Positions 1 to 64,000 of a DNA stretch of 64,000 bases are shown here, in pieces. Below the pieces are notes generated by a model, which was given only the letters and a program-made list of their open reading frames with translations, had not been told where the DNA came from and searched no databases. How positions within the stretch are numbered: position 1 is the first letter of the stretch; each line of letters starts with the position of its first letter. The translations under genes and the position numbers were made by a program. The stretch covers positions 1 to 64,000 of the forward strand of contig JAQGNH010000389.1 in the NCBI GenBank assembly GCA_028291945.1, read 5' to 3'. This DNA comes from Betaproteobacteria bacterium. GTDB taxonomy: Bacteria; Pseudomonadota; Gammaproteobacteria; Burkholderiales; SG8-41.

Positions 1-949
1 GCGGAGTCGGATGGTCCATGTCCCAGAACACGAACTGCGCCGGGTCGCACGCGCTGCCCAGAAGGTAGCAGGCATGTGTAGTGTCTGTGAAACCCAACGA
101 TGCGGCGTTGGCAAGGAGGTCGTTGAACGCTCCCAACGTGTCGAAGGGGAGAATATCGAGACCCGCGAATGAGCTTTCCAGATTCGGTATTGCGCTCGCC
201 AGGAGCGCATTGAATGCGAGCGTGAGCGCGGTAACACCGGCTGCGGACGGTCCACCGAGGAATCCAGGCGCTTTGCCGATGTCGGGCAGGTTCGGCACAA
301 GAATTATCCGCGCACCCAGCGCATAGAGATCGCCGATTGCCGCGACCACATTCGAGACGGACGCCACCGGGTCCTGCGGTTTCGACAGCGCGGCGTTCAG
401 GAATATGTCGTTGGGTCCGCCCATGACGACATACAACGCCCCGGGATCGGCGGGGGATCCGGCCAGCCTCGTCGCGAATTGCGCCACCTCGGTGCGAATT
501 CCAATGCCGGCGAGACCAGGATAAAAGGGGGTCCCGGGAAGCACGCCCGGGAAAGGCGATGGATTCGGCACCAACGCGCCATCGCCGACAAAGTTCAACG
601 TGCCGGTCGTGGCGCCTCCGGTAGCGAAGTTATTGCCCCCGAGCTGCGAAGGTCCGAGCGGCGGCAGGCCCAGGCGTTGAGCCAGTACTTCTACCGCACT
701 CTTTCCTCCCGGAGCCGTGTACTGGGTGGCGCCCGCCGGATACGGCGGCAGATTCAGGTCCGTCGGCACCAGATAGCCCAGGGCGGCGCCCAGTCCCGGT
801 GTTCCGAGGTTGTAGAGCAGAGCGTTCCCGTTATCGAGCAGGCTGTCGCCGAACACGATCAAAGAAGTGTAGCCCGCAGAGACGGAGTTGGAAGCGAAAG
901 CGAAGACGAGCGCGGCAAAGGCGCAGCGGATACGTTTGCGGACGTCCAT
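1..949 (-). CDS. SGNH/GDSL-family lipase/esterase, secreted; 3' end runs off the window (partial)
   Basis: Not in the ORF track because no stop lies in the window. Reverse-strand reading from ATG at 949: MDVRKRIRCAFAALVFAFASNSVSAGYTSLIVFGDSLLDNGN... (signal peptide + GDSL block), ...GGPNDIF..., ...FVFWDMDHPT at the window edge (block V D-x-x-H). Confidence 0.88.
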   Translation of the reverse strand, partial: MDVRKRIRCAFAALVFAFASNSVSAGYTSLIVFGDSLLDNGNALLYNLGTPGLGAALGYLVPTDLNLPPYPAGATQYTAPGGKSAVEVLAQRLGLPPLGPSQLGGNNFATGGATTGTLNFVGDGALVPNPSPFPGVLPGTPFYPGLAGIGIRTEVAQFATRLAGSPADPGALYVVMGGPNDIFLNAALSKPQDPVASVSNVVAAIGDLYALGARIILVPNLPDIGKAPGFLGGPSAAGVTALTLAFNALLASAIPNLESSFAGLDILPFDTLGAFNDLLANAASLGFTDTTHACYLLGSACDPAQFVFWDMDHPTP

Positions 950-1281
950 GGTTGGCTCCTTTGGATGTGTCACTGACTCCCCGGGCGCTAATTCCGATAA
1001 CACCAAATCTGATGTCACGATTGGGCAGGCGTTCATACTTCGAACCGGGCGTTCCATGTGCTCCGTTCGTCCAGGGCGAAGCGGAGTCGAAGGATGTTCG
1101 CCCGGAGTTTATCCTGTGCCCGAGTCGAAGGGCTCAGCACGAACTTTTTTTGAAATGCGCTTAATCGATGCGCACTCGGCTCAGGACCATTCTGCTAGAC
1201 CTGCCCAGCAGTCGCGTGATTACTTACGTAAACTCTTCGCTCAGCAAAACGCGTGCTCTCGGCAGCACAACCGCCACGCTA

Positions 1282-2292
1282 TTACTGCTTGGGAATCCCG
1301 GCGTCCCTGATCACCTGCGCCCAGCGCGCGATCTCCGCGCGCATGAACTGATCGAACTCCTCGCGACTGGTCGGCGAGGGTGGTATCACCAGCTCGGTTA
1401 ATTTCTGCTCGATTTCAGGTATGCGCAATACCGAGACGAAATCGGCGTGTAACTTATCGAGCAGCGGCACCGGTGTGCCGGCCACTCCGCATACGCCATA
1501 CCAGGAATTGACCTCGTAATCCGGCACGCCCGATTCCTGCACGGTGTGCACGTCCGGCAGCAGCGGCTGACGCTTTGCGCTCGTGACCGCGAGAGCGCGC
1601 AAGCGTCTCGCCTGAACCTGTCCTATCACGGCCGGAAAGTTCGTAATATTGATCGGAAGCTGGCCGGCAATGACATCGTTCGTCCCCTGCACCGCGTTCT
1701 TATATGGAATGTGCACGATGTCGAACTTCATCAGCAACTTGAGCCACTCCATCGACAGGTGCGGCGAAGTGCCGACCAGCCCCGAGGAGTAACTCATCTT
1801 GCTCGGGTTGGATTTTGCATAAGCCGCGAGGTCCTTGATCGATCTGAACGGCGTCGACGGGTGCACGGTAATGATGTTGGGCGTCATGCCGATGCGCGTG
1901 ATCGGCGCGAAGTCGCGATGCTCGTAGGGCAGCTTTGCGTACATCGACAGGGAAATTGCATTCGGGGCGATATTGCAATGGAGAATCGTGTAGCCGTCGG
2001 GCGGCGACTTCGCGACAAACGCCGCGCCGATCGTGCCGGAGGCACCCACCCGGTTGTCGACGATGACCTGCCGGCCCCATAGGCGCGTCAATTGATCCGT
2101 GAGCAAACGACCGACGATGTCGTTGCCGGTGCCCGCGGGGAACGGGATGACGTAACGCACAGGTTTGGTTGGGAAAACCTGTCCTGAACTTGTCGAAGGG
2201 TTTTGCCCCCACGAAGCGGCAGAGTACATCCAGACCGCAGCCGCAATTGCGTACGTCAATCGTCGAGATGCTCCGATCACAGCGCGCATCAT
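1282..2292 (-). CDS. TTT (Bug/TctC) family substrate-binding protein
   Basis: FPTKPVRYVIPFPAGTGNDIVGRLL...VDNRVGASGTIGAAFVAKSPPDGYTIL; carries an in-frame NPSTSSGQ insert after the signal peptide. Confidence 0.93.
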   Translation of the reverse strand: MMRAVIGASRRLTYAIAAAVWMYSAASWGQNPSTSSGQVFPTKPVRYVIPFPAGTGNDIVGRLLTDQLTRLWGRQVIVDNRVGASGTIGAAFVAKSPPDGYTILHCNIAPNAISLSMYAKLPYEHRDFAPITRIGMTPNIITVHPSTPFRSIKDLAAYAKSNPSKMSYSSGLVGTSPHLSMEWLKLLMKFDIVHIPYKNAVQGTNDVIAGQLPINITNFPAVIGQVQARRLRALAVTSAKRQPLLPDVHTVQESGVPDYEVNSWYGVCGVAGTPVPLLDKLHADFVSVLRIPEIEQKLTELVIPPSPTSREEFDQFMRAEIARWAQVIRDAGIPKQ

Positions 2293-2549
2293 GCACCTCC
2301 GTTCGAAAGGTACCGCTACGATGCAGAGACTGCGTCAACGCTCAGGCGAAGTTGAGTATTCAACCCAAGCGCCGAAAAGGCTGGCACTCGCTTTAGAAAA
2401 TTATGGCACCGGAATCTTTCCGAGTCGACGTAAAAGAATTCGTTTCCCCGAACCTGGCTTTACCGCTGTCCTGCTGGGTGAAAGCACCTCTATTACCGCG
2501 GTTGTGTAGGTCACATCGGGTCGCGCATCCCGCCGATCCAGCCCAAGTG

Positions 2550-3419
2550 TCAGGCTCTGCGAGTTTCCTTGACCAGCTCGGGCTTGACGTCCTTGTAGAG
2601 AATGCCGCGTTTCATCTCCGTGTTGCGGCGCGCCCGGTCGAAGTCTTCCTCCAACAGCCGGCCCGCCGGCGGGGGCATAACGTCGAAGTGTCCGTACTCG
2701 TCCTTGCCGCTGACGTGCGAAACGAGCAGCTTATCGCCCGAAACCTGCTTCATCGATGGCGCTACGTAACGTATGGCAACACCCACACGGCGCAAACTCG
2801 TTCCGTTGGGGCCCGAGGCATGGAACATGTGCCCGTGATGGAACGAAGCCTGACCGGCACGCAGCACAACATTCACAGCGCTCGCTTCGTCCACCTCGAT
2901 CGCAATCTCCTGACCGCGCGTAAGCAGGTTGTCCTGAGCGAACGAGTCGACATGCGGCACGACTTTCTTTTCGTGACTGCCGGGCACAAAGCGCATGCAG
3001 CCGTTTTCGACCGTCGCGGGCGTGAGTGCGAGCCAGGCCGTGACCTCCTGTTCCCCATCGAGACCCCAATAGTTGAGATCCTGATGCCAGCTCACGTAGC
3101 TCTTCGCGCTCGGCTCCTTGATGAAGAATCCGCAGCTCCATACGAGTAGATCGGGACCGATGATCTGCGACACTGCCTCGATGAGGCGCGGCTGACGGAT
3201 GAGCCTGGCAAACGAGGGCAGCAGTTGGGCCGGATAACTCCGCAGCATCGAGAGTCTCGCGCGATCGGCTGCGACTTCGGCCTCCGCAGCTTCGAGGTCT
3301 GCAAGCAGCCCGGCCGCCTCGGTCTCACTAATCACGTCGTAAGGGAAGAAGTAGCCATCCTCCGCATACGCGGTGGCGATCGTTGTCGCGATAACGGGCG
3401 AGCAGAGCACGTCGTTCAT
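2550..3419 (-). CDS. Phytanoyl-CoA dioxygenase (PhyH) family Fe(II)/2OG oxygenase
   Basis: ...SWHQDLNYWGL...TPATVENGCMRFVPGSHEKK...GQASFHHGHMFHASGPN...RRVGVAIRY; ORF could start at 3458, MNDVLC start at 3419 preferred. Confidence 0.9.
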   Translation of the reverse strand: MNDVLCSPVIATTIATAYAEDGYFFPYDVISETEAAGLLADLEAAEAEVAADRARLSMLRSYPAQLLPSFARLIRQPRLIEAVSQIIGPDLLVWSCGFFIKEPSAKSYVSWHQDLNYWGLDGEQEVTAWLALTPATVENGCMRFVPGSHEKKVVPHVDSFAQDNLLTRGQEIAIEVDEASAVNVVLRAGQASFHHGHMFHASGPNGTSLRRVGVAIRYVAPSMKQVSGDKLLVSHVSGKDEYGHFDVMPPPAGRLLEEDFDRARRNTEMKRGILYKDVKPELVKETRRA

Positions 3420-3470
3420 GAATGGCCTCCTCGAGAGCGTCGCGGACGAGTATGGCACTGACGACGATCT

Positions 3471-3506
3471 GGATCAAAACTGGATTCCGGATCAGGCCCT
3501 TCCGGA
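3471..3506. repeat. Partial copy of dispersed 'ATTCCGGAT...TTCCGGAAT' repeat
   Basis: tggattccggatcaggcccttccggaat resembles the fuller copies at 29.3, 49.5 and 53.8 kb. Confidence 0.5.
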
Positions 3507-3511
3507 ATATG

Positions 3512-3582
3512 CGGTCAGGTCTGGTCAGGTCCGCCTTTCAGACAAGTCCGAAAATGTAGACCTGACCCCTCCATGCTCTGCC
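3512..3582. repeat. GGTCAGGTCC...GACCTGACCCC imperfect inverted repeat, copy 1
   Basis: ggtctggtcaggtccgcctttcagacaagtccgaaaatgtagacctgacccctccatgctc; near-identical to 4463-4533. Confidence 0.85.
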
Positions 3583-3698
3583 TCCATGCTCTGGGCATAT
3601 GAAAATCGGCTGGAAGTGCCCCCTTTGACGTGGCACCCGTCAGCACGAGCAACGATACCTCGCTGACGCAGCGGTCGCCGGCATCGCGTCGGCGGCGG

Positions 3699-3989
3699 TC
3701 AACTTCTTCCCTGCCAATAACCCGGCGGACGTCTGTCGTGGGCGACTGCGAGCACGTCTATTGTGTCAGGCGTCCGGCTGTATATCAGCGAATACGGGAA
3801 GCGTTCCAGCACCGGCTTACGGAAGTCAGACTCGAGGGGCGCACCGATTTCCGGATACTGAAGTAGAACAGCCGTCGCAGCGTGCAGTTCGGCGTCGAAG
3901 CGCTCACCGAGACTTGGAACCTCGGCCTCGTAGCGCAAAACTGCCTCGAGAAATTCTTGTTCCGCCTCCGGGTGGAACTCAAGCCTCAT
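3699..3989 (-). CDS. Type II toxin-antitoxin toxin, RelE/ParE family
   Basis: MRLEFHPEAEQEFLEAVLRYEAEVPSLGERFDAELHAATAVLLQYPEIGAPL...RFPYSLIYSRTPDTIDVLAVAHDRRPPGYW: canonical ParE/RelE pattern. Confidence 0.88.
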   Translation of the reverse strand: MRLEFHPEAEQEFLEAVLRYEAEVPSLGERFDAELHAATAVLLQYPEIGAPLESDFRKPVLERFPYSLIYSRTPDTIDVLAVAHDRRPPGYWQGRS

Positions 3990-4234
3990 CGCTTGAGTCG
4001 TGAGCGGATATTCTCAAAAACTCGATCAGCTGGAACAGGCTGGACTTTTCCCTCGAGAATCTCGCGGTGGCGTCTTTTCGCAATTTCCACCCACTCTCGC
4101 TCCACGTCGGCATCGGGTGGACCGTCGAGTTCAGCAATCAGGGAACGGAGTAGCTCCGTCTTCTCTTCGGGCTTGAGAGATCGGATCTTCTCCTCGATTT
4201 CTTCGATTCCAGTAGCCCTAAATATGAATGCAAC
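3986..4234 (-). CDS. Addiction-module antitoxin (PF09720-like) overlapping the ParE start; no canonical start codon seen
   Basis: Manual reverse-strand reading: ...GIEEIEEKIRSLKPEEKTELLRSLIAELDGPPDADVEREWVEIAKRRHREILEGKVQPVPADRVFENIRSRLKR*, stop overlapping the toxin ATG (ATGA). In-frame upstream stop precedes; no ATG/GTG/TTG at the N-terminus. Confidence 0.6.
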   Translation of the reverse strand, partial: VAFIFRATGIEEIEEKIRSLKPEEKTELLRSLIAELDGPPDADVEREWVEIAKRRHREILEGKVQPVPADRVFENIRSRLKR

Positions 4235-4462
4235 TCACTCCGAGGATCCAAGTGTAGCGCGACTGCCTATTGACCGCTGACGATTAGTTGACCGTCACCG
4301 AGTAGAGACGCGGCTGTGGCGAAATCCGCTCGTCTCGTCGCTGTGCCAAAAACACGCTAGGAACTGCGGCGCGCAGCGGCTTGGGCGCTGCGTCGAACGC
4401 GACCCGCGCAGTGCGCGGACCCGCCCATTCAACTGGACGTTGTACGGCCACGCGTGAGAATG

Positions 4463-4533
4463 TGGGGTCCGGTCAGGTCCGCTTTCAGACAAGTTCTCTG
4501 AAAATCTGGACCTGACCCCTCCATGCTCCCGGC
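4463..4533. repeat. GGTCAGGTCC...GGACCTGACCCC inverted repeat, copy 2
   Basis: ggtcaggtccgctttcagacaagttctctgaaaatctggacctgacccctccatgctc; direct copy of 3512-3582. Confidence 0.88.
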
Positions 4534-4906
4534 AGACTTGCGACATCGATCGCGGCAAGCGCCAGCGGGCGGTCGCGATGCATGACCTGCCCAGGATGCA
4601 GCAACCAATGTCCGAGCTCGTGCGCCCCCGCAAAGCGCAGACTCACGCGCGAAAAACACCGCGAGATCGCAATCTTGTTCGCTTGCCTGTCGATCAGCCC
4701 GGCCGTTTCATGTCGCACACCGCGGTATGGGAATGGACTCCAAGCTCCTCGTAGACCTCGTACTCGATACCAAGCAAGCGCGCCGCGGCGCTCGGATTCA
4801 GCATCTCGATCAACGACGGCGATCCCCCCGGCCGGAGTAAATGCTGCTCGCGCCAGATCCTGCACTGAAGGTCGTAGGCGACTTGTTCGATCTCTTCGTT
4901 AGTCAT
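4534..4906 (-). pseudogene. Broken ImmA/IrrE-family metallopeptidase (frameshift, 3' truncated at repeat)
   Basis: Frame 1 MTNEEIEQVAYDLQCRIWREQHLL...LGIEYEVYEELGVHSHTAVCDMKRPG*; frame 2 continues LIDRQANKIAISRCFSRVSLRFAGAHELGHWLLHPGQVMHRDRPLA (HExxH); homology ends at the 4463-4533 repeat. Confidence 0.72.
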
Positions 4907-4933
4907 GGTGACAACTCGAACTTCGCCCTTTGT

Positions 4934-5097
4934 CTACCTGTGCTTCGTTGCGTCGGTGAGCACGTAGCGCTGGCGCGGCTTCGGCGCAAAGGCTCGCCTC
5001 GCATCACCGTTCGCTTTTTCCGTACGGCCGCCCTTCAGCTCCGCGATTTCGTATTGGCCGACCAGTGGGCCGTCTCTCCCAGCTTCTGCGGTTTCAT
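4934..5097 (-). pseudogene. Small hypothetical gene upstream of ImmA remnant, apparently frameshifted
   Basis: MKPQKLGETA in one frame, PLVGQYEIAELKGGRTEKANGDARRAFAPKPRQRYVLTDATKHR* in another. Confidence 0.3.
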
Positions 5098-5213
5098 GTC
5101 TCTAGTCCTTGTACACAGAGCGGCCTGACCGTCGTCACGGGTGGAAGTCCACCGCTGACTCCCCCGATTTGTTCTGGTTTTACGGCGCGGTGGCAGCCTG
5201 CTTCCAGGCTACA

Positions 5214-5231
5214 ACCACTATATCTTGTGGT
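5214..5231. promoter_or_regulatory. Palindromic NrdR-box-like site ACCACTATATCTTGTGGT
   Basis: Resembles the NrdR-box pattern (aCaCwAtATaTwGtGt); no nrd genes follow in the window. Confidence 0.35.
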
Positions 5232-5386
5232 GTAACCCCTCTTTTAAACAAATCCTAGTAGCGTGTTTTTTCAAACGCAATAGGGGCGAAGGAGGCTCTG
5301 CAGCGGACGGCCTGAGGGCCGTGCCGTCGGCTATTGGGTGGAGTTTCGGTGGCGCGACCGGCTTCTCTTGATGCGTTAAAATATAT

Positions 5387-5406
5387 TATATCATGTAAAT
5401 GATATA
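5387..5406. promoter_or_regulatory. Putative HipB operator half 1: TATATCAT-GTAA-ATGATATA
   Basis: Perfect 8-4-8 inverted repeat in AT-rich leader of hipBA. Confidence 0.65.
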
Positions 5407-5442
5407 GTTTAATATATCATATACTCAATACTCTTTATATTT

Positions 5443-5462
5443 TGATACATATTAATGTATCA
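5443..5462. promoter_or_regulatory. Putative HipB operator half 2: TGATACAT-ATTA-ATGTATCA
   Basis: Second perfect 8-4-8 inverted repeat, about 30 bp before the hipB ATG. Confidence 0.65.
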
Positions 5463-5493
5463 TACGTAAGGATTTATATATAAATACGTATCA

Positions 5494-6114
5494 ATGAAAA
5501 CCCACTACAAAATTGAAGAAATCACTAAAACTCTTCAAGCTGCGCGCGTAAGCAAAGGCCTGAGCCAGCGCGCGCTCAGTCAGCGAGCTGGAGTGCCGCA
5601 GGCACATATCTCGAAGATCGAGAGCGGGGCCGTGGATCTGAGGCTTTCCAGCCTGATTGCATTGGCTCGTGTGCTCGACCTGGAGGTAGCACTCGTTCCC
5701 CGCAAGGCTGTACCAGCCGTGCAGTCAATTGTCAGGAGCAGCGAACCCGCTGCCTCGCCGTCAACACCGGCTGTGGTGAAAGAGCTGCAACGTTTGCAGC
5801 ACACGCTCGGAGCTATTAGCGAACTGACAAATGGGCCGAAGGAACTCGCGCAACTCCAGCGTCAGATACGAGAACTGCAGCACTTTCGACTGGCCGACGA
5901 ACATCTTGCAGCCCTAAAAGACGCAAACAGCGTGCTGCAGGCAGTCAAGAACCACAAAAAGGGGACCGAGGACATACGTCGTGTGCTCACGAACGTTCAG
6001 ACGCTCCGCAATGCGATAGCGCACCAGACCAACTCCGTGAGCGCCAACACCGCGGCGCGGCCTGCGTACACGCTAGATGACGAGGCGAGCAATGGCTCAA
6101 GTCAACGTCCTTGA
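5494..6114 (+). CDS. hipB: HipB-like XRE/HTH antitoxin
   Basis: LQAARVSKGLSQRALSQRAGVPQAHISKIESGAVDLRLSSLIALARVLDLEVALVPR; overlaps downstream HipA ORF. Confidence 0.87.
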   Translation: MKTHYKIEEITKTLQAARVSKGLSQRALSQRAGVPQAHISKIESGAVDLRLSSLIALARVLDLEVALVPRKAVPAVQSIVRSSEPAASPSTPAVVKELQRLQHTLGAISELTNGPKELAQLQRQIRELQHFRLADEHLAALKDANSVLQAVKNHKKGTEDIRRVLTNVQTLRNAIAHQTNSVSANTAARPAYTLDDEASNGSSQRP

Positions 6115-7324
6115 TGTGCTTTTATATGGAGCGCCCATCGGCACACTGACGGGTGTCGGAGGCGACCGGTCTCTGTTCGCGTTCAACGACAGCTACATTG
6201 CCGACGAGCAGCACCCTGTGCTCAGTCTCAGTTTCAAAGATGCGCTTGGCGCCTTGATTACCGATTTCAAGCCAACGCAAACGCGCGTCATACCGTTCTT
6301 CTCGAACCTGCTTCCAGAGGGGCATATGCGCGCGTATCTGGCAGAGCGCGCGGGCGTTAACCCTGTGCGCGAGTTTTTTCTGCTCTGGGTGCTTGGCATG
6401 GACCTACCCGGCGCAGTGACGATCAGGCCCGCAGACGGCGAGGCATGGCCGCCCGAAACCGATGGCGCGTCCGATCTTCATGACGGAGATCGTCGTGAAC
6501 GCGCATTGCGCTTTTCGCTCGCAGGGGTGCAGCTCAAATTCTCAGCTGTCACCGAGGCAAGCGGCGGGCTGACTATACCGGCGAAAGGAGTTGGGGGCTC
6601 CTGGATCGTCAAACTGCCATCGCGCCAGTACGCAGCGGTGCCGGAGAACGAATATTCGATGATGACGCTCGCGCGGATGAGCGGCATGGACGTGCCCGCC
6701 CTGGAGCTTGTCGACCTGCGCGACATCAAAAATCTACCAGCAGAGATTGCGGACCTGAAGGGCAAGGCCCTTGTCATCGAACGCTTCGACCGGCTGCAAG
6801 ATGGCACTCCGGTTCATATCGAAGATTTCGCGCAGGTGTTTGGCGTTTACCCAGACGACAAATATCAGAAGGCTTCGATGCGCAACATTGCGGCTGTTAT
6901 CGCAGCAGAAGGAGAAGGAGAAGACGATGTGATCGAGTTTATCCGACGCCTTACATTCAACATGCTGATCGGCAACGCCGACATGCACCTGAAGAACTGG
7001 TCGCTGATTTATCCCGACAGGCGTCGCGCAGCGCTCGCGCCTGCTTATGATTTCGTATCCACCGTTGCATACATTAAAGACGGGAACTCGGCGCTGAATG
7101 TCAGCCGGACAAAGCGCTTTGACCAATTCACCGCGGACGAACTGTCCCATCTCGCGGCAAAGGCTCGGCTACCCGAGAAAATCGTCCTCGATACTGCACA
7201 CGAAACGGTCGCGCGGTTTCGCCAGCACTGGAACGCGGAGAAAAGAAATCTTCCCCTTAGCGCGGCCGTTACTGAGGCTCTAGACCGCCACCTACAGACT
7301 GTCCCGCTTGCGCAGGGCACCTAG
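6092..7324 (+). CDS. hipA: HipA-family Ser/Thr kinase toxin
   Basis: LLPEGHMRAYLAERAGV...RFSLAGVQLKFSA...WIVKLPS...VPENEYSMMTLARMSG...NMLIGNADMHLKNWSLIYPD...LAPAYDFVST: HipA N- and C-domain signatures. Confidence 0.93.
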   Translation: MAQVNVLDVLLYGAPIGTLTGVGGDRSLFAFNDSYIADEQHPVLSLSFKDALGALITDFKPTQTRVIPFFSNLLPEGHMRAYLAERAGVNPVREFFLLWVLGMDLPGAVTIRPADGEAWPPETDGASDLHDGDRRERALRFSLAGVQLKFSAVTEASGGLTIPAKGVGGSWIVKLPSRQYAAVPENEYSMMTLARMSGMDVPALELVDLRDIKNLPAEIADLKGKALVIERFDRLQDGTPVHIEDFAQVFGVYPDDKYQKASMRNIAAVIAAEGEGEDDVIEFIRRLTFNMLIGNADMHLKNWSLIYPDRRRAALAPAYDFVSTVAYIKDGNSALNVSRTKRFDQFTADELSHLAAKARLPEKIVLDTAHETVARFRQHWNAEKRNLPLSAAVTEALDRHLQTVPLAQGT

Positions 7325-7717
7325 GGCCAGCTCGAAACCGCGAGTAGTCAGGGAACAGGCTGCCGCGTCTTGCATGCGGCCTAAGGTGCTTCAGATCAGT
7401 CCTCAGGCATCATGCTTTCGCATTCGCCCTTCACGATCTCCTGAACGGCCGCGCGGATTGTCACTTCATCCTGGCCCCGCGCGCGGCGCGATCAACGGCC
7501 TGCCCGCTCCACATCCGTGTGTGGCCGTTTGCCCGGGGCGAGCGCCGCTCATCGTCGCCGCTTTTGCGCGTCACCTTAGGAGGCCTCCTCGTAACGACGG
7601 CTTCCGCCGTCAATTGACTGCGCGCGCTTGATTCGGGACACTCGCCGCGTGTGCCCACCTTGCCAGCCGATGTGCGGATGCACGTTTCGACCTTTTACCC
7701 AACGCGAAAGAATTTTT

Positions 7718-8686
7718 ATGAATATGAAGTTGCAATTCGTCTGCGCAGTGCTCGTCGCAATCACCGCCACCGCAGTGCCGGCCGCGGAATGGGCGCCGAA
7801 AAGGCCGGTGCGGATGATCGTGCCGTTCCCGCCGGGCGGGGCGGTCGATTCGGTCGCACGCATCGTCGCCGTCGGGCTGCCAGAACGGCTCGGGCAACAG
7901 GTGGTCGTCGACAACCGCGGCGGCGCCAACGCCATCATCGGAACGGAGCTCACGGCCCGGGCGGTGCCCGATGGCCACACGATATTGATTGTGCCCGCCG
8001 GACACGCGATCACGCCTTCAGTGACGCGTAAGCTGCCCTATGACAGCGTCAAGGACTTCGCGTCCATCGGACTGATCGGAAACGGCGCATACGTGCTGGT
8101 GGTGGGGCCGTCGTTGCCGGTGAAGACCATTAACGACTTCGTCGCGCTCGCCAAGGCGCGCCCCGGGCAGTTGAACTACGCGTCCACCGGTCACGGCAAT
8201 GCCACGCACCTCGCGGGCGAGCTTTTCAAGGTGCTCGCGGGCATCGACATGGTGGGCGTGAATTACAAAGGCGGCGGGCCGGCGATGGTCGACGTGATGG
8301 GCGGCCACGTCTCGGCGTTTTTCTCGGGCGTATCGTCCGGGACTCCACATATCAAGGCCGGCAAGCTGCGTGCGCTCGGTGTGACGACCGCGCGCCGAAG
8401 TGCCGCGCTGCCCGATGTGCCGACCATCGCGGAAGCGGGGGTTCCCGGCTACGAAGTCGACGGTTGGTACGGTCTGCTCGCGCCCGCATTGACGCCACCC
8501 GCCGTAATCGCGCGGTTCAATCGCGAGCTCACGCAATTGCTCGCGACGACCGACATGAAAGAGCGCCTCCTCAACGTCGGCATCGATGCGCACGCGTCGA
8601 CCCCGGCCGAATTCCGCGACCGTATCGCGCGCGACATCACGCGCTGGGCGGAGGTGGTGAAGAAGGCGAAGATTCCGGTGGAATAG
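7718..8686 (+). CDS. TTT (Bug/TctC) family substrate-binding protein
   Basis: Signal peptide then WAPKRPVRMIVPFPPGGAVDSVARIVAVGL...VDNRGGANAIIGTELTARAVPDGHTI. Confidence 0.94.
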   Translation: MNMKLQFVCAVLVAITATAVPAAEWAPKRPVRMIVPFPPGGAVDSVARIVAVGLPERLGQQVVVDNRGGANAIIGTELTARAVPDGHTILIVPAGHAITPSVTRKLPYDSVKDFASIGLIGNGAYVLVVGPSLPVKTINDFVALAKARPGQLNYASTGHGNATHLAGELFKVLAGIDMVGVNYKGGGPAMVDVMGGHVSAFFSGVSSGTPHIKAGKLRALGVTTARRSAALPDVPTIAEAGVPGYEVDGWYGLLAPALTPPAVIARFNRELTQLLATTDMKERLLNVGIDAHASTPAEFRDRIARDITRWAEVVKKAKIPVE

Positions 8687-8795
8687 GCGGCCTCATTTGA
8701 GACGTTTTTGAGATAGGTTCTAGCCTAGTGATAAAAACGATAAGACAGACGCGCGGCCAGCGATTGCATTAAGAATACGACGCTCGGAGGAATGC

Positions 8796-9761
8796 ATGTC
8801 GATTTGCAAACTCGTTGTCGCGGCGATGCTTCTCGCCTCCAGTGTGTCCGCATATGCACAGACGTACCCTACCCGTGCAGTGCGCGTGATCGTGCCGTTT
8901 CCTCCCGGCGGCAGCACCGATATTCTGGCGCGCGCAATCGGACAGAAGCTTTCCGAGACGTGGCAGCAGCAGGTCATCATCGATAACCGGCCGGGAGCGG
9001 GCGGCATCATCGGCACCGAGCTTGGCGCGCGTGCGCCGCGCGACGGCTACACGCTGCTGATGGGATCCGGTGCACCGCTGACCATCATCCCAAGTCTGTA
9101 CGAGAAGCTGCCGTACGACGCGCAGAAGGACTTCGCGCCGATCACCGTCGTTGCGACGGTCCCGAACGTGCTGGCGCTGCACCCTTCAGTGCCGGCGAAG
9201 ACGGTCAAAGAGCTCATCGCGCTCGCGAAGGCGAGGCGCGGCGCGCTGACCTTCTCCTCTAACGGCTCCGGGGCGCCTGGCCATCTCGCGGGCGAGCTGT
9301 TCAAGTCCATGACCGGAGTCGACATGCTTCACGTGCCGTACAAGGGCAGTGCACCGGCGACGACCGCGGTGGTGTCCGGCGAGGTTGCCATGACGTTCAC
9401 GACGACTCCGCCGGTGTTGCCGCACGCGAAGTCCGGAAGGATCCGGATCATCGCCGTCACGACGTCGCGGCGCATTGCGCAACTGCCTGACGTACCCACC
9501 ATCGCGGAATCCGGACTCCCGGGTTACGAGGCGATCTCCTGGTTCGGCCTGGTCGCTCCGGCCGGCGTGCCCGCAGCGATAATCGCCAAGATCAACGCCG
9601 ATGCAGTGGCCATTCTCAAGACCCGGGAAATGGAAGAACGCTTGACCGACCAGGGCGCGCAGCCGATGCCCATGACGCCGGATCAGCTCGCGGCCTGGAT
9701 CAGGAGCGAAACCGTGAAGTGGGCGAAGATCGTGAAGCTCTCCGGCGCAAAACCGGAGTGA
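8796..9761 (+). CDS. TTT (Bug/TctC) family substrate-binding protein
   Basis: TYPTRAVRVIVPFPPGGSTDILARAIGQKL...IDNRPGAGGIIGTELGARAPRDGYTLL. Confidence 0.95.
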   Translation: MSICKLVVAAMLLASSVSAYAQTYPTRAVRVIVPFPPGGSTDILARAIGQKLSETWQQQVIIDNRPGAGGIIGTELGARAPRDGYTLLMGSGAPLTIIPSLYEKLPYDAQKDFAPITVVATVPNVLALHPSVPAKTVKELIALAKARRGALTFSSNGSGAPGHLAGELFKSMTGVDMLHVPYKGSAPATTAVVSGEVAMTFTTTPPVLPHAKSGRIRIIAVTTSRRIAQLPDVPTIAESGLPGYEAISWFGLVAPAGVPAAIIAKINADAVAILKTREMEERLTDQGAQPMPMTPDQLAAWIRSETVKWAKIVKLSGAKPE

Positions 9762-9869
9762 GCGTCGCGCTCGTCGCTTATTCTGGGAGCGCGTTCAACT
9801 TTGCCGATCACCGGCGAGCTAAAGGGAATACGAGGGAATACGGGGTCTGAGGTTTCCCGCTATAGCGAT

Positions 9870-10871
9870 TCACGGTGTCAGAGACGCCACATAGGACGCG
9901 AGCGAAATCATGTCGTCCTCGGAGAGCTTTTCCACGGCGGGTTTCATCAGTGCGCTGCTTGCTCCTGCTCGTGCGCCATGCTTGTAGTCATAGAGCTGGC
10001 GCACGATGTAGGTCGGCGATCGACCGGCTATGCCCGGTGTTGGGCCAACGCCTTTGAGGTCGGCACCATGGCACGTGGCGCACTGAACGGTCGTTCCACC
10101 GCCGCCGCTCTTGGCTAGAGCTTCACCCTTCGCGATGCTGCCGACCGGTACATAAGCCGTGAATTGCGATCGAGTGTCGCGAAGCTCGAATTGCTTTACA
10201 TCATCCGGTACTTCGATGATGCGCCGGCCGAGCGGTTCGGTGCCGCCTTCCGCCTGTTTGACGAAAAATAAGCGAGCGATGTAAGTCTTCGGGACAGTAT
10301 CGGTTTCGACGACTTTGATAATCCGTTTTGGCTTTAACGCCGAAAAGTATGCGGCGGCGGCTTGCACTTCAGCGTCAGTGATGGCCTTGGCGGACGCCGT
10401 CATGAGCTGAACCGAGGCTCTTTGCGGGCCCGAAGACTTCCTTGCGCCACTCTTGTAGTCGGCCATTTGCTGCACAAAATATTCGACGGACAAACCGGCC
10501 AGGCTTGAATTTTCGGGACCGCCGGTGCCTTCTGCGCGGTGACAAGAGCCGCAGGCCCGCACATCGGGCTTCCTGCCGCGCGCAACGACGTCGGGCATGG
10601 CCGGATGGTCTTCTTCATGCCAGCTTGGCGAAAAGAAAAGGTCGCGTACCTGCACCCAGCTAAACGCGGCCGTGCTGCCCGGCAGACGTTGAGGCACATT
10701 ATCGGCGGACGCGACCTGGAAATCCGGATCCCACGCATAGGCCCAGGTGGGATATGTTGCCGGCGCGAGCGGCACGGCTGCGCCGCTTCCAGTCTGCGCA
10801 ATCGCGACCGCTACGAATGCAAAGATGACCGAAAGGCCCAGTCCGAAAACAGGAATCCAAGAATCACGCAT
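9870..10871 (-). CDS. Diheme c-type cytochrome (c4-like), exported
   Basis: Signal peptide; two CxxCH sites: VRACGSCHRAEGTGG and TVQCATCHGADLKGVGP. Confidence 0.88.
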   Translation of the reverse strand: MRDSWIPVFGLGLSVIFAFVAVAIAQTGSGAAVPLAPATYPTWAYAWDPDFQVASADNVPQRLPGSTAAFSWVQVRDLFFSPSWHEEDHPAMPDVVARGRKPDVRACGSCHRAEGTGGPENSSLAGLSVEYFVQQMADYKSGARKSSGPQRASVQLMTASAKAITDAEVQAAAAYFSALKPKRIIKVVETDTVPKTYIARLFFVKQAEGGTEPLGRRIIEVPDDVKQFELRDTRSQFTAYVPVGSIAKGEALAKSGGGGTTVQCATCHGADLKGVGPTPGIAGRSPTYIVRQLYDYKHGARAGASSALMKPAVEKLSEDDMISLASYVASLTP

Positions 10872-11181
10872 GTGTTTTCCTTTCGGTTCGATTCGACAGC
10901 TCAGTCCCATGTTCGGGACGCGCCCACTGCGAGAACTCTAGACGTGTCCAACGCCGCTCGGAAGAACATCAACCCACGATCCCCGAGTGCCAGCGAGCCC
11001 GTGTAGATCGTATCGCGAACGGCCCAAGCGGGATAGCGAGCATACAGAAGCCTTTGAGCGCGATGGCCCGCACGACTGGAGCGGCGTGTGGCAACATCGC
11101 ACCCGCACTGCGCTGTTGCACTGGGATGTCGCAGCGTCTTGTTGTCGATGCTCAGAAAAAGAATAGGACACGCGAGCTCGT

Positions 11182-12417
11182 ATGACTGGAGGATTCCTCG
11201 TCCGGCTAAGCCGGATGCATCAGTTTGCCGCCCTTCGCCATCGTGGGTTCCGTCTACTTTGGATAGCCACACTTCTTTCCGCCACGGCGCGTTGGGCCGA
11301 TATGGTGGTGATCGGTTGGCTCACTCTGGAGCTGACGGATTCCCCTCTGATGGTCGGCATTGTGGCCGCTAGCAAGATGGCCGGCTATCTGGCAGCGCCG
11401 TTCATGGGTGTAGTCGCGGACCGCATGGACAAGCGCCTGCTGCTGATCATCGCAGCAGTGGTGAACGTAGCGGTGTCGGCCCTCATGCTGCTTCTTTTTG
11501 GTTTGGGCTCACTCGCCCTCTGGCATGTCATCGCGCTGGCCCTGGTGAGCAGCCTGACCTGGGCTTTGGACAACCCTACCCGTCAGGCCTTCGTGCCAGA
11601 CCTTGTGGACAGGGAGCAACTGACGAATGCGATCGCCCTGAATGCGCTGGCCATAGAGGTCACGGTGGTCGTTGGTCCGGCATTGGGCGGGATACTGATT
11701 CCGGCATTCGGCATGAGCGGCGCCTATGGGCTGATCGCGGTCATTTACCTCCTCGACCTCGTGGTGCTGTGTCTGCTGAAAGACGTGAAGCACGTTGTCT
11801 CCAGCGTTCAAGAGTCGCCGTTGAGGAGCCTGATTGGCGGTCTGCGGTATGTCTGGCACAACCAAACGGTGCTCGTGCTGCTGGTGATCGCCTGCCTCTT
11901 GAACCTGCTCGCCGCTCCATACCGGTATGCTTTCCTCCCTGTGTTTTCCCGCTACATCCTGGATGCGGGTCCGACGGGCTACGGAATGCTCACGGCCATG
12001 GCGGGGCTTGGGGCGCTCGTGGCCGGGCTGTGGGTCATCTCCCTCGGCAACTTCAAGCGCAAGGGAAGGCTGCTGGTGTGGACCAGTCTCGCCTGGCCGG
12101 CCTCGCTGCTGCTGTTTGCCGTCTCGACATCGTATTCCCTTTCGCTGGCACTCGTGTTCGTGGCCGGGCTGACGCAGGCCATCGCCTGGACCGTGATCGC
12201 CACGTTGATATTGAGCAGTACGGATCAGCACATGCGCGGCCGTGTGATGGGACTTCGCGCGGGCGTGGTGACCAGCTTACCCATTGGAAATTTGCTGGCA
12301 GGGGCAGCAGCGGAGCGCTTTGGTCCTGCATTGGCGCAGGGTGCTTACGGTGCTATTGCCATACTCGTGATGCTGGGCATCGTCGTGCTGGTTCCGAGCC
12401 TGCACAGATCAGACTGA
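11182..12417 (+). CDS. MFS transporter (MFS_3-like)
   Basis: Multiple hydrophobic TM segments; RLLWIATLLSATARWADMVVIGWLTLELTDSPLMVGIV...LTWALDNPTRQAFVPDLVDREQLTNAIALN. Confidence 0.92.
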   Translation: MTGGFLVRLSRMHQFAALRHRGFRLLWIATLLSATARWADMVVIGWLTLELTDSPLMVGIVAASKMAGYLAAPFMGVVADRMDKRLLLIIAAVVNVAVSALMLLLFGLGSLALWHVIALALVSSLTWALDNPTRQAFVPDLVDREQLTNAIALNALAIEVTVVVGPALGGILIPAFGMSGAYGLIAVIYLLDLVVLCLLKDVKHVVSSVQESPLRSLIGGLRYVWHNQTVLVLLVIACLLNLLAAPYRYAFLPVFSRYILDAGPTGYGMLTAMAGLGALVAGLWVISLGNFKRKGRLLVWTSLAWPASLLLFAVSTSYSLSLALVFVAGLTQAIAWTVIATLILSSTDQHMRGRVMGLRAGVVTSLPIGNLLAGAAAERFGPALAQGAYGAIAILVMLGIVVLVPSLHRSD

Positions 12418-12634
12418 GATCGCGCTGATCGCGCGCGCTGTTGCCGAGGAGGCGTGATAAACATTTGGGGTTAGCCGGAATTCTGCTGTTGCCGGAACGC
12501 ACGCGACGCATGGTCATTGTGCGCTCCGCGTCAACCGTCGCGGCTTCTCCTTTCAGCATTCGGTCGCTATAGTTCGCAAGCGCACTGCGGTACGCGCAAA
12601 GTCAACGTCGGGCTCACCTCGGAGAAAAACAGGC

Positions 12635-13600
12635 GTGAATCTCAGATCCGCGTGCTCGTTCCTGATCGTGGTGGCGTGTGCTGCTTCCTTCGCATGCGCA
12701 CAATCGTTCCCGAGTAAACCGATGCGTCTCGTGATCGGCTCGTTTGCGGGCGGCGGGAGCGATCTCGCGGGACGCGTCATCGCTCAGAAAATGTCCGAGA
12801 ATCTGCGGCAGCAAGTCATCGTGGATAACCGCGGAGGTGCCAACGGAATCATCGGGATGGACCTCGTCGCCAAGTCAGCGCCTGACGGTTACACCTTGTA
12901 CATGGGCACCGCGGGCCACATCAGTGTCAATCCCGTGCTTCAGTCGAAGCTTCCGTTCAACGTGGAGCGCGACTTCACGCCTCTCACTCAGGTCGTATCG
13001 CTGCCGTTTCTTCTCTATCTTTATCCCTCGCTCCCGATCAAGACGGTTTCCGATCTCATCAATTACGCGAAGGCGAATCCCGGCACACTCACGTGGTCAT
13101 CCAGTGGCGATGGCGGTCTGCCGCATCTCGCAGGCGAGCTGGTAAGACTCGCGAGCGGCATCGACACACGTCGCATTCCGTACAAGGGCAGCGCACCTGC
13201 TTTCAACGATTTGTTGGGCGGTCGGGTGCAATACTGTATCGAGGCCGTGTCGATCGGCCTGCAGCACGTCAAGTCCGGCCGATTGGTTGCGTTGGCTACG
13301 ACGGGTCCTGAACGACTGACGATACTGCCGAGCGTTCCGACGTTGAGCGAAACGCTTCCCGGCGTGGAAGTCGTCAACTGGTACGGCGCACTGTTGCCGC
13401 GGGGGACTCCTGGCGAGATCGTAAAGCGCCTCCACGCTGAGATCCTGAAGGCCCTCAACAGCCCGGATGTTCGGGAGAAGCTCGCAGCGAATGGCTTCGA
13501 TCCCGGCGGTAGCACTCCCGAACAGTTCGGCGCATTCAGGAAGGCCGAAGAGCGGCGATGGGCGCAGGTCATCAAGCAAGCCGGCATCGCCCCGCAATGA
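12635..13600 (+). CDS. TTT (Bug/TctC) family substrate-binding protein (GTG start)
   Basis: SFPSKPMRLVIGSFAGGGSDLAGRVIAQKM...VDNRGGANGIIGMDLVAKSAPDGYTLY. Confidence 0.94.
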   Translation: MNLRSACSFLIVVACAASFACAQSFPSKPMRLVIGSFAGGGSDLAGRVIAQKMSENLRQQVIVDNRGGANGIIGMDLVAKSAPDGYTLYMGTAGHISVNPVLQSKLPFNVERDFTPLTQVVSLPFLLYLYPSLPIKTVSDLINYAKANPGTLTWSSSGDGGLPHLAGELVRLASGIDTRRIPYKGSAPAFNDLLGGRVQYCIEAVSIGLQHVKSGRLVALATTGPERLTILPSVPTLSETLPGVEVVNWYGALLPRGTPGEIVKRLHAEILKALNSPDVREKLAANGFDPGGSTPEQFGAFRKAEERRWAQVIKQAGIAPQ

Positions 13601-13675
13601 TTCGCAGGTTGCACGGCGCTCGCTTATCTCCTATTTTCCATGATGATGTAGTGCTCACCACAAAGGAGTATGACC

Positions 13676-14092
13676 ATGGCACGTATTCAGCACCTCGCGA
13701 TCGCCAGTAGCGATCCCTTCAAGCAGGCGGAGTTCTACAAACGCGTTTTCGGTTTCGAGGAAGTAAGACGGCTCGACAATCCTCGAGCGAAGGGCGTGGT
13801 GCTGACCGACGGTCACCTGAATATCTCGGTGCTGCAATTCCAGCAGGACCAGCTCGATCACGGTCTCGACTTCACCGGCCTGCATCACTTCGGCGTCTAT
13901 GTCGAAGATCTTGAAGGCACCGCGAAGAAATGCGTGCAGAACGGGTGCGTCCACTACTCGGAGCTGCCGGAAGCTCCTGACGAAAAGGCCAAGAACTACC
14001 GGTCGAAGCGGTCAGACAAATTCAAAGGCCCGGAAAACGCGCTATTCGACATCGCCGACGAACCGTGGGTCGGTACGGCGCCGGTGAAGTAG
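13676..14092 (+). CDS. VOC (glyoxalase/bleomycin-resistance fold) family protein
   Basis: MARIQHLAIASSDPFKQAEFYKRVFGFEEVRR...GLHHFGVYVEDLEGTAKK. Confidence 0.9.
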   Translation: MARIQHLAIASSDPFKQAEFYKRVFGFEEVRRLDNPRAKGVVLTDGHLNISVLQFQQDQLDHGLDFTGLHHFGVYVEDLEGTAKKCVQNGCVHYSELPEAPDEKAKNYRSKRSDKFKGPENALFDIADEPWVGTAPVK

Positions 14093-14309
14093 AGCTCACA
14101 CCATTTCAGCGATGCGCGTCAGAGCGATCAGATCGTGCCGTCGAGCAGCTCATGTGATCCGAATTACGTCCTCTGACTGGTTGTCATGTTACCGGAAGGT
14201 AGCGAGGCGGCGGCGTAAAGGAAAATGGCTAGAATGAGCTACCTTTATATATAGCGTGCGGCGGCAGACCCGTTCGTCTTTTGACTATGTCACGACGGAT
14301 ACTCACAAC

Positions 14310-15020
14310 ATGACTCACCACTTTGGCGTTCTCATCCCGTCGACCAACACCACGGTCGAGGCTGAGCTCGCGCGTTTGCCGCAGGAATATCAGGCGCATT
14401 TCGCAAGGCTGCTGACGAGCACCCCGGGACATCCGTTCGCACCGAGCCGGGTCGAGGACATCGACTATCAGTCGAAGCTGCTTGGCACCGCCAAGGTCGA
14501 GATGGTGGTGTTGATCCAGACTTCGGCGAGCCTGTTCACTGATGATTACGACGAAGTCACCACGCCGCGTATGAGCGCCGCCGCCGGAGGCGTGCCGGTG
14601 ATTACGTCCGCCCACGCGATGGTACGCGCGCTGCGCGCGCTCGGTGCAAAGCGCATTGGGCTCGTCTCGCCGTACTCGGAGGAGGTCAACGCGTTGGCGC
14701 GCCGCTATTTCTCCGGCCAGCACGGACTCGAGATCGCGGTGCTCGAGGGCTTTGCAGCCCGTGATTCGTATGCAATCGGCAAGCTCGGACCCGAAAATGC
14801 GCGCGATGCTTTCGCCCGAATCGATCGGCCGGAGATCGACGCGTTCGCGGTCCCTGGCGCCAATTTCCCGACGATGGCCTCGATTGCCGCGTGGGAGCGC
14901 GAGTTCAAGAAGCCCGTGGTGAGCTCCACGCAAGCGGCGATGTGGGCGGTGGCGCGCCAGCTCGGAGGCGAGCGCATTGCGGGCTTCGGCCGCTTGCTCG
15001 AGCAGATGCCGGCCGGCTGA
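14310..15020 (+). CDS. Maleate isomerase / arylmalonate decarboxylase-like Asp/Glu racemase superfamily protein
   Basis: MTHHFGVLIPSTNTTVEAEL...SRVEDIDYQ...ITSAHAMVRALRALGAKRIGLVSPYSEEVN...VVSSTQAAMWAVAR; usual Cys positions substituted. Confidence 0.85.
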   Translation: MTHHFGVLIPSTNTTVEAELARLPQEYQAHFARLLTSTPGHPFAPSRVEDIDYQSKLLGTAKVEMVVLIQTSASLFTDDYDEVTTPRMSAAAGGVPVITSAHAMVRALRALGAKRIGLVSPYSEEVNALARRYFSGQHGLEIAVLEGFAARDSYAIGKLGPENARDAFARIDRPEIDAFAVPGANFPTMASIAAWEREFKKPVVSSTQAAMWAVARQLGGERIAGFGRLLEQMPAG

Positions 15021-15034
15021 CAGCGTTCCGACCT

Positions 15035-15598
15035 ATGACGATAAAAGTGCACGACTTAGTAGCGCTCTGTGCGAAGGCGGCGGAGTCCGCGAACCCGATG
15101 TCCGCGGTGCGTGCGGTCGTGGAAAGCCTTCGCGGCGACATCGAGGCAATCGAGCGTGCGCTGGATTATGTATCGGGCACCGGCGGCAATGCGGGACAGG
15201 TGTTCTACCGCTCACCTGCGGTGTCGATGTTCAAGGTGTGCTTTCCGAACGGCCGGCGCACGCCGCCGCACGATCATGGGACGTGGGCGACGATCCTGCT
15301 GCTATCCGGAGGCGAGAAGAACACGCTTTACCGCAGCGAGAACGGTAAGCTGCGCAAGTCGAGCGAGGTGACGCTCGAGCCCGGCTCGATCCTGCCGATG
15401 CGCGCGGAGACGGTGCACGTGGCGGAATGCCTCGGCGACAGGCCGGCGATCGGCTTGCACGTGTACGGCGGAGACATCTTCACGCTGCCGCGCCGGATGT
15501 GGAATCCGGAGACGCTGGAGGAGCACAAGCTCGATTGGACGCTGTATGAGCGGTTTGCTCAGGTCGCTTCCAGGGCCGCGAGCGCTCCGACAATCTAA
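15035..15598 (+). CDS. Cysteine dioxygenase-like cupin (3-His thiol dioxygenase family)
   Basis: RTPPHDHGTWATILLLSGGEKNTLYR...MRAETVHVAECLGDRPAIGLHVYGGDIF. Confidence 0.82.
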   Translation: MTIKVHDLVALCAKAAESANPMSAVRAVVESLRGDIEAIERALDYVSGTGGNAGQVFYRSPAVSMFKVCFPNGRRTPPHDHGTWATILLLSGGEKNTLYRSENGKLRKSSEVTLEPGSILPMRAETVHVAECLGDRPAIGLHVYGGDIFTLPRRMWNPETLEEHKLDWTLYERFAQVASRAASAPTI

Positions 15599-15644
15599 GA
15601 GCGCGTCAATCTGGCGAACGCCCGAGTCGCATCGCGAGTCCGCC

Positions 15645-15730
15645 GAGGTACCTCCGGCGTCAATACGCCAGCACTTATCAATCCCCGGACACGCGCCGCC
15701 GCTTTCATCACGAACTTCGTGGCGAGGCGC
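15645..15730 (-). pseudogene. 3' fragment of a TTT receptor gene
   Basis: Reverse strand reads ...LATKFVMKAAARVRGLISAGVLTP, matching EDATKFVMDQAARVRALIRDGVLRPE at the C-terminus of the intact gene at 19440-20414. Confidence 0.75.
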
Positions 15731-15766
15731 GCGACCATTTCGCGTGCCAGCACTACAAGTTGAAGC

Positions 15767-15795
15767 AATAAAAAAGGCGGGCATGAGCCCGCCTT
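15767..15795 (-). terminator. Rho-independent terminator of the 15815-16093 gene
   Basis: GGCGGGC-ATGA/TCAT-GCCCGCC stem followed on the minus strand by TTTTTTATT. Confidence 0.85.
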
Positions 15796-15814
15796 ACGAA
15801 TCCGGACCGGGGTA

Positions 15815-16093
15815 TTACTTCGACTTCGCTGCCTCGGGCTGGCTCTCGTTCGGCGAAGCCGGGTCCGTTGTCTTCCTGTCAGCGATCTTTTGTTTGACCT
15901 TTTTTGCGGCCCTCTTGGTCTTCACCTTGGTGTTGTGGGCCTTCTTCTTGACGTACTCCTTCGCCTGCTCAGTCTTGGTCTCGGCTTTCGGCTGGTCCGT
16001 CTTCATCTCATCTTTGGCTGGGTCGGCGGCCAGCGCGGACATGGAAGAGAATGCCAGACTTCCCGCAATCAGTGCGACAATCAGGGGCTTCAT
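15815..16093 (-). CDS. Small exported Lys/Ala-rich hypothetical protein
   Basis: MKPLIVALIAGSLAFSSMSALAADPAKDEMKTDQPKAETKTEQAKEYVKKKAHNTKVKTKRAAKK...; signal peptide + basic repeats; own terminator. Confidence 0.75.
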   Translation of the reverse strand: MKPLIVALIAGSLAFSSMSALAADPAKDEMKTDQPKAETKTEQAKEYVKKKAHNTKVKTKRAAKKVKQKIADRKTTDPASPNESQPEAAKSK

Positions 16094-16117
16094 TTGATAT
16101 CTCCGTAAAAGGTAGTT

Positions 16118-17167
16118 TTGTTACAAAGCTCGATCCGGACGGACCTTTACTTAAATCGTAGAGCGTTTTCTAGTCGAACAAAGAGTATGCGATTAATTTG
16201 CGCAATCAAGTTTCCGCGATTCTACACGTCCGAAGCCCCGCGCCTGATCAAGGCATGCAATTCATCAAATGCTCAACGCTTGCCCGCCCTGCGCTGGATG
16301 GCATTGTGCGTCGCAGTGATGTACGCCAGCGCCGCGGCACAGCCAGCCGTGGAAATGGCTGCGCTTGAAGCGGCGGCGCAGCGCGGCGACGTGCCCGCGT
16401 TGATGACGCTCGCCGGAATATACGAGCGCGGCGAGAACGTCGAGCAGGATTTCGCCAGGTCCAACGCGCTTTATTGCAAGGCGGCCGCGCGCGGCAACGT
16501 TGACGCGATACTGAAGCTCGGGTTGATCTATGCCTCTGGACGCGAAATGATGCCCAATGAAGGCGTGGGCGCGCTGCTGATCAACAAAGCGGCCGAGCTC
16601 GGCAGCGAGCGCGCCAAGGAGCTTCTTGCCTACATCAGCCGCGGAGTTGGCAGTGTAGTCCCTGAATGCATGAACGAACCGATTGCAAATGTGGTTGTAT
16701 CTCGGTCCGCGCCGAAAGTGAGAAAGGACATCGCGCTGCTGGTGCAATACTGGGCGCCGCAGTATTCGGTCGACCCCGAGCTCGTGATGGCGTTGATCGC
16801 TGTCGAATCCAGATTCGATGCAACCGCCGTGTCGCCGAAAAACGCGCAGGGCCTGATGCAGCTGATCCCAGCGACCGCTGCACGCTTTGGCGTGAAGAAC
16901 GCCTTCAACCCGCTCGATAACCTGAAAGGTGGGCTTGCGTACCTGCGCTGGCTGATGGCGTACTTCAAAGGCGATGTTGCGTTGGTGCTTGCTGCCTACA
17001 ACGCCGGCGAGGAGACCGTCGAGCGGTACCGCGGCGTTCCCCCGTACCGCGAAACTCGCGACTACGTAAAACAGATTACGAGCGTCTACAGAAAGCCCAG
17101 CCACCCATACCTCGCGGAGCTCGTGACGCCATCAAGCATCATGAACCGAATAAAACGAACCGAGTAA
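16118..17167 (+). CDS. Lytic transglycosylase (SLT domain) with N-terminal Sel1-like repeats
   Basis: PELVMALIAVESRFDATAVSPKNAQGLMQLIPATAARFGVKNAFNPLDNLKGGLAYLRWLM...LAAYNAGEETVERYRGVPPYRET; start may be 16190. Confidence 0.92.
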   Translation: MLQSSIRTDLYLNRRAFSSRTKSMRLICAIKFPRFYTSEAPRLIKACNSSNAQRLPALRWMALCVAVMYASAAAQPAVEMAALEAAAQRGDVPALMTLAGIYERGENVEQDFARSNALYCKAAARGNVDAILKLGLIYASGREMMPNEGVGALLINKAAELGSERAKELLAYISRGVGSVVPECMNEPIANVVVSRSAPKVRKDIALLVQYWAPQYSVDPELVMALIAVESRFDATAVSPKNAQGLMQLIPATAARFGVKNAFNPLDNLKGGLAYLRWLMAYFKGDVALVLAAYNAGEETVERYRGVPPYRETRDYVKQITSVYRKPSHPYLAELVTPSSIMNRIKRTE

Positions 17168-17178
17168 GGCTCCGAATT

Positions 17179-17218
17179 GGGGTCAGGTCCAGATTTGCTG
17201 ATATGTGGACCTGACCCC
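17179..17218. repeat. GGGGTCAGGTCC-N16-GGACCTGACCCC perfect inverted repeat between convergent genes
   Basis: 12-bp perfect arms; related to repeats at 3.5 and 4.5 kb; followed by a partial 'tgaccccatttact' duplication. Confidence 0.9.
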
Positions 17219-17235
17219 ATTTACTCTGACCCCAT

Positions 17236-18264
17236 TTACTCCTGCGCGATCCGATAGATTCTCGCGGCCGTGTCATGGAACATCGCGGCACGTTCCGCAG
17301 CCGAATAGCTTTTGGAAAAACGTTTGAACGCGTTGTACATGACGTTGTAGGAAAACGATACCTTGTCCACCGGGAAGTTGCTCTCGAACATACTGCGCGC
17401 GGGCGTGAATTTTTCGATGCAGTAGGTCAGAAACGGAGCCATCGAGGCTGCCAGCTCTTCCGAGCCGATGGGCTTCTCGCGCGTATGCCAGTCGAAACCG
17501 CAGCGGACCATTCCCAGGCCGCCGAGTTTGACTACGACGTTGGGACAGGCCGCCACGGCAGCGATGCCCTTGCGCCAGGTGTCCATGATCTCGTCGTTTC
17601 GATTGGCATAGGGTCCCTCCCGCAGCAGCCCGCCAACGTGGTTCAGCACGATGGTCAGTTCGGGGACCGCCTTGGCAAAAGCAGCCATCTCGTGGAGTTG
17701 CGGGTGGTAACACCATCCCTCAAGCGTGAATCCCATGCGTGCCAGCACCCGCGCGCCGGCCCGAAACTGATCGCTGGCAAGCTGGCCCTGTATCTTATGC
17801 AAGGCGCTGTTTTCGACCTCGGGATGCGGGTCCCAGGTCACTGAATGCCGAATGCCGCGAAACCGATTGGGACTCGCCGCCTGCAAGGCTTCCAGCACCG
17901 GTGCGACCCGCTCGCCGAGGTTCAGGTTGGCATGCCCGATAATTGCCGCGGCGGCGCGGCCCGGGCCGTACAAGCCGCTGGCACTTGCGGCGGCCTGACC
18001 CTGGACAAATTCAACTTCGCCGACCGGACGCATTTCTTGCGGTCCGTCCTTGCGGTACATCGAGCGGCACTCGATGAAAACCGTGGAGCGCACGTTGTGA
18101 CCGCTTTGCATATCCGCCGCCAATTCGTCGAGCAGATAACGCTGATAGGGAATGCGCGCCGAGCGACGATCCCAAAAGTGATGATGGGGATCGCAAATGG
18201 GCAGCTCCGGTTCCAGAGCGGGTTCCGAAGTCAGAGCGTGCCAGTCATTGCTTCCGAACGGCAT
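17236..18264 (-). CDS. Amidohydrolase family 2 (2-pyrone-4,6-dicarboxylate hydrolase-like)
   Basis: LPICDPHHHFWDRR...RGIRHSVTWDPHPEVEN...LTIVLNHVGG...KLGGLGM...FESNFPVDK. Confidence 0.9.
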   Translation of the reverse strand: MPFGSNDWHALTSEPALEPELPICDPHHHFWDRRSARIPYQRYLLDELAADMQSGHNVRSTVFIECRSMYRKDGPQEMRPVGEVEFVQGQAAASASGLYGPGRAAAAIIGHANLNLGERVAPVLEALQAASPNRFRGIRHSVTWDPHPEVENSALHKIQGQLASDQFRAGARVLARMGFTLEGWCYHPQLHEMAAFAKAVPELTIVLNHVGGLLREGPYANRNDEIMDTWRKGIAAVAACPNVVVKLGGLGMVRCGFDWHTREKPIGSEELAASMAPFLTYCIEKFTPARSMFESNFPVDKVSFSYNVMYNAFKRFSKSYSAAERAAMFHDTAARIYRIAQE

Positions 18265-18441
18265 AAGAGTTCCTCCGTGACAGGATGTGGCGACTCAGTC
18301 AGCGTACGTCGCCGGGTTTTAACTTCGATAGCGTATCCGGGTCAAGCCAATCGCATTCGCCACGGAGGCGCTTCTGATGCCCTTCAGGTTATTCACGTCT
18401 CGCTGTGTGGTCAACGGAGCCGATAGGCCGCCGGGACACCA

Positions 18442-19416
18442 TCACTCCAGCTTGATGTTCGCGTACTTGATGATCTTCGCGTACTTGGCGATCTCCGATT
18501 TGAGCATCGCAGCGGTCTGCTCCGCGTCGTTGTAGTACGGCTCGAACCCTTGGGCGTTCAACTTCTCCTTCGTGTCCGGCATGGCCACGATTTTTCTAAT
18601 CTCGGCGGATATCCTGTCGATGATCGGTTTCGGGATACCGGCCGGTCCGCCGACGCCTTGCCAATTCGTCAGCGTCATGGCCGGCAACCCTTCCTCGGCG
18701 AACGTAGGAACGTCCGGAAACGCTGCGACGCGAGACTCGCCGGTGACCGCGAGTGCACGCAGGCGGCCGCCCTTTATTTGCGAAGCGACGTTGGCGGGAT
18801 TCGACATGAAGAAATCGATGTGGCCGCCCATCAGATCCGACACCGCGGGGCCGCCGCCTTTGTACGGAATCTGCCGCGTCTTGATGCCCGCCTCGATATT
18901 GAGAAGCTCGGCCAACAGGTGGGTCGCTCCGCCGGTGGCGGACGTGCCGTACGTAAGCTGCGCCGGCTTCGCTTTCGCAAGCGCGATCAGCTCCTTCACT
19001 GTATTCACCGGCAGCGAGGGCGCCACCACCAACACGTTCTCGTAACTCAACATGGTGGCAATAGGCGCGATGTCCTTCAGTGCGTCGTACGGAGTTTTCA
19101 CCAGCGTGTGGTTAGTCGCCAGCGCGTTGCCCAGGGAGACGAGTGTGTAGCCATCCGGGCGTGATTTGACGGCGGCCGAGGTCCCGATCACGGTGTTGGC
19201 CCCGGGCCGATTGTCCACGATGACCGGCTGTCCCCACGCTTCGCTGAGTCGCTGTCCGAACAAACGTGCGGTGAAGCTTGTGCTGCCTCCCGGCGCATAC
19301 GGTGTGATGTAGCGTATCGGCTTATTGGGGTAGTCCTGCTGCGCGGCCGCGCCTGCGCCGAATGCGCTCATGACGAACCACCCAAGCAGCCGCGCACACT
19401 TCCTGCAAGCGCTCAT
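18442..19416 (-). CDS. TTT (Bug/TctC) family substrate-binding protein
   Basis: DYPNKPIRYITPYAPGGSTSFTARLFGQRL...VDNRPGANTVIGTSAAVKSRPDGYTLV. Confidence 0.94.
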   Translation of the reverse strand: MSACRKCARLLGWFVMSAFGAGAAAQQDYPNKPIRYITPYAPGGSTSFTARLFGQRLSEAWGQPVIVDNRPGANTVIGTSAAVKSRPDGYTLVSLGNALATNHTLVKTPYDALKDIAPIATMLSYENVLVVAPSLPVNTVKELIALAKAKPAQLTYGTSATGGATHLLAELLNIEAGIKTRQIPYKGGGPAVSDLMGGHIDFFMSNPANVASQIKGGRLRALAVTGESRVAAFPDVPTFAEEGLPAMTLTNWQGVGGPAGIPKPIIDRISAEIRKIVAMPDTKEKLNAQGFEPYYNDAEQTAAMLKSEIAKYAKIIKYANIKLE

Positions 19417-19439
19417 CCCGTGCCTCCGCCATGTTGGTG

Positions 19440-20414
19440 CTACTCCGGCCTCAATACGCCGTCACGTATCAACGCCCGCACACGCGCCGCCTGATCCATC
19501 ACGAACTTCGTCGCGTCCTCCGGCGAGCCGCCGACAATATCCATGCCGAGATCACCGAGGCGGCGGCGCGTCTCCGGCTGCGCGAGCGCGTCGTTCACGC
19601 CGGCGTTCAACTTCTGCACGATCGCGCGCGGCGTGCGCGCCGGCGCCGCCATGCCGTAGAAATTGGGTGCTTCTGCGTTGCTGATGCCGGCCTCTGCCAG
19701 CGTCGGCACGTCGGGGATCGAAGCCAAGCGCTGCGGCCCCGCCACCGCGATCACGCGCACACGGTTGGACCGGATCTGCGCCTCTGCGGACGCGACCGAG
19801 GTGTGCATGCCGGCGACCTGGCCGCTCACGATATCGACCAATGCCAGCGCTGCGCCCTTATATGGCACGTGCGTCAGCTTCACGCCGGCGGCAGAGGTGA
19901 AGATCGCCATGCTCACGTGAGGCGTGCTGTTGACGCCGGCCGAGGCCCAGTTCACCTTGCCGGGATTCGCCTTGATGTAATCGACGAATTCGCGCGGTGT
20001 GTTCGCCGGAAACGAAGGCGTGACGATGAGGACCATGGGCGTGGCGGCCGCAATGGCTACGTACGCGAAATCTTCGACGCGGTAGGGCGGCTTCTTCGAA
20101 AGCAGCGGATTGCCGATGTTGGGTCCGCCGGTGGCGAGCAGCACCGTGTAACCATCCGGCGCAGCGCGCGCGACCATTTCCCCGGCGATCATGCCGCCCG
20201 CGCCCGGGCGGTTGTCGATGACGATCTGCCGTCCCCAGATTTCCGTGAGGCGCTGGGCAACAATGCGTGCGATGACGTCGTTCGAGGCGCCGGGCGCGAA
20301 TCCAACGAGCCACCGGATTGGCTTCGAAGGAAATCCGGGCGCCGGACCCGATTTCTCGGCCGCGATGCCTGTGGTTGCGAAGTAAAACGACAGTACGAGC
20401 CATGCGAGCTTCAT
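19440..20414 (-). CDS. TTT (Bug/TctC) family substrate-binding protein
   Basis: GFPSKPIRWLVGFAPGASNDVIARIVAQRL...IDNRPGAGGMIAGEMVARAAPDGYTVL. Confidence 0.94.
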   Translation of the reverse strand: MKLAWLVLSFYFATTGIAAEKSGPAPGFPSKPIRWLVGFAPGASNDVIARIVAQRLTEIWGRQIVIDNRPGAGGMIAGEMVARAAPDGYTVLLATGGPNIGNPLLSKKPPYRVEDFAYVAIAAATPMVLIVTPSFPANTPREFVDYIKANPGKVNWASAGVNSTPHVSMAIFTSAAGVKLTHVPYKGAALALVDIVSGQVAGMHTSVASAEAQIRSNRVRVIAVAGPQRLASIPDVPTLAEAGISNAEAPNFYGMAAPARTPRAIVQKLNAGVNDALAQPETRRRLGDLGMDIVGGSPEDATKFVMDQAARVRALIRDGVLRPE

Positions 20415-20464
20415 AGGCGCCTCCGCTCGAATCGCTGCGTTTCAACTACTGAGGGGCAGGCTCC

Positions 20465-20516
20465 ATTGTGTGCTTTTCGGCGGGCGGCGCAACTGACAAC
20501 CGTTCACGGCCGCTTT
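20465..20516 (-). pseudogene. Short remnant of the 3' end of a substrate-binding-protein gene
   Basis: Minus strand reads KSGRERLSVAPPAEKHT, cf. KSGVKGLSVAPPAKK* at the C-terminus of the intact gene 27286-28041. Confidence 0.55.
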
Positions 20517-20913
20517 TCCCCATGGGGGTCGCATGTGAATGTCGGAATGTTCAACAGCATGTCGAAGCGTGGCGAGAAGGCGTGAAGCGTCGGGACAGGG
20601 TGGGCGCAAGTTGCTGTACGAGGAAGTGGGGCGCACGTCCCCGAGACACCTCGTTCAGGCTCGGCAAATTGAATCGCCGCAACCTATACATTTGCGAGAC
20701 GTCGCGGCGATTACGCCATCGATATGCCATCCGCATCCCGATCCGCACGAAGTGCCGAGCATCCTATCTGGACCATCGAATGATTCGTGTGGGCATGGAA
20801 TTGCGCCTCGCGGGCATTCAATGCCATGACTCGGTGAGACGAAAATGCACGGAAGGAGAAACCCTTGCGAGCGGCTGTTCGTTTCAACCTTTTCAATTGC
20901 GTCAGGAGTGGCC

Positions 20914-21732
20914 ATGTCAGTAAAGCCAGTCATCTTCAGCGTCCTTCTCGCTGCTGCCATACTCGTCAACGGACCCGTCATTGCGGCGGATCCGACGATC
21001 GATCAGGTCTACCAGGCGGCCGAGGCCGGCAAGCTCAGCGAGGCACAGCGCATGATGGACCAGGTGCTTCGCGATCATCCTTCCAGTGGCAGGGCGCACT
21101 ATGTGGAGTCGGAGTTACTGGCCAGGCAAGGCCGATTGACAGAGGCGGCAGCGGAGCTCAGAACCGCCGAACGCCTGGAGCCCGGCCTGCCGTTCACAAA
21201 CGCGCAGGCGGTCCAGGAGCTCGAACGACGCATCGGCGCGTTGTCCAATACCCCCGCCGCGTCTGGCGGCATCTCCTCGCGCACGATACTGATCGGTGCC
21301 GCGCTCGTGATCCTCATACTTGTCGTCATGCGCGCAATGCGTCGGCGTAACACAGAGCTCGGCACCCGAGCAGCTGCCCTCCCTTACGGCTACCCGGGTG
21401 CACCAGGCCCTGCCAGCCCGCCGCTGCCACCCTACGGCGGTGGACCTGCGCCGGGTGCGCCGGCAGCGCCCGCGGCCGGCGGGATGGGGGCCGGCATTCT
21501 GGGTGGCCTGGCGACCGGGGCGGCCGTGGGAGCGGGGGTCGTCGCCGGTGAAGCGTTGGCCCATCGTCTCGGCGGCGGGACTTCAGGGCTCGAGCCGGTC
21601 CCGCCCGGGAGTGGCCCGGGGCAATCGGTGCCCGATGACATGGGCGGGAACGACTTCGGGATCTCCGACGGGTCGTCATGGGACGATGCGGGCGGGGGCG
21701 GTGACCCGGGCGGCGGAAGCGATTGGACCTAA
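20914..21732 (+). CDS. TPR-like periplasmic/membrane protein with Gly/Pro-rich C-terminus
   Basis: Signal peptide, TPR-like helices (KLSEAQRMMDQVLRDHPSSGRAHYVESELLARQGRLTEAAAELRTAERLEP), TM segment TILIGAALVILILVVMRAM, low-complexity Gly/Pro tail. Confidence 0.85.
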   Translation: MSVKPVIFSVLLAAAILVNGPVIAADPTIDQVYQAAEAGKLSEAQRMMDQVLRDHPSSGRAHYVESELLARQGRLTEAAAELRTAERLEPGLPFTNAQAVQELERRIGALSNTPAASGGISSRTILIGAALVILILVVMRAMRRRNTELGTRAAALPYGYPGAPGPASPPLPPYGGGPAPGAPAAPAAGGMGAGILGGLATGAAVGAGVVAGEALAHRLGGGTSGLEPVPPGSGPGQSVPDDMGGNDFGISDGSSWDDAGGGGDPGGGSDWT

Positions 21733-21893
21733 GCGCGCTGCTCGCTTTGACGAAACGTACGGTGACCACCAGGCGCGGCTGCGGGTACTCGCAACGACAC
21801 TTACTGACCTCGATAGCGCGAACGGGGTCTCATGAATAGATTCCTTACCGCCGGCCAGCGCCAGGCGTCAAAGCCCACGAAAGGAAATGACAG

Positions 21894-22868
21894 ATGGAAG
21901 CGCGCCTTCTTGGCAACACTGGAATCCAGATCGCGCCGCTGGTGCTCGGCGGCAACGTGTTCGGCTGGACGATAGACGCCAAGACGAGTCTCGACGTCCT
22001 GGACGCCTTCGTCGATCTCGGTTTCAATGCAATCGACACAGCGGACTCTTACTCGGCCTGGGTTCCGGGACATAAAGGCGGGGAGTCCGAGGCGATCATC
22101 GGCAAGTGGCTCAAATCTCACCCGGCCAAACGCGACAAGGTCGTCATCTTCACCAAGGTGGGATCTAACCTGGGAGAGCCGGGCAAGAAAGGCGGCCTTT
22201 CAGCGGCTTGGATTTTCCAGGCCGTCGAAGCCTCGCTGAAGAGGCTGGGCGTCGAGCGCATCGACGTTTATTTTTCCCACTTTCCCGACGCGGAAACTCC
22301 CATCGACGTTACTCTGCGCGCCTACGAGCAACTGCTTGTTTCCGGCAAAGTTCACTCTATCGGCGCGTCCAATCATGACGCCGGACAGCTCAGTCACGCG
22401 CTAAGGGTCGCGCGTGAAAAAGGGTTGCCGCGCTACGAGGTGCTGCAGCCGGAATACAACCTCTACGACCGCGCCTCGTTTGACGGCGAGCTTCGCGATC
22501 TCTGCATGCGAGAGAAGTTGGGTGTCGTTACCTATTTCAGCCTCGCTTCGGGGTTTCTGTCGGGAAAGTACCGCTCCAACGCCGACCTTCAGAAGAGTGC
22601 GCGCGGCGAGATGGTCAGCAAGTATTTCGACGTACGCGGCGCGCGCATTCTTAAGGCTCTCGACGAAATCTCGTCTCGTAACGCGGCAACGCCGGCGGAA
22701 GTCGCCCTCGCGTGGTTGATCGCCCGCGATGGTGTGACCGCTCCGATCGCCAGCGCGACTAATCGCGACCAGGTGAAGAGCTTCCACCGGGCCGCGTCTT
22801 TGACGCTCCCGACCGGGGACATCGCCGCGCTGGATGCGGCAAGCGACATCGCGGTGACAGCGGCTTGA
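21894..22868 (+). CDS. Aldo/keto reductase
   Basis: MEARLLGNTGIQIAPLVLGGNVFGWTID...FNAIDTADSYS...KRLGVERIDVYFSHFPDAETPIDVTLRAYEQLL. Confidence 0.94.
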   Translation: MEARLLGNTGIQIAPLVLGGNVFGWTIDAKTSLDVLDAFVDLGFNAIDTADSYSAWVPGHKGGESEAIIGKWLKSHPAKRDKVVIFTKVGSNLGEPGKKGGLSAAWIFQAVEASLKRLGVERIDVYFSHFPDAETPIDVTLRAYEQLLVSGKVHSIGASNHDAGQLSHALRVAREKGLPRYEVLQPEYNLYDRASFDGELRDLCMREKLGVVTYFSLASGFLSGKYRSNADLQKSARGEMVSKYFDVRGARILKALDEISSRNAATPAEVALAWLIARDGVTAPIASATNRDQVKSFHRAASLTLPTGDIAALDAASDIAVTAA

Positions 22869-22936
22869 ACGAGCTCCCGCCGCGCACCCACATATGGAGC
22901 TCGCAGTCGTTCCGAGATTTCGGTACAGCCCGGATC

Positions 22937-23896
22937 TTACTCGCGGATGCCCGCATCCTTGATCAGCGTGCCCCATTTCGCCATGTCCCTTCTTACAGCC
23001 GCGCGAAATTCATCGGGCGAGCTGCCTACGGCTTCCACTCCAAGTCCGGCGTACTTCGCTTTCAGGTCGCTCGCGTTCAGTGCCTTGACGATCTCAGTGT
23101 TGAGCCGGCTGATCACCGCGGACGGCGTGCGTGCAGGTGCGAAAACTCCGATGATCGACAGGGACTCGAATCGGGGCACGCCTTCGGCGGCGACGGTCGG
23201 TAAACCCGGTACGAGCGGAGAGGGTTGTGCGCTCGTGACTGCCAGCGCTTTCATTCGTCCGGATTTGAGCTGCGGTATGACCGAGCCTGCATTCGCGAAC
23301 ATCAGCTGAACTTCACCGGCATACAGCGCGTTGAGTGCTGGCCCATTCCCTCGGTAAGGGACACGCACGATCTTCACCCCTGCCATCGCGTTGAACAATT
23401 CGCCGGTAAGATGCGTCAGCGCGCCTGAAGAGCCCGAAGCGTAATTCAGCGCGCCAGGCTTCGCCTTTGCGAGCGCAACGAGCTCCTTCACCGAATGCGC
23501 GGGAACGGACGGATGAACGATAAGCACGTTCGGTGCGATCGCGATCGACGTAACGGGCAGGAAATCTTTCATCGGATCCCACGGCACGTTGTCTCGCAGA
23601 AACGGGTTCAGCCATAGGGGGCTGCCGTAAGCAATGAGCGTGTAGCCGTCGGGCGGCGCTTTAGCTGCGATTTCCGGCGCGATGCTTCCGCGATTATCTA
23701 CGACGACCTGTTGGCCCAGACCCGCAGACACCGACTGAGCGACGAGCCGCGCGGCGATATCGCTGGCCCCGCCGATTTCGGGCGCCAACATTCTGATCGG
23801 CCTGTTTGGATAGATCTCGGCCACGGCGTTCCCGTGGAGATATTGCAGGCAAAGAACGGCAGCAACGATGCATTTCCGACGCAAACGAAGAACCAT
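22937..23896 (-). CDS. TTT (Bug/TctC) family substrate-binding protein
   Basis: IYPNRPIRMLAPEIGGASDIAARLVAQSV...VDNRGSIAPEIAAKAPPDGYTLIAYG. Confidence 0.93.
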   Translation of the reverse strand: MVLRLRRKCIVAAVLCLQYLHGNAVAEIYPNRPIRMLAPEIGGASDIAARLVAQSVSAGLGQQVVVDNRGSIAPEIAAKAPPDGYTLIAYGSPLWLNPFLRDNVPWDPMKDFLPVTSIAIAPNVLIVHPSVPAHSVKELVALAKAKPGALNYASGSSGALTHLTGELFNAMAGVKIVRVPYRGNGPALNALYAGEVQLMFANAGSVIPQLKSGRMKALAVTSAQPSPLVPGLPTVAAEGVPRFESLSIIGVFAPARTPSAVISRLNTEIVKALNASDLKAKYAGLGVEAVGSSPDEFRAAVRRDMAKWGTLIKDAGIRE

Positions 23897-23899
23897 GTC

Positions 23900-24847
23900 C
23901 TACGCCGCCGATGCAAGGATGCTTGTGGACTCGAGCAGCCCGGCGGACCGCATCGCCTGCTCGAGCTTGCGGCGCTCGGCATCGTCAAGAGGCAGCAGTG
24001 GTTCGCGCACCATCTCGGACGCGATGATGCCGAGCCTCTTCAGCGCCGCTTTCGTGCGGACGTGGCGCAGCGAGCGCGGCGGGACGCCATAGAGATAATG
24101 CGACATCGGCGCGAGCTCATCGGCGAATTTGCGAGCAGCTTCGTAATCACCGTCACGCGCGGCATTGAAGAGACCGATGACGAGATCGGGCAGAAAACCG
24201 GCGATGCCGAGCAGGACGCCGTCCGCGCCGATGGCGAGCGTCGGTAGCAACGCTGCGTCGTTCGCCGACAGGATCGAGACGTCAGGGCGCGCGCGGCGTA
24301 TCGCGCGGAACTGATCCTGATACAACCCGATGTCCGTGACGGCCTGCTTGACGGCAACGATGGTGGGCACATCCAGGATCCGAATCAGGGTGTCGGTGTC
24401 GAACTGCGCCGACACCGAGTTGAACACGATCAGAGGCAGCGACGTCGCGCTTCCGAGACGGTTGTATAAGGTCTCTGCCTGTCCCGGTCCACGGCTGTTC
24501 TGCCACTCGCGTACCGGAATCACGATAACGGCATCCGCGCCTGAGGCTTCGGCCATTTGTGTTTGCTTGATCATGTCGCGCGTGGAGTTACCGCACACGC
24601 CGGCCACGAGCTTGACGTTGCGGGGCACCACGCGTCGTGCGTCCGCTATGACACGGTTGCGATCCTCGTTCTCGAGAAACGTCCCTTCGCCGGCGTTGAC
24701 GTTGACCACGAGGCCGCGGATATCGCTCCGCGACAGAATCCACCGAAGGTAGCGTTCGAGGCCCGGCTCGTCGATCGATTGGTCGTCGTTCATCGGGCAC
24801 ACCGGTGCGGCGAAGACGCCGGCATAGGTTTTCACGTTCTGTTGCAT
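23900..24847 (-). CDS. DapA/N-acetylneuraminate-lyase family class I aldolase
   Basis: YAGVFAAPVCPMNDDQSIDEPGLERYLRWIL...GLVVNVNAGEGTFLENEDRNRVIADARR...KLVAGVCGNSTRD; start at 24847 preferred. Confidence 0.88.
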   Translation of the reverse strand: MQQNVKTYAGVFAAPVCPMNDDQSIDEPGLERYLRWILSRSDIRGLVVNVNAGEGTFLENEDRNRVIADARRVVPRNVKLVAGVCGNSTRDMIKQTQMAEASGADAVIVIPVREWQNSRGPGQAETLYNRLGSATSLPLIVFNSVSAQFDTDTLIRILDVPTIVAVKQAVTDIGLYQDQFRAIRRARPDVSILSANDAALLPTLAIGADGVLLGIAGFLPDLVIGLFNAARDGDYEAARKFADELAPMSHYLYGVPPRSLRHVRTKAALKRLGIIASEMVREPLLPLDDAERRKLEQAMRSAGLLESTSILASAA

Positions 24848-25103
24848 CTCTGCTCCCGTACAAGACATGGAATGATTGCGCGTCTGCATGGCCACATGCA
24901 GAAGGAAGCTTGTCGATTCCAGAAATGGGGGCGATTGTACCCCGCCGGTGATTCCAACTCGTCCGAACAATCTTCCAGCTCTGCGCGAAGCCCAAGCACG
25001 CTGCAGCGGCTGGACACTTGCAAACGAGAGCGGCAGCAAGAACGCGATAACGCGGCGCGCGATTCCGGAAGAAGCCCGCCGCCGCACGCGTCAAAATCGC
25101 CTC

Positions 25104-25583
25104 ATGACGCTGCAGGCAATCAATCCCGCCACCGGTCAGGTGGTCGGGGCTTACGACGACACTTCGATCGAGCGCGTCACGGTATTGTCGAGCACGCTCA
25201 CGACGCGTTCCTCGACTGGCGCCGCACGAAATCGCCGACCGCTCGGCGCCCATTCGCAGGGGCGGCGGAGAACCTCCGTGCGCGCGAGCGCGAGACGCGA
25301 CCCTGATGCAAGATCGTCCCGGTCGCCAACGAGGACGAAGCGATCGAGATGGCCAACAACTCGATCTACGGCCTGGGCAGTTGCGTGGTCACGCGGGACA
25401 GGCCGAAGGGCGAGCGCATCGCAGCGGAGCTCATGGAAAGCGGCCTCGCCTACGTGAACAGCGACATCGAAGAAGACCCCGCGCTTGCCCTTCGGTGGAA
25501 TCAAGGCGTCCCGTTACGGCCGCGAGATGTCGTCGTACGGCGTCAGGGAGTTCGTCAATATCAAAACGGTGTACGTCGCTTGA
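25104..25583 (+). pseudogene. Aldehyde dehydrogenase remnant with internal deletion and frameshifts
   Basis: N-term MTLQAINPATGQVVGAYDDTSIERV; then (other frame) AHDAFLDWRRTKSPTARR; then [44 protein letters not shown]...; then [31 protein letters not shown]. Catalytic centre missing. Confidence 0.88.
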
Positions 25584-25706
25584 GCCTTGAACGGCGGTCA
25601 GATCAACGCTTCAGCAGCTACCCACAACTCTTCAGCAAGATCAGGAAAGAGCGCGCGCGGCGCCAAGATTAAGCTAAGAGAGTCCACTCTCGATGGAGAA
25701 CCTGAC

Positions 25707-26627
25707 ATGACGCTTACTCATATCATCGCGAGCAGCGCGTCGGCGCTGTGCATCGCACTTGCAGGGTGCGCGAACTACTCCGGACAGCAGAGCCCGGGAC
25801 CGTCCGCGAGCGCGGGACCGCCCGCGGACTCGGGACCGCGCATCGACCCCAGAGCGGGCCTGCGGGCCCAGAGCGGCCAGACACGGAAACAGGTATTCGA
25901 CCAGCTCGACGCGAACCGCGACGGCAACATCTCTCGCGCGGAAGCCGATGCAAGCCCCGAGCTTGTCGCTATTTTCGTGACGACGGACGCAAATAGTGAC
26001 GACATGTTGAGCCTGGTCGAGTTCGCGGCGGTTCCGATCAGCTTCGGGGACGCTGCAGCGCAAACCGGCAGCCTTCAGGTGCAGGGCGGCACGACCCGGC
26101 AACAGGTATTCGACGCGCTTGACGCGAATCACGACGGCATGATCTCTCGCGCGGAAGCCGATGCCAGCCCGGATCTGGTTGCGGTTTTCGTCTCGACGGA
26201 CGCGAACAGCGACAGCATGCTCAGCCCGGCCGAGTTCGCGCTGGTTCCAATCAGCTTCGGAGGCGCGGCTCCGCAAACGGGCGCGGTGCACGCAATGCGC
26301 GGCATGACACGGCAGCAGGCGTTCAATTGGCTCGATACGAACCACGACGGCACGATCTCTCGTGCTGAGGCGCAGGCCAGTCCCCAGCTCGCTGCGATCT
26401 TCGTGGCGACGGACGCAAACAGTGACGGCATGTTGACCGCAGTGGAGTTCGCGGCGGTACCCATCACGTTCGATGGCGGCACGGCCGTGGGGGGCACCGG
26501 CAGCATGGGAAGCGGAACGGGCAGCGGAATGGGCGGCGGCTCGGCTGGATGGTGGCCGGTGCAGACGCCGTCCCAACCGAACGAAACACAGCCCGGTATG
26601 CTGAACGCCATCTCGGGTAGCAGTTGA
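25707..26627 (+). CDS. EF-hand repeat lipoprotein (six EF loops in three 71-aa units)
   Basis: Lipobox CIALAGC; loops DANRDGNISRAE, DANSDDMLSLVE, DANHDGMISRAE, DANSDSMLSPAE, DTNHDGTISRAE, DANSDGMLTAVE. Confidence 0.9.
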   Translation: MTLTHIIASSASALCIALAGCANYSGQQSPGPSASAGPPADSGPRIDPRAGLRAQSGQTRKQVFDQLDANRDGNISRAEADASPELVAIFVTTDANSDDMLSLVEFAAVPISFGDAAAQTGSLQVQGGTTRQQVFDALDANHDGMISRAEADASPDLVAVFVSTDANSDSMLSPAEFALVPISFGGAAPQTGAVHAMRGMTRQQAFNWLDTNHDGTISRAEAQASPQLAAIFVATDANSDGMLTAVEFAAVPITFDGGTAVGGTGSMGSGTGSGMGGGSAGWWPVQTPSQPNETQPGMLNAISGSS

Positions 26628-26762
26628 GCGCAGGGTCACGCGAAGGCACGAACGTCACGCCGTGCCGCCGACAGATGTGGGGTGTACCACTTTGCCGGCG
26701 GTTACCGCGGAGGGAGCGACGACCGGTGAATTTCGGTTTCTGAAAAAGTCCCCTGAAAGAGA

Positions 26763-27143
26763 TCAGCGCACCGAATCGATCTCTACCGTTTCGAATTCCG
26801 AGGGCAGGGTGATCTCGATGAGCTCAAGGTCCTCCGAGTGCGCGATTTCGTCGTGTTTGATTCCGGGAGGCTGATGGACGCAGCTTCCAGCCTCGGCGCG
26901 CACGCGCCCGACGCCTTCGTAGTCGAATTCGATCCAGCCGCGGATCACGTAGAACATCTGAAAATCGAGTCGATGGAAGTGAGCGCCCGTCACCCCTGCC
27001 GCACCGGGTTTCGCACGGATCACATGGGCAAGCACTTTACCGCCTGTCGCCTCCTTGATCCCGAGATCGCGGTACTCGAAAAACGACCGCAATCCGCGCG
27101 GAGCAAAGCACGCGTCGCGCAAGTGGCTGACCGAAAACTTCAT
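26763..27143 (-). CDS. Cupin-domain protein
   Basis: TGAHFHRLDFQMFYVIRGWIEFDYEGVGRVRAEAGSCVHQPPGIKHDEI; MKFSVSHL start at 27143. Confidence 0.87.
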   Translation of the reverse strand: MKFSVSHLRDACFAPRGLRSFFEYRDLGIKEATGGKVLAHVIRAKPGAAGVTGAHFHRLDFQMFYVIRGWIEFDYEGVGRVRAEAGSCVHQPPGIKHDEIAHSEDLELIEITLPSEFETVEIDSVR

Positions 27144-27154
27144 GCTGCCCCCTT

Positions 27155-27300
27155 CCCAACCCTCCCCCACGCACTGCGTGCGCAAGGGAGGGAGTGCTTT
27201 ACTGTTCCCCCGCCGCCTTGCGTGCGCGAGCAAGGGGGTGCTTTACTGTTCCCCGCCGCCTTGCGTGCGCGAGCACGCGAGTGCTTTACTTTTTCGCGGG
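27155..27300. repeat. Three imperfect ~43-47-bp tandem units with internal GCGTGCGC hairpin
   Basis: ccgccgccttgcgtgcgcgagcaagggggtgctttactgttcc-type units repeated three times. Confidence 0.88.
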
Positions 27301-28041
27301 CGGCGCAACCGACAACCCTTTCACGCCGCTTTTCTCGATCCACTTCGCAACCAGTCCGGACGCCTTCACGTCTTCGACCAGATCGCACAGATAAGCGGCC
27401 GCCGCATCACGGCCTCTGGGCATGCCTACGGTATGGCGAACGACGGTGAAATTGCCATCGAGGATGCGTGAGCCTGGTAGCGCGGGCGCAGCTTCCAGCA
27501 AACCCGGCTTCAGCCCTGCGAGCGCGTCGAGCTTTTCTTTGACGAAGTGTTCCTGAGCCGCCTTCGTGCCGGCGATCTGCACCAGCTGCGCGTTCTTGAT
27601 CGTCCGGCTGAGATACAAATCGAACGCGCTTTTCGCGGGCGAGACAATGCGTATGCCGGCGCGATCGACTTCACTGATGCTGCGGATCGGGGAGCCGGCC
27701 GGCACGAGGTAGGTCGCTTCGATCTCGGTCAACGGTGCTGCAAACGCGATCACCTTCGCGCGCTCCGGCTCGTCACCCAGTACAGAAATGTCCCACACCC
27801 CGGTGCTCACCGAATCTGCCAGTGCGCCAGCCGATTTGAACGGGATGATGTCCAGCGGCACCGCCAGCCTGCGCGCGAGCTCGCGCGCAAACTCGACAGC
27901 CACACCGCCCTGCTCGCCGTTCGGGCCGAGGGTCGTGAGCAATACATTCTGAAAATTGATTCCTGCGCGCAGCTTGCCGGTGGACGTGAGCTCCGCTTTC
28001 GCAGCAGGAGGAATCTGTGGTGTCGCTGTGGAGGCAGTCAT
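27286..28041 (-). CDS. Transporter substrate-binding domain protein (SBP_bac_3/PBPb family)
   Basis: TSTGKLRAGINFQNVLLTT...GVAVEFARELARRLAVPLDIIPFKSAGALADSVSTGVWDISVLGDEPERAKVIAFAAPLTEIEATYLV; overlaps the upstream gene by 4 nt. Confidence 0.88.
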   Translation of the reverse strand: MTASTATPQIPPAAKAELTSTGKLRAGINFQNVLLTTLGPNGEQGGVAVEFARELARRLAVPLDIIPFKSAGALADSVSTGVWDISVLGDEPERAKVIAFAAPLTEIEATYLVPAGSPIRSISEVDRAGIRIVSPAKSAFDLYLSRTIKNAQLVQIAGTKAAQEHFVKEKLDALAGLKPGLLEAAPALPGSRILDGNFTVVRHTVGMPRGRDAAAAYLCDLVEDVKASGLVAKWIEKSGVKGLSVAPPAKK

Positions 28042-29300
28042 CGCGCGTCGTCCTGGATAGCGACTGTTGTTAGCAGGTTGCGTGAGCCGCGCGCGGGCGA
28101 TGTCGGCTGTGCCACTTGTTGTTTCATGAGCCATTCAGGTGGAAAGGCGACATGCTGCGGTCCGATGTCGGACACCCTGTTGCAGGAAATCTGAGCCATG
28201 GCGCGGCTGATCTCGCCGCGATAGATATCCAGAGCCCGGGTCGCACCCGCCTCGCCCCCGGCGGCAGTGCCATACAGCGTGCTGCGTCCGATCAGCACCA
28301 TCTTCGCTCCGAGTGCCAGCGCCTTCACCACGTCGCTGCCGCGGCGCACGCCGCTATCGAAGAGCACGGTGGTGCGATCGCCCACCGCTTTGACGATCTC
28401 CGGCAGCACTTCGATCGGCGCGGGTGCAGCGTCGCAGTTGCGCCCGCCATGGTTGGACACGATGATGCCGTCGGCGCCGTACTCAAGGGACTTCGACGCA
28501 TCATCGGGATGCAGCAGCCCCTTCACCAGCAGCTTGCCGGGCCAGATGTCGCGCAGTGCCTTGAGGTCGTCCCAGTTGAGCGAATCGCTGCGGGTCTCCT
28601 TGTTGCCCCCGTAGGCCGTGGTGATCTTGCCCTTCAACTCGTCGGGAAAATTCGCACGCGTCGGCATACCGCCGTTGGCGATATAACGCCCCAGCACACC
28701 CAACATCCAGCGCGGATGCATGAGCACATCGGTCGTGTTCCTGCTGTTGTACTTGAAAGGCACGGAGAAGCCGTTGCGCTTGTTGTACTCGCGGTTTCCG
28801 GCGACCACGCCGTCCACGGTCACCAGCAGCGCTTCGAAACCCGCGGCCGAAGCGCGGCGCACCACTTGATGCGAAAGTTTGCGGTCGGCCCACATGTAGA
28901 GCTGCATCCAGAGCGTGCCGCCGACTTCGCCGGCGACTTGCTCCATGCTCGTGATGGAGCCGGTGGCAAGCGAGAACGGAATGCCGGCGGCCTTGGCGGC
29001 GCGCGCGAGCTCCAGCTCGCCCTGATACCACATCATGCCGGCTGAGCCGGTGGGCGCGATGCCGATCGGCATCTTGTGTTCCTTGCCGTAAACAGTCGTG
29101 TCGAGCTTGCGGCCGGAGACGTCCACCAGCATGCGCGGCCGCAGCTTGATGCGTTCAAACGCCTCGCGGTTGTTGCGCAGCGCCACTTCTTCTTCGGTGC
29201 CGCGGTCGACAAACTCGAACAGCCACTTCGGCAGGCGTCGCTTGGCCATCTCGCGCAAATCAAAAATGTTATGCGCGTCCTCTAATTTTGGAAAAATCAT
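28038..29300 (-). CDS. FMN-dependent alpha-hydroxy-acid oxidizing protein (LldD/glycolate oxidase family)
   Basis: NIFDLREMAKRRLPKWLFEFVDRGTEEE...GIAPTGSAGMMWYQGE...ADGIIVSNHGGRNCD...VLFDSGVRRGSDVVKALALGAKMVLIGR. Confidence 0.95.
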   Translation of the reverse strand: MIFPKLEDAHNIFDLREMAKRRLPKWLFEFVDRGTEEEVALRNNREAFERIKLRPRMLVDVSGRKLDTTVYGKEHKMPIGIAPTGSAGMMWYQGELELARAAKAAGIPFSLATGSITSMEQVAGEVGGTLWMQLYMWADRKLSHQVVRRASAAGFEALLVTVDGVVAGNREYNKRNGFSVPFKYNSRNTTDVLMHPRWMLGVLGRYIANGGMPTRANFPDELKGKITTAYGGNKETRSDSLNWDDLKALRDIWPGKLLVKGLLHPDDASKSLEYGADGIIVSNHGGRNCDAAPAPIEVLPEIVKAVGDRTTVLFDSGVRRGSDVVKALALGAKMVLIGRSTLYGTAAGGEAGATRALDIYRGEISRAMAQISCNRVSDIGPQHVAFPPEWLMKQQVAQPTSPARGSRNLLTTVAIQDDAR

Positions 29301-29323
29301 GATGTCACCCTCCTTGCATTTAT

Positions 29324-29421
29324 GCGTCGTCAGTCCGGACCCGCGGCAGCGGAAGTGATGCGGAATCCATTTTCAAAGCTTCAGCGTCAACATGGATCCT
29401 GGCGTGCGCCAGGAGGACGAC
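29324..29421. repeat. Dispersed 'GTCCGGACCCGC...GGAATCCA...TGGATCCTGGC' repeat, copy
   Basis: Shares blocks with 49465-49612 and 53811-53908. Confidence 0.7.
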
Positions 29422-29500
29422 CGAAGCTGAGCCTATCACCTCGTCAATCGCAATAGTGGTCTGTCGCGGTCTGTTCCCGGTTTTCTGGAAGCTCGTTAAT

Positions 29501-30310
29501 TCAGCGCGTCGGAACGCCAATCGATTTAAGTCGCGCGTGCGCGCGATCGGCACGAGCCTTGAGTCCGTCGCGGTAGGTGCTGGTATCGGTGCCGGGCAGA
29601 TTCAATACCTTGCAACCGAGTTTCCAATATTCCTCGATTTGCGCTTCCGTCTCGGCGGAACCTCTCGCGAGTTTGCCATGCTTCTTGCAGGTATCCGCTA
29701 TGGTGCGCACGACTTTCTTGAACTTCGGGTGATCGAGCTGCAAATGGATGCCGAGCTGCGCGCTCAGATCGGAGTGACCGTACGCAATCATGTCGATGCC
29801 CTCGACTGCAGCGATCGCGTCGACGTTCTCCAATCCTTGGAGGGATTCGATCGATGGGCAAATGATGATGTTGTCGTTTGCCCATGGACTGTATTCGGTG
29901 TGGAAGCGGTCTCCATAACCCTTGTAATCCGTGTGGGGGCCCATCTGAGATATTCCGCGATTTCCGATCGGCGGATACTTGGCTTCGTGCACGATAGCGC
30001 GCGCTTCTTCCGCATTGTCCACGCCTGAGATCTGTATTCCCATGATGCCTTGATCGAGTATGCCCGGAATCAGATGTCTGAACGCTTTATGGATGCGCAC
30101 GATCGGCGACACTTCCGTGGCCGCGAACCACGCGGCGAGATCGGCTATCGTTTCCAGATCGAACGCACCGTGCTCCATGTCGATCATGCAGTAATCGAAA
30201 CCGGAGGATTCGATGATCCGCGGAACGCCGCGCGTTGCGAACTCCTTGAGCCCGGTTCCGAGCGCGGCCCGTCCCTCGCGCACGGCTCTGCGGATGCTGT
30301 TCTCTTTCAC
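29501..30310 (-). CDS. HpcH/HpaI aldolase/citrate lyase family protein
   Basis: GFDYCMIDMEHGAFDLETIADLAAWFAATEVSPIVRIHKAFRHLIPGILDQGIMGIQISGVDNAEEARAIVHEAKYPPIGNRG. Confidence 0.93.
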   Translation of the reverse strand: MKENSIRRAVREGRAALGTGLKEFATRGVPRIIESSGFDYCMIDMEHGAFDLETIADLAAWFAATEVSPIVRIHKAFRHLIPGILDQGIMGIQISGVDNAEEARAIVHEAKYPPIGNRGISQMGPHTDYKGYGDRFHTEYSPWANDNIIICPSIESLQGLENVDAIAAVEGIDMIAYGHSDLSAQLGIHLQLDHPKFKKVVRTIADTCKKHGKLARGSAETEAQIEEYWKLGCKVLNLPGTDTSTYRDGLKARADRAHARLKSIGVPTR

Positions 30311-30355
30311 GCGGCACCTCCAGTCGAGTTGATCGTGCGTTTAGTTGCGACGCGG

Positions 30356-32179
30356 CTAGTGCTTCGACAAAATCCCTTCCTCGATCGCCTTGATCTGCAC
30401 GGCCACATAACGCGAGTAGGTCCGGCAGTTCGCGAAGCTCCCTCCCACGAACCAGAGGCCTTCCTGCGCAGTACGCTTCCACATGTTGTTCATCTCGCCG
30501 TCCGGACCGAAGCCCCAGACGGGCCCCACCTTCTTCGCGACTTCATTGCCCAAGAGCTTTGCGACCACCACTTCCTGCGAGACGAAGCCCGTCGCGAGGA
30601 CGATGAGGTCAGCCGGCATGACCGATCCGTCTTTGAGCAACGCGCCACCTTCGACGAACCGCTCGATCTCGTCGTATTGCAGCAGGCCGACCTCGCCGTC
30701 GATGATCAGCTGGGAGCAACCGGCATCGAGGTAATAGCCGCCATAGCGCGTGCGAACCTTCCACTGGTGGCCGGCGCCGTCCTCACCGGCGTCGAACTTG
30801 AATCCGCGGGCGATCAGGCCGTCGATCGTCTTCCTGTCGAACTCCAACATGCGCGCGGTAAGCGCCTGCAGATTCTTTTTCACTATCGGCTTGGTGTTCG
30901 TGCTCGCCAGCAGATCGCCATCCTGGAGCGCGATGCCGTTGTAGATGCCATAGACGAGCTTCGCCGAGGGATCGATGCTTATCACCATCGTCGACCCGCG
31001 CTGGACGATGGTGGTCTCGCACCCGTTCGCGTGCAAGTCCTGCGCGACGTCGTGGCCGCTCGTTCCGGTGCCTATGACCAGGGCCTTCTTGCCCCGCCAG
31101 TTGGCGCCGTCGGTGAACTCGGTGGTGTGCAGCACGTCGCCCTTGAAATCCTTCAGCCCGGGCAACTCCGGAACATGCGGGGAACCCACCAGCCCGTTGG
31201 CGAAGACGAGATGCCGGGGATGCAGCGTGCGCTCGGTGCCATCGCCGTGGCGGACCACGGCGTTCCACCTGCCGGCAGATTCATCGTAATTTCCGCTCAC
31301 GAGCTCCATGCTGGTCCAGAAATTGATCTCCATCGCCCACGCGTAGGCCTCGAACCAGTCGGCCACCATGTCCTTGGGCAGGTAGGTCGGCCACGAGACC
31401 GGAAAGGGCATGTAAGGCAGGTGGTTGTAGCTGGTGTCGTTGTGCAGCGCGAGCGAGTGGTAGCGCTTGCGCCAGCAGTCGCCGACGCGCTCGAACCGGT
31501 CGACGACGAGCGTGTCCACGCCGAGCCGGCCGAGTGTGGCCGCGAGAGACAGTCCGGCCTGGCCGCCGCCGGCGATCAGCACCACGGGTTCGCGGTCGGC
31601 GTACGCCTGGCTGGCGATGCGCTGTTCCTTCCAGTTGGTTCCGCCGAAGTTGCGCGAGAAGGCTTCTCCGGTCGGCCGGCGCTTGCCGATCTTTTCCTCG
31701 AAGCCTTTCAGCTCGTGCAGGCCGGTCATGAGCTGATAGGCCCTGGAGGGATCCGCGGCCAACAGCCTCACCACACCGAAGCCGCGTCCGACCTCGGTCT
31801 CGAACTGGATAATGCCCTCGATGACATCGATGCCGGCTCTCTGAATGCGACGGGGCGGCGTGCGTCCTTCTGCGACGGCAAACGCGCGCACCCTGGCAGT
31901 TCCCTGCTTCGAAACCATCAACGCTGCAATGTCTTCGGCACCCTGCTTCGGTGTGATCGACCAGGTAAAGGCGAGCAGGTCGCGCCAGTGGCCGTCGTGC
32001 GCAAACAGAGACGCGAGAGACGCCCGGCTTTGGCTCTGAAGCGCTACATCGAGCCGCCCGAGCCATCGTTCGACAAGCTCCTTCTCGGAATGAACGATAC
32101 TTTTCTCAGACACCAGGTGGTTTGCGATGTCCATCAGTTGGTCCTCATCGATTGATAGCTCGAGAGCACAGTGTGCCAC
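30356..32179 (-). CDS. Flavin-containing monooxygenase-like NAD(P)/FAD oxidoreductase
   Basis: VVLIAGGGQAGLSLAATLGRLGVDTLVVDRFERVGDCWRKRYHSLALHN...ALVIGTGTSGHDVAQDLHANG...LIVLATGF; start may be 32134. Confidence 0.93.
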   Translation of the reverse strand: MAHCALELSIDEDQLMDIANHLVSEKSIVHSEKELVERWLGRLDVALQSQSRASLASLFAHDGHWRDLLAFTWSITPKQGAEDIAALMVSKQGTARVRAFAVAEGRTPPRRIQRAGIDVIEGIIQFETEVGRGFGVVRLLAADPSRAYQLMTGLHELKGFEEKIGKRRPTGEAFSRNFGGTNWKEQRIASQAYADREPVVLIAGGGQAGLSLAATLGRLGVDTLVVDRFERVGDCWRKRYHSLALHNDTSYNHLPYMPFPVSWPTYLPKDMVADWFEAYAWAMEINFWTSMELVSGNYDESAGRWNAVVRHGDGTERTLHPRHLVFANGLVGSPHVPELPGLKDFKGDVLHTTEFTDGANWRGKKALVIGTGTSGHDVAQDLHANGCETTIVQRGSTMVISIDPSAKLVYGIYNGIALQDGDLLASTNTKPIVKKNLQALTARMLEFDRKTIDGLIARGFKFDAGEDGAGHQWKVRTRYGGYYLDAGCSQLIIDGEVGLLQYDEIERFVEGGALLKDGSVMPADLIVLATGFVSQEVVVAKLLGNEVAKKVGPVWGFGPDGEMNNMWKRTAQEGLWFVGGSFANCRTYSRYVAVQIKAIEEGILSKH

Positions 32180-32309
32180 GTCGGCGTGGAGAGTGACGAC
32201 GCGCTGGAAATTGCCGAGCAGACCGAACTGTGGACGAAGATGGGCTCGGTTCGCGACCGTTGCTGGGGTCGCTTACCGGCCCGAGGCGGAAGTCAACTCT
32301 AGTCGCGGG

Positions 32310-32460
32310 TTATAGCGCCTCACGGCCGATGCGCGCGATGCGCTCGCGTTCGGCTTTCATGAAGGCGGTGAACTCGGCAGAAGACTCTAACTGTGCCGCG
32401 GCGCCCTGCCTGGCGAGCTGCCCCCTCGCTTCGGGCGATTGCATCGCTTCACAATTTCCG
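32310..32460 (-). pseudogene. 3' fragment of a TTT receptor gene (frameshifted)
   Basis: Minus strand reads (E-I-V-K)/A-M-Q-S-P-E-A-R-G-Q-L-A-R-Q-G-A-A-A-Q-L-E-S-S-A-E-F-T-A-F-M-K-A-E-R-E-R-I-A-R-I-G-R-E-A-L*, typical TTT C-terminus. Confidence 0.72.
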
Positions 32461-32621
32461 TGTGCAGTTAAGTTTTTTCACGAGCGGTAACCGCGAGCCC
32501 GCCCGCGCCGATGCCACACAGCACTGCGGTGACTTGGAGCCACAGGAGCAAGCGTGCAAAACGTTGCGACGCGATTGCTGGATGAACTGTCGCCTGTAGA
32601 ATCGAAATAGGGGGTGCTTCC

Positions 32622-33275
32622 ATGGAGTATTTACTAGCGGTCCGGCAGCGGGTGCTGCGGGAACTGACCGGCATCAAGGCGATCCAGACAGTGCTCGCCG
32701 GCAAACCCGACCTGGCGCTCTATGGACGCTATCTCACCAACGTTTTTCATTACGCCTGTCACAGCGCCGAGGTGATCGCGCTTGCCGGCGCACGGTGCAC
32801 ACGTTCGCATCCGGAAGCCAGCCGATACCTGATGCATCATGCCGAAGAGGAGATGGGCCACGAGCTGTGGGCGCTCGACGATCTTGCGGCGCTCGGCATA
32901 GATCAAGCGACAGTGCGAGCCGCGCGACCGGTGCCGGCCTGCGCCGCCATGATCGCCTTCGAATACTACACCGCGGGCCGCGTCAATCCGGTTGGCCTGT
33001 TCGGCTGGCTTTACGTGCTGGAGGCCATGGGCGACGACCTCGGTAAGCGCGTCGCCGCGGGCCTGCAGGGCGCGTTGGGCGGCAGCAAGCGCGGGATCAA
33101 GTTCGTCGCAGGCCATGGCGTCGCCGATCACGAACATACGGCGGACCTCACTCAGGTGATTTCTCAGCACATCACCGCACCGCAGGATATAGCCGACGTG
33201 AACCACGTGGCGGATGTTAGCGCCGACCTTTACGTACGCATCTTCCACCAGATCAGCGCTAACGGCGAGGCGTGA
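32622..33275 (+). CDS. Heme-oxygenase-like iron-containing redox enzyme (putative HDO-type diiron protein)
   Basis: GRYLTNVFHYACHSAEVIALAGAR...YLMHHAEEEMGHELWALDDLAALG...MIAFEYYTAGRVNPVGLFGWLYVLEAMG...HGVADHEHTADL. Confidence 0.75.
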   Translation: MEYLLAVRQRVLRELTGIKAIQTVLAGKPDLALYGRYLTNVFHYACHSAEVIALAGARCTRSHPEASRYLMHHAEEEMGHELWALDDLAALGIDQATVRAARPVPACAAMIAFEYYTAGRVNPVGLFGWLYVLEAMGDDLGKRVAAGLQGALGGSKRGIKFVAGHGVADHEHTADLTQVISQHITAPQDIADVNHVADVSADLYVRIFHQISANGEA

Positions 33276-34405
33276 GCATCACAGTCGCGCTGGCGCAGAC
33301 TGCCAAGGAGCGCGCCGAGGTCTACGCTTTCCGCTATCGCATCTATGTCGAGGAGATGGGGCTTCAGCCGCCTGGCGCCGACCATCAACGCCGCCAATTG
33401 GCGGACGAGTACGATCCACAGGGTCTTTCGTATGCGCTCGTTGAAGACGGCGCGATCGTCGGATCGCTGCGGTGCGTATTCATGGACCAGCTGCCCGACC
33501 CGAGCGCCCTGATCGCGAAGTTCCACATGGAGCCGGCGCTTGCAGCGTTCGGACTTTCTGCGATCGTCACCACGAGCCGCTTCATGCTCGACCCGCGTTT
33601 ACGTCACGGCACAGCGATCCTGCGGCTGATCGAAGCAGCCTACGACGATGCCCGCCACCGCGGCATACGGCTGAATTACGGCGACTGCAGCCCTCACATG
33701 CTCGAGTTCTACGAACACATGGGTTACCGCCGCTTTACCCGCGCTTACAACGACACCTATTTCGGCTTCAAGCTGCCGATCCTGATGCTGATCGGCGACC
33801 AGGAGTTGTTCGATAGAGTTCACTCGCCGCTCGGCCGGCTCGCCGCCGCGTATTCCGACGACATAGAGGTGCGCGACTGGTTCGCGCAAACCTACCCGGA
33901 GTATCTCGGCCTGGAGACAGCGTCGTTGTTGTCCGAGGGCAGCTTCTTCGATCTGCTCACCGAGCGAGTATCGAGCGATCCGCTGCACGCGGTCGCCTTG
34001 CTGCATAACCTGAACCGCGAGGAGGCCGATCGCTTCCTGGCGCACGCCACGCTCATCAAGGCGCAGCCGGGCGATTTCATCGTTCGTCAGGGCGATCGCG
34101 ACGATACCATCTACATCCTGCTTTCCGGGCTTGCCGAAGTCATCCTCGACGGCAATGAAGAGCGGCCGCTTCGCGCACTCGCTGGTGGCGACATCTTCGG
34201 CGAGATCGGCTTTCTGACGACCACGCGTCGCACTGCTTCCGTGGCTGCACGTGCGCCTTCGGAGATCCTCGTGCTGTCGGCTCCGTTCCTGAAGCGCTTC
34301 CTCAAGCAGGAGCCATTGATTGCCGCGAAGCTGCTTTATAACCTGTCGACCATACTGGCCAGTCGTCTCGCGACCGCAACGCTCAAGGAGAGCGCAGGAA
34401 AGTAG
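33272..34405 (+). CDS. GNAT/LuxI-FeeM-like N-acyltransferase fused to C-terminal cyclic-nucleotide-binding domain
   Basis: AEVYAFRYRIYVEEMGLQPPGAD...TSRFMLDPRLRHGTAILRLIEAAYDDARHRG...GDFIVRQGDRDDTIYILLSGLAEVILDGNEERPLRALAGGDIFGEIGFLTTTRRTASVAAR; GTGA overlap with upstream gene. Confidence 0.85.
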   Translation: MSITVALAQTAKERAEVYAFRYRIYVEEMGLQPPGADHQRRQLADEYDPQGLSYALVEDGAIVGSLRCVFMDQLPDPSALIAKFHMEPALAAFGLSAIVTTSRFMLDPRLRHGTAILRLIEAAYDDARHRGIRLNYGDCSPHMLEFYEHMGYRRFTRAYNDTYFGFKLPILMLIGDQELFDRVHSPLGRLAAAYSDDIEVRDWFAQTYPEYLGLETASLLSEGSFFDLLTERVSSDPLHAVALLHNLNREEADRFLAHATLIKAQPGDFIVRQGDRDDTIYILLSGLAEVILDGNEERPLRALAGGDIFGEIGFLTTTRRTASVAARAPSEILVLSAPFLKRFLKQEPLIAAKLLYNLSTILASRLATATLKESAGK

Positions 34406-34516
34406 GCGAGGCGGAGGTAAGCTTGTCAGCTTTCGATTTCAAACGAAGCCGGTCCCTGATCTGCGAGTGCGCGATTGGTATTCCCCAACACACGGTTTCG
34501 AGCATAGCATTCAGCC

Positions 34517-35467
34517 ATGTCCCTCCGATCTTCCTCGTTGCTGTTCGCGCTTGCGCTCGCGCTTCTGACCGGCGGTGCTTGCGCACAAGCGTATCCGAAC
34601 AAGCCGATACGCCTCATCACATCCGCGCCCGGCGGCACCAGCGATTTCACGTCGCGCGTCATCGGGCGAGGGCTGACCGAGAACCTCGGGCAACAAGTGA
34701 TCGTCGACAATCGCGGCGACTTCGGCGGAGGCATTCTGGCGAAAGCACCCGCCGACGGTTATACGCTGCTGCTCGACGGCGCGAGCCTGTGGCTCGCTCA
34801 GCTTCTACAGAAGACGCCGTACGATCCGCTGCGCGACTTTGCGCCCGTCATGGTCGCCGTGCGGGCGCCGAATGTCGTCGTCATCAATACGGCTATCCCC
34901 GTCGCTTCGGTCAAGGAGCTGATCGCAATGGCTCGCGCGAAGCCGGGGGCGCTCAATTACGCCTCCGGCGGAATCGGCGGCCAGTCACATCTGGCGGCGG
35001 AGCTCTTCAGGTCGATGACAGGCGTGAATATCGTCAACATCAATTACAAGGGCACCGGCCCCGCGATCAATGCGCTCGTCGCGGGCGAGGTGCAGATCAT
35101 GTTCTGCAATGCGACGATTGCAGCGCCGCACATCAAGGCCGGTAAAGTCAAAGCGCTTGCCGTTGGCAGTCCGGAACGCTCTCCCCTGCTGCCCGATTTA
35201 CCGACGCTGGCCGCGTCGGGTCTGCCCGGTTTCGAATCAGTCGTTGCGCAAGGCATCGTGCTCCCGGCCCGCACGCCGCCCGCGCTCGTCAGCCGCATCA
35301 ATCAGGAGATCGCGCGCGTGCTGAACAAGCCCGAAGTGAAGGAGCGCCATTTCACCATCGGTGTCGAGACCATGGCGAGCTCACCGGAGGAGTTCGCCGC
35401 GACCATGCGAAGGGACATCGAGAGGTGGGGCAAGGTGATCAAAGACGCAGGCATACGGGTTATGTAA
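34517..35467 (+). CDS. TTT (Bug/TctC) family substrate-binding protein
   Basis: AYPNKPIRLITSAPGGTSDFTSRVIGRGL...VDNRGDFGGGILAKAPADGYTLL. Confidence 0.94.
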   Translation: MSLRSSSLLFALALALLTGGACAQAYPNKPIRLITSAPGGTSDFTSRVIGRGLTENLGQQVIVDNRGDFGGGILAKAPADGYTLLLDGASLWLAQLLQKTPYDPLRDFAPVMVAVRAPNVVVINTAIPVASVKELIAMARAKPGALNYASGGIGGQSHLAAELFRSMTGVNIVNINYKGTGPAINALVAGEVQIMFCNATIAAPHIKAGKVKALAVGSPERSPLLPDLPTLAASGLPGFESVVAQGIVLPARTPPALVSRINQEIARVLNKPEVKERHFTIGVETMASSPEEFAATMRRDIERWGKVIKDAGIRVM

Positions 35468-35468
35468 A

Positions 35469-35624
35469 TTCGTCGCGTGGGGCGAGTTCATCAAGTGGAT
35501 CGCAGCCAACGGGCATACGCCAGCGCCAGATGTTTGGGAATGCTATATCGCGGGCCCGGAGTCGAATTCCGACCCGGCCAAGTGGCGCACGGAGCTCAAT
35601 CGCCCACTGATTGGTCAAGCCTGA
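35469..35624 (+). pseudogene. C-terminal fragment of a GyrI-like/AraC effector-binding domain protein
   Basis: Open frame FVAWGEFIKWIAANGHTPAPDVWECYIAGPESNSDPAKWRTELNRPLIGQA* begins abruptly after the TTT stop. Confidence 0.7.
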
Positions 35625-35772
35625 ACCGGTATCCGGACGCCGCAGCGTCGCCAGCGGAACGTGTGACGTAGCGGGTAGAATCTTGTGTTGACCGGCGGGC
35701 GCGGATCAGAGCTCTGTAGATCGTCTTTCGTGAGGAGATGAAACCATGGAAATGTTAGCGAAAGCAGAGACG

Positions 35773-36615
35773 ATGAAGGTCACCAAGCTCAAGGAACATA
35801 TCGGAGCAGAGGTGACCGGCATCGACTTGCGGGAGCCGATCGACGCTGCGACCCGTCAGCGTCTCAACGACGTTGTGGCCGAGCACGTGGTCATGGTGAT
35901 CCGGGGTCAGAAATTTACGGCGGCACAGTACCAGGCTGCCGCAGAGCTCTTCGGCGAGCTCATGGAGGACCAGAATCGCCGCTACCTCGTCGATGGCTTG
36001 CCGCTCGTGAGCGTGCTGTCGAACCGCCACAAGGACAGCCAGGGCAATCCGGCGAAAGTGGGAAAAAACGCCACCTGGCATACGGACCATACCAATCAGG
36101 AGCGCCCGCCGAAGTTCACGATGCTCTACCCGGTGGCACTGCCGGATAAAGGTGGCGGCACGTCGATCTGCAATATGCGGGCGGCGTACGACGCGCTACC
36201 CGAGGAATGGAAGCAACGCATCACTGACATGAAGACGGCTTGCAGCCTCATCAGCAGTGCGCGCTTCAAGATCGCCAATCCCGACATCCTGCGCGCACAG
36301 CAGGAGTCGCAAGTTCCCCCGACAATCCAACCGCTCGTGCGGACTCACCCGGAGCGCGGCACGAAAGCGATCTGGTTCCACAAGAGCAAGACTGAGAGGA
36401 TCCTTGGCATGGAGCCGCAGGAAACGCAGGCTTTCCTCGACGAGCTACTGGAGACTGCCATCCGGCCGCAGTTCGTCTACGTGCACGAATACAAGCTCGG
36501 CGACATGCTTATCGTCGACAACCGCTCGGCCATGCACAAGGCGGGCTTCGACTACGACCATAGCCAGCACCGCATGCTTTACCGCATCCTCGTCAGAGGC
36601 GACCGACCATTCTGA
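35773..36615 (+). CDS. TauD/TfdA-family Fe(II)/2OG dioxygenase
   Basis: MKVTKLKEHIGAEVTGIDLREPIDAATRQRLNDVV...ATWHTDHTNQERPPKFTMLY...LGDMLIVDNRSAMHKAGFDYDHSQHRMLYRILVRG. Confidence 0.94.
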   Translation: MKVTKLKEHIGAEVTGIDLREPIDAATRQRLNDVVAEHVVMVIRGQKFTAAQYQAAAELFGELMEDQNRRYLVDGLPLVSVLSNRHKDSQGNPAKVGKNATWHTDHTNQERPPKFTMLYPVALPDKGGGTSICNMRAAYDALPEEWKQRITDMKTACSLISSARFKIANPDILRAQQESQVPPTIQPLVRTHPERGTKAIWFHKSKTERILGMEPQETQAFLDELLETAIRPQFVYVHEYKLGDMLIVDNRSAMHKAGFDYDHSQHRMLYRILVRGDRPF

Positions 36616-36700
36616 AGCTGGGAACGCCGATGCCGAATGCCGGCAAGCGCGCAGGAGCGGGTTTTGTTTGCTACGACCATCTGCCCGAAGGAGGCCGCCC

Positions 36701-37243
36701 ATGTTCGATAAGGAATGCTTCATCGAAGAATGCCGTGCCGCGCTCAGGGAGCAGGACGCGCAAGAGGCGATGCGGGAGCTGGTCGCACGAGTAATGAGCG
36801 AGCCCGCCCAAATCGTACAGGCGCTCGGTGAACCCAACCGCGCAGGTGTTAACACGCTATACAAGCAGGACGATCTCACCATCCTGAACTTGTGCTGGGG
36901 GCCGGGAATGGAAGTCAAGCCTCACGATCATCGTATGTGGGCCGTGATCGGGATCTATGCCGGGCGCGAGGAGAACTTCTTCTATCGCCGATCCGAGCAC
37001 GGTCTCACCCGGCATGGAATGAAAGAGCTTAACGCGAAGGATGCAGTTCGGCTGGGCACCGCAGTCATCCATTCGGTCACCAATCCGCTCGAGCAGATGA
37101 CTGCGGCAATTCACGTCTATGGCGGCGATTTCTTCAATACCCCCCGCAGCGAATGGGACCCGAAGACTTTCAAAGAAGGCCCGTATGACGTGGCGGACAC
37201 GCTGCGAATCTTCGAAGAATCGAACTTACGGCTGCGTGCGTGA
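36701..37243 (+). CDS. Cysteine dioxygenase-like cupin (3-His thiol dioxygenase family)
   Basis: GMEVKPHDHRMWAVIGIYAGREENFFYRR...LGTAVIHSVTNPLEQMTAAIHVYGGDFF. Confidence 0.85.
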   Translation: MFDKECFIEECRAALREQDAQEAMRELVARVMSEPAQIVQALGEPNRAGVNTLYKQDDLTILNLCWGPGMEVKPHDHRMWAVIGIYAGREENFFYRRSEHGLTRHGMKELNAKDAVRLGTAVIHSVTNPLEQMTAAIHVYGGDFFNTPRSEWDPKTFKEGPYDVADTLRIFEESNLRLRA

Positions 37244-37334
37244 AGGACACAACGCTTGCCTGCGTGGTTCGTTCCACGTTGTTAGAGGCGCCAGCGGCTA
37301 GAAACTGAAGAGTCCGTAACAGAATAACCGTTCA

Positions 37335-37433
37335 CCCTTCGACTCGCCGTGTGCTGAGCGTCAGCCGTTCACCCTTCGACGAGCTCCGGGCGAACGGGGG
37401 ACGCAGTCGAAGCATCAGGGCGAACGGTGATTA
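37335..37433. repeat. Cluster of 'CCGTTCACCCTTCGAC / GTCGAAG...GGGCGAACGG' repeats
   Basis: ccgttcacccttcgactcgccgtgtgctgagcgtcagccgttcacccttcgacgagctccgggcgaacgggggacgcagtcgaagcatcagggcgaacgg. Confidence 0.85.
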
Positions 37434-37469
37434 ACAGAGGACCGCTCCCCTCGGTTCTCTATTCTCCAA

Positions 37470-38420
37470 TTGACTGGAGTGGCAATTCTTAGACGTTCGA
37501 GTTTATTCTTCATTGTTTGGCTGACGCTCGTCAGCGGCTGTACACGCGTGCCGCCTCTCTACGAAGCGTCGCTCAAGACGAGGACCGTACCTGAGCTGCA
37601 GGAACTGTTGCTCAATAACGAAACCGATCTTGATCTGTTCCGATTGCACGGTCCATTTGCCGTGGCCGTACAAAAAGACCGTGAAGTGCACCTATCGAGT
37701 ACTGAGCGCATCAAGGCCGATTTGTTTCTGTCGGCGCCGGCTGAAAAAGCGCCTCTGGTTATTTTCCTGCATGGGCATGACAGCTCGAAAGGAGCGCATG
37801 CCAATCAGGCGATGCATTTGGCATCGTGGGGAATGCATTGTCTAAGCCTCCAGCTTCCCAACAAGGGTCCATGGATCAGCAATGGCAAAACGTTGGCAAG
37901 AATCGTCAGTTTGATTTACCGCTCGCCAGAAGTGATCGATAGCCGAATTGACGTAAACAAAATTATCCTCGTCGGGCATTCGTTTGGGGGGGCCGCAGTG
38001 GCTGTTGCGCTGGCTGAAGGCGCCCCCGCCGCGGGCGGCATCTTGCTCGATCCCGCGGCCGCAGCCAAGGACGTGCCGAATTATTTGCGGCGAATCAATA
38101 AACCTGTGATGGTGCTGGGTGCTGACGACGAAGTCGCCTCCGCACGCAACCGCGACTGGTTCTATCGATTTATCCGCAGCGGCATTGCTGAAGTCTCGAT
38201 CAGAGACGCTGCCCATGAAGACGCGCAGTTTCCTTCGGAGTTCGCGTTGCAAAACTCCGGACACGATCCAAATACGACGGAAGACTTGCAGGTCACCTTT
38301 GTCAGCGCATTGACCTCAGCTGCCGTTAGTCTTTCAGCTACCGGCACGTTCGATTATGCCTGGACAAGTTTTCGTCCTGTTTTTGAAAATGGGAAGTTCT
38401 TTAACCCGAAGAAAAAATAA
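37470..38420 (+). CDS. Alpha/beta hydrolase, putative lipoprotein
   Basis: Lipobox LVSGC; PLVIFLHGHDSSKGAHANQAMHLASWG...KIILVGHSFGGAAVAVALAEG. Confidence 0.85.
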   Translation: MTGVAILRRSSLFFIVWLTLVSGCTRVPPLYEASLKTRTVPELQELLLNNETDLDLFRLHGPFAVAVQKDREVHLSSTERIKADLFLSAPAEKAPLVIFLHGHDSSKGAHANQAMHLASWGMHCLSLQLPNKGPWISNGKTLARIVSLIYRSPEVIDSRIDVNKIILVGHSFGGAAVAVALAEGAPAAGGILLDPAAAAKDVPNYLRRINKPVMVLGADDEVASARNRDWFYRFIRSGIAEVSIRDAAHEDAQFPSEFALQNSGHDPNTTEDLQVTFVSALTSAAVSLSATGTFDYAWTSFRPVFENGKFFNPKKK

Positions 38421-38430
38421 TGAGGAGCCT

Positions 38431-39306
38431 ATGATTCAAATACGAGCAGTCGTCCTACTCTTACTGCCCATCCTGTGGCTGGCGGCATCCCATGCCGAGG
38501 ATCTCGGCAGCCCCAACTTCAATGATGAATTTTCAAAGCAGGAAAGTATCTATCGCAGCGAAGGACAACAAGTCATCGAGGGTTATACCGTCGATCGCGC
38601 GCTTTTAACCTACGCACACGGCCTATCCTCCGGGTTCGATCGCGCGTTGGCATCTCTTGGCCCGGCAGATCGGTGGCTCGATATCGGGGCCGGCCAGGGC
38701 CAAGCTATATTGGATTATTACGCCCCGAGCTACGACCGGATGCACTTCGCAGGACGAGACCGACGCGGCGCGAAAGCCCAGGCAGTCGCAATATCCATAG
38801 AAGACCGAAGGACGCCGCTCTGGCAACAAACCGCCGCAACCCTTGGAGTGAATCAAATCCAATATTTATCTGGCAGACGTTTGCGAGAGTATTCGTTAAA
38901 AGAACTGGGACGATTTCAGGTTATTACGGACGTCATGGGTGGGTTTTCATACACGGATAATCTTTCCCGGTTTATGGAGACGGCACTCGGCTTGTTGGAA
39001 TTGAACGGCAGTTTATTTACGGTTCTGCAAGACGTGCATCGGGAAGATGGAACGAATAGCCCCTTCTATCCCGGCTCGCCATTCCTGACTGAAATCGTAA
39101 ATGCCGACGGTTCAGAACTGAAAGTTTGTTCCTGGCTCAAGCGTATTACGTGTGCGGAAGTGACGTGCGAAGGAAAATCGTGGGAACCGCCCACTGAGGC
39201 CTTTCGTATTCGCAAAGTTTGCAATGACGTTACAGTCCCGCCTTTGGGACTGGTTCATTACCAGGCAGGAACGCCTCCCGAACGCCGCTTTGAACTAAAA
39301 CACTAA
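38431..39306 (+). CDS. Class I methyltransferase-fold protein with N-terminal export signal (paralog of 42213-43133)
   Basis: MIQIRAVVLLLLPILWLAASHAED...; motif I DRWLDIGAGQGQAILDYY; FQVITDVMGGFSYTDNLSRFMETALGLLELNGSLFTVLQDV; C-terminal Cys cluster. Confidence 0.72.
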   Translation: MIQIRAVVLLLLPILWLAASHAEDLGSPNFNDEFSKQESIYRSEGQQVIEGYTVDRALLTYAHGLSSGFDRALASLGPADRWLDIGAGQGQAILDYYAPSYDRMHFAGRDRRGAKAQAVAISIEDRRTPLWQQTAATLGVNQIQYLSGRRLREYSLKELGRFQVITDVMGGFSYTDNLSRFMETALGLLELNGSLFTVLQDVHREDGTNSPFYPGSPFLTEIVNADGSELKVCSWLKRITCAEVTCEGKSWEPPTEAFRIRKVCNDVTVPPLGLVHYQAGTPPERRFELKH

Positions 39307-40197
39307 TCAAGCCGCGCCCGACAGCGGCGCGCCGCATACTCTGCAATACGCGGCATCGGACTCGTGGCCGGCGCTGCCACATGCGCTGCAACGCGCCCGT
39401 GCTGATTGCGTTGTGAATCTCTGCGCAGTCATCTCGGCGGTGACGATACCGGTAGGCACTGCGAGTATGCCCCAGCCGATCAGCATGACGATCGACGCTA
39501 GCGTGCGTCCAAGCTCGGTGCGCGGGACAATGTCGCCGTAGCCCACGGTCGTGATGGTCGACAACGCCCAGTAGACTGCTTTGGGAATGCTGGTGAAGCC
39601 ATGTTGCGGGCCTTCGATCACATACATGAGCGTTCCGACGATCAGCACAACGATCACGACTACCGAGAGGAACACCAGTATCTTGCGCATGCTGTTCGCC
39701 ATCGCGCTGCCGAGCAGGCGCATTTCGCTGAGGTACGCCGTCAGCTTGAAAATCCTGAAGCAGCGGAGAAGCCGCAGAATACGGACATCGATCAGCACCT
39801 GCGCTTCGGGAAATGCGACCGCGAGATACGTCGGCAGCACAGCGACCAGATCGACGATGCCGAAAAAGCTCGTGGCGTAACGCAGGGGCCGCTCGACGGA
39901 TAAGAGACGTGCGATGTATTCGATCGTGAACAGAATGGTGAACATCCACTCGGCGATGTTCAGCAGCCTGCCGTGCTGCCTCGCCACGCTCTCGACGCTG
40001 TCTACCATCACCGCCGCGACGCTCAGCAGAATCGCAGCGATCACGATGATGTCGAAAATTTTGCCGGCTGGCGTATCCGACTCGAAGACCACCTTGTAAA
40101 GCTGGAGGCGCCATCCACCCGCAGGCTTCCCGAATTGAATCTCCGGGCCCAAGTCGGGTTTTGGTACGGCTGTCGCAGTTCGCTCTAGTGTTGTCAT
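39307..40197 (-). CDS. Voltage-gated K+ channel family protein with C-terminal zinc-ribbon-like tail
   Basis: Arg-rich S4-like segment VLIDVRILRLLRCFRIFKL, selectivity filter TTVGYGD, tail CSACGSAGHESDAAYCRVCGAPL. Confidence 0.92.
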   Translation of the reverse strand: MTTLERTATAVPKPDLGPEIQFGKPAGGWRLQLYKVVFESDTPAGKIFDIIVIAAILLSVAAVMVDSVESVARQHGRLLNIAEWMFTILFTIEYIARLLSVERPLRYATSFFGIVDLVAVLPTYLAVAFPEAQVLIDVRILRLLRCFRIFKLTAYLSEMRLLGSAMANSMRKILVFLSVVVIVVLIVGTLMYVIEGPQHGFTSIPKAVYWALSTITTVGYGDIVPRTELGRTLASIVMLIGWGILAVPTGIVTAEMTAQRFTTQSARARCSACGSAGHESDAAYCRVCGAPLSGAA

Positions 40198-40333
40198 CTG
40201 GCTGTCCTCGTTATCTGCCCGCTTGCGCTCCTGTGCCGAGTTCTCCGTTATTCTTCGTGCACCGCCGCAGACCTGCTGTGCCCGATTATGCCAGTCAGCT
40301 GAGGCGATGCTTGAGGAGACCCGATTGAGTCCG

Positions 40334-41308
40334 ATGCCGCCGCGCATGATCGCCACGCTGTGCTGTGCCGTGCTGCTCGCCGGTGCAACGGTCGGCGCCG
40401 CACAGAATTATCCGAAGCGGCCCATTCGCATGCTGGTCGGATTTGCGCCAGGCGGGGGCACGGACGTTGTCGCGCGCATACTCGCGCCGCGGCTTGCGTC
40501 TGCGTGGGGCGAGCAGATCGTGATCGACAACCGTCCCGGGGCGACCGGCACGATCGCCGCGGCGCTCGTTGTGCGCGCGGCGCCCGACGGCTACACGCTG
40601 CTGATGGGACATGCGAGCACCAACACCATTGCGCCGGCGCTCTATCCCAAGCTGCCGTACGATTCCGCCAAGGATTTTGCGCCCGTCACGCTAGCCGGTT
40701 CTGTGCCGCATCTGATTTCCGTGCATCCATCGGTGCCGGTGCGCACCGTGAAAGAGCTGATCGCGCTCGCCAAGGCCAAGCCCCGCGAGCTCACCACTCC
40801 TTCGTCGGGTCACGGCAGCATGTCTCATATCGCCGGCGCGCTCTTCATGCACGCCACCGGCACCGAGCTCGTTCACGTGCCTTACAAGGGCGCGGGGCTA
40901 TCGGTGCAGGACCTCATCGCCGGGCACGTCAAGGTGAGCTTCGATACGACCGCCGCCGTGATGCCGTACGTGAAAGCGGGGCGACTGCGCGCGCTCGCCG
41001 CCGCGGCGCCCAAACGCCTTGCTTCGTTGCCTGACGTTCCGACCGTGTCGGAAGCGGGTGTGCGTGGCTTCGAGATGTCGAGCTGGTACGGCGTATTCGC
41101 GCCTGCCGGTACGCCCACTCTGCTCTTGCGCAAGATACACGCCGAAGTCAATCGCGCGCAGGACCTGCCGGAGGTGAAAGCGCAGATGGATCAGCTCGGC
41201 ACGGATCGCGCCCGCAGCGCGAGCCCGGAAGCGTTTGCGGCCATGGTCAAAGCAGACCTAGTGCGCTTCTCGAATGTGGTGAGGGCGGCCGGAATCAAGA
41301 TCGAATAG
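40334..41308 (+). CDS. TTT (Bug/TctC) family substrate-binding protein
   Basis: NYPKRPIRMLVGFAPGGGTDVVARILAPRL...IDNRPGATGTIAAALVVRAAPDGYTLL. Confidence 0.94.
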   Translation: MPPRMIATLCCAVLLAGATVGAAQNYPKRPIRMLVGFAPGGGTDVVARILAPRLASAWGEQIVIDNRPGATGTIAAALVVRAAPDGYTLLMGHASTNTIAPALYPKLPYDSAKDFAPVTLAGSVPHLISVHPSVPVRTVKELIALAKAKPRELTTPSSGHGSMSHIAGALFMHATGTELVHVPYKGAGLSVQDLIAGHVKVSFDTTAAVMPYVKAGRLRALAAAAPKRLASLPDVPTVSEAGVRGFEMSSWYGVFAPAGTPTLLLRKIHAEVNRAQDLPEVKAQMDQLGTDRARSASPEAFAAMVKADLVRFSNVVRAAGIKIE

Positions 41309-41438
41309 CCTGCTGGCGCTGCGAGATGCAGGCGATCTGCTCGGTACCAATTGCAAGCGGTGAGAGCGCATCCGCCATCGCGACTCCTCTCTCACAAATA
41401 ATCTGCAGCGATGCGGCATCAGGAAGCACGGCGCCTAT

Positions 41439-41456
41439 GTAGCACTAATGTGCTAC
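41439..41456. promoter_or_regulatory. Putative RHH antitoxin operator GTAGCAC-TAAT-GTGCTAC
   Basis: Perfect 7-4-7 inverted repeat about 24 bp upstream of the antitoxin ORF. Confidence 0.7.
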
Positions 41457-41479
41457 GATCCGCTTGTTAACAGGAGTAT

Positions 41480-41770
41480 TTGGGTATGTCTACGACCACT
41501 ATTCGCCTTCCGCAGGAGCTCAAAAAGCGCATCGCTCGCGCGGCAGAACGCGCCGGAACCACCGCGCACGGTTTCATATTGGAAGCAATAGCCGAGAAGG
41601 CACAACAGGAGGAGCTGCGGGCGGAATTTCAGGATACGGCCGAGAGGCGGTACGCCGGGATTGTCGCCTCAGGCAAGACGGTGCCATGGAGTGAGATGCG
41701 TCGCTATCTCGAGCGTCGAGTCGCCGGCAAGAAAACCGTTCGACCGAAGCTCCGAGTTCTCGCGCGCTGA
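41480..41770 (+). CDS. Ribbon-helix-helix (CopG-like) antitoxin
   Basis: MSTTTIRLPQELKKRIARAAERAGTTAHGFILEAIAEKAQQ; start may be 41486. Confidence 0.88.
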   Translation: MGMSTTTIRLPQELKKRIARAAERAGTTAHGFILEAIAEKAQQEELRAEFQDTAERRYAGIVASGKTVPWSEMRRYLERRVAGKKTVRPKLRVLAR

Positions 41771-41772
41771 TC

Positions 41773-42069
41773 GTGTCGAGAGTCGAGCTCGCACCAGAGG
41801 TAGCAGATGATTTCGATCGCATCCTGGAACATGTTCTTCAGCATCAGATCCCCGACGCGCCGTCTCGCATCGAAGGGATCATCAGGGCCATCGACGTGCT
41901 CGAAAGCAATCCGCTCATCGGACGGCCGATACGAGCAGACTTGAGGGAACTTGTTATAGGACGTGGCGCCGAGGGCTATGTCGCGCTATATCGCTATGTG
42001 CCGGAGCTTGATACAGTGTTTGTGCTTGCCATCCGCGGTCAGAAAGAAAGCGGTTACTCGAGAATGTAA
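41773..42069 (+). CDS. ParE/RelE-family toxin
   Basis: MSRVELAPEVADDFDRILEHVLQHQIPDAPSRIEGIIRAIDVLESNPLIGRPIRADLRELVIGRGAEGYVALYRYVPELDTVFVLAIRGQKESGY. Confidence 0.9.
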   Translation: MSRVELAPEVADDFDRILEHVLQHQIPDAPSRIEGIIRAIDVLESNPLIGRPIRADLRELVIGRGAEGYVALYRYVPELDTVFVLAIRGQKESGYSRM

Positions 42070-42212
42070 GCTGAAAACCTTCGCGCGTTGCGAACGCGAG
42101 CCACCGTGGCTGTAAAGTCGTGCAGGCCAGAGTAGGACGGCACCCGAACTCGACGATAGACTTTCCGCAGAGGCATGTTGCTATTTTCCTCAGCATGATG
42201 TGACCACAATCG

Positions 42213-43133
42213 ATGATAAGCCCGAAATCTACGGTGGCAGTCATGTTTGTTTTACAAACCCTTTGGGTGACGGCATCTCATTCCGAACCTCCCGCCGGCT
42301 CCGCATTCAACGAGGAAGTTTCGAAGCAAGCGGGGATCTATCAAAGCAGAGGGGAAGATCGACCTGAGGGTTATGTCATCGATAGATCTCTTCTGTCCTA
42401 CACAGTGTTTCTATCGTCCGCATTCAATCGCTCATTGGCAAATCTTGGCCCAAACGATCGATGGCTGGATATTGGAGCCGGTGAAGGCCGAGCAGTATTG
42501 GATTATTGCACTTCAAAATACGACGCAATGCTGCAAGGATCAGAGCGACACGGCAAGAAAGCAAAGGCGATCGCAATATCGATCGAAGACCGAAGGACAA
42601 GTCACTGGCACCAAACAGCCTCAAAGCTTGAATCCCAGCAACTTCAGTATTTCGTCGGCAAGCGCTTGCGCGAGTATTCGTTAGAAGAACTGGGACAATT
42701 CCAGGTGATTACCGATGTGCTGGGTGGCTTCTCATACACACAATACCTTTCTCTGTTCATGGAAAAGGCTCTGGGCTTTTTGGAGTTGAACGGAAGTTTT
42801 TATACAGTTCTACAAGATGTCCATTCCGAAAATGGGGCAAATCGACCGTTCTACCCAGATGCGTCGTTCTTGACGGAGATAGCAAATGCTGACGGTTCCG
42901 AGGTCACAATCTGTTCATGGCTCAAGAGTATCAGCTGTGTGGAAGTGACCTGCGAACTGAAAGGGGAATCGTCACCGCCCATCGAGATGTACCGCATTCG
43001 CAAGGTCTGCAATAACGTTACAGTTCCTGGTCTGGTACCCCTCCGTTTCGAGGCTGGAACGCCTCCTCAGCGGCGATTTCAAGTGACCCCTCGGACACCG
43101 GCATCGCTGAGCCGCACCGGCACAGCGCGTTGA
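42213..43133 (+). CDS. Class I methyltransferase-fold protein with N-terminal export signal (paralog of 38431-39306)
   Basis: MISPKSTVAVMFVLQTLWVTASHSEP...; DRWLDIGAGEGRAVLDYC; SIEDRRTSHWHQTASKL; FQVITDVLGGFSYTQYLSLFMEKALGFLELNGSFYTVLQDV. Confidence 0.72.
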   Translation: MISPKSTVAVMFVLQTLWVTASHSEPPAGSAFNEEVSKQAGIYQSRGEDRPEGYVIDRSLLSYTVFLSSAFNRSLANLGPNDRWLDIGAGEGRAVLDYCTSKYDAMLQGSERHGKKAKAIAISIEDRRTSHWHQTASKLESQQLQYFVGKRLREYSLEELGQFQVITDVLGGFSYTQYLSLFMEKALGFLELNGSFYTVLQDVHSENGANRPFYPDASFLTEIANADGSEVTICSWLKSISCVEVTCELKGESSPPIEMYRIRKVCNNVTVPGLVPLRFEAGTPPQRRFQVTPRTPASLSRTGTAR

Positions 43134-43229
43134 GCGGAAGCAAGACCGCAAGATAACATCAGCGCAAAGGCGAAGACACGCGCGACGAGCAAACGCAGCC
43201 GATCGAGTCTCCCGAAGGCCGCGGGCGCG

Positions 43230-43734
43230 TCAGCGTTGAGATGGAGCGTACGCGACAGGAACGATGCTGAATGGGGTGCTCGGCTGCCCGTCCCCATTGA
43301 AATCCGGGTGTTCGGATAATTGAGAACTTACCACCAGCAGCTTGCGTTGAATGGTTACGAAATCTGTCGGCACGATTGCCTGCGCGACTGTCTGAACCCG
43401 GGCCACTTCAGCAGGATGCAGTGCAGGAAGCGCGATGCGCTTTACGCCGTCGCGAAATCCACCGGCGACATACAGCACCCCTTCTGAGAATCCGCGGAGA
43501 TCTCGGCTGCCCTCGGCCCAAGTCAACGCACACGCACCTGCTTCCAACAAACAGAATGCTTGCACTCGGATCGTACGCAGCGCTGGTCGGATAACTGACC
43601 TCTACGCGCAAAAGTCCAGTGGCAGCAACCGCGGGACGCCCGCCGTCCCGGTCACTACACGCAACGGTCGCAAGGCAGATAGCAAGCGGAGCCCATAGGG
43701 CGAGCGTGCGTGTCTGAGCGCCCATCAGCCGCAC
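43230..43734 (-). pseudogene. Frameshifted lipoprotein gene, unknown function
   Basis: MRLMGAQTRTLALWAPLAICLATVACSDRD...LRVEVSYPTSAAYDPSASILFV (frame 1) appears to continue as CLLEAGACALTWAEGSRDLRGFSEGVLYVAGGFRDGVKRIALPALHPAEV... (frame 2). Confidence 0.5.
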
Positions 43735-43964
43735 TGCTCAGCAGCAATCGGCTCACGTGGGTACGGCGCACACGCTTCTGCGTCCGCTTGAACAGAATGA
43801 CGAGAAGGCTGCGCGCGAATCGGGAGCCAGTCATGTCCCGTGATCGGATCGTAGCTTGAACGCATCTCGTCTATACAGTCGTGATGGGCGACAGTCAGGA
43901 TCAATCCGTACAAGAGCGCAATGACAGACAGAAATTGTCCCAGAGCAAACAGTAAATCAAGCAT
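43725..43964 (-). CDS. Small hypothetical membrane protein
   Basis: MLDLLFALGQFLSVIALLYGLILTVAHHDCIDEM...; one TM segment. Confidence 0.45.
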   Translation of the reverse strand: MLDLLFALGQFLSVIALLYGLILTVAHHDCIDEMRSSYDPITGHDWLPIRAQPSRHSVQADAEACAPYPREPIAAEQCG

Positions 43965-44132
43965 GGCGTACTCAGTGAGAAGCGATGGTCAGAAAAATGC
44001 CACGTGCAGGCCTATTGATGCCATAGCACTTAACGGGTACTCCTAATGGCATAGCGCCTTTACCGCCTGATTTCGGCGAGTCCCCTGACGAGCCTCGTTT
44101 CACGCGAGCGGTCATGGCTCGTTGCACTTTGT

Positions 44133-44480
44133 TCACCGGGAAACCGATGGGCACCCGCCAGGGCATCCCCTGTCGAACGCGACCGGTTGTGTGCCCAGCG
44201 TGGTCGCCGGGTCAGCCGCACTCTCGAGCGCCGGTTCGGGTCGACTGGACGACACTCGTGCTTCCTGCAAATAGTGCGGGGTCGTGCCCATGACCGGAGA
44301 ATCACCCGAACGCTGCGCCTGCGCGAGCGGCGCGTCTGTCGGCTCGCCTGCGGTGCCCACGACCACCAGGCCGACCAGGACGAGGAGACACGCTCCGCAT
44401 TTAAGTAGTGTTCCGGCAGCGTAGAGCGGCTCGTCTTTGTAAGCCTCGATCAACTTGTTTCTTTGTTTTTGACTGACCAT
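44133..44480 (-). CDS. Small hypothetical membrane protein
   Basis: MVSQKQRNKLIEAYKDEPLYAAGTLLKCGACLLVLVGLVVVGTAGEP...; one TM segment. Confidence 0.5.
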   Translation of the reverse strand: MVSQKQRNKLIEAYKDEPLYAAGTLLKCGACLLVLVGLVVVGTAGEPTDAPLAQAQRSGDSPVMGTTPHYLQEARVSSSRPEPALESAADPATTLGTQPVAFDRGCPGGCPSVSR

Positions 44481-44535
44481 ATGATTGCTCCCATTCGACT
44501 GAATCGATAGTTGATCGTGATGTGTTGCGGATACG

Positions 44536-44820
44536 TCAGAACGCCTGAATGTGATCTTCCGGCGCGCCGTTCTTGGCAGGGCTGTCAAACTGGGCCGGAA
44601 AATAATCGATCACGAATGTAGCTTCGGTGGTGCCATCGCTTTGCGGTGCTGTCAAACGTGCGGCATTCGAATCACGCTGCGGCCATTGCGTCGCCACGAA
44701 CAGAATCAGGGCGAGCACCAAAATGGCGCCCGCGAATTTCAGCCGCTGATTTTTTTCGGCGACGTGCGCAGTCGAGTCAGGGTTGGAACGTTCGAGTCCA
44801 TTTCGGGGAGCATTCTTCAT
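44536..44820 (-). CDS. Small hypothetical membrane-anchored protein divergent from ECF sigma gene
   Basis: MKNAPRNGLERSNPDSTAHVAEKNQRLKFAGAILVLALILFVATQWPQRDSN... Confidence 0.5.
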   Translation of the reverse strand: MKNAPRNGLERSNPDSTAHVAEKNQRLKFAGAILVLALILFVATQWPQRDSNAARLTAPQSDGTTEATFVIDYFPAQFDSPAKNGAPEDHIQAF

Positions 44821-44960
44821 GGGGCACCTTTCGTAAAAGCGCTGGGTTGAAACTGCGCAGGCCGTGTTACGCGTGATATAACTGCGCAGTGGGGGGAAAA
44901 ATTCCCGAAATAAGTCATAATCGCGTCGGGAATAAAAAGCCGTGGAAAGTGGTCTTCTAT

Positions 44961-45533
44961 ATGGCGCCCAAGAACCCGAGCGCAGGCAGTCCAATTAATG
45001 GAACTCGGTTCGAGACCACTGTGATGGTTCATATGGACGCGGCCTACAACCTGGCCCGGTGGCTGACGCGCGACGAGCGCGATGCCGAAGACGTGGTTCA
45101 GGAAGCGTCTTTGCGCGCTCTGAAGTTCCTAGAGACATTTCGCGGTGGGAACAGTCGTGCGTGGTTTCTTGCAATCGTGCGCAACACGTATTACAGCGGC
45201 CTGAAGAAGAACCGTTCCGACACCCTGAATGTGCCGTTCGATGAGGATGGCCTGCAGGAGCACGACAGCGCTCATGCGTTCTGGGCGGAAGGGGCTGGCG
45301 AAGATCCGATCCGCGACCTGGAACGCGAAGAGGCCAAGCGACTCCTCCGCGCGGCCCTCCAGGAGTTACCTGAGGAGTTCCGCGAAGTCATCGTGTTGAG
45401 GGAACTGGAAGACTTGTCGTATCAGGACATTGCCCGAATCGCGAAAATTCCGCTCGGCACGGTCATGTCGCGCCTGTCGCGCGCCCGCAAGTTGCTTTAC
45501 CGAGCTTTACACCCGGGCCAGCAGGAGTCGTGA
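44961..45533 (+). CDS. ECF RNA polymerase sigma factor
   Basis: AYNLARWLTRDERDAEDVVQEASLRALKFLETFRGGNSRAWFLAIVRNTYY...LPEEFREVIVLRELEDLSYQDIARIAKIPLGTVMSRLSRARKLL. Confidence 0.95.
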   Translation: MAPKNPSAGSPINGTRFETTVMVHMDAAYNLARWLTRDERDAEDVVQEASLRALKFLETFRGGNSRAWFLAIVRNTYYSGLKKNRSDTLNVPFDEDGLQEHDSAHAFWAEGAGEDPIRDLEREEAKRLLRAALQELPEEFREVIVLRELEDLSYQDIARIAKIPLGTVMSRLSRARKLLYRALHPGQQES

Positions 45534-46297
45534 CATTGGATTGCGCGCAGGCACAAACCGTTATTGAGTGCTACGCCGACGGCGAGCTCGACGCGGTGAC
45601 GACCACCCGCTTCGAAAAGCACCTCGAGCACTGCGGAGGATGCCAACGCGCCCTCGACCGCCTGAGCTCGCTCAGCTCACTGATCAAAGAAGCAGTACCC
45701 TATAGTGCAGCTCCCGAGCGGCTGTCGCGGCAGATTCGCGCTCGTGTAGACCAACGCAATGTTGCACCCGGCCGAGCACACGGTGCGTGGTGGCACTGGT
45801 TGCGGCCAGCGGCGCTCGTTGCTGTAACGGCTGTAGTGACGTGGATCATAGCCGCTCAGCTGAACGACCCGCCGGCGAAAGAGCTGGTCGCAGAAGAGGT
45901 CATCAGCAGCCATGCCCGTGCGACACTGACCGGCCATTTGGCCGATGTGGCATCTTCCGAGCGCCATACCGTCAAACCGTGGCTGAGCTCGAAGCTCGAT
46001 TTTTCGCCTCCGGTCCCCGATCTCGCAAGCGCGGGGTTTCCGCTCGTCGGCGGGCGCCTTGACTACCTCGATCACCGCCCCGTTGCCGTCCTGGTCTACG
46101 GCCGGCGTCAGCATATGATCGATCTGTTCGTCTGGCCTGACAACGGGGCGCGGCCTGTCGCCGCCTCCGAGCCGCTGTCCAAACAAGGCTATCACGTCCT
46201 TCATTGGACCAGTGCCGGTATGACGCTCTGGGCGATTTCGGATCTCAACGCGCCCGAGCTGAAGACGTTTGCCGAGAAATTCTCGGGCGTGAAGTAG
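45530..46297 (+). CDS. Anti-sigma factor, zf-HC2 type, membrane-anchored
   Basis: CAQAQTVIECYADGELDAVTTTRFEKHLEHCGGCQRALDRL (HxxxCxxC), TM AALVAVTAVVTWIIAA; GTG start overlapping sigma stop. Confidence 0.92.
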   Translation: MTLDCAQAQTVIECYADGELDAVTTTRFEKHLEHCGGCQRALDRLSSLSSLIKEAVPYSAAPERLSRQIRARVDQRNVAPGRAHGAWWHWLRPAALVAVTAVVTWIIAAQLNDPPAKELVAEEVISSHARATLTGHLADVASSERHTVKPWLSSKLDFSPPVPDLASAGFPLVGGRLDYLDHRPVAVLVYGRRQHMIDLFVWPDNGARPVAASEPLSKQGYHVLHWTSAGMTLWAISDLNAPELKTFAEKFSGVK

Positions 46298-46499
46298 CGT
46301 CTTCTTCTCCGCCCGCGGCCTCGCGTCTTTTCAGCGGCGCACGTTTTACGCAATCATCATGATCTTCCGGCACACGCCGGAATATATTCCTCAGCCCACT
46401 GCGACGCAGTTTCGCGACAAGTTCGCGATGCGCCAAGCCGCTAACAGCGGCGCTCGATCGCTGTATGATGACGGTTGCGATCACCGATTTCACAAATAA

Positions 46500-46792
46500 T
46501 GATCGCCAGGAGCGCTGGCAGCAGAAGACGGCTGATGCTGGCGTTCGGCGCGATCGGTTACCTCGCCCAGAAAATGGACTACCCGCTTGCGCCTCTCGTG
46601 CTGGCCTTGGTGCTGGGCGGAATGATGGAGGTCTCTCTGCGGCAGTCCCTGAAAATGTCGCACGACGACGTGACGATCTTCTTCACCCGGCCCATCGCGG
46701 CCACGATCATGGCCATCGTGATCGTCATCGTTCTGTGGCCGCTGCTGAGCCGGCTTCGTATGAAGCCGACATTGAAAGAGGCGAAAACCTGA
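46500..46792 (+). pseudogene. C-terminal remnant of a TTT permease (TctA)
   Basis: GAIGYLAQKMDYPLAPLVLALVLGGMMEVSLRQSLKMSHDDVTIFFTRPIAATIMAIVIVIVLWPLL: TctA C-terminal signature without the preceding ~400 aa. Confidence 0.85.
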
Positions 46793-46864
46793 GAGGACAT
46801 CGGCGGGAGGCGTGCGGTTCGAGATCGATCGCTCCCTTTGACCCCGCATCCTACGCGCTGTAGC

Positions 46865-47413
46865 ATGCCTCGCGTGATGCGCCTAATTCTCGCCCTCGTC
46901 CTCACTCTAGCGAGCTCCATCAGCGCGGCCGCGTGCCCGCCTCTGCTCGACCTGAAGCTGCCTTCGCTGACCGAAGATGCCGCATCGCTTTGCCAGTACC
47001 AAGGCAAGGTGCTGCTGGTGGTGAACACCGCGAGCGAGTGCAGTTACACGCCGCAGTACGAGGGACTCGAAGAGCTCCATCGCCACTACAAGGACAAAGG
47101 ACTGGTGGTGATAGGGTTCCCGTCGAACGATTTCGGCGCGCAGGAGCCGGGCTCGAACAAGGAGATCGCCAAGTTCTGCGAGGTCAACTACGGCGTCTCG
47201 TTTCCTATGTTCGCCAAGTCGGCGGTCGCGAAGGGACCGATCAATCCGTTCTACGAGCGGCTCGCGCAGGCATCGAACAGCCGCCCGCGCTGGAATTTCC
47301 ACAAGTACCTCGTCGACCGCAAGGGCGAGCGGGTGCTGGCGTACGAAAGCGCAGTTACGCCGACCGATCCCAAATTCGTCAAGGCGATCGAGCGTCTGCT
47401 GGCGCAACCCTGA
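46865..47413 (+). CDS. Glutathione peroxidase family protein (Cys-type), exported
   Basis: VLLVVNTASECSYTPQYEGLEELHRHYKDKGLVVIGFPSNDFGAQEPGSNKEIAKFCEVNYGVSFPMFAK...RWNFHKYLVDRKGE. Confidence 0.95.
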   Translation: MPRVMRLILALVLTLASSISAAACPPLLDLKLPSLTEDAASLCQYQGKVLLVVNTASECSYTPQYEGLEELHRHYKDKGLVVIGFPSNDFGAQEPGSNKEIAKFCEVNYGVSFPMFAKSAVAKGPINPFYERLAQASNSRPRWNFHKYLVDRKGERVLAYESAVTPTDPKFVKAIERLLAQP

Positions 47414-47503
47414 GAAGTCATTCAAAACCCGTACGTGCTGAGCCAGGCACCAATGTGCCGCGGTCGAAGCATGAACGACGGAGTGTTTTGAGATTGCTTA
47501 CGG
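47411..47503. repeat. Short element with degenerate inverted ends (AGAAGTCATTCAAAA...TTTTGAGATTGCTTA) and internal GTCGAAG core
   Basis: Starts at the gpx stop codon; related to 56161-56762 ends and to 8690-8722. Confidence 0.6.
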
Positions 47504-47543
47504 GGAGACCGCTAGTTTGGCGCTTGCGTGCTCGCGCCCGCCT

Positions 47544-48380
47544 TCAATCGAAGAAGGCGAAAGTCCTCGTCTCGATGCTTTCGCGCGGCGGAGCTCCCGC
47601 CGGCGTTGCGGGATCGTCGAACGCGCTGTGCGCCGTGAAGCGCGAGAGCTTGCTGACGTCGGAATCGAATACCTTGAAGACCAGCGCCTCGTCACGCTCC
47701 ATCAGCGGGAAGTAGAACCACGCGTGCATCGGATCGTAGGCGATGTGATACACCTCACCCGTCCGATACTTGTAACGCCGCTCCACGCGGATGAAACCTT
47801 TCTGTGGAATGCTGCGGCCATCGCAGATGCCGAGCGGATCGATCACTACCGGACCGCGGATCGGCCGCCACATCTGCACGATCGCCCAGCGCTTTTTCAT
47901 GCGGCGCTCGGCTTCGGCATCACCCACGATTTCGCGCAGGCGTGTCGGTGCTGACTTCTCGGTGTAGTCGTTGTGCACGCCTTTGACCGTCGGCCGCGCA
48001 CCCGAAATGCGCTGCGATTCATCGTCGGTGATGCGGATGGTGTGGTCGAACACGATCACCTCCGACGCACCGGAATGCTTTTTGATCAGCGCCTGCACTT
48101 CGGGATCGTAGACGCGCTTGCGCTCCGCTTCATCGGCGAAGTCCTTCTCCTTCGTAGGGTGATCGACGAAGACGAATCCGTGAATGTCGAATTTGAACGT
48201 GTCGCGCAGCGGCCTGCCGTTGCGCACCACCATTTCGTGCAGCTCGTATTCCGGTGGGACGGCGTTCTGCTCCATCTCCGGCCAGTCGATATAGCGTATG
48301 GCCGGCTTGCCGGTCGGGACGACGTAATTGAAGCTCGCGCGTATGGTGTCGGTGGACGGTTTCTCGACGGTGATCTGCAT
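47544..48380 (-). CDS. CmcJ/NvfI family oxidoreductase-like protein
   Basis: FNYVVPTGKPAIRYIDWPEMEQN...VVRNGRPLRDTFKFDIHGFVFVDHPTKEKDFADEAERKRVYDPEVQALIKKHSGASEVIVFDHTIR...VKGVHNDYTEKSAPTRL...RWAIVQMWRPIRGPVVIDPLGICD. Confidence 0.87.
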   Translation of the reverse strand: MQITVEKPSTDTIRASFNYVVPTGKPAIRYIDWPEMEQNAVPPEYELHEMVVRNGRPLRDTFKFDIHGFVFVDHPTKEKDFADEAERKRVYDPEVQALIKKHSGASEVIVFDHTIRITDDESQRISGARPTVKGVHNDYTEKSAPTRLREIVGDAEAERRMKKRWAIVQMWRPIRGPVVIDPLGICDGRSIPQKGFIRVERRYKYRTGEVYHIAYDPMHAWFYFPLMERDEALVFKVFDSDVSKLSRFTAHSAFDDPATPAGAPPRESIETRTFAFFD

Positions 48381-48454
48381 AGCACGCTCCGCAGTGAGGG
48401 CTCGGCGCCGATGATAGCGCAGCTCTAGACCGGCTGTTCGCCGCGCAAATTTAG

Positions 48455-49411
48455 TCAGCTCTCGAGAGGTATCTTCGCGCGCGCGACCACGTCTTTCCAC
48501 TTCGCGAGCTCGGCGAGGTACTGCCTGGTGAATTCTTCGACACTTTTCTGACTCGGCTCGATGCCGAGCGCAACCAGACGTTTAGAAATTTCGGGCGAAG
48601 CGACGATCTTGTTGATTTCGATGTTGAGCCTGCGAACGATGTCGGGCGGCGTCCTGCCGGTGGTGAACACGCCAAACAAAGACTCGGCCGTGTAATCGAG
48701 CAATCCGGCTTCCTTCGCTGTCGGCAACTCCGGTAACGCCGGACTTCGCCTGGCGCCTGCGATGGCGAGCATCCGTACGCGCCCCGAATGGAGATGGGCT
48801 CCAAAGGCCAGGGGATCCATGATCGCCATGTCCGCCTCGCCCCTAACCACCGCAAGGGCAGCGTCACCGGCGCCTTTATACGTTATGTTGACGACGCGCG
48901 TGCCCGATCTGAGCTGAAATAGAACGAGCGACATGAACGTCGTGTTGCCGCCCGAGGAACCGTTGAGTTTGCCGGGATTCTTTTTCGCGAGGTCGATCAG
49001 TTCCGTCACGTTTCTTGCCGGGACTTGAGGATGCACCGCGATCACATAGGGCGACGTGCCTAATTCGGCGACCGGCTGAATGTCGCGGATCGGATCGTAC
49101 GGGACCGTTCGCCGCAGCGCAGGGATGAGCGCCACGGCGTCTCCGCTGAACAGCATCGTGTAGCCGTCCGGCGCGGCCTTTGCGAGTGCCTCGATGCCGA
49201 TGCGGCCGTCCGCACCGGGCCGATTTTCGACGATGACATTCTGGCCGAGCGCTTTTGCGAGCATAGGCGAGATCACGCGCGCCAGGGTGTCGTTCGGCCC
49301 GCCTGTCGTGAATGGCACGATCGCGCGCAGCGGCCGCTCGGGATAATCGGCGAAAGCCGCGCCGCACGAGAGCGCCGCGACGAGCATCGCGGTAATCGCT
49401 GTCGGTCTCAT
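48455..49411 (-). CDS. TTT (Bug/TctC) family substrate-binding protein
   Basis: DYPERPLRAIVPFTTGGPNDTLARVISPML...VENRPGADGRIGIEALAKAAPDGYTML. Confidence 0.94.
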   Translation of the reverse strand: MRPTAITAMLVAALSCGAAFADYPERPLRAIVPFTTGGPNDTLARVISPMLAKALGQNVIVENRPGADGRIGIEALAKAAPDGYTMLFSGDAVALIPALRRTVPYDPIRDIQPVAELGTSPYVIAVHPQVPARNVTELIDLAKKNPGKLNGSSGGNTTFMSLVLFQLRSGTRVVNITYKGAGDAALAVVRGEADMAIMDPLAFGAHLHSGRVRMLAIAGARRSPALPELPTAKEAGLLDYTAESLFGVFTTGRTPPDIVRRLNIEINKIVASPEISKRLVALGIEPSQKSVEEFTRQYLAELAKWKDVVARAKIPLES

Positions 49412-49464
49412 TGCTTTAATTTTTAAGTCCGTTCAATCAATGTCGTCAGGACGTCGTGAGAAAA

Positions 49465-49612
49465 ATGGATTCCGGCGGCAGCGCTAGAATGACAAAATAC
49501 GTCATTCCGGACCCGCGCGGCGCAAGTGATCCGGAATCCATTCAGACACTCAAAGTCAAGATGGAGTCTGGATCGTGCCCTTGCTGGCCCGTCCAGAATG
49601 ACGCTCCACGTC
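49465..49612. repeat. Dispersed ATTCCGGA repeat cluster (copy between two TTT genes)
   Basis: cgtcattccggacccgcgcggcgcaagtgatccggaatccattc...gatggagtctggatcgtgcc...ccagaatgacg. Confidence 0.75.
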
Positions 49613-49613
49613 G

Positions 49614-50594
49614 TCAGTCTACCGTTGGAATGTTCGCCTGCTTGACGATGGCTTTCCATTTCTCGATCTCTTTCCGGTACAGCGCGGAGAACTCTTCGAC
49701 GCTCTTGGGATTTGCTTCTGCGCCGAGCGCCCTCAGGCGCTCCGCCATCGACGGCACACTGATGATCTTGTTGATCGTGGTGTTGAGCTTCTGCACGGTG
49801 TCGGCCGACGTTCCCGCGGCGACATAGACGCCGAATATCGTTCCCGATTTGTAGCCGGGAAACCCGGCTTCCGTCGTCGTCGGCACGTTCGGCAACGACT
49901 TCACGCGTTTTTCTCCCGCGACTGCGAGCGCTCTGATTTTGCCCGCGGCGATCTGTCCGAGCACAGGAGACGCGTCGATGATCGCGAAATCGGCTTCGCC
50001 CGTCATCACGGCGAGCGCAGCCAATCCGGCGCCGTTATACGGAATGATCTCGAGTGTCAGCTTGTTCTGGATCTGGAACAATTCGGACGCAAGCCGGGTG
50101 CCGATGCCGCCGGAGGACGCGTTGAGCTTGCCGGGATTTTTGCGAGCGACGTCGACCAGGTCCTGAACGTTTCTCGCGGGCACGCGGGGATTGACGAGGA
50201 ACACGTACGGCGCCTGCCCCACCTCGGCAACAGGCTGGATGTCGCGCAGCGGGTCGTACGGCAGCTTGCGAAAGAGCGCCGGATTCTGCGTCGAAGCCGT
50301 CGCGCTGTAGAGGATCGTGTAGCCGTTGGGCGGCGATTTGGCGACCGCATCGATGCCGATGTTGCCGGCTGCACCCGGGCGGTTTTCGACAATGACCTGC
50401 TGCCCGAGCGCCCTGGCAATCTCGGGCGAAATCAGTCGCGCCATGCCATCGTTCGATCCGCCAGGTGCGAACGGCACGATGGCGCGGATCGCGCGCTCGG
50501 GATACTGCGCCCACGCCTTGCAAAGAGGCAACGCGAACGCGAGCAAGATTACAGGGAGCGCTGAAACGGTTTTGACGACGTTCGCAAAGCACAC
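49614..50594 (-). CDS. TTT (Bug/TctC) family substrate-binding protein
   Basis: QYPERAIRAIVPFAPGGSNDGMARLISPEI...VENRPGAAGNIGIDAVAKSPPNGYTIL. Confidence 0.94.
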   Translation of the reverse strand: MCFANVVKTVSALPVILLAFALPLCKAWAQYPERAIRAIVPFAPGGSNDGMARLISPEIARALGQQVIVENRPGAAGNIGIDAVAKSPPNGYTILYSATASTQNPALFRKLPYDPLRDIQPVAEVGQAPYVFLVNPRVPARNVQDLVDVARKNPGKLNASSGGIGTRLASELFQIQNKLTLEIIPYNGAGLAALAVMTGEADFAIIDASPVLGQIAAGKIRALAVAGEKRVKSLPNVPTTTEAGFPGYKSGTIFGVYVAAGTSADTVQKLNTTINKIISVPSMAERLRALGAEANPKSVEEFSALYRKEIEKWKAIVKQANIPTVD

Positions 50595-50629
50595 GTTGCA
50601 AACCTCTACGGCTTAGCGATCGCCACTCT

Positions 50630-51463
50630 CTAGATCGGCAGCTCGCCGCGCACGAGCACACGGTAAAGCAGACGATACTGGTCAGGATCGTAATCGAAAT
50701 GAGCGCGGTGCATCGCCGCCCTGTTATCCCAGATCAGCATATCGCCCTTGCGCCATTTGTGACGGTAGACGAACTCGGGCCGGACAGACCGTTCAAGCAG
50801 ATCGGCGAGCAGCGCCTGCGATTCCGCGGCGCCCATGCCCACAATGTTCTCAGCCTTCACCGGATGGAAGTAAAGCGCCTTGGTCCCATTTTCGGGATTC
50901 GTCCGTACCAAAGGCTGCAGCACCGGCTCCGGCTTTTGCTCGGCCTGTGCGTCGGCCGACTGCCCGGAATAGCGCGCCGACGCGCTGCCCTGGAACACGT
51001 TGACCGTCTTCATGCCCTGGATCTTCTGTCTCATCGCATCGGGCAGCGCTTCGTAGCCGGCACGCATGTTGACCACCGCCGTGTCACCGCCCGACGAGGG
51101 CAGCGCGACCGCATAAAGGCTTGTGTACTTCGGCGGCCGCACATGATTGGTGTGGTCGGTATGCCAATCCGCGCCGTGCTTCACCCGTTTGCCGGACTTA
51201 TCCGTGTGGCGGTTCGACACCTGATGCACCAGCGGACAATCGGGCAGCGCGTATTGCGTGAAATGCTGTTCCATCGGCTCACCGAACAGCGCGACCGCGG
51301 CGAGATACTGCTCGGGCGTGAAGGCCTGGTCGCGGATGACGAGCGCGACATTCTCGACGACCGCTGCGTTGAGGCGCCGCCGAGCCTCCGCGTCGATCGG
51401 CTCGCGGAGATCAATGTCCATTACCTCCGCACCGATATGCGGAGAAAGCTTTGTCACCTTCAT
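50630..51463 (-). CDS. TauD/TfdA-family Fe(II)/2OG dioxygenase (paralog of 35773-36615)
   Basis: MKVTKLSPHIGAEVMDIDLREPIDAEARRRLNAAVVENVALVIRDQ...ADWHTDHTNHVRPPKYTSLYAVALPS...KGDMLIWDNRAAMHRAHFDYDPDQYRLLYRVLVRG. Confidence 0.94.
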   Translation of the reverse strand: MKVTKLSPHIGAEVMDIDLREPIDAEARRRLNAAVVENVALVIRDQAFTPEQYLAAVALFGEPMEQHFTQYALPDCPLVHQVSNRHTDKSGKRVKHGADWHTDHTNHVRPPKYTSLYAVALPSSGGDTAVVNMRAGYEALPDAMRQKIQGMKTVNVFQGSASARYSGQSADAQAEQKPEPVLQPLVRTNPENGTKALYFHPVKAENIVGMGAAESQALLADLLERSVRPEFVYRHKWRKGDMLIWDNRAAMHRAHFDYDPDQYRLLYRVLVRGELPI

Positions 51464-51679
51464 GGTCGCCGCTCCTTCGAAGCGCGTTGGAAAAGCCGGT
51501 CCACCGAATCGTGCATGCTAGCGACGCTACCAGCATACTTTATTGCGACCGCTCGTGCGCCGCTGTGATTATGGGCTGATTAGCGATGCTTCACTTTCCT
51601 TGATTTACGCATTAGTATAAATGCGCACCGCAAAGGTCCGCGCGTGCGCCAGGCTCGATACGAATTTAAAGGGGGAGTC

Positions 51680-53356
51680 ATGAAGGGGTTAGTCGCAGCA
51701 TTACTGTGCTCGTCGTGCGGACTCGTCTCGGCTCAGACGGCCGAAGAGCTGCTGAGCGACGGAAAGAATACGGAAAACGTGCTCACGTTCGGAATGGGGT
51801 ACGGCATTCCGATGTACAGCCCGCTGCGGCAGATCAACAAGTCGAACGTCAAGCGGCTCGTCCCGATCTGGAGCACGAACCTCATGAACGAGATGGGTGA
51901 GCTGTCGCAGCCGACGATCTACAACGGTGTCATGTACGTCGTGAACGGCAACTGGACGTTCGCGCTCGACGTCGCAACCGGACAGCAGATCTGGCGCACG
52001 CCGGTCCAGTACGATCGCGCAGTGATGCGCATCGCGAATGCCGGCGCCATCATGCGCGGCCCGGCGACGCTCTATAACGGCAAGCTCTACCGCACGACCC
52101 TCGATGCGCACCTGCTGGCGCTCGACATGAAGACCGGCAAGCAGATCTGGAAGCAGAAGTTTGCCGACTTCAAGGAAGGCTACAAGGGCGTCGCGGCGCC
52201 GTTGTTCGCGAGCGGCGTGCTGATCACGGGAACGACCGGTGGCGAGAATGCGACCCGCGGATTCCTGGTCGGCTGGGACCCGGAAACAGGCAAGGAGTTG
52301 TGGCGCACCTACACGATTCCGGCGCCGGGCGAGCCCGGTCACGAGACGTGGCCGAAGACCGCCGATTCCACGCCTGACGCGTGGAAGACCGGCGGCGGAT
52401 CGACGTGGCAGAACGGATCGTACGATCCACAGCTCGATCTCGTTTACTGGGGCGTCGGCAACGCCGCGCCTTACGATCCCAAGTATCGCGGCAACGCTGA
52501 CGCGCTGTACACCAACAGCGTGCTGGCGATCCGCCCGAAGACGGGTCAGATCGTCTGGCATTATCAGTTCACGCCGAACGATATGTACGACGCGGACGGC
52601 AGCAATGAGAACGTGATCGCGGACCTGCCCGTCGGCGGCCAGACGCGCAAGGTCATCATCAACGCCAACAAGAACGGTTTCCTGTACGTGATCGACCGCA
52701 CCAACGGCAAGCTCATTGCCGCGAATCCGTTGACGCGGGTCAACTGGGCGTCGCGTGTCGACCTCGCGACGGGCCGGCCAGTACTCACCGATGTCGCCGC
52801 ACGCTTGATGGCGGGCGAAGAGGTCGAGGTCTATCCGCAGCGCGGGACGAACGCGACGCTCTTCGCGTTCAATCCAAAGAGCCGGCTCGTTTATGTCAAC
52901 ACGTGGGATCTGCCGCGCATCCAGAAATTTATTCCGTACAAATTCGAGACACTCGGCGAGCCGTCGACCGCGGTCGAAGGTAAAAGTCCGGACATCAAGC
53001 CGGAAGACGTCGTCGGCTATCACATGGCGATGAATCCGTTGACCGGCCAGACGAAATGGAAGGTCCCGATCAGGGGCATCCCGAATGCCGCGAGTGTCCT
53101 CGCGACCGATGGCAGTTTGTTGTTCACCGGGCGTCCGACGGGCGAGTTCATCGCGCTCGACGAGGACACCGGTCAGACCCTGTGGCAGTTCAAGACCGGT
53201 TCGAGCATCAATGCGCCGCCGATCACCTACACCTACAAGGGACAGCAATACGTTACCGTGCTGTCCGGCCTCGGCGGTAGCGTCATCAAACGCCTGATCG
53301 GCGACAAAATTCCAACCGGCGGTGCCGTTTGGACGTTTGCGCTGATGCCGCAGTAA
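51680..53356 (+). CDS. PQQ-dependent dehydrogenase (8-bladed propeller), exported; DxD-type
   Basis: WSTNLMNEMGELSQPTIYNGVMYVVNGNWTFALDVATGQQIW...ETGKELWRTYTIP...GGGSTWQNGSYDPQLDLVYWGVGNAAPYDP...TPNDMYDADGSNENVI... Confidence 0.93.
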   Translation: MKGLVAALLCSSCGLVSAQTAEELLSDGKNTENVLTFGMGYGIPMYSPLRQINKSNVKRLVPIWSTNLMNEMGELSQPTIYNGVMYVVNGNWTFALDVATGQQIWRTPVQYDRAVMRIANAGAIMRGPATLYNGKLYRTTLDAHLLALDMKTGKQIWKQKFADFKEGYKGVAAPLFASGVLITGTTGGENATRGFLVGWDPETGKELWRTYTIPAPGEPGHETWPKTADSTPDAWKTGGGSTWQNGSYDPQLDLVYWGVGNAAPYDPKYRGNADALYTNSVLAIRPKTGQIVWHYQFTPNDMYDADGSNENVIADLPVGGQTRKVIINANKNGFLYVIDRTNGKLIAANPLTRVNWASRVDLATGRPVLTDVAARLMAGEEVEVYPQRGTNATLFAFNPKSRLVYVNTWDLPRIQKFIPYKFETLGEPSTAVEGKSPDIKPEDVVGYHMAMNPLTGQTKWKVPIRGIPNAASVLATDGSLLFTGRPTGEFIALDEDTGQTLWQFKTGSSINAPPITYTYKGQQYVTVLSGLGGSVIKRLIGDKIPTGGAVWTFALMPQ

Positions 53357-53373
53357 GTGTGCGGCACGCAGCG

Positions 53374-53709
53374 ATGACACAAAGGCTCATTACGGCGCTC
53401 GGCTTTTTTCTGATGATCGTGGGCGCAAACGCCATCGCGCAGGACGGCGGCGCGAAGTCGTTCGCGCCCGAACAGATCAAGCGCGGCGCCGCGCTCTACG
53501 CCAAGAACTGCTCAACGTGTCACGGGGTGCGCATGAACGGCCCGGAGTGGGCAATCGATCTCCATACGTTCCCCCGCGACGAACGCGCGCGCTTTGTCGA
53601 CTCGGTGACTAACGGTAAGAACACGATGCCCGCGTGGGGGGACGTTCTGTCGGCCGACGACATCGCAGCGCTATGGACGTACGTCGTTGCCGGAGAGCCG
53701 AAAAAGTAG
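53374..53709 (+). CDS. Monoheme c-type cytochrome, likely partner of the PQQ dehydrogenase
   Basis: Signal peptide; GAALYAKNCSTCHGVRMNGPEW...MPAWGDVLSADDIAALWTYV. Confidence 0.92.
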   Translation: MTQRLITALGFFLMIVGANAIAQDGGAKSFAPEQIKRGAALYAKNCSTCHGVRMNGPEWAIDLHTFPRDERARFVDSVTNGKNTMPAWGDVLSADDIAALWTYVVAGEPKK

Positions 53710-53810
53710 CGCAGACAAGAGGTCGACCTGTTGATCGCAGGCCCGCCGCGATTACCGTGCGGCGCGACGTTACGCGAGGGACCTTTCCCGCAAATTCGAT
53801 GCAAAAACGC

Positions 53811-53908
53811 CGTCATTCCGGACGCGTCCGCAATGGACACGATCCGGAATCTACTTTGATGTTGAACGCGTTTTAAGATGGATCCTGGCTTGGTGCCAGG
53901 ATGACGTT
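53811..53908. repeat. Dispersed ATTCCGGA repeat, copy
   Basis: cgtcattccggacgcgtccgcaatggacacgatccggaatct...gatggatcctggcttggtgccaggatgacg. Confidence 0.75.
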
Positions 53909-53931
53909 GTGAGTGAGACTTGTGGGACACA

Positions 53932-54915
53932 TTAGTTCGGTTGCAGTCCGACGGCTTTCACTACCTTTGCCCATGTTGCAATCTCCCGCGCATACATCCT
54001 GGCAAATTCTTCCTGCGAGCTTCCGACCGCATCCAGTCCCTGCGCGAGCAGCAGCTTTTTGGTATCCGGTTCGAGCAATATGCGAGAGACGGTTTCCTGG
54101 ATTCTGACGGCGAGGCCTTTGTCCGTGCCGCCGGGCGCGAACAAGGCGTACCAGTTGTCGAATCCGAAGCCCGGCACGCCGGACTCGGCTATGGTCGGAT
54201 ACTCGGGCAACGCGGGCGTGCGCTTGGGACCGACGACAGCCAGCGCACGCAGCTTGCCGCTGGTGAACATCGGCCGGGTCGAAATGACGCTCGCTACCGT
54301 AACCGCAATGCGTCCGCCCACGACGTCCGTGATGCTGGGTGCAGTGCCCTTGTAAGGCACATGCGTCATCTGGATTCCGGTCATCTGGCAGAAAAGCGCC
54401 ATCGTCAAATGCTGCCCCGACCCCTGCCCTGAGCTCGAATAGAAGAGCTCGCCGGGCCGCGCTTTGGCGAAGGCAATCAGTTCCTTGACGTTTTTCACGG
54501 GTATCGACGGATGCACCACCATGACGCCAGGAGATATCGCGGCGAGCGTCACAGGAAGCAAATCCTTCATGGGATCGTACGGCAGTTTCATGATGCTCGG
54601 AATGACGGTGACCCCTGACGAGGTCGTCATGAGGGTGTATCCGTCGGGGGGCGCTCGTGCCACGATTTCGGCGGCGATTGCCCCTCCCGCACCGGGACGG
54701 TTGTCGGCTACTACAGGTTGGCCCCACGTCTGGCTCAACCTCTGAGCGATGAAGCGGCCCGTCGTATCGACGCCTCCACCTGGAGCAAGCGCGATGACCA
54801 TGCGTATCGATTTGGTGGGATACACGGGGACTTGCGCGTGCGCAATGCGTGCTGCGCAAACGCTCATCGACAGAATCACCAATGCGCTGCAGCCTCTCGC
54901 AGCAAACCTATCCAT
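53932..54915 (-). CDS. TTT (Bug/TctC) family substrate-binding protein
   Basis: VYPTKSIRMVIALAPGGGVDTTGRFIAQRL...ADNRPGAGGAIAAEIVARAPPDGYTLM; ORF could start at 54951. Confidence 0.94.
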   Translation of the reverse strand: MDRFAARGCSALVILSMSVCAARIAHAQVPVYPTKSIRMVIALAPGGGVDTTGRFIAQRLSQTWGQPVVADNRPGAGGAIAAEIVARAPPDGYTLMTTSSGVTVIPSIMKLPYDPMKDLLPVTLAAISPGVMVVHPSIPVKNVKELIAFAKARPGELFYSSSGQGSGQHLTMALFCQMTGIQMTHVPYKGTAPSITDVVGGRIAVTVASVISTRPMFTSGKLRALAVVGPKRTPALPEYPTIAESGVPGFGFDNWYALFAPGGTDKGLAVRIQETVSRILLEPDTKKLLLAQGLDAVGSSQEEFARMYAREIATWAKVVKAVGLQPN

Positions 54916-55053
54916 CATTTCTCCTCGATATGGGGTTGTCGCGCGTTGCATGCGTGCCGCGCTCGTCGCAAGTATAGTGCAGCCTTGCGTGTAGCCTCAG
55001 GTGGCGCCGCCGGCGATGCCGCTGCGCAGTGAGATGACAAGGAGTGTATTGCG

Positions 55054-56163
55054 ATGAAACAGAAAATAGAGCGGCTCGAGGTATTCGGCGTGGACATGCC
55101 CCTGGTGGGCACATTTACGAGCGGCGGTATCTCCAAGCAAACGACCAAATGCGTGGTCGTGCGCCTCACGGCATCGGACGGAACGGTGGGTATCAGCAGC
55201 GCCGAACCGTCGGCAGGAACCAAGTCGCCCGGCACCGCAGCCGAGCTGATCGTTACATTGCGGGAGCGCATCGCGCCTGCGTTTGTGGGACAGGATCCGA
55301 GCAACATCAACCGGCTGATCGACATGCTGGATAAGCTCGCTCCTACGCAACCGGGCGCAGGAGCCGCCGTGGAAATGGCGTGCGTCGACCTCGTGTCTCG
55401 CATTCACGGTGTGCCGATCTATACCTATCTCGGGGGCGCAGTGCAGGACAGCGTGCAATTCAATGGCTGGATTGGAATGCTTCCACCGGAGGAAGCAGCG
55501 GCTGAGGCGATGCGATGGCTCAAAATGGGTTTCCGCTCCGCGAAGATCAAAGTCGGCAGTGGTGTCGAAGCCGATCGCGATCGCATCGCTGCAGTTCGCG
55601 CAGCGGTCGGAAGCGCGATGAAGCTTCGCATCGACGCGAACACGCAATATGACGCTGACACGTCATTGAAGCTCTGCCGCGTGGTCAAACAATTCGACTT
55701 GCAGCTTTTCGAACAGCCGGCACCTAAGGACGATATTGCCGGATTGGCGCGGGTTCGTCGGGAAGGCGGCATTCCCGTGATGGCAGACGAAACGATCAGC
55801 GATCATCAGAGCCTTATCGCGGTGATCAAGGCGGAAGCCGCAGACTTCGTCAAATTCGGCATCAAGCAAGCCGGAGGCATTCTGCGCGCATCGCGCATGC
55901 TGGCCACGGCGGAGGCCGCGCGCCTTCCAGTTGTGATGGGGCATGGCTTCGGACTCGATCCCAGCACGATCGCCGAGATCATGCTCGCGGCGTCGTCGCG
56001 TAACGTGCTGCCCGGACTCGAATGCGTGGGTCCGCTCAAGGTGAAAGATACTGTTGCAACGACGCGCCTCGATATTTCGTCAGGCAGTCTGCCATTGCCG
56101 CCCGGACCGGGTCTTGGAATCAGCCTCGATGAAAAAAAACTCGAACAGTATCGGCTGCATTAG
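55054..56163 (+). CDS. Mandelate racemase/muconate lactonizing enzyme (enolase superfamily)
   Basis: GFRSAKIKVGSGVEADRDRIAAVRAAVGSAMKLRIDANTQYDADTSLKLCRVVKQFDLQLFEQPAPKDDIAGLARVRREGGIPVMADETISDH. Confidence 0.95.
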   Translation: MKQKIERLEVFGVDMPLVGTFTSGGISKQTTKCVVVRLTASDGTVGISSAEPSAGTKSPGTAAELIVTLRERIAPAFVGQDPSNINRLIDMLDKLAPTQPGAGAAVEMACVDLVSRIHGVPIYTYLGGAVQDSVQFNGWIGMLPPEEAAAEAMRWLKMGFRSAKIKVGSGVEADRDRIAAVRAAVGSAMKLRIDANTQYDADTSLKLCRVVKQFDLQLFEQPAPKDDIAGLARVRREGGIPVMADETISDHQSLIAVIKAEAADFVKFGIKQAGGILRASRMLATAEAARLPVVMGHGFGLDPSTIAEIMLAASSRNVLPGLECVGPLKVKDTVATTRLDISSGSLPLPPGPGLGISLDEKKLEQYRLH

Positions 56164-56762
56164 AAGTCATCTCAAAGATCCGTTCGGCCTGAGCGTAACC
56201 CGTTCATGTATGTGAGGGGGCTGCGCGTATGATGCCTCGATGCCGCCGCTTCTACGCAAATTCCTTCGTTTCATTCTGTACGTTGTACCTGTGGGATTGT
56301 TTGAGCACGCACTGTTCGGATGGGGCAACGCGCACCTAGGCATCACAGACCCTCTCGTCGATCATATTGTGCGCTTGGCTTTGGAATATGGCCTTCCAGC
56401 CATCACGGTGGGTGTTGGTTTTGCCATATACGAAGTTTTTGAACGTGTAGCGTGGCCGCACCACATAGGAAGTGGACTGTTCGATGCGGAGGAGCGCGCG
56501 GGTTAGTACTAAAACAACGAGACTTCGCGCCTGCTGAAATCCGCGATTGAAAACAACACGAGTCTGGAGATAGAACTCCTCACTAAAACGCGGGACTCGG
56601 GCAGTTCCGCGAAGAGCATGCTGATAATCTGAAGCAGAGCCTAAGCCGGTTGCATGTAAGCGGACCTTTGAATTCTTCGGTTAATGATGCCTCCCGGATA
56701 CAGCGTAGGCGCTCTGCGCCGGAGTCGAAGGGTGAACGCAAGCGTTTTTGAGATGGCTTCTA
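56161..56762. repeat. 602-bp segment bounded by 16-bp inverted repeats (TAGAAG[T/C]CATCTCAAA)
   Basis: Left TAGAAGTCATCTCAAA; reverse complement of right end TAGAAGCCATCTCAAA; internal partial GTCGAAGGGTGAACG. Confidence 0.7.
56240..56506 (+). CDS. Small hypothetical membrane protein
   Basis: MPPLLRKFLRFILYVVPVGLFEHALFGWGNAHLG...YGLPAITVGVGFAIYEVFERV. Confidence 0.5.
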   Translation: MPPLLRKFLRFILYVVPVGLFEHALFGWGNAHLGITDPLVDHIVRLALEYGLPAITVGVGFAIYEVFERVAWPHHIGSGLFDAEERAG

Positions 56763-56774
56763 GACTTTGGCTCT

Positions 56775-58421
56775 TCAGCGAAACTCCACATTCCAAGCCC
56801 TTCCATCCGCCGGCTTGTTCTGCTTGATACCCATCGCCTTCAATACCGTGGGCAATATATCCACCGTGCGAAACGCGTAGTCCGGCTTCGCGGGCTTGAT
56901 GTTCGAAGACCACACCACCATCGGAATGCGCTGGTCGGACTCTTTCGCGCCACCGTGATCCCCGTACACGCCGTAACCGACGTCATCAGCGAGTAGCGCA
57001 ATCACGTCGGCGCCATTATCAGCAGCCATCGTGTCGACCAGCGCTTGTCCATTCTTCTTCCACCATGCGTGCTCGGCAGCGCCGAAGCTGGCGGCGGTGT
57101 CGCGGCCAGGACTGGCATCGAGCTGGAACCTGTCGCCTTCGCGCCAGTAGGTGGCCGCAACACCGGGCAAAGTTCGCATGACTTTCGCCGCGACGCGTTT
57201 CTGTTGTTCGGAGTTCTCCTTGAGCCACACCTCGATCATGGTCGACTGATAACTGAACTGAACAATGCCGGTGTCGATTAGGGGTTTGAGCGCGGGTGAG
57301 GGTTTGTTGTAATCCTCGGTGTTGATTGCCTTGCCGTAATACCAATTGGTTTCGGACGCGCCGGCGCTATCCACGCCGTAGAATTGCCGGGCGAATGTCG
57401 CGCCGTGATCGGCTGTGATCACGATGAGCGTCTCGTTGAACTGGCCCAGGTCGCGCAACTTCTGCAGCATGCGACCGAACTGTTCATCGGCGAGCTTCAC
57501 CGCGTAAGGCACACGCGTCTGCTCGTCAGGGCTGCCTGCGGCGGTGCCTTCATCGGTATGCGCCCCCCACATGTGGCCGGCCTTGTCGATGCTGCCGAGC
57601 GTCACGAGCATCCCGCTCCAGTGTTCTTTTTCCATCATCGCCATCGCTGCATCGGCGACCCATACGTCACCGCCCAGATGCTGCGGATTCCTGCCCGGCA
57701 CGAAACGGTCGCCGTCCAGTGGATACATCCATGAAGGCGACTTCGCTTTCGTCGCGTAATCATTCCCGCTATCGGAATTAATGTAGAAGCGGCCACACTT
57801 CGGTTCGGTGAGGTAGGCGGGCACGTTCACGCCGGCAGGATAACGCCATTGACCGTCCAGATTGTCGCAGCCCTTATCCTTGCTGACGTCTCTCTGTCTG
57901 CCCGAAAAGCGCACCGCGATATCGCCGGACGGAGCCGCGACCGAGTCGACAGCGTACCCTTTCTGCCCGACCACGATGAACTTCGCGCCGGGTTTCGCCT
58001 GATGCAGGTAATCGGCGAGCTTGGGATAGCCGGCCTTGCTGATCACGGCCCCGAATTCCTGAACGCCCCAGCCTGCTGTCTCCCACATCACATTCACGCC
58101 TTTGCCGAGCAGATTATGGGTGTCGCGATATGCTTCGTCGACCCAACCCATATTCTTGGGAAACAGGCCACTCACCATCACGTTGTGGCTCACGACGGTT
58201 TCAGAGGCGAGGTGACCCAGATACCCATTCGTGAAATTCACGCCGGACTTCTGCAGATCGAGTACATTCTTCATGCCGAAACGCTCGGCATATTCGGGGC
58301 GCATCTGATCGAATACAACGATCATCACCCGTTGCGGATTCTTCGCGACCGGCGCCGGAGAGCTCGCGCAACCGATAAGCGCTGCAACGAAGGCCGCAAG
58401 CAGGATCAGTTTTTTCTGCAT
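56775..58421 (-). CDS. Alkaline phosphatase superfamily (type I phosphodiesterase/nucleotide pyrophosphatase) lipoprotein
   Basis: Lipobox LIGCASS; VMIVVFDQMRPEYAERFGMKN...TNGYLGHLASETVVSHNVMVSGLFPKNMGW...VTLGSIDKAGHMWGAHTDE...LIVITADHGATFARQF. Confidence 0.92.
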   Translation of the reverse strand: MQKKLILLAAFVAALIGCASSPAPVAKNPQRVMIVVFDQMRPEYAERFGMKNVLDLQKSGVNFTNGYLGHLASETVVSHNVMVSGLFPKNMGWVDEAYRDTHNLLGKGVNVMWETAGWGVQEFGAVISKAGYPKLADYLHQAKPGAKFIVVGQKGYAVDSVAAPSGDIAVRFSGRQRDVSKDKGCDNLDGQWRYPAGVNVPAYLTEPKCGRFYINSDSGNDYATKAKSPSWMYPLDGDRFVPGRNPQHLGGDVWVADAAMAMMEKEHWSGMLVTLGSIDKAGHMWGAHTDEGTAAGSPDEQTRVPYAVKLADEQFGRMLQKLRDLGQFNETLIVITADHGATFARQFYGVDSAGASETNWYYGKAINTEDYNKPSPALKPLIDTGIVQFSYQSTMIEVWLKENSEQQKRVAAKVMRTLPGVAATYWREGDRFQLDASPGRDTAASFGAAEHAWWKKNGQALVDTMAADNGADVIALLADDVGYGVYGDHGGAKESDQRIPMVVWSSNIKPAKPDYAFRTVDILPTVLKAMGIKQNKPADGRAWNVEFR

Positions 58422-58639
58422 GGTTCGGTTCCTTCAGAGGTGGGCTAACCTTTTACGATTTTCGCGCGCCGTTATTACATCAGCCTGGCGGTCTTCGCCA
58501 CCGAGATAACGTCCGTGCCAAGCGTGTCCAATCATACCGATGCCGGAGATTTTCGTGCCGCAAATTGCATTCTGGTAGAGTGGCGCGAGCGCAATGGCCG
58601 CTGTGGCTGTTACAACAACGCGCATTGAGGGGGAAAGCA

Positions 58640-59830
58640 ATGTCCAATAGCTCCGTGGAGGAAGCACTCAACGTATTCGATCTGCGTCAAATGGCGAAAG
58701 CGCGATTGCCCAAGTGGCTGTTCGAGTTTGTCGATCGAGGCACGGAGGACGAGGTTGCTTTGCGCAACAATCGCGCCGCCTTCGAACGCATCAAGTTGAA
58801 GACTCAGGTTCTGGTGGATGTGTCGACGCGCAATCAGGACACCACGCTCTTTGGCAAACAGCACAAGATGCCCATCGGGATCGCACCGACCGGCCCTGCG
58901 GGAATGCTGTGGTACAAGGGCGAGCTCGAACTGGCGCGTGCGGCCAAGGCAGCCGGGATTCCCTTTACGCTCGCCACGGGATCCCAGACGAGCATGGAAG
59001 AAGTTGCCAAGGTCGTCGGCGGCACGCTCTGGTTTCAGCTCTACATGTGGTCGGATGTGCGCATGTCCCACATGCTCGTCGAACGCGCAAAGAATGCCGG
59101 CTTCGAAGCGCTGGTTGTGACAGTCGACGGACCTGTCGGTACCAATCGCGAATACAACATCCGCAACGGCTACACCGTTCCATTTTCCTACAACCGCAAG
59201 AACACCACCGCGGTGATGGTCAAGCCGGGCTGGTTCTTCAGCGTGCTCATGCGCTACTGGCTGACCACCGGCATGCCGCGCCGCGAAAATTATCCTACCG
59301 AGATGAAGGAAAGATTCACCCATGTCTCGTCGGCGGAGCGCAAGACGAAAAACGATTCCCTTGGCTGGACTGATCTGAAAGTGCTGCGCGACATGTGGCC
59401 GGGAAAGCTTCTTGTGAAAGGCATTTTGACGCCGAAGGACGCCGCGCTCGCGATCGCGCATGGCGCGGACGGCATCATCGTATCCAATCATGGCGGCCGG
59501 AACTTCGACAGTTCGATGGCGCCCATCGAAGCCCTCGCGCCCATCGTGGATGCGGTCGGCGATCGCACCACGGTCATCATCGACAGTGGTTTCCGCCGCG
59601 GCAGCGATGTCGTGAAGGCGCTCGCGATTGGCGCGAAGCTGGTGATGGTCGGCCGCGCGACGCTTTGGGGCACGACTGTCGGGGGAGAAGCAGGCGCGGC
59701 GCGGGCGCTCGATTTTTACCGGCAGGAAATCAGTCGGACACTGGCTTATCTGGGTTGCCGCAGCGTGGCGGAGCTCAATCGGGATTGTCTCGAATTCGTC
59801 GGCACGCCGCACGTCGCAGCAGCGATGTAA
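58640..59830 (+). CDS. FMN-dependent alpha-hydroxy-acid oxidizing protein (paralog of 28038-29300)
   Basis: NVFDLRQMAKARLPKWLFEFVDRGTEDEVALRNNRAAFERIKL...GADGIIVSNHGGRNFDSSMAP...VIIDSGFRRGSDVVKALAIGAKLVMVGRATLWG. Confidence 0.95.
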   Translation: MSNSSVEEALNVFDLRQMAKARLPKWLFEFVDRGTEDEVALRNNRAAFERIKLKTQVLVDVSTRNQDTTLFGKQHKMPIGIAPTGPAGMLWYKGELELARAAKAAGIPFTLATGSQTSMEEVAKVVGGTLWFQLYMWSDVRMSHMLVERAKNAGFEALVVTVDGPVGTNREYNIRNGYTVPFSYNRKNTTAVMVKPGWFFSVLMRYWLTTGMPRRENYPTEMKERFTHVSSAERKTKNDSLGWTDLKVLRDMWPGKLLVKGILTPKDAALAIAHGADGIIVSNHGGRNFDSSMAPIEALAPIVDAVGDRTTVIIDSGFRRGSDVVKALAIGAKLVMVGRATLWGTTVGGEAGAARALDFYRQEISRTLAYLGCRSVAELNRDCLEFVGTPHVAAAM

Positions 59831-59906
59831 CGTGTTTTTTCGAACGCTCGGGATTGCCGCGTCGCAGAAAGACGCCGTGGCGCATGATTACAAACGGAGG
59901 TATGTG

Positions 59907-61256
59907 ATGACTGTTGCGCGCGAACTGGCGAACTTCGTAACCGGGCACAGTTACGCGGACCTGCCGCCCAAGACTATCGAGTACGCGGAGATGCTCATCT
60001 CGAGCACCATCGCCAGCGCATCACTGGGCTCGACAATCGAATCATCCCGCATCATTCGCGCCCTGGAAACCGAGCGCGGCGGCAAACCCGAGGCGACGGT
60101 GTGGTTCGGAGCAGCGGAGAAGCTGCCGGTCGCGGGGGCAGCGCGAGTCAATGCCGTGATGAGCGACGCAGCGGCTTCGGACGATAGCGACCTGCGCAAC
60201 ATCGTGCATACCGGGACGCCCGTGTGCGCCGCTTCGCTTGCCGTTGCGGAGAAGACCGGCGCTAGCGGTCAGGACGTGCTGAGTGCCATAGTGCTGGGCC
60301 ACGAAGTCGCCGGACGCATCAACAGCGCCATGATCGGCGGTCTTCAGACGAAAGGGTTTCACGGCTGCATCGTCGCGATCTTCGCAGGCGCCGTTGCGGC
60401 GGCACGTCTGATGAAGCTCAGCGAAGCGCAAACGGCACAGGCGATTGCTCTATCCGCTACGTCGATGGGTGGACTGCACGCCGCGGCGAAAACGAGCGTA
60501 GCTCGCGAGTATCACGCAGGACTGGCCGCCATGCTGGGCGTGAATGCAGCGCAAGCGGCCGGGATGGGTTTCCTGGCCGAAGAGAACATCCTCGAGACTA
60601 AGCTGGGTTTCTTTGAAGTCTATGGCAACAAGCCGGACGTCTCACAGATCACGCGCGCGTTCGGCGAGCGCTGGAGCATCCTGACCGACATGGGCATCAA
60701 GCTCGTACCCGGCGGTCATCCGCACCATGCAATCGCCGAAGCGGCAGCGAATGCGGCCCGCAGCGGTAATGTCTCACCGGACGAGGTCGAGTCGATTACC
60801 ATCTCGCGTCCCGGGTTCCAGGGATTTACCGGCCCGCAATATCCGACCGACCTGATCGGAGTTGCGCACAGCCCGGCATATTTCGCCGCTGCCGGCGTTG
60901 CGGAAAGGGACTTCTCGTGGGTGCATGCCTTCCCAGACAAGATCAACAGCCCGGCGATCCGCGGCCTGCTCGGCAAAGTGCGAGTCGCCGAGCCGCCCAC
61001 GGAAAACCTCGAGCGTTATAAGTCAGGCGCGATCGTCACGATCAAGACGCGGGACGGCCGGAGTCATTCGAATACGGTCTATGCGCCGAGAGGCGCCGCG
61101 ATTGTTGGAATCGCATGGGCCGACGTCGAAGCCAAATACCGCGCCCTGGCGCCGTTTGCGAAGTTTTCCGGGGAGAACCTCGAAGCAAGCATCAAGGTGA
61201 TCCGCAACTTCCGCGCGGTGAAAAAAGTTTCAGAACTGGTCGGCTTGCTGCGCTAG
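59907..61256 (+). CDS. MmgE/PrpD family protein
   Basis: IRALETERGGKPEATVWFGAAEKLPVAGAARVNAVMSDAAASDDSDLRNIVHTGTPVCAASLAVAEKTGASGQDVLSAIVLGHEVAGRI. Confidence 0.92.
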   Translation: MTVARELANFVTGHSYADLPPKTIEYAEMLISSTIASASLGSTIESSRIIRALETERGGKPEATVWFGAAEKLPVAGAARVNAVMSDAAASDDSDLRNIVHTGTPVCAASLAVAEKTGASGQDVLSAIVLGHEVAGRINSAMIGGLQTKGFHGCIVAIFAGAVAAARLMKLSEAQTAQAIALSATSMGGLHAAAKTSVAREYHAGLAAMLGVNAAQAAGMGFLAEENILETKLGFFEVYGNKPDVSQITRAFGERWSILTDMGIKLVPGGHPHHAIAEAAANAARSGNVSPDEVESITISRPGFQGFTGPQYPTDLIGVAHSPAYFAAAGVAERDFSWVHAFPDKINSPAIRGLLGKVRVAEPPTENLERYKSGAIVTIKTRDGRSHSNTVYAPRGAAIVGIAWADVEAKYRALAPFAKFSGENLEASIKVIRNFRAVKKVSELVGLLR

Positions 61257-61268
61257 GCGTGCGCCCCG

Positions 61269-61580
61269 TCAGGCTGCAGGCGAGAGCACATGGATCACGC
61301 GGCTCGCGATCATCTCCTTGACCTTCGCGCCATAAGCAGCCATGTGCGGCGCGGCCGCGTGCGCTTTGAGCGCCTGGGGATCGCGCCACTTTTCTATGAC
61401 AACGAATGTGTCGGATCCGAACTTCGTCTGGAAGCTGCCGATGCCTTCGGCGTCAACGGCGGGTCCGTACTCGATGCAGCCATCCTCGGCGCGAACGGCG
61501 GGAATGTTGGATCGAAACGCTTCGAGTATTTTTTCGCGCTGGCCCGGTTTGGCGGTGATGATGGCGACGACGTGGATCAT
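61269..61580 (-). CDS. Antibiotic biosynthesis monooxygenase (ABM)-type quinol monooxygenase-like protein
   Basis: MIHVVAIITAKPGQREKILEAFRSNIPAVRAEDGCIEYGPAVDAEGIGSFQTKFGSDTFVVIEKWRDPQALKAHAAAPHMAAY. Confidence 0.92.
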   Translation of the reverse strand: MIHVVAIITAKPGQREKILEAFRSNIPAVRAEDGCIEYGPAVDAEGIGSFQTKFGSDTFVVIEKWRDPQALKAHAAAPHMAAYGAKVKEMIASRVIHVLSPAA

Positions 61581-61768
61581 GAGTCTCTCCTTGATTGTTC
61601 TCTGCAGTGTCTAAGTCGATTACTTCACGTGTGCCCTGACATGCACGCCTGCGTGAGGGCGCATCCAAACCGAACTCTACCCGTACGCCGACAAAGCCGC
61701 GTCACCATCATTGTCGCCGCTCCTTGATGAAATAGTGCAGCAGATCGCAAAGCATAAGGGATTGCCAA

Positions 61769-62512
61769 ATGGAGCTCAAAGGTTGTGCAGCAATCGTTAC
61801 AGGCGGCAGCGGCGGATTGGGGCAGCGCATCTGTCGCGCGCTGGCGCTGAACGGCGTCAATGTAGTGGTCAACTACGCGGAATCGGAAACCAAGGCTAAA
61901 AGCGTAGTAGACGACATCGTGAAGCTGGGCGTCCATGCAGTGGCATTGCGCGCTGATGTGACCGACCCGGCCGCTGTGAGCCGGATGGTCGAGCAAGCCA
62001 AGGCCGAGTTCGGACGCGTCGACATCCTCGTGAACGATGCCGCCTTCAATAAGGAAGTTGCATTTCCCGATCTGGATAGCCTCACGCACGAGCTCTGGAA
62101 TCATATCCTCGCCACCAATCTGACGGGCACGTTCAACTGCATCAAGGCCATCGCGCCGTTGATGAAGGCCCAGAGTCAGGGCCGGATTATCAACATATCC
62201 TCCGGGGCGGGCATCGTCCCGCGCGGCAGCAGCATCGCCTACGCGGTCTCCAAGGCGGGCATGATCCATCTCACCAAGTGCATGGCCGTGGCGCTCGCTC
62301 CGGCCGTGACGGTGAACTCCATTGCGCCTGGCTTCATGGAAGGAACGCGCATGAGCGCGAATTGGTCGGCCGAATACGCAGCCACAGCGGCCGACAGGAC
62401 GCTCCTGCGCCGAACAGTGGACAAGGATGATGTGGCCGAGCAGCTGATAACGTTCTGCCGCAGCGACAGCGTCACGGGCCAAACGGTCTTGATGGACTGC
62501 GGCCGTCTATAG
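61769..62512 (+). CDS. SDR family oxidoreductase
   Basis: CAAIVTGGSGGLGQRICRALALNGVNVVVNYAES...VDILVNDAAFN...GRIINISSGAGIVPRGSSIAYAVSKAGMIHLTKCMAVAL. Confidence 0.95.
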   Translation: MELKGCAAIVTGGSGGLGQRICRALALNGVNVVVNYAESETKAKSVVDDIVKLGVHAVALRADVTDPAAVSRMVEQAKAEFGRVDILVNDAAFNKEVAFPDLDSLTHELWNHILATNLTGTFNCIKAIAPLMKAQSQGRIINISSGAGIVPRGSSIAYAVSKAGMIHLTKCMAVALAPAVTVNSIAPGFMEGTRMSANWSAEYAATAADRTLLRRTVDKDDVAEQLITFCRSDSVTGQTVLMDCGRL

Positions 62513-62584
62513 GCACGCTGACGCCGTACATGCGCGGCTGATGTGTTCGACTTTCGCGCCAACGACCTCTGACTCGATCAAGTT

Positions 62585-63889
62585 CTACTTCAACGGGGCC
62601 TTACCCTGTGATACGTCCATGATCATGCGCGTCGTGAGATAGAGGCGCGGCTCGATAGAGCTTATGAAGATGTATTCGGCGTTGGTGGTATGCGCACCGA
62701 ATCCGCGGAGCCCGAACCCTTCGACGACCGGCGCGTTCGTTTTCAGCGATGCGTTGGCGGCGTCGGTAAAGCCGCCGGCGGAATCGTCCACCACCTTGAG
62801 CGTTAAACCAAGCTCGCGATAGACGCTCTGCGCGTGCGCGCTGAGCGCCCGTGACGAGGGCTTGGGCTCGAGCGGTGGGAACCGACGCTCGAAAACGAGC
62901 TCCACCTGCGCCTCGGGCAGCAGCTTCTTCTTGACGCGCTCGCGCAGCTTCTGCTCGATGCCGTCGTAATCGGCAATCCGGGCGACGCGCACGTCGGCGC
63001 TCGCCTGCGCCGCGGGCGGGATCATGTTGCTGACGATTCCCGCCTGCGCCAGCGTCCAGTTCACCTTTACGCCGGTCGCGGGATCCGACAGGTCGCGCAT
63101 TTGCCCGATCTGGAACGCGAGCTCGTCGAGCGCGTTGACGCCACGTTCCGGCGCGCTGCCCGCGTGCGAGCCGCGGCCGCGCACGGTCAACAGCGCGAGC
63201 GCATGACCGCTGGTTGCGAGCCGTACGCGATCGTCCTGGGGATTGCCGCCGCCTTCGAACGACATTACCGCGTCGTGTTCCGCGCCGAGCCGGGTGTGGT
63301 GGTTGCGAGAGCCGGGAGATCCGATCTCCTCATCCGCGTTGATGAACACCGTGATCGTGCCGTAGTCGCGATAGTTCATTGCTCTGAGGATCGCCAGCGA
63401 GTGCAGAATCACCGCGATGCCCTGGCGATCGTCCGCGATCGCCAGGCCGTACACGCGGTCGCCGTCGATCCGGAATGGTTGCTGGGCCAGCATGCCGCGC
63501 GGATACACCGTATCCATATGGGCGAGAAGCAGGATTTTCTTCGTGCCGCTGCCAGTGAAAGTTGCGCGCACCATTTTTCCCAACTTCTGCGGTGTGTCGG
63601 ACAAACGGTGCGTGTTGGCTTCCACCGGCTCGATCAGTTCAACTTTGCCGCCGAGCGCCCGCAGCTTCGCAGCGAGCACGTTGGCGATCTTGTCGAGCTC
63701 CTCGGGCTCCCGGCTGCCGGATTCGATTGCTGTGAGCTCCTTCAGGGTCTCCAGCAGCGCGGGTCTTTCCTTCTGCGCCAGAGACAGCACCGGCTGCGGA
63801 GCTTGACCTATGGCACGGCCTGCCATGACTGCGCTGAGCATGAATAGACCAAGCTTGAGCACACCGCCGAATGTTCCGTCGTAAATCAT
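62585..63889 (-). CDS. M20 family metallopeptidase (carboxypeptidase G2-like), exported
   Basis: KKILLLAHMDTVYPRGMLAQQPFRIDGDRVYGLAIADDRQGIAVILHSLAIL...VFINADEEIGSPGSR...GRGSHAGSAPERGVNALDELA. Confidence 0.94.
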   Translation of the reverse strand: MIYDGTFGGVLKLGLFMLSAVMAGRAIGQAPQPVLSLAQKERPALLETLKELTAIESGSREPEELDKIANVLAAKLRALGGKVELIEPVEANTHRLSDTPQKLGKMVRATFTGSGTKKILLLAHMDTVYPRGMLAQQPFRIDGDRVYGLAIADDRQGIAVILHSLAILRAMNYRDYGTITVFINADEEIGSPGSRNHHTRLGAEHDAVMSFEGGGNPQDDRVRLATSGHALALLTVRGRGSHAGSAPERGVNALDELAFQIGQMRDLSDPATGVKVNWTLAQAGIVSNMIPPAAQASADVRVARIADYDGIEQKLRERVKKKLLPEAQVELVFERRFPPLEPKPSSRALSAHAQSVYRELGLTLKVVDDSAGGFTDAANASLKTNAPVVEGFGLRGFGAHTTNAEYIFISSIEPRLYLTTRMIMDVSQGKAPLK

Positions 63890-64000
63890 GATCCTCGCTC
63901 CAACATCAGAATAGCAGCATTGCGGTGCTCGTATGTCCTACCGCGACCCGAATCGGAGCATCCTCGGCTTCGGCGCACCGCAGCTGTGCGTTGGTTGATC

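Follow-up and report, generated by a model that had tools for sequence, protein, structure and literature searches.

Two overlapping genes lie on the forward strand of the window, the whole 64,000-nucleotide stretch of Betaproteobacteria bacterium DNA that was analysed here. Gene 1 (32622..33275, +) has an ATG start, encodes 217 amino acids and was assigned through Pfam PF14518, AlphaFold and Foldseek as a candidate heme-oxygenase-like diiron oxidase (HDO). Gene 2 (33272..34405, +), with a GTG start and 377 amino acids, was assigned through Pfam and AlphaFold as a FeeM/LuxI-type GNAT acyltransferase with a C-terminal cyclic-nucleotide (cNMP)-binding domain (GNAT–cNBD). The stop of gene 1 and the start of gene 2 share the four bases GTGA (33272..33275, +). 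Both open reading frames and their overlap are as an initial annotation of this DNA had placed them. No promoter-like sites were found in the region, and the one terminator-like site lay inside gene 2 and was not above chance.

Gene 1 is a predicted HDO with six iron ligands

Gene 1 matched the Pfam family Haem_oxygenas_2 (PF14518) with an E-value of 1.7e-24 and 87 bits (cut-off 28.9), which agrees with the HDO-superfamily features that the initial annotation had read from short motifs, all of them present. A TenA thiaminase was considered and rejected: the Pfam TENA_THI-4 score (20.2 bits) fell below its cut-off of 22, whereas PF14518 was far above its own. The AlphaFold2 model of gene 1, made with 12 homologues (mean pLDDT 95.7, pTM 0.91), had the seven-helix heme-oxygenase fold, with Foldseek TM-scores of 0.79–0.88 to 3DDE (0.88), chlamydial CADD (0.83–0.85; CtCADD 0.83) and UndA (0.79), and of about 0.72 to BesC.

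The HDO superfamily is defined by six ligands, three histidines and three carboxylates (PMC13108848). The initial annotation had made its reading depend on these ligands, and in gene 1 the set is complete, falling on helices 1–3 as E77, H80, E134, H165, D169 and H172; five of the six are invariant in 12/12 sequences. The first-helix ligands E77-x2-H80 (32850..32861, +), both invariant, have the spacing of Glu86/His89 in MboA (PMC13185094). The second-helix ligand E134 (33021..33023, +) is Glu in 11 of the 12 homologues and Asp in the other (L090), and the invariant third-helix ligands H165-x3-D169-x2-H172 (33114..33137, +) align with the H-x3-D-x2-H motif of CADD. The ADHEHTADL motif picked out in the initial annotation is present, and is more exactly part of this classical third-helix set. 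The residue that follows H80, E81, is acidic (Asp or Glu) in 10/12 sequences and matches in position MboA Asp90, which is described as able to swing onto Fe1 (PMC13185094). Sequence and model identify gene 1 as an HDO whose predicted diiron ligand set is complete.

Gene 2 joins a GNAT domain to a predicted cyclic-nucleotide sensor

Judged by sequence, gene 2 combines a FeeM/LuxI-type ACYLTRANSFERASE with a sensor of the cAMP type, the architecture (FeeM/LuxI-like GNAT plus CRP/cNMP-type beta-roll) that had been proposed for it. The AlphaFold model of the whole protein had a pLDDT of 87.5 and a pTM of 0.83. The GNAT domain, residues 16–163 (33317..33760, +), matched Pfam FeeM (PF21926) with E 1e-9 and 38.8 bits (cut-off 27), a moderate score for membership of that family, and Acetyltransf_5 with E 4e-7. 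A profile of 20 homologues found the AHL synthase BjaI (5W8C) as the nearest solved structure (E 8e-5), and the AHL synthases BjaI and 3P2F are the nearest solved relatives of the domain. Structure prediction, which the initial annotation had proposed as a check, bore out the HDO fold with its six ligands and the sensor fold; the GNAT half was assigned by sequence rather than by fold, because sensor matches filled the Foldseek list.

The conserved motifs of the GNAT domain are RYRIYVEEMG, ADH, TTSRF and GDCSPH, and its positions R21, Y22, A36-D37-H38, D48, R67, R103, D138-C139, G151 and G165 are invariant or nearly so. The domain has the LuxI-type residues R-x-R-[YF], D48, R67 and S-R-F, but its similarity to BjaI reaches only the E-value given above and LuxI family models were unmatched. 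The canonical acetyl-CoA loop, R/Q-x-x-G-x-G/A, is degenerate (L-R-H-G-T-A), so the domain is unlike an ordinary acetyltransferase. The acyl or acetyl donor pocket was gauged by family membership, with FeeM above its cut-off and the acyl-CoA-dependent BjaI as nearest structure. Between the ADH and DCxPH motifs (33383–33697, gene 2 residues 38–142), H38, D138, C139 and H142 are invariant or strongly conserved, and could form a catalytic or metal site atypical of GNATs.

A partly helical linker, residues 164–262 (33761..34057, +), with lower model confidence at residues 211–240 (about 66–72), leads to the cyclic-nucleotide-binding beta-roll, residues 263–346 (34058..34309, +; PF00027, cNMP_binding, E 5e-18). 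Its Foldseek matches were HCN, SthK, PKA and CRP domains, and its nearest solved relatives by sequence are domains of the PKG/PKA/HCN/SthK/CRP type. A C-terminal helix seen in the AlphaFold secondary structure, residues 348–376 (34313..34399, +), ends the protein, and no DNA-binding domain follows the sensor.

The phosphate-binding cassette runs from E311 to R320 (FGEIGFLTTTRRTASV; 34202..34231, +), and gene 2 has the beta-roll with cassette Glu and Arg expected of a cAMP-type domain. In such cassettes the Glu and Arg hold the ribose and phosphate of cAMP. Of 18 sensor-bearing homologues, 16 have Arg at the position of R320, 17 have Glu at that of E311, and 16 keep both. Since both are retained here, the bound nucleotide is more likely cAMP-like than c-di-GMP, and these pocket residues point to possible gating of gene 2 by cAMP. 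Eight class III nucleotidyl cyclase domains are encoded in the source genome, so a cyclic nucleotide is plausibly available. At two loci (L075:1682-2806 and L082:633-1757) the sensor Arg is gone, in L082 together with the Glu, with GNAT and HDO still conserved; these two loci may no longer be gated, and nucleotide gating would therefore not be universal.

The pair recurs in four phyla

When 85,462 species genomes were scanned with the GNAT alignment, 21 loci came up; relatives had to be sought with the isolated GNAT part, because a full-length gene 2 query retrieves only other cNMP-binding proteins. In 3 genomes of the same genus, 32 of the same family and 24 of the same order, searches for full-length gene 2 gave no match, and the GNAT part had no match on plasmids. 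Conservation of the pair outside the source genome had been set beforehand as a refutation test, and the same pair in the same order was present at nine other loci, with 40–62% identity for the HDO and 43–64% for the GNAT. Its recurrence in nine other genomes argues that the arrangement is not a product of chance.

Within the close clade (the window plus L073–L082, n=11), 10/11 GNAT–cNBD genes are immediately preceded by an HDO gene of the same orientation; only L078 departs from this, being a second copy in a metagenome-assembled genome (MAG) that also carries the pair (L076). The two genes overlap by 1–16 nt in the window, L073, L074, L075, L076, L081 and L082, and are 5–32 nt apart in L077, L079 and L080.

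The hosts are Alpha- and Gammaproteobacteria, ‘Deltaproteobacteria’/Myxococcales (Myxococcota), the cyanobacterium Brasilonema bromeliae and two Acidobacteriota, in which the pairs sit on contigs of 960 and 426 kb; the pair thus spans four phyla (Pseudomonadota, ‘Deltaproteobacteria’/Myxococcota, Cyanobacteriota and Acidobacteriota). Among the close relatives found, B. bromeliae alone has a record that does not come from a MAG. The gene tree mixes these phyla, placing the window nearest to an alphaproteobacterial MAG and then to a deltaproteobacterial MAG and Brasilonema, and divergence of the HDO is correlated with that of the GNAT (r 0.76, Mantel p 0.0017). From the mixing of phyla in the tree we infer that the pair is a rare, horizontally mobile two-gene cassette that moves as a unit.

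A search of 60 genomes of the Brasilonema family with the GNAT profile found one other genome (G837, 12.3 Mb), where a stand-alone 194-residue GNAT relative (L139:1492-2073) has no sensor or HDO nearby. When the pair was sought in these 60 relatives of the cyanobacterium and in two genomes of the G152 lineage, only the known cases and this GNAT-only gene were seen.

Genomic context of the pair

HDO genes were counted by PF14518 search of whole genomes, most of which are MAGs, so that absences are uncertain. The paired HDO is the only HDO in five close-clade genomes (G000, G802, G804, G807 and G808), and likewise in G817, the genome of L090. The same search found no HDO in the genomes of the distant GNAT–cNBD clade and of L092 (G810–G816 and G819, mostly MAGs), and in G820 gave only a match below cut-off. 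Because genomes of unpaired GNAT–cNBD genes are generally without any HDO, the HDO looks like an optional step; this suggests an acylation that can proceed by itself, with oxidation as a tailoring reaction.

As background we took the 30 strongest HDOs from 399 Pseudomonadota genomes with flanks of about 1.5 kb on each side. Such a GNAT adjoined 0/30 of them, and an AMP ligase adjoined 19/30 in this sample, which one family dominates. Sensorless HDO–GNAT pairs also occur, at L090 and L091 (4-nt overlap) and at L068 (tail to tail); both genes of L090 and L091 are distant relatives.

No third gene (redox partner, exporter, receptor or other) recurs around the pair. The window flanks hold FMN dehydrogenase, HpcH aldolase, FMO-like, TctC and TauD genes, which are absent from the other pair loci and look like an ordinary catabolic region.

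Several loci combine the same parts differently. At L084:5752-9125 a Rieske ring-hydroxylating oxygenase gene overlaps the GNAT–cNBD gene by 4 nt and an isochorismatase-family gene follows; the Rieske enzyme looks like a different oxygenase in the role of the HDO. At L083:420-2391 the GNAT–cNBD gene overlaps a methyltransferase gene. At L070:9405-10382 (−) a cNMP-binding domain precedes a FeeM-like GNAT, a reversed domain order that suggests an independent fusion. The reversed fusion and the Rieske partner together suggest that such combinations were assembled more than once.

A proposed acylation–oxidation pathway and its alternatives

The reading that we favour, tentatively and at somewhat less than an even chance, is that an amine or amino acid is N-acylated under nucleotide gating and that the HDO then oxidises the same molecule in an O2-dependent reaction. 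The two genes would be co-translated as one module. Binding of cAMP or another cNMP to the sensor would switch the acyltransferase on or off; the GNAT domain would take a fatty acyl group, donated by acyl-CoA or acyl-ACP, and attach it to the amino group of an amino acid or a related amine; and the HDO, with Fe2 and O2, would oxidise the N-acyl product by desaturation, decarboxylation or hydroxylation, the free carboxylate of that product binding Fe1 as the substrates of MboA and UndA do. Five HDOs bind substrate directly at Fe1 (PMC13108848), MboA doing so through the C-terminal carboxylate of its substrate (PMC13185094). This binding mode suits an N-acyl amino acid, whose carboxylate stays free.

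Acylation is placed first because GNAT–cNBD genes also occur in HDO-free genomes and because the sole HDO of five close-clade genomes adjoins the GNAT. With the order reversed, the HDO would make an unusual amine or hydroxylamine from an amino acid, which the GNAT domain would then acylate. We consider this rather unlikely, even though characterised HDOs mostly take amino acids or their derivatives (PMC13108848, PMC13185094) and all directly paired loci have the HDO gene first: in genomes that have a GNAT–cNBD without an HDO the acyltransferase probably uses its own acceptor, a point softened by their membership of a distant clade, which may use other amines.

The sensor invites two further readings. 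Gene 2 could acylate protein lysines under cAMP control, in the manner of mycobacterial Pat (KATmt), which also carries GNAT and cNMP-binding domains in one chain, and could in this way regulate the HDO or other enzymes. The NCBIfam Pat model does match gene 2, but over the sensor part (residues 254–331), at 32.3 bits against a cut-off of 460 and not over the full length. Pat has its sensor domain first, opposite to gene 2, and its substrates are proteins; the GNAT of gene 2 is of the FeeM/LuxI type rather than the Pat type and has a degenerate acetyl-CoA motif, and a near-constant HDO partner is unexpected for a general protein acetyltransferase. We therefore regard a Pat-like role as improbable. 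A Pycsar-like anti-phage effector triggered by cyclic nucleotide would suit the sporadic, mobile distribution of the pair, and PADLOC models of Pycsar effectors match the sensor (E 6e-14); this match is confined to the sensor domain, however, no defence gene, whether a Pycsar cyclase or another, recurs around the pair, and we know of no small-molecule-type enzyme among Pycsar effectors, which makes a defence function very improbable indeed. The GNAT half, with BjaI and 3P2F as nearest solved relatives, might instead be a divergent AHL-like synthase whose acyl chain the HDO modifies. Its similarity to LuxI proteins is weak (E 8e-5), and no gene of any kind recurs beside the pair, hence no LuxR-type gene; we think an AHL-type signal quite improbable, a little more so than a Pat-like role.

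Acylation followed by oxidation is thus the best form of the acyltransferase–diiron oxidase small-molecule pathway that the initial annotation had suggested; of the second messengers named there, a cAMP-like one is likelier than c-di-GMP. The product is probably an oxidised, fatty-acid-linked small molecule under nucleotide control, although we infer the product, the substrate order and the gating. It is conceivable, but in our view doubtful, that the pair represents an undescribed class of small-molecule or lipid pathway, with an N-acyltransferase gated directly by a cyclic nucleotide and a dedicated diiron enzyme that oxidises its product, leading from second messenger to an acylated, possibly diffusible metabolite in a two-gene cassette that passes between phyla.

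Functions are known for only about a dozen of the more than 10,000 HDOs (PMC13108848). For this uncharacterised HDO subfamily the pair provides a defined substrate hypothesis, namely the product of the neighbouring acyltransferase. If the sensor gates that acyltransferase, the enzyme would connect a cyclic nucleotide directly to the synthesis of an acylated metabolite, without a transcription factor.

Comparison with known systems

The nearest solved structure to gene 1, by sequence and by fold, is Sden_3740 of Shewanella denitrificans (PDB 3DDE), an HDO of unassigned function that is about 30% identical to it. FeeM, the N-acyl tyrosine synthase whose Pfam cut-off the GNAT domain passes, and BjaI, its nearest solved relative, are to our knowledge both without a cNMP-binding domain. 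The nearest functionally characterised HDO by profile (E 2.4e-12) is MboA, the HDO acetylenase of mangotoxin biosynthesis (PDB 9YPI), which shares the E-x2-H spacing. MboA differs from our model for gene 1 in having a peptide substrate and a redox partner, MboB, and in the accessible part of its report an acyltransferase partner is not described (PMC13185094).

HDOs of the same Pfam family, 28–32% identical, also occur in a conserved acyl-activating operon (L094–L098) on plasmids of Pseudoalteromonas, Variovorax, Citrobacter and Pantoea, in the gene order T_hemolysin (thermostable hemolysin family, PF12261), AMP ligase, HDO, SDR and small TPR protein; in P. donghaensis (L096) AMP ligase and HDO are fused in one protein. 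This operon is probably an uncharacterised acyl pathway, and differs from the window pair in being without a FeeM-like GNAT and without a sensor. T_hemolysin was tried as a homologue of the GNAT domain, but profile comparison showed no link and we do not claim homology.

We found no description of an HDO combined with a FeeM-type GNAT and a cNMP sensor in the literature searched, which covered few subscription papers. Each domain comes from a known family, and the novelty is in their combination. The closest parallel in logic is provided by the acyl-oxazolone pathways TyzA/TyzB/TyzC of M. tuberculosis and OxzA/OxzB of P. rubra, where, as here, a synthase gene lies beside the gene for an O2-dependent oxidase (PMC10404671). 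TyzA is a FeeM/BjaI-like N-acyl amino acid synthase, with BjaI and FeeM reported as its nearest structures, and TyzC is an O2-dependent desaturase of the N-acyl amino acid (PMC10404671). TyzA/TyzC is a precedent established by biochemistry, but because TyzC is a flavoprotein, the analogy to our pair is one of logic and not of homology. The Tyz and Oxz pathways use a flavin nitroreductase-type oxidase and a ThiF protein that cyclises the product (PMC10404671), whereas the window pair, with no recurrent third gene, has a diiron HDO as its oxidase and a synthase that carries a cNMP sensor.
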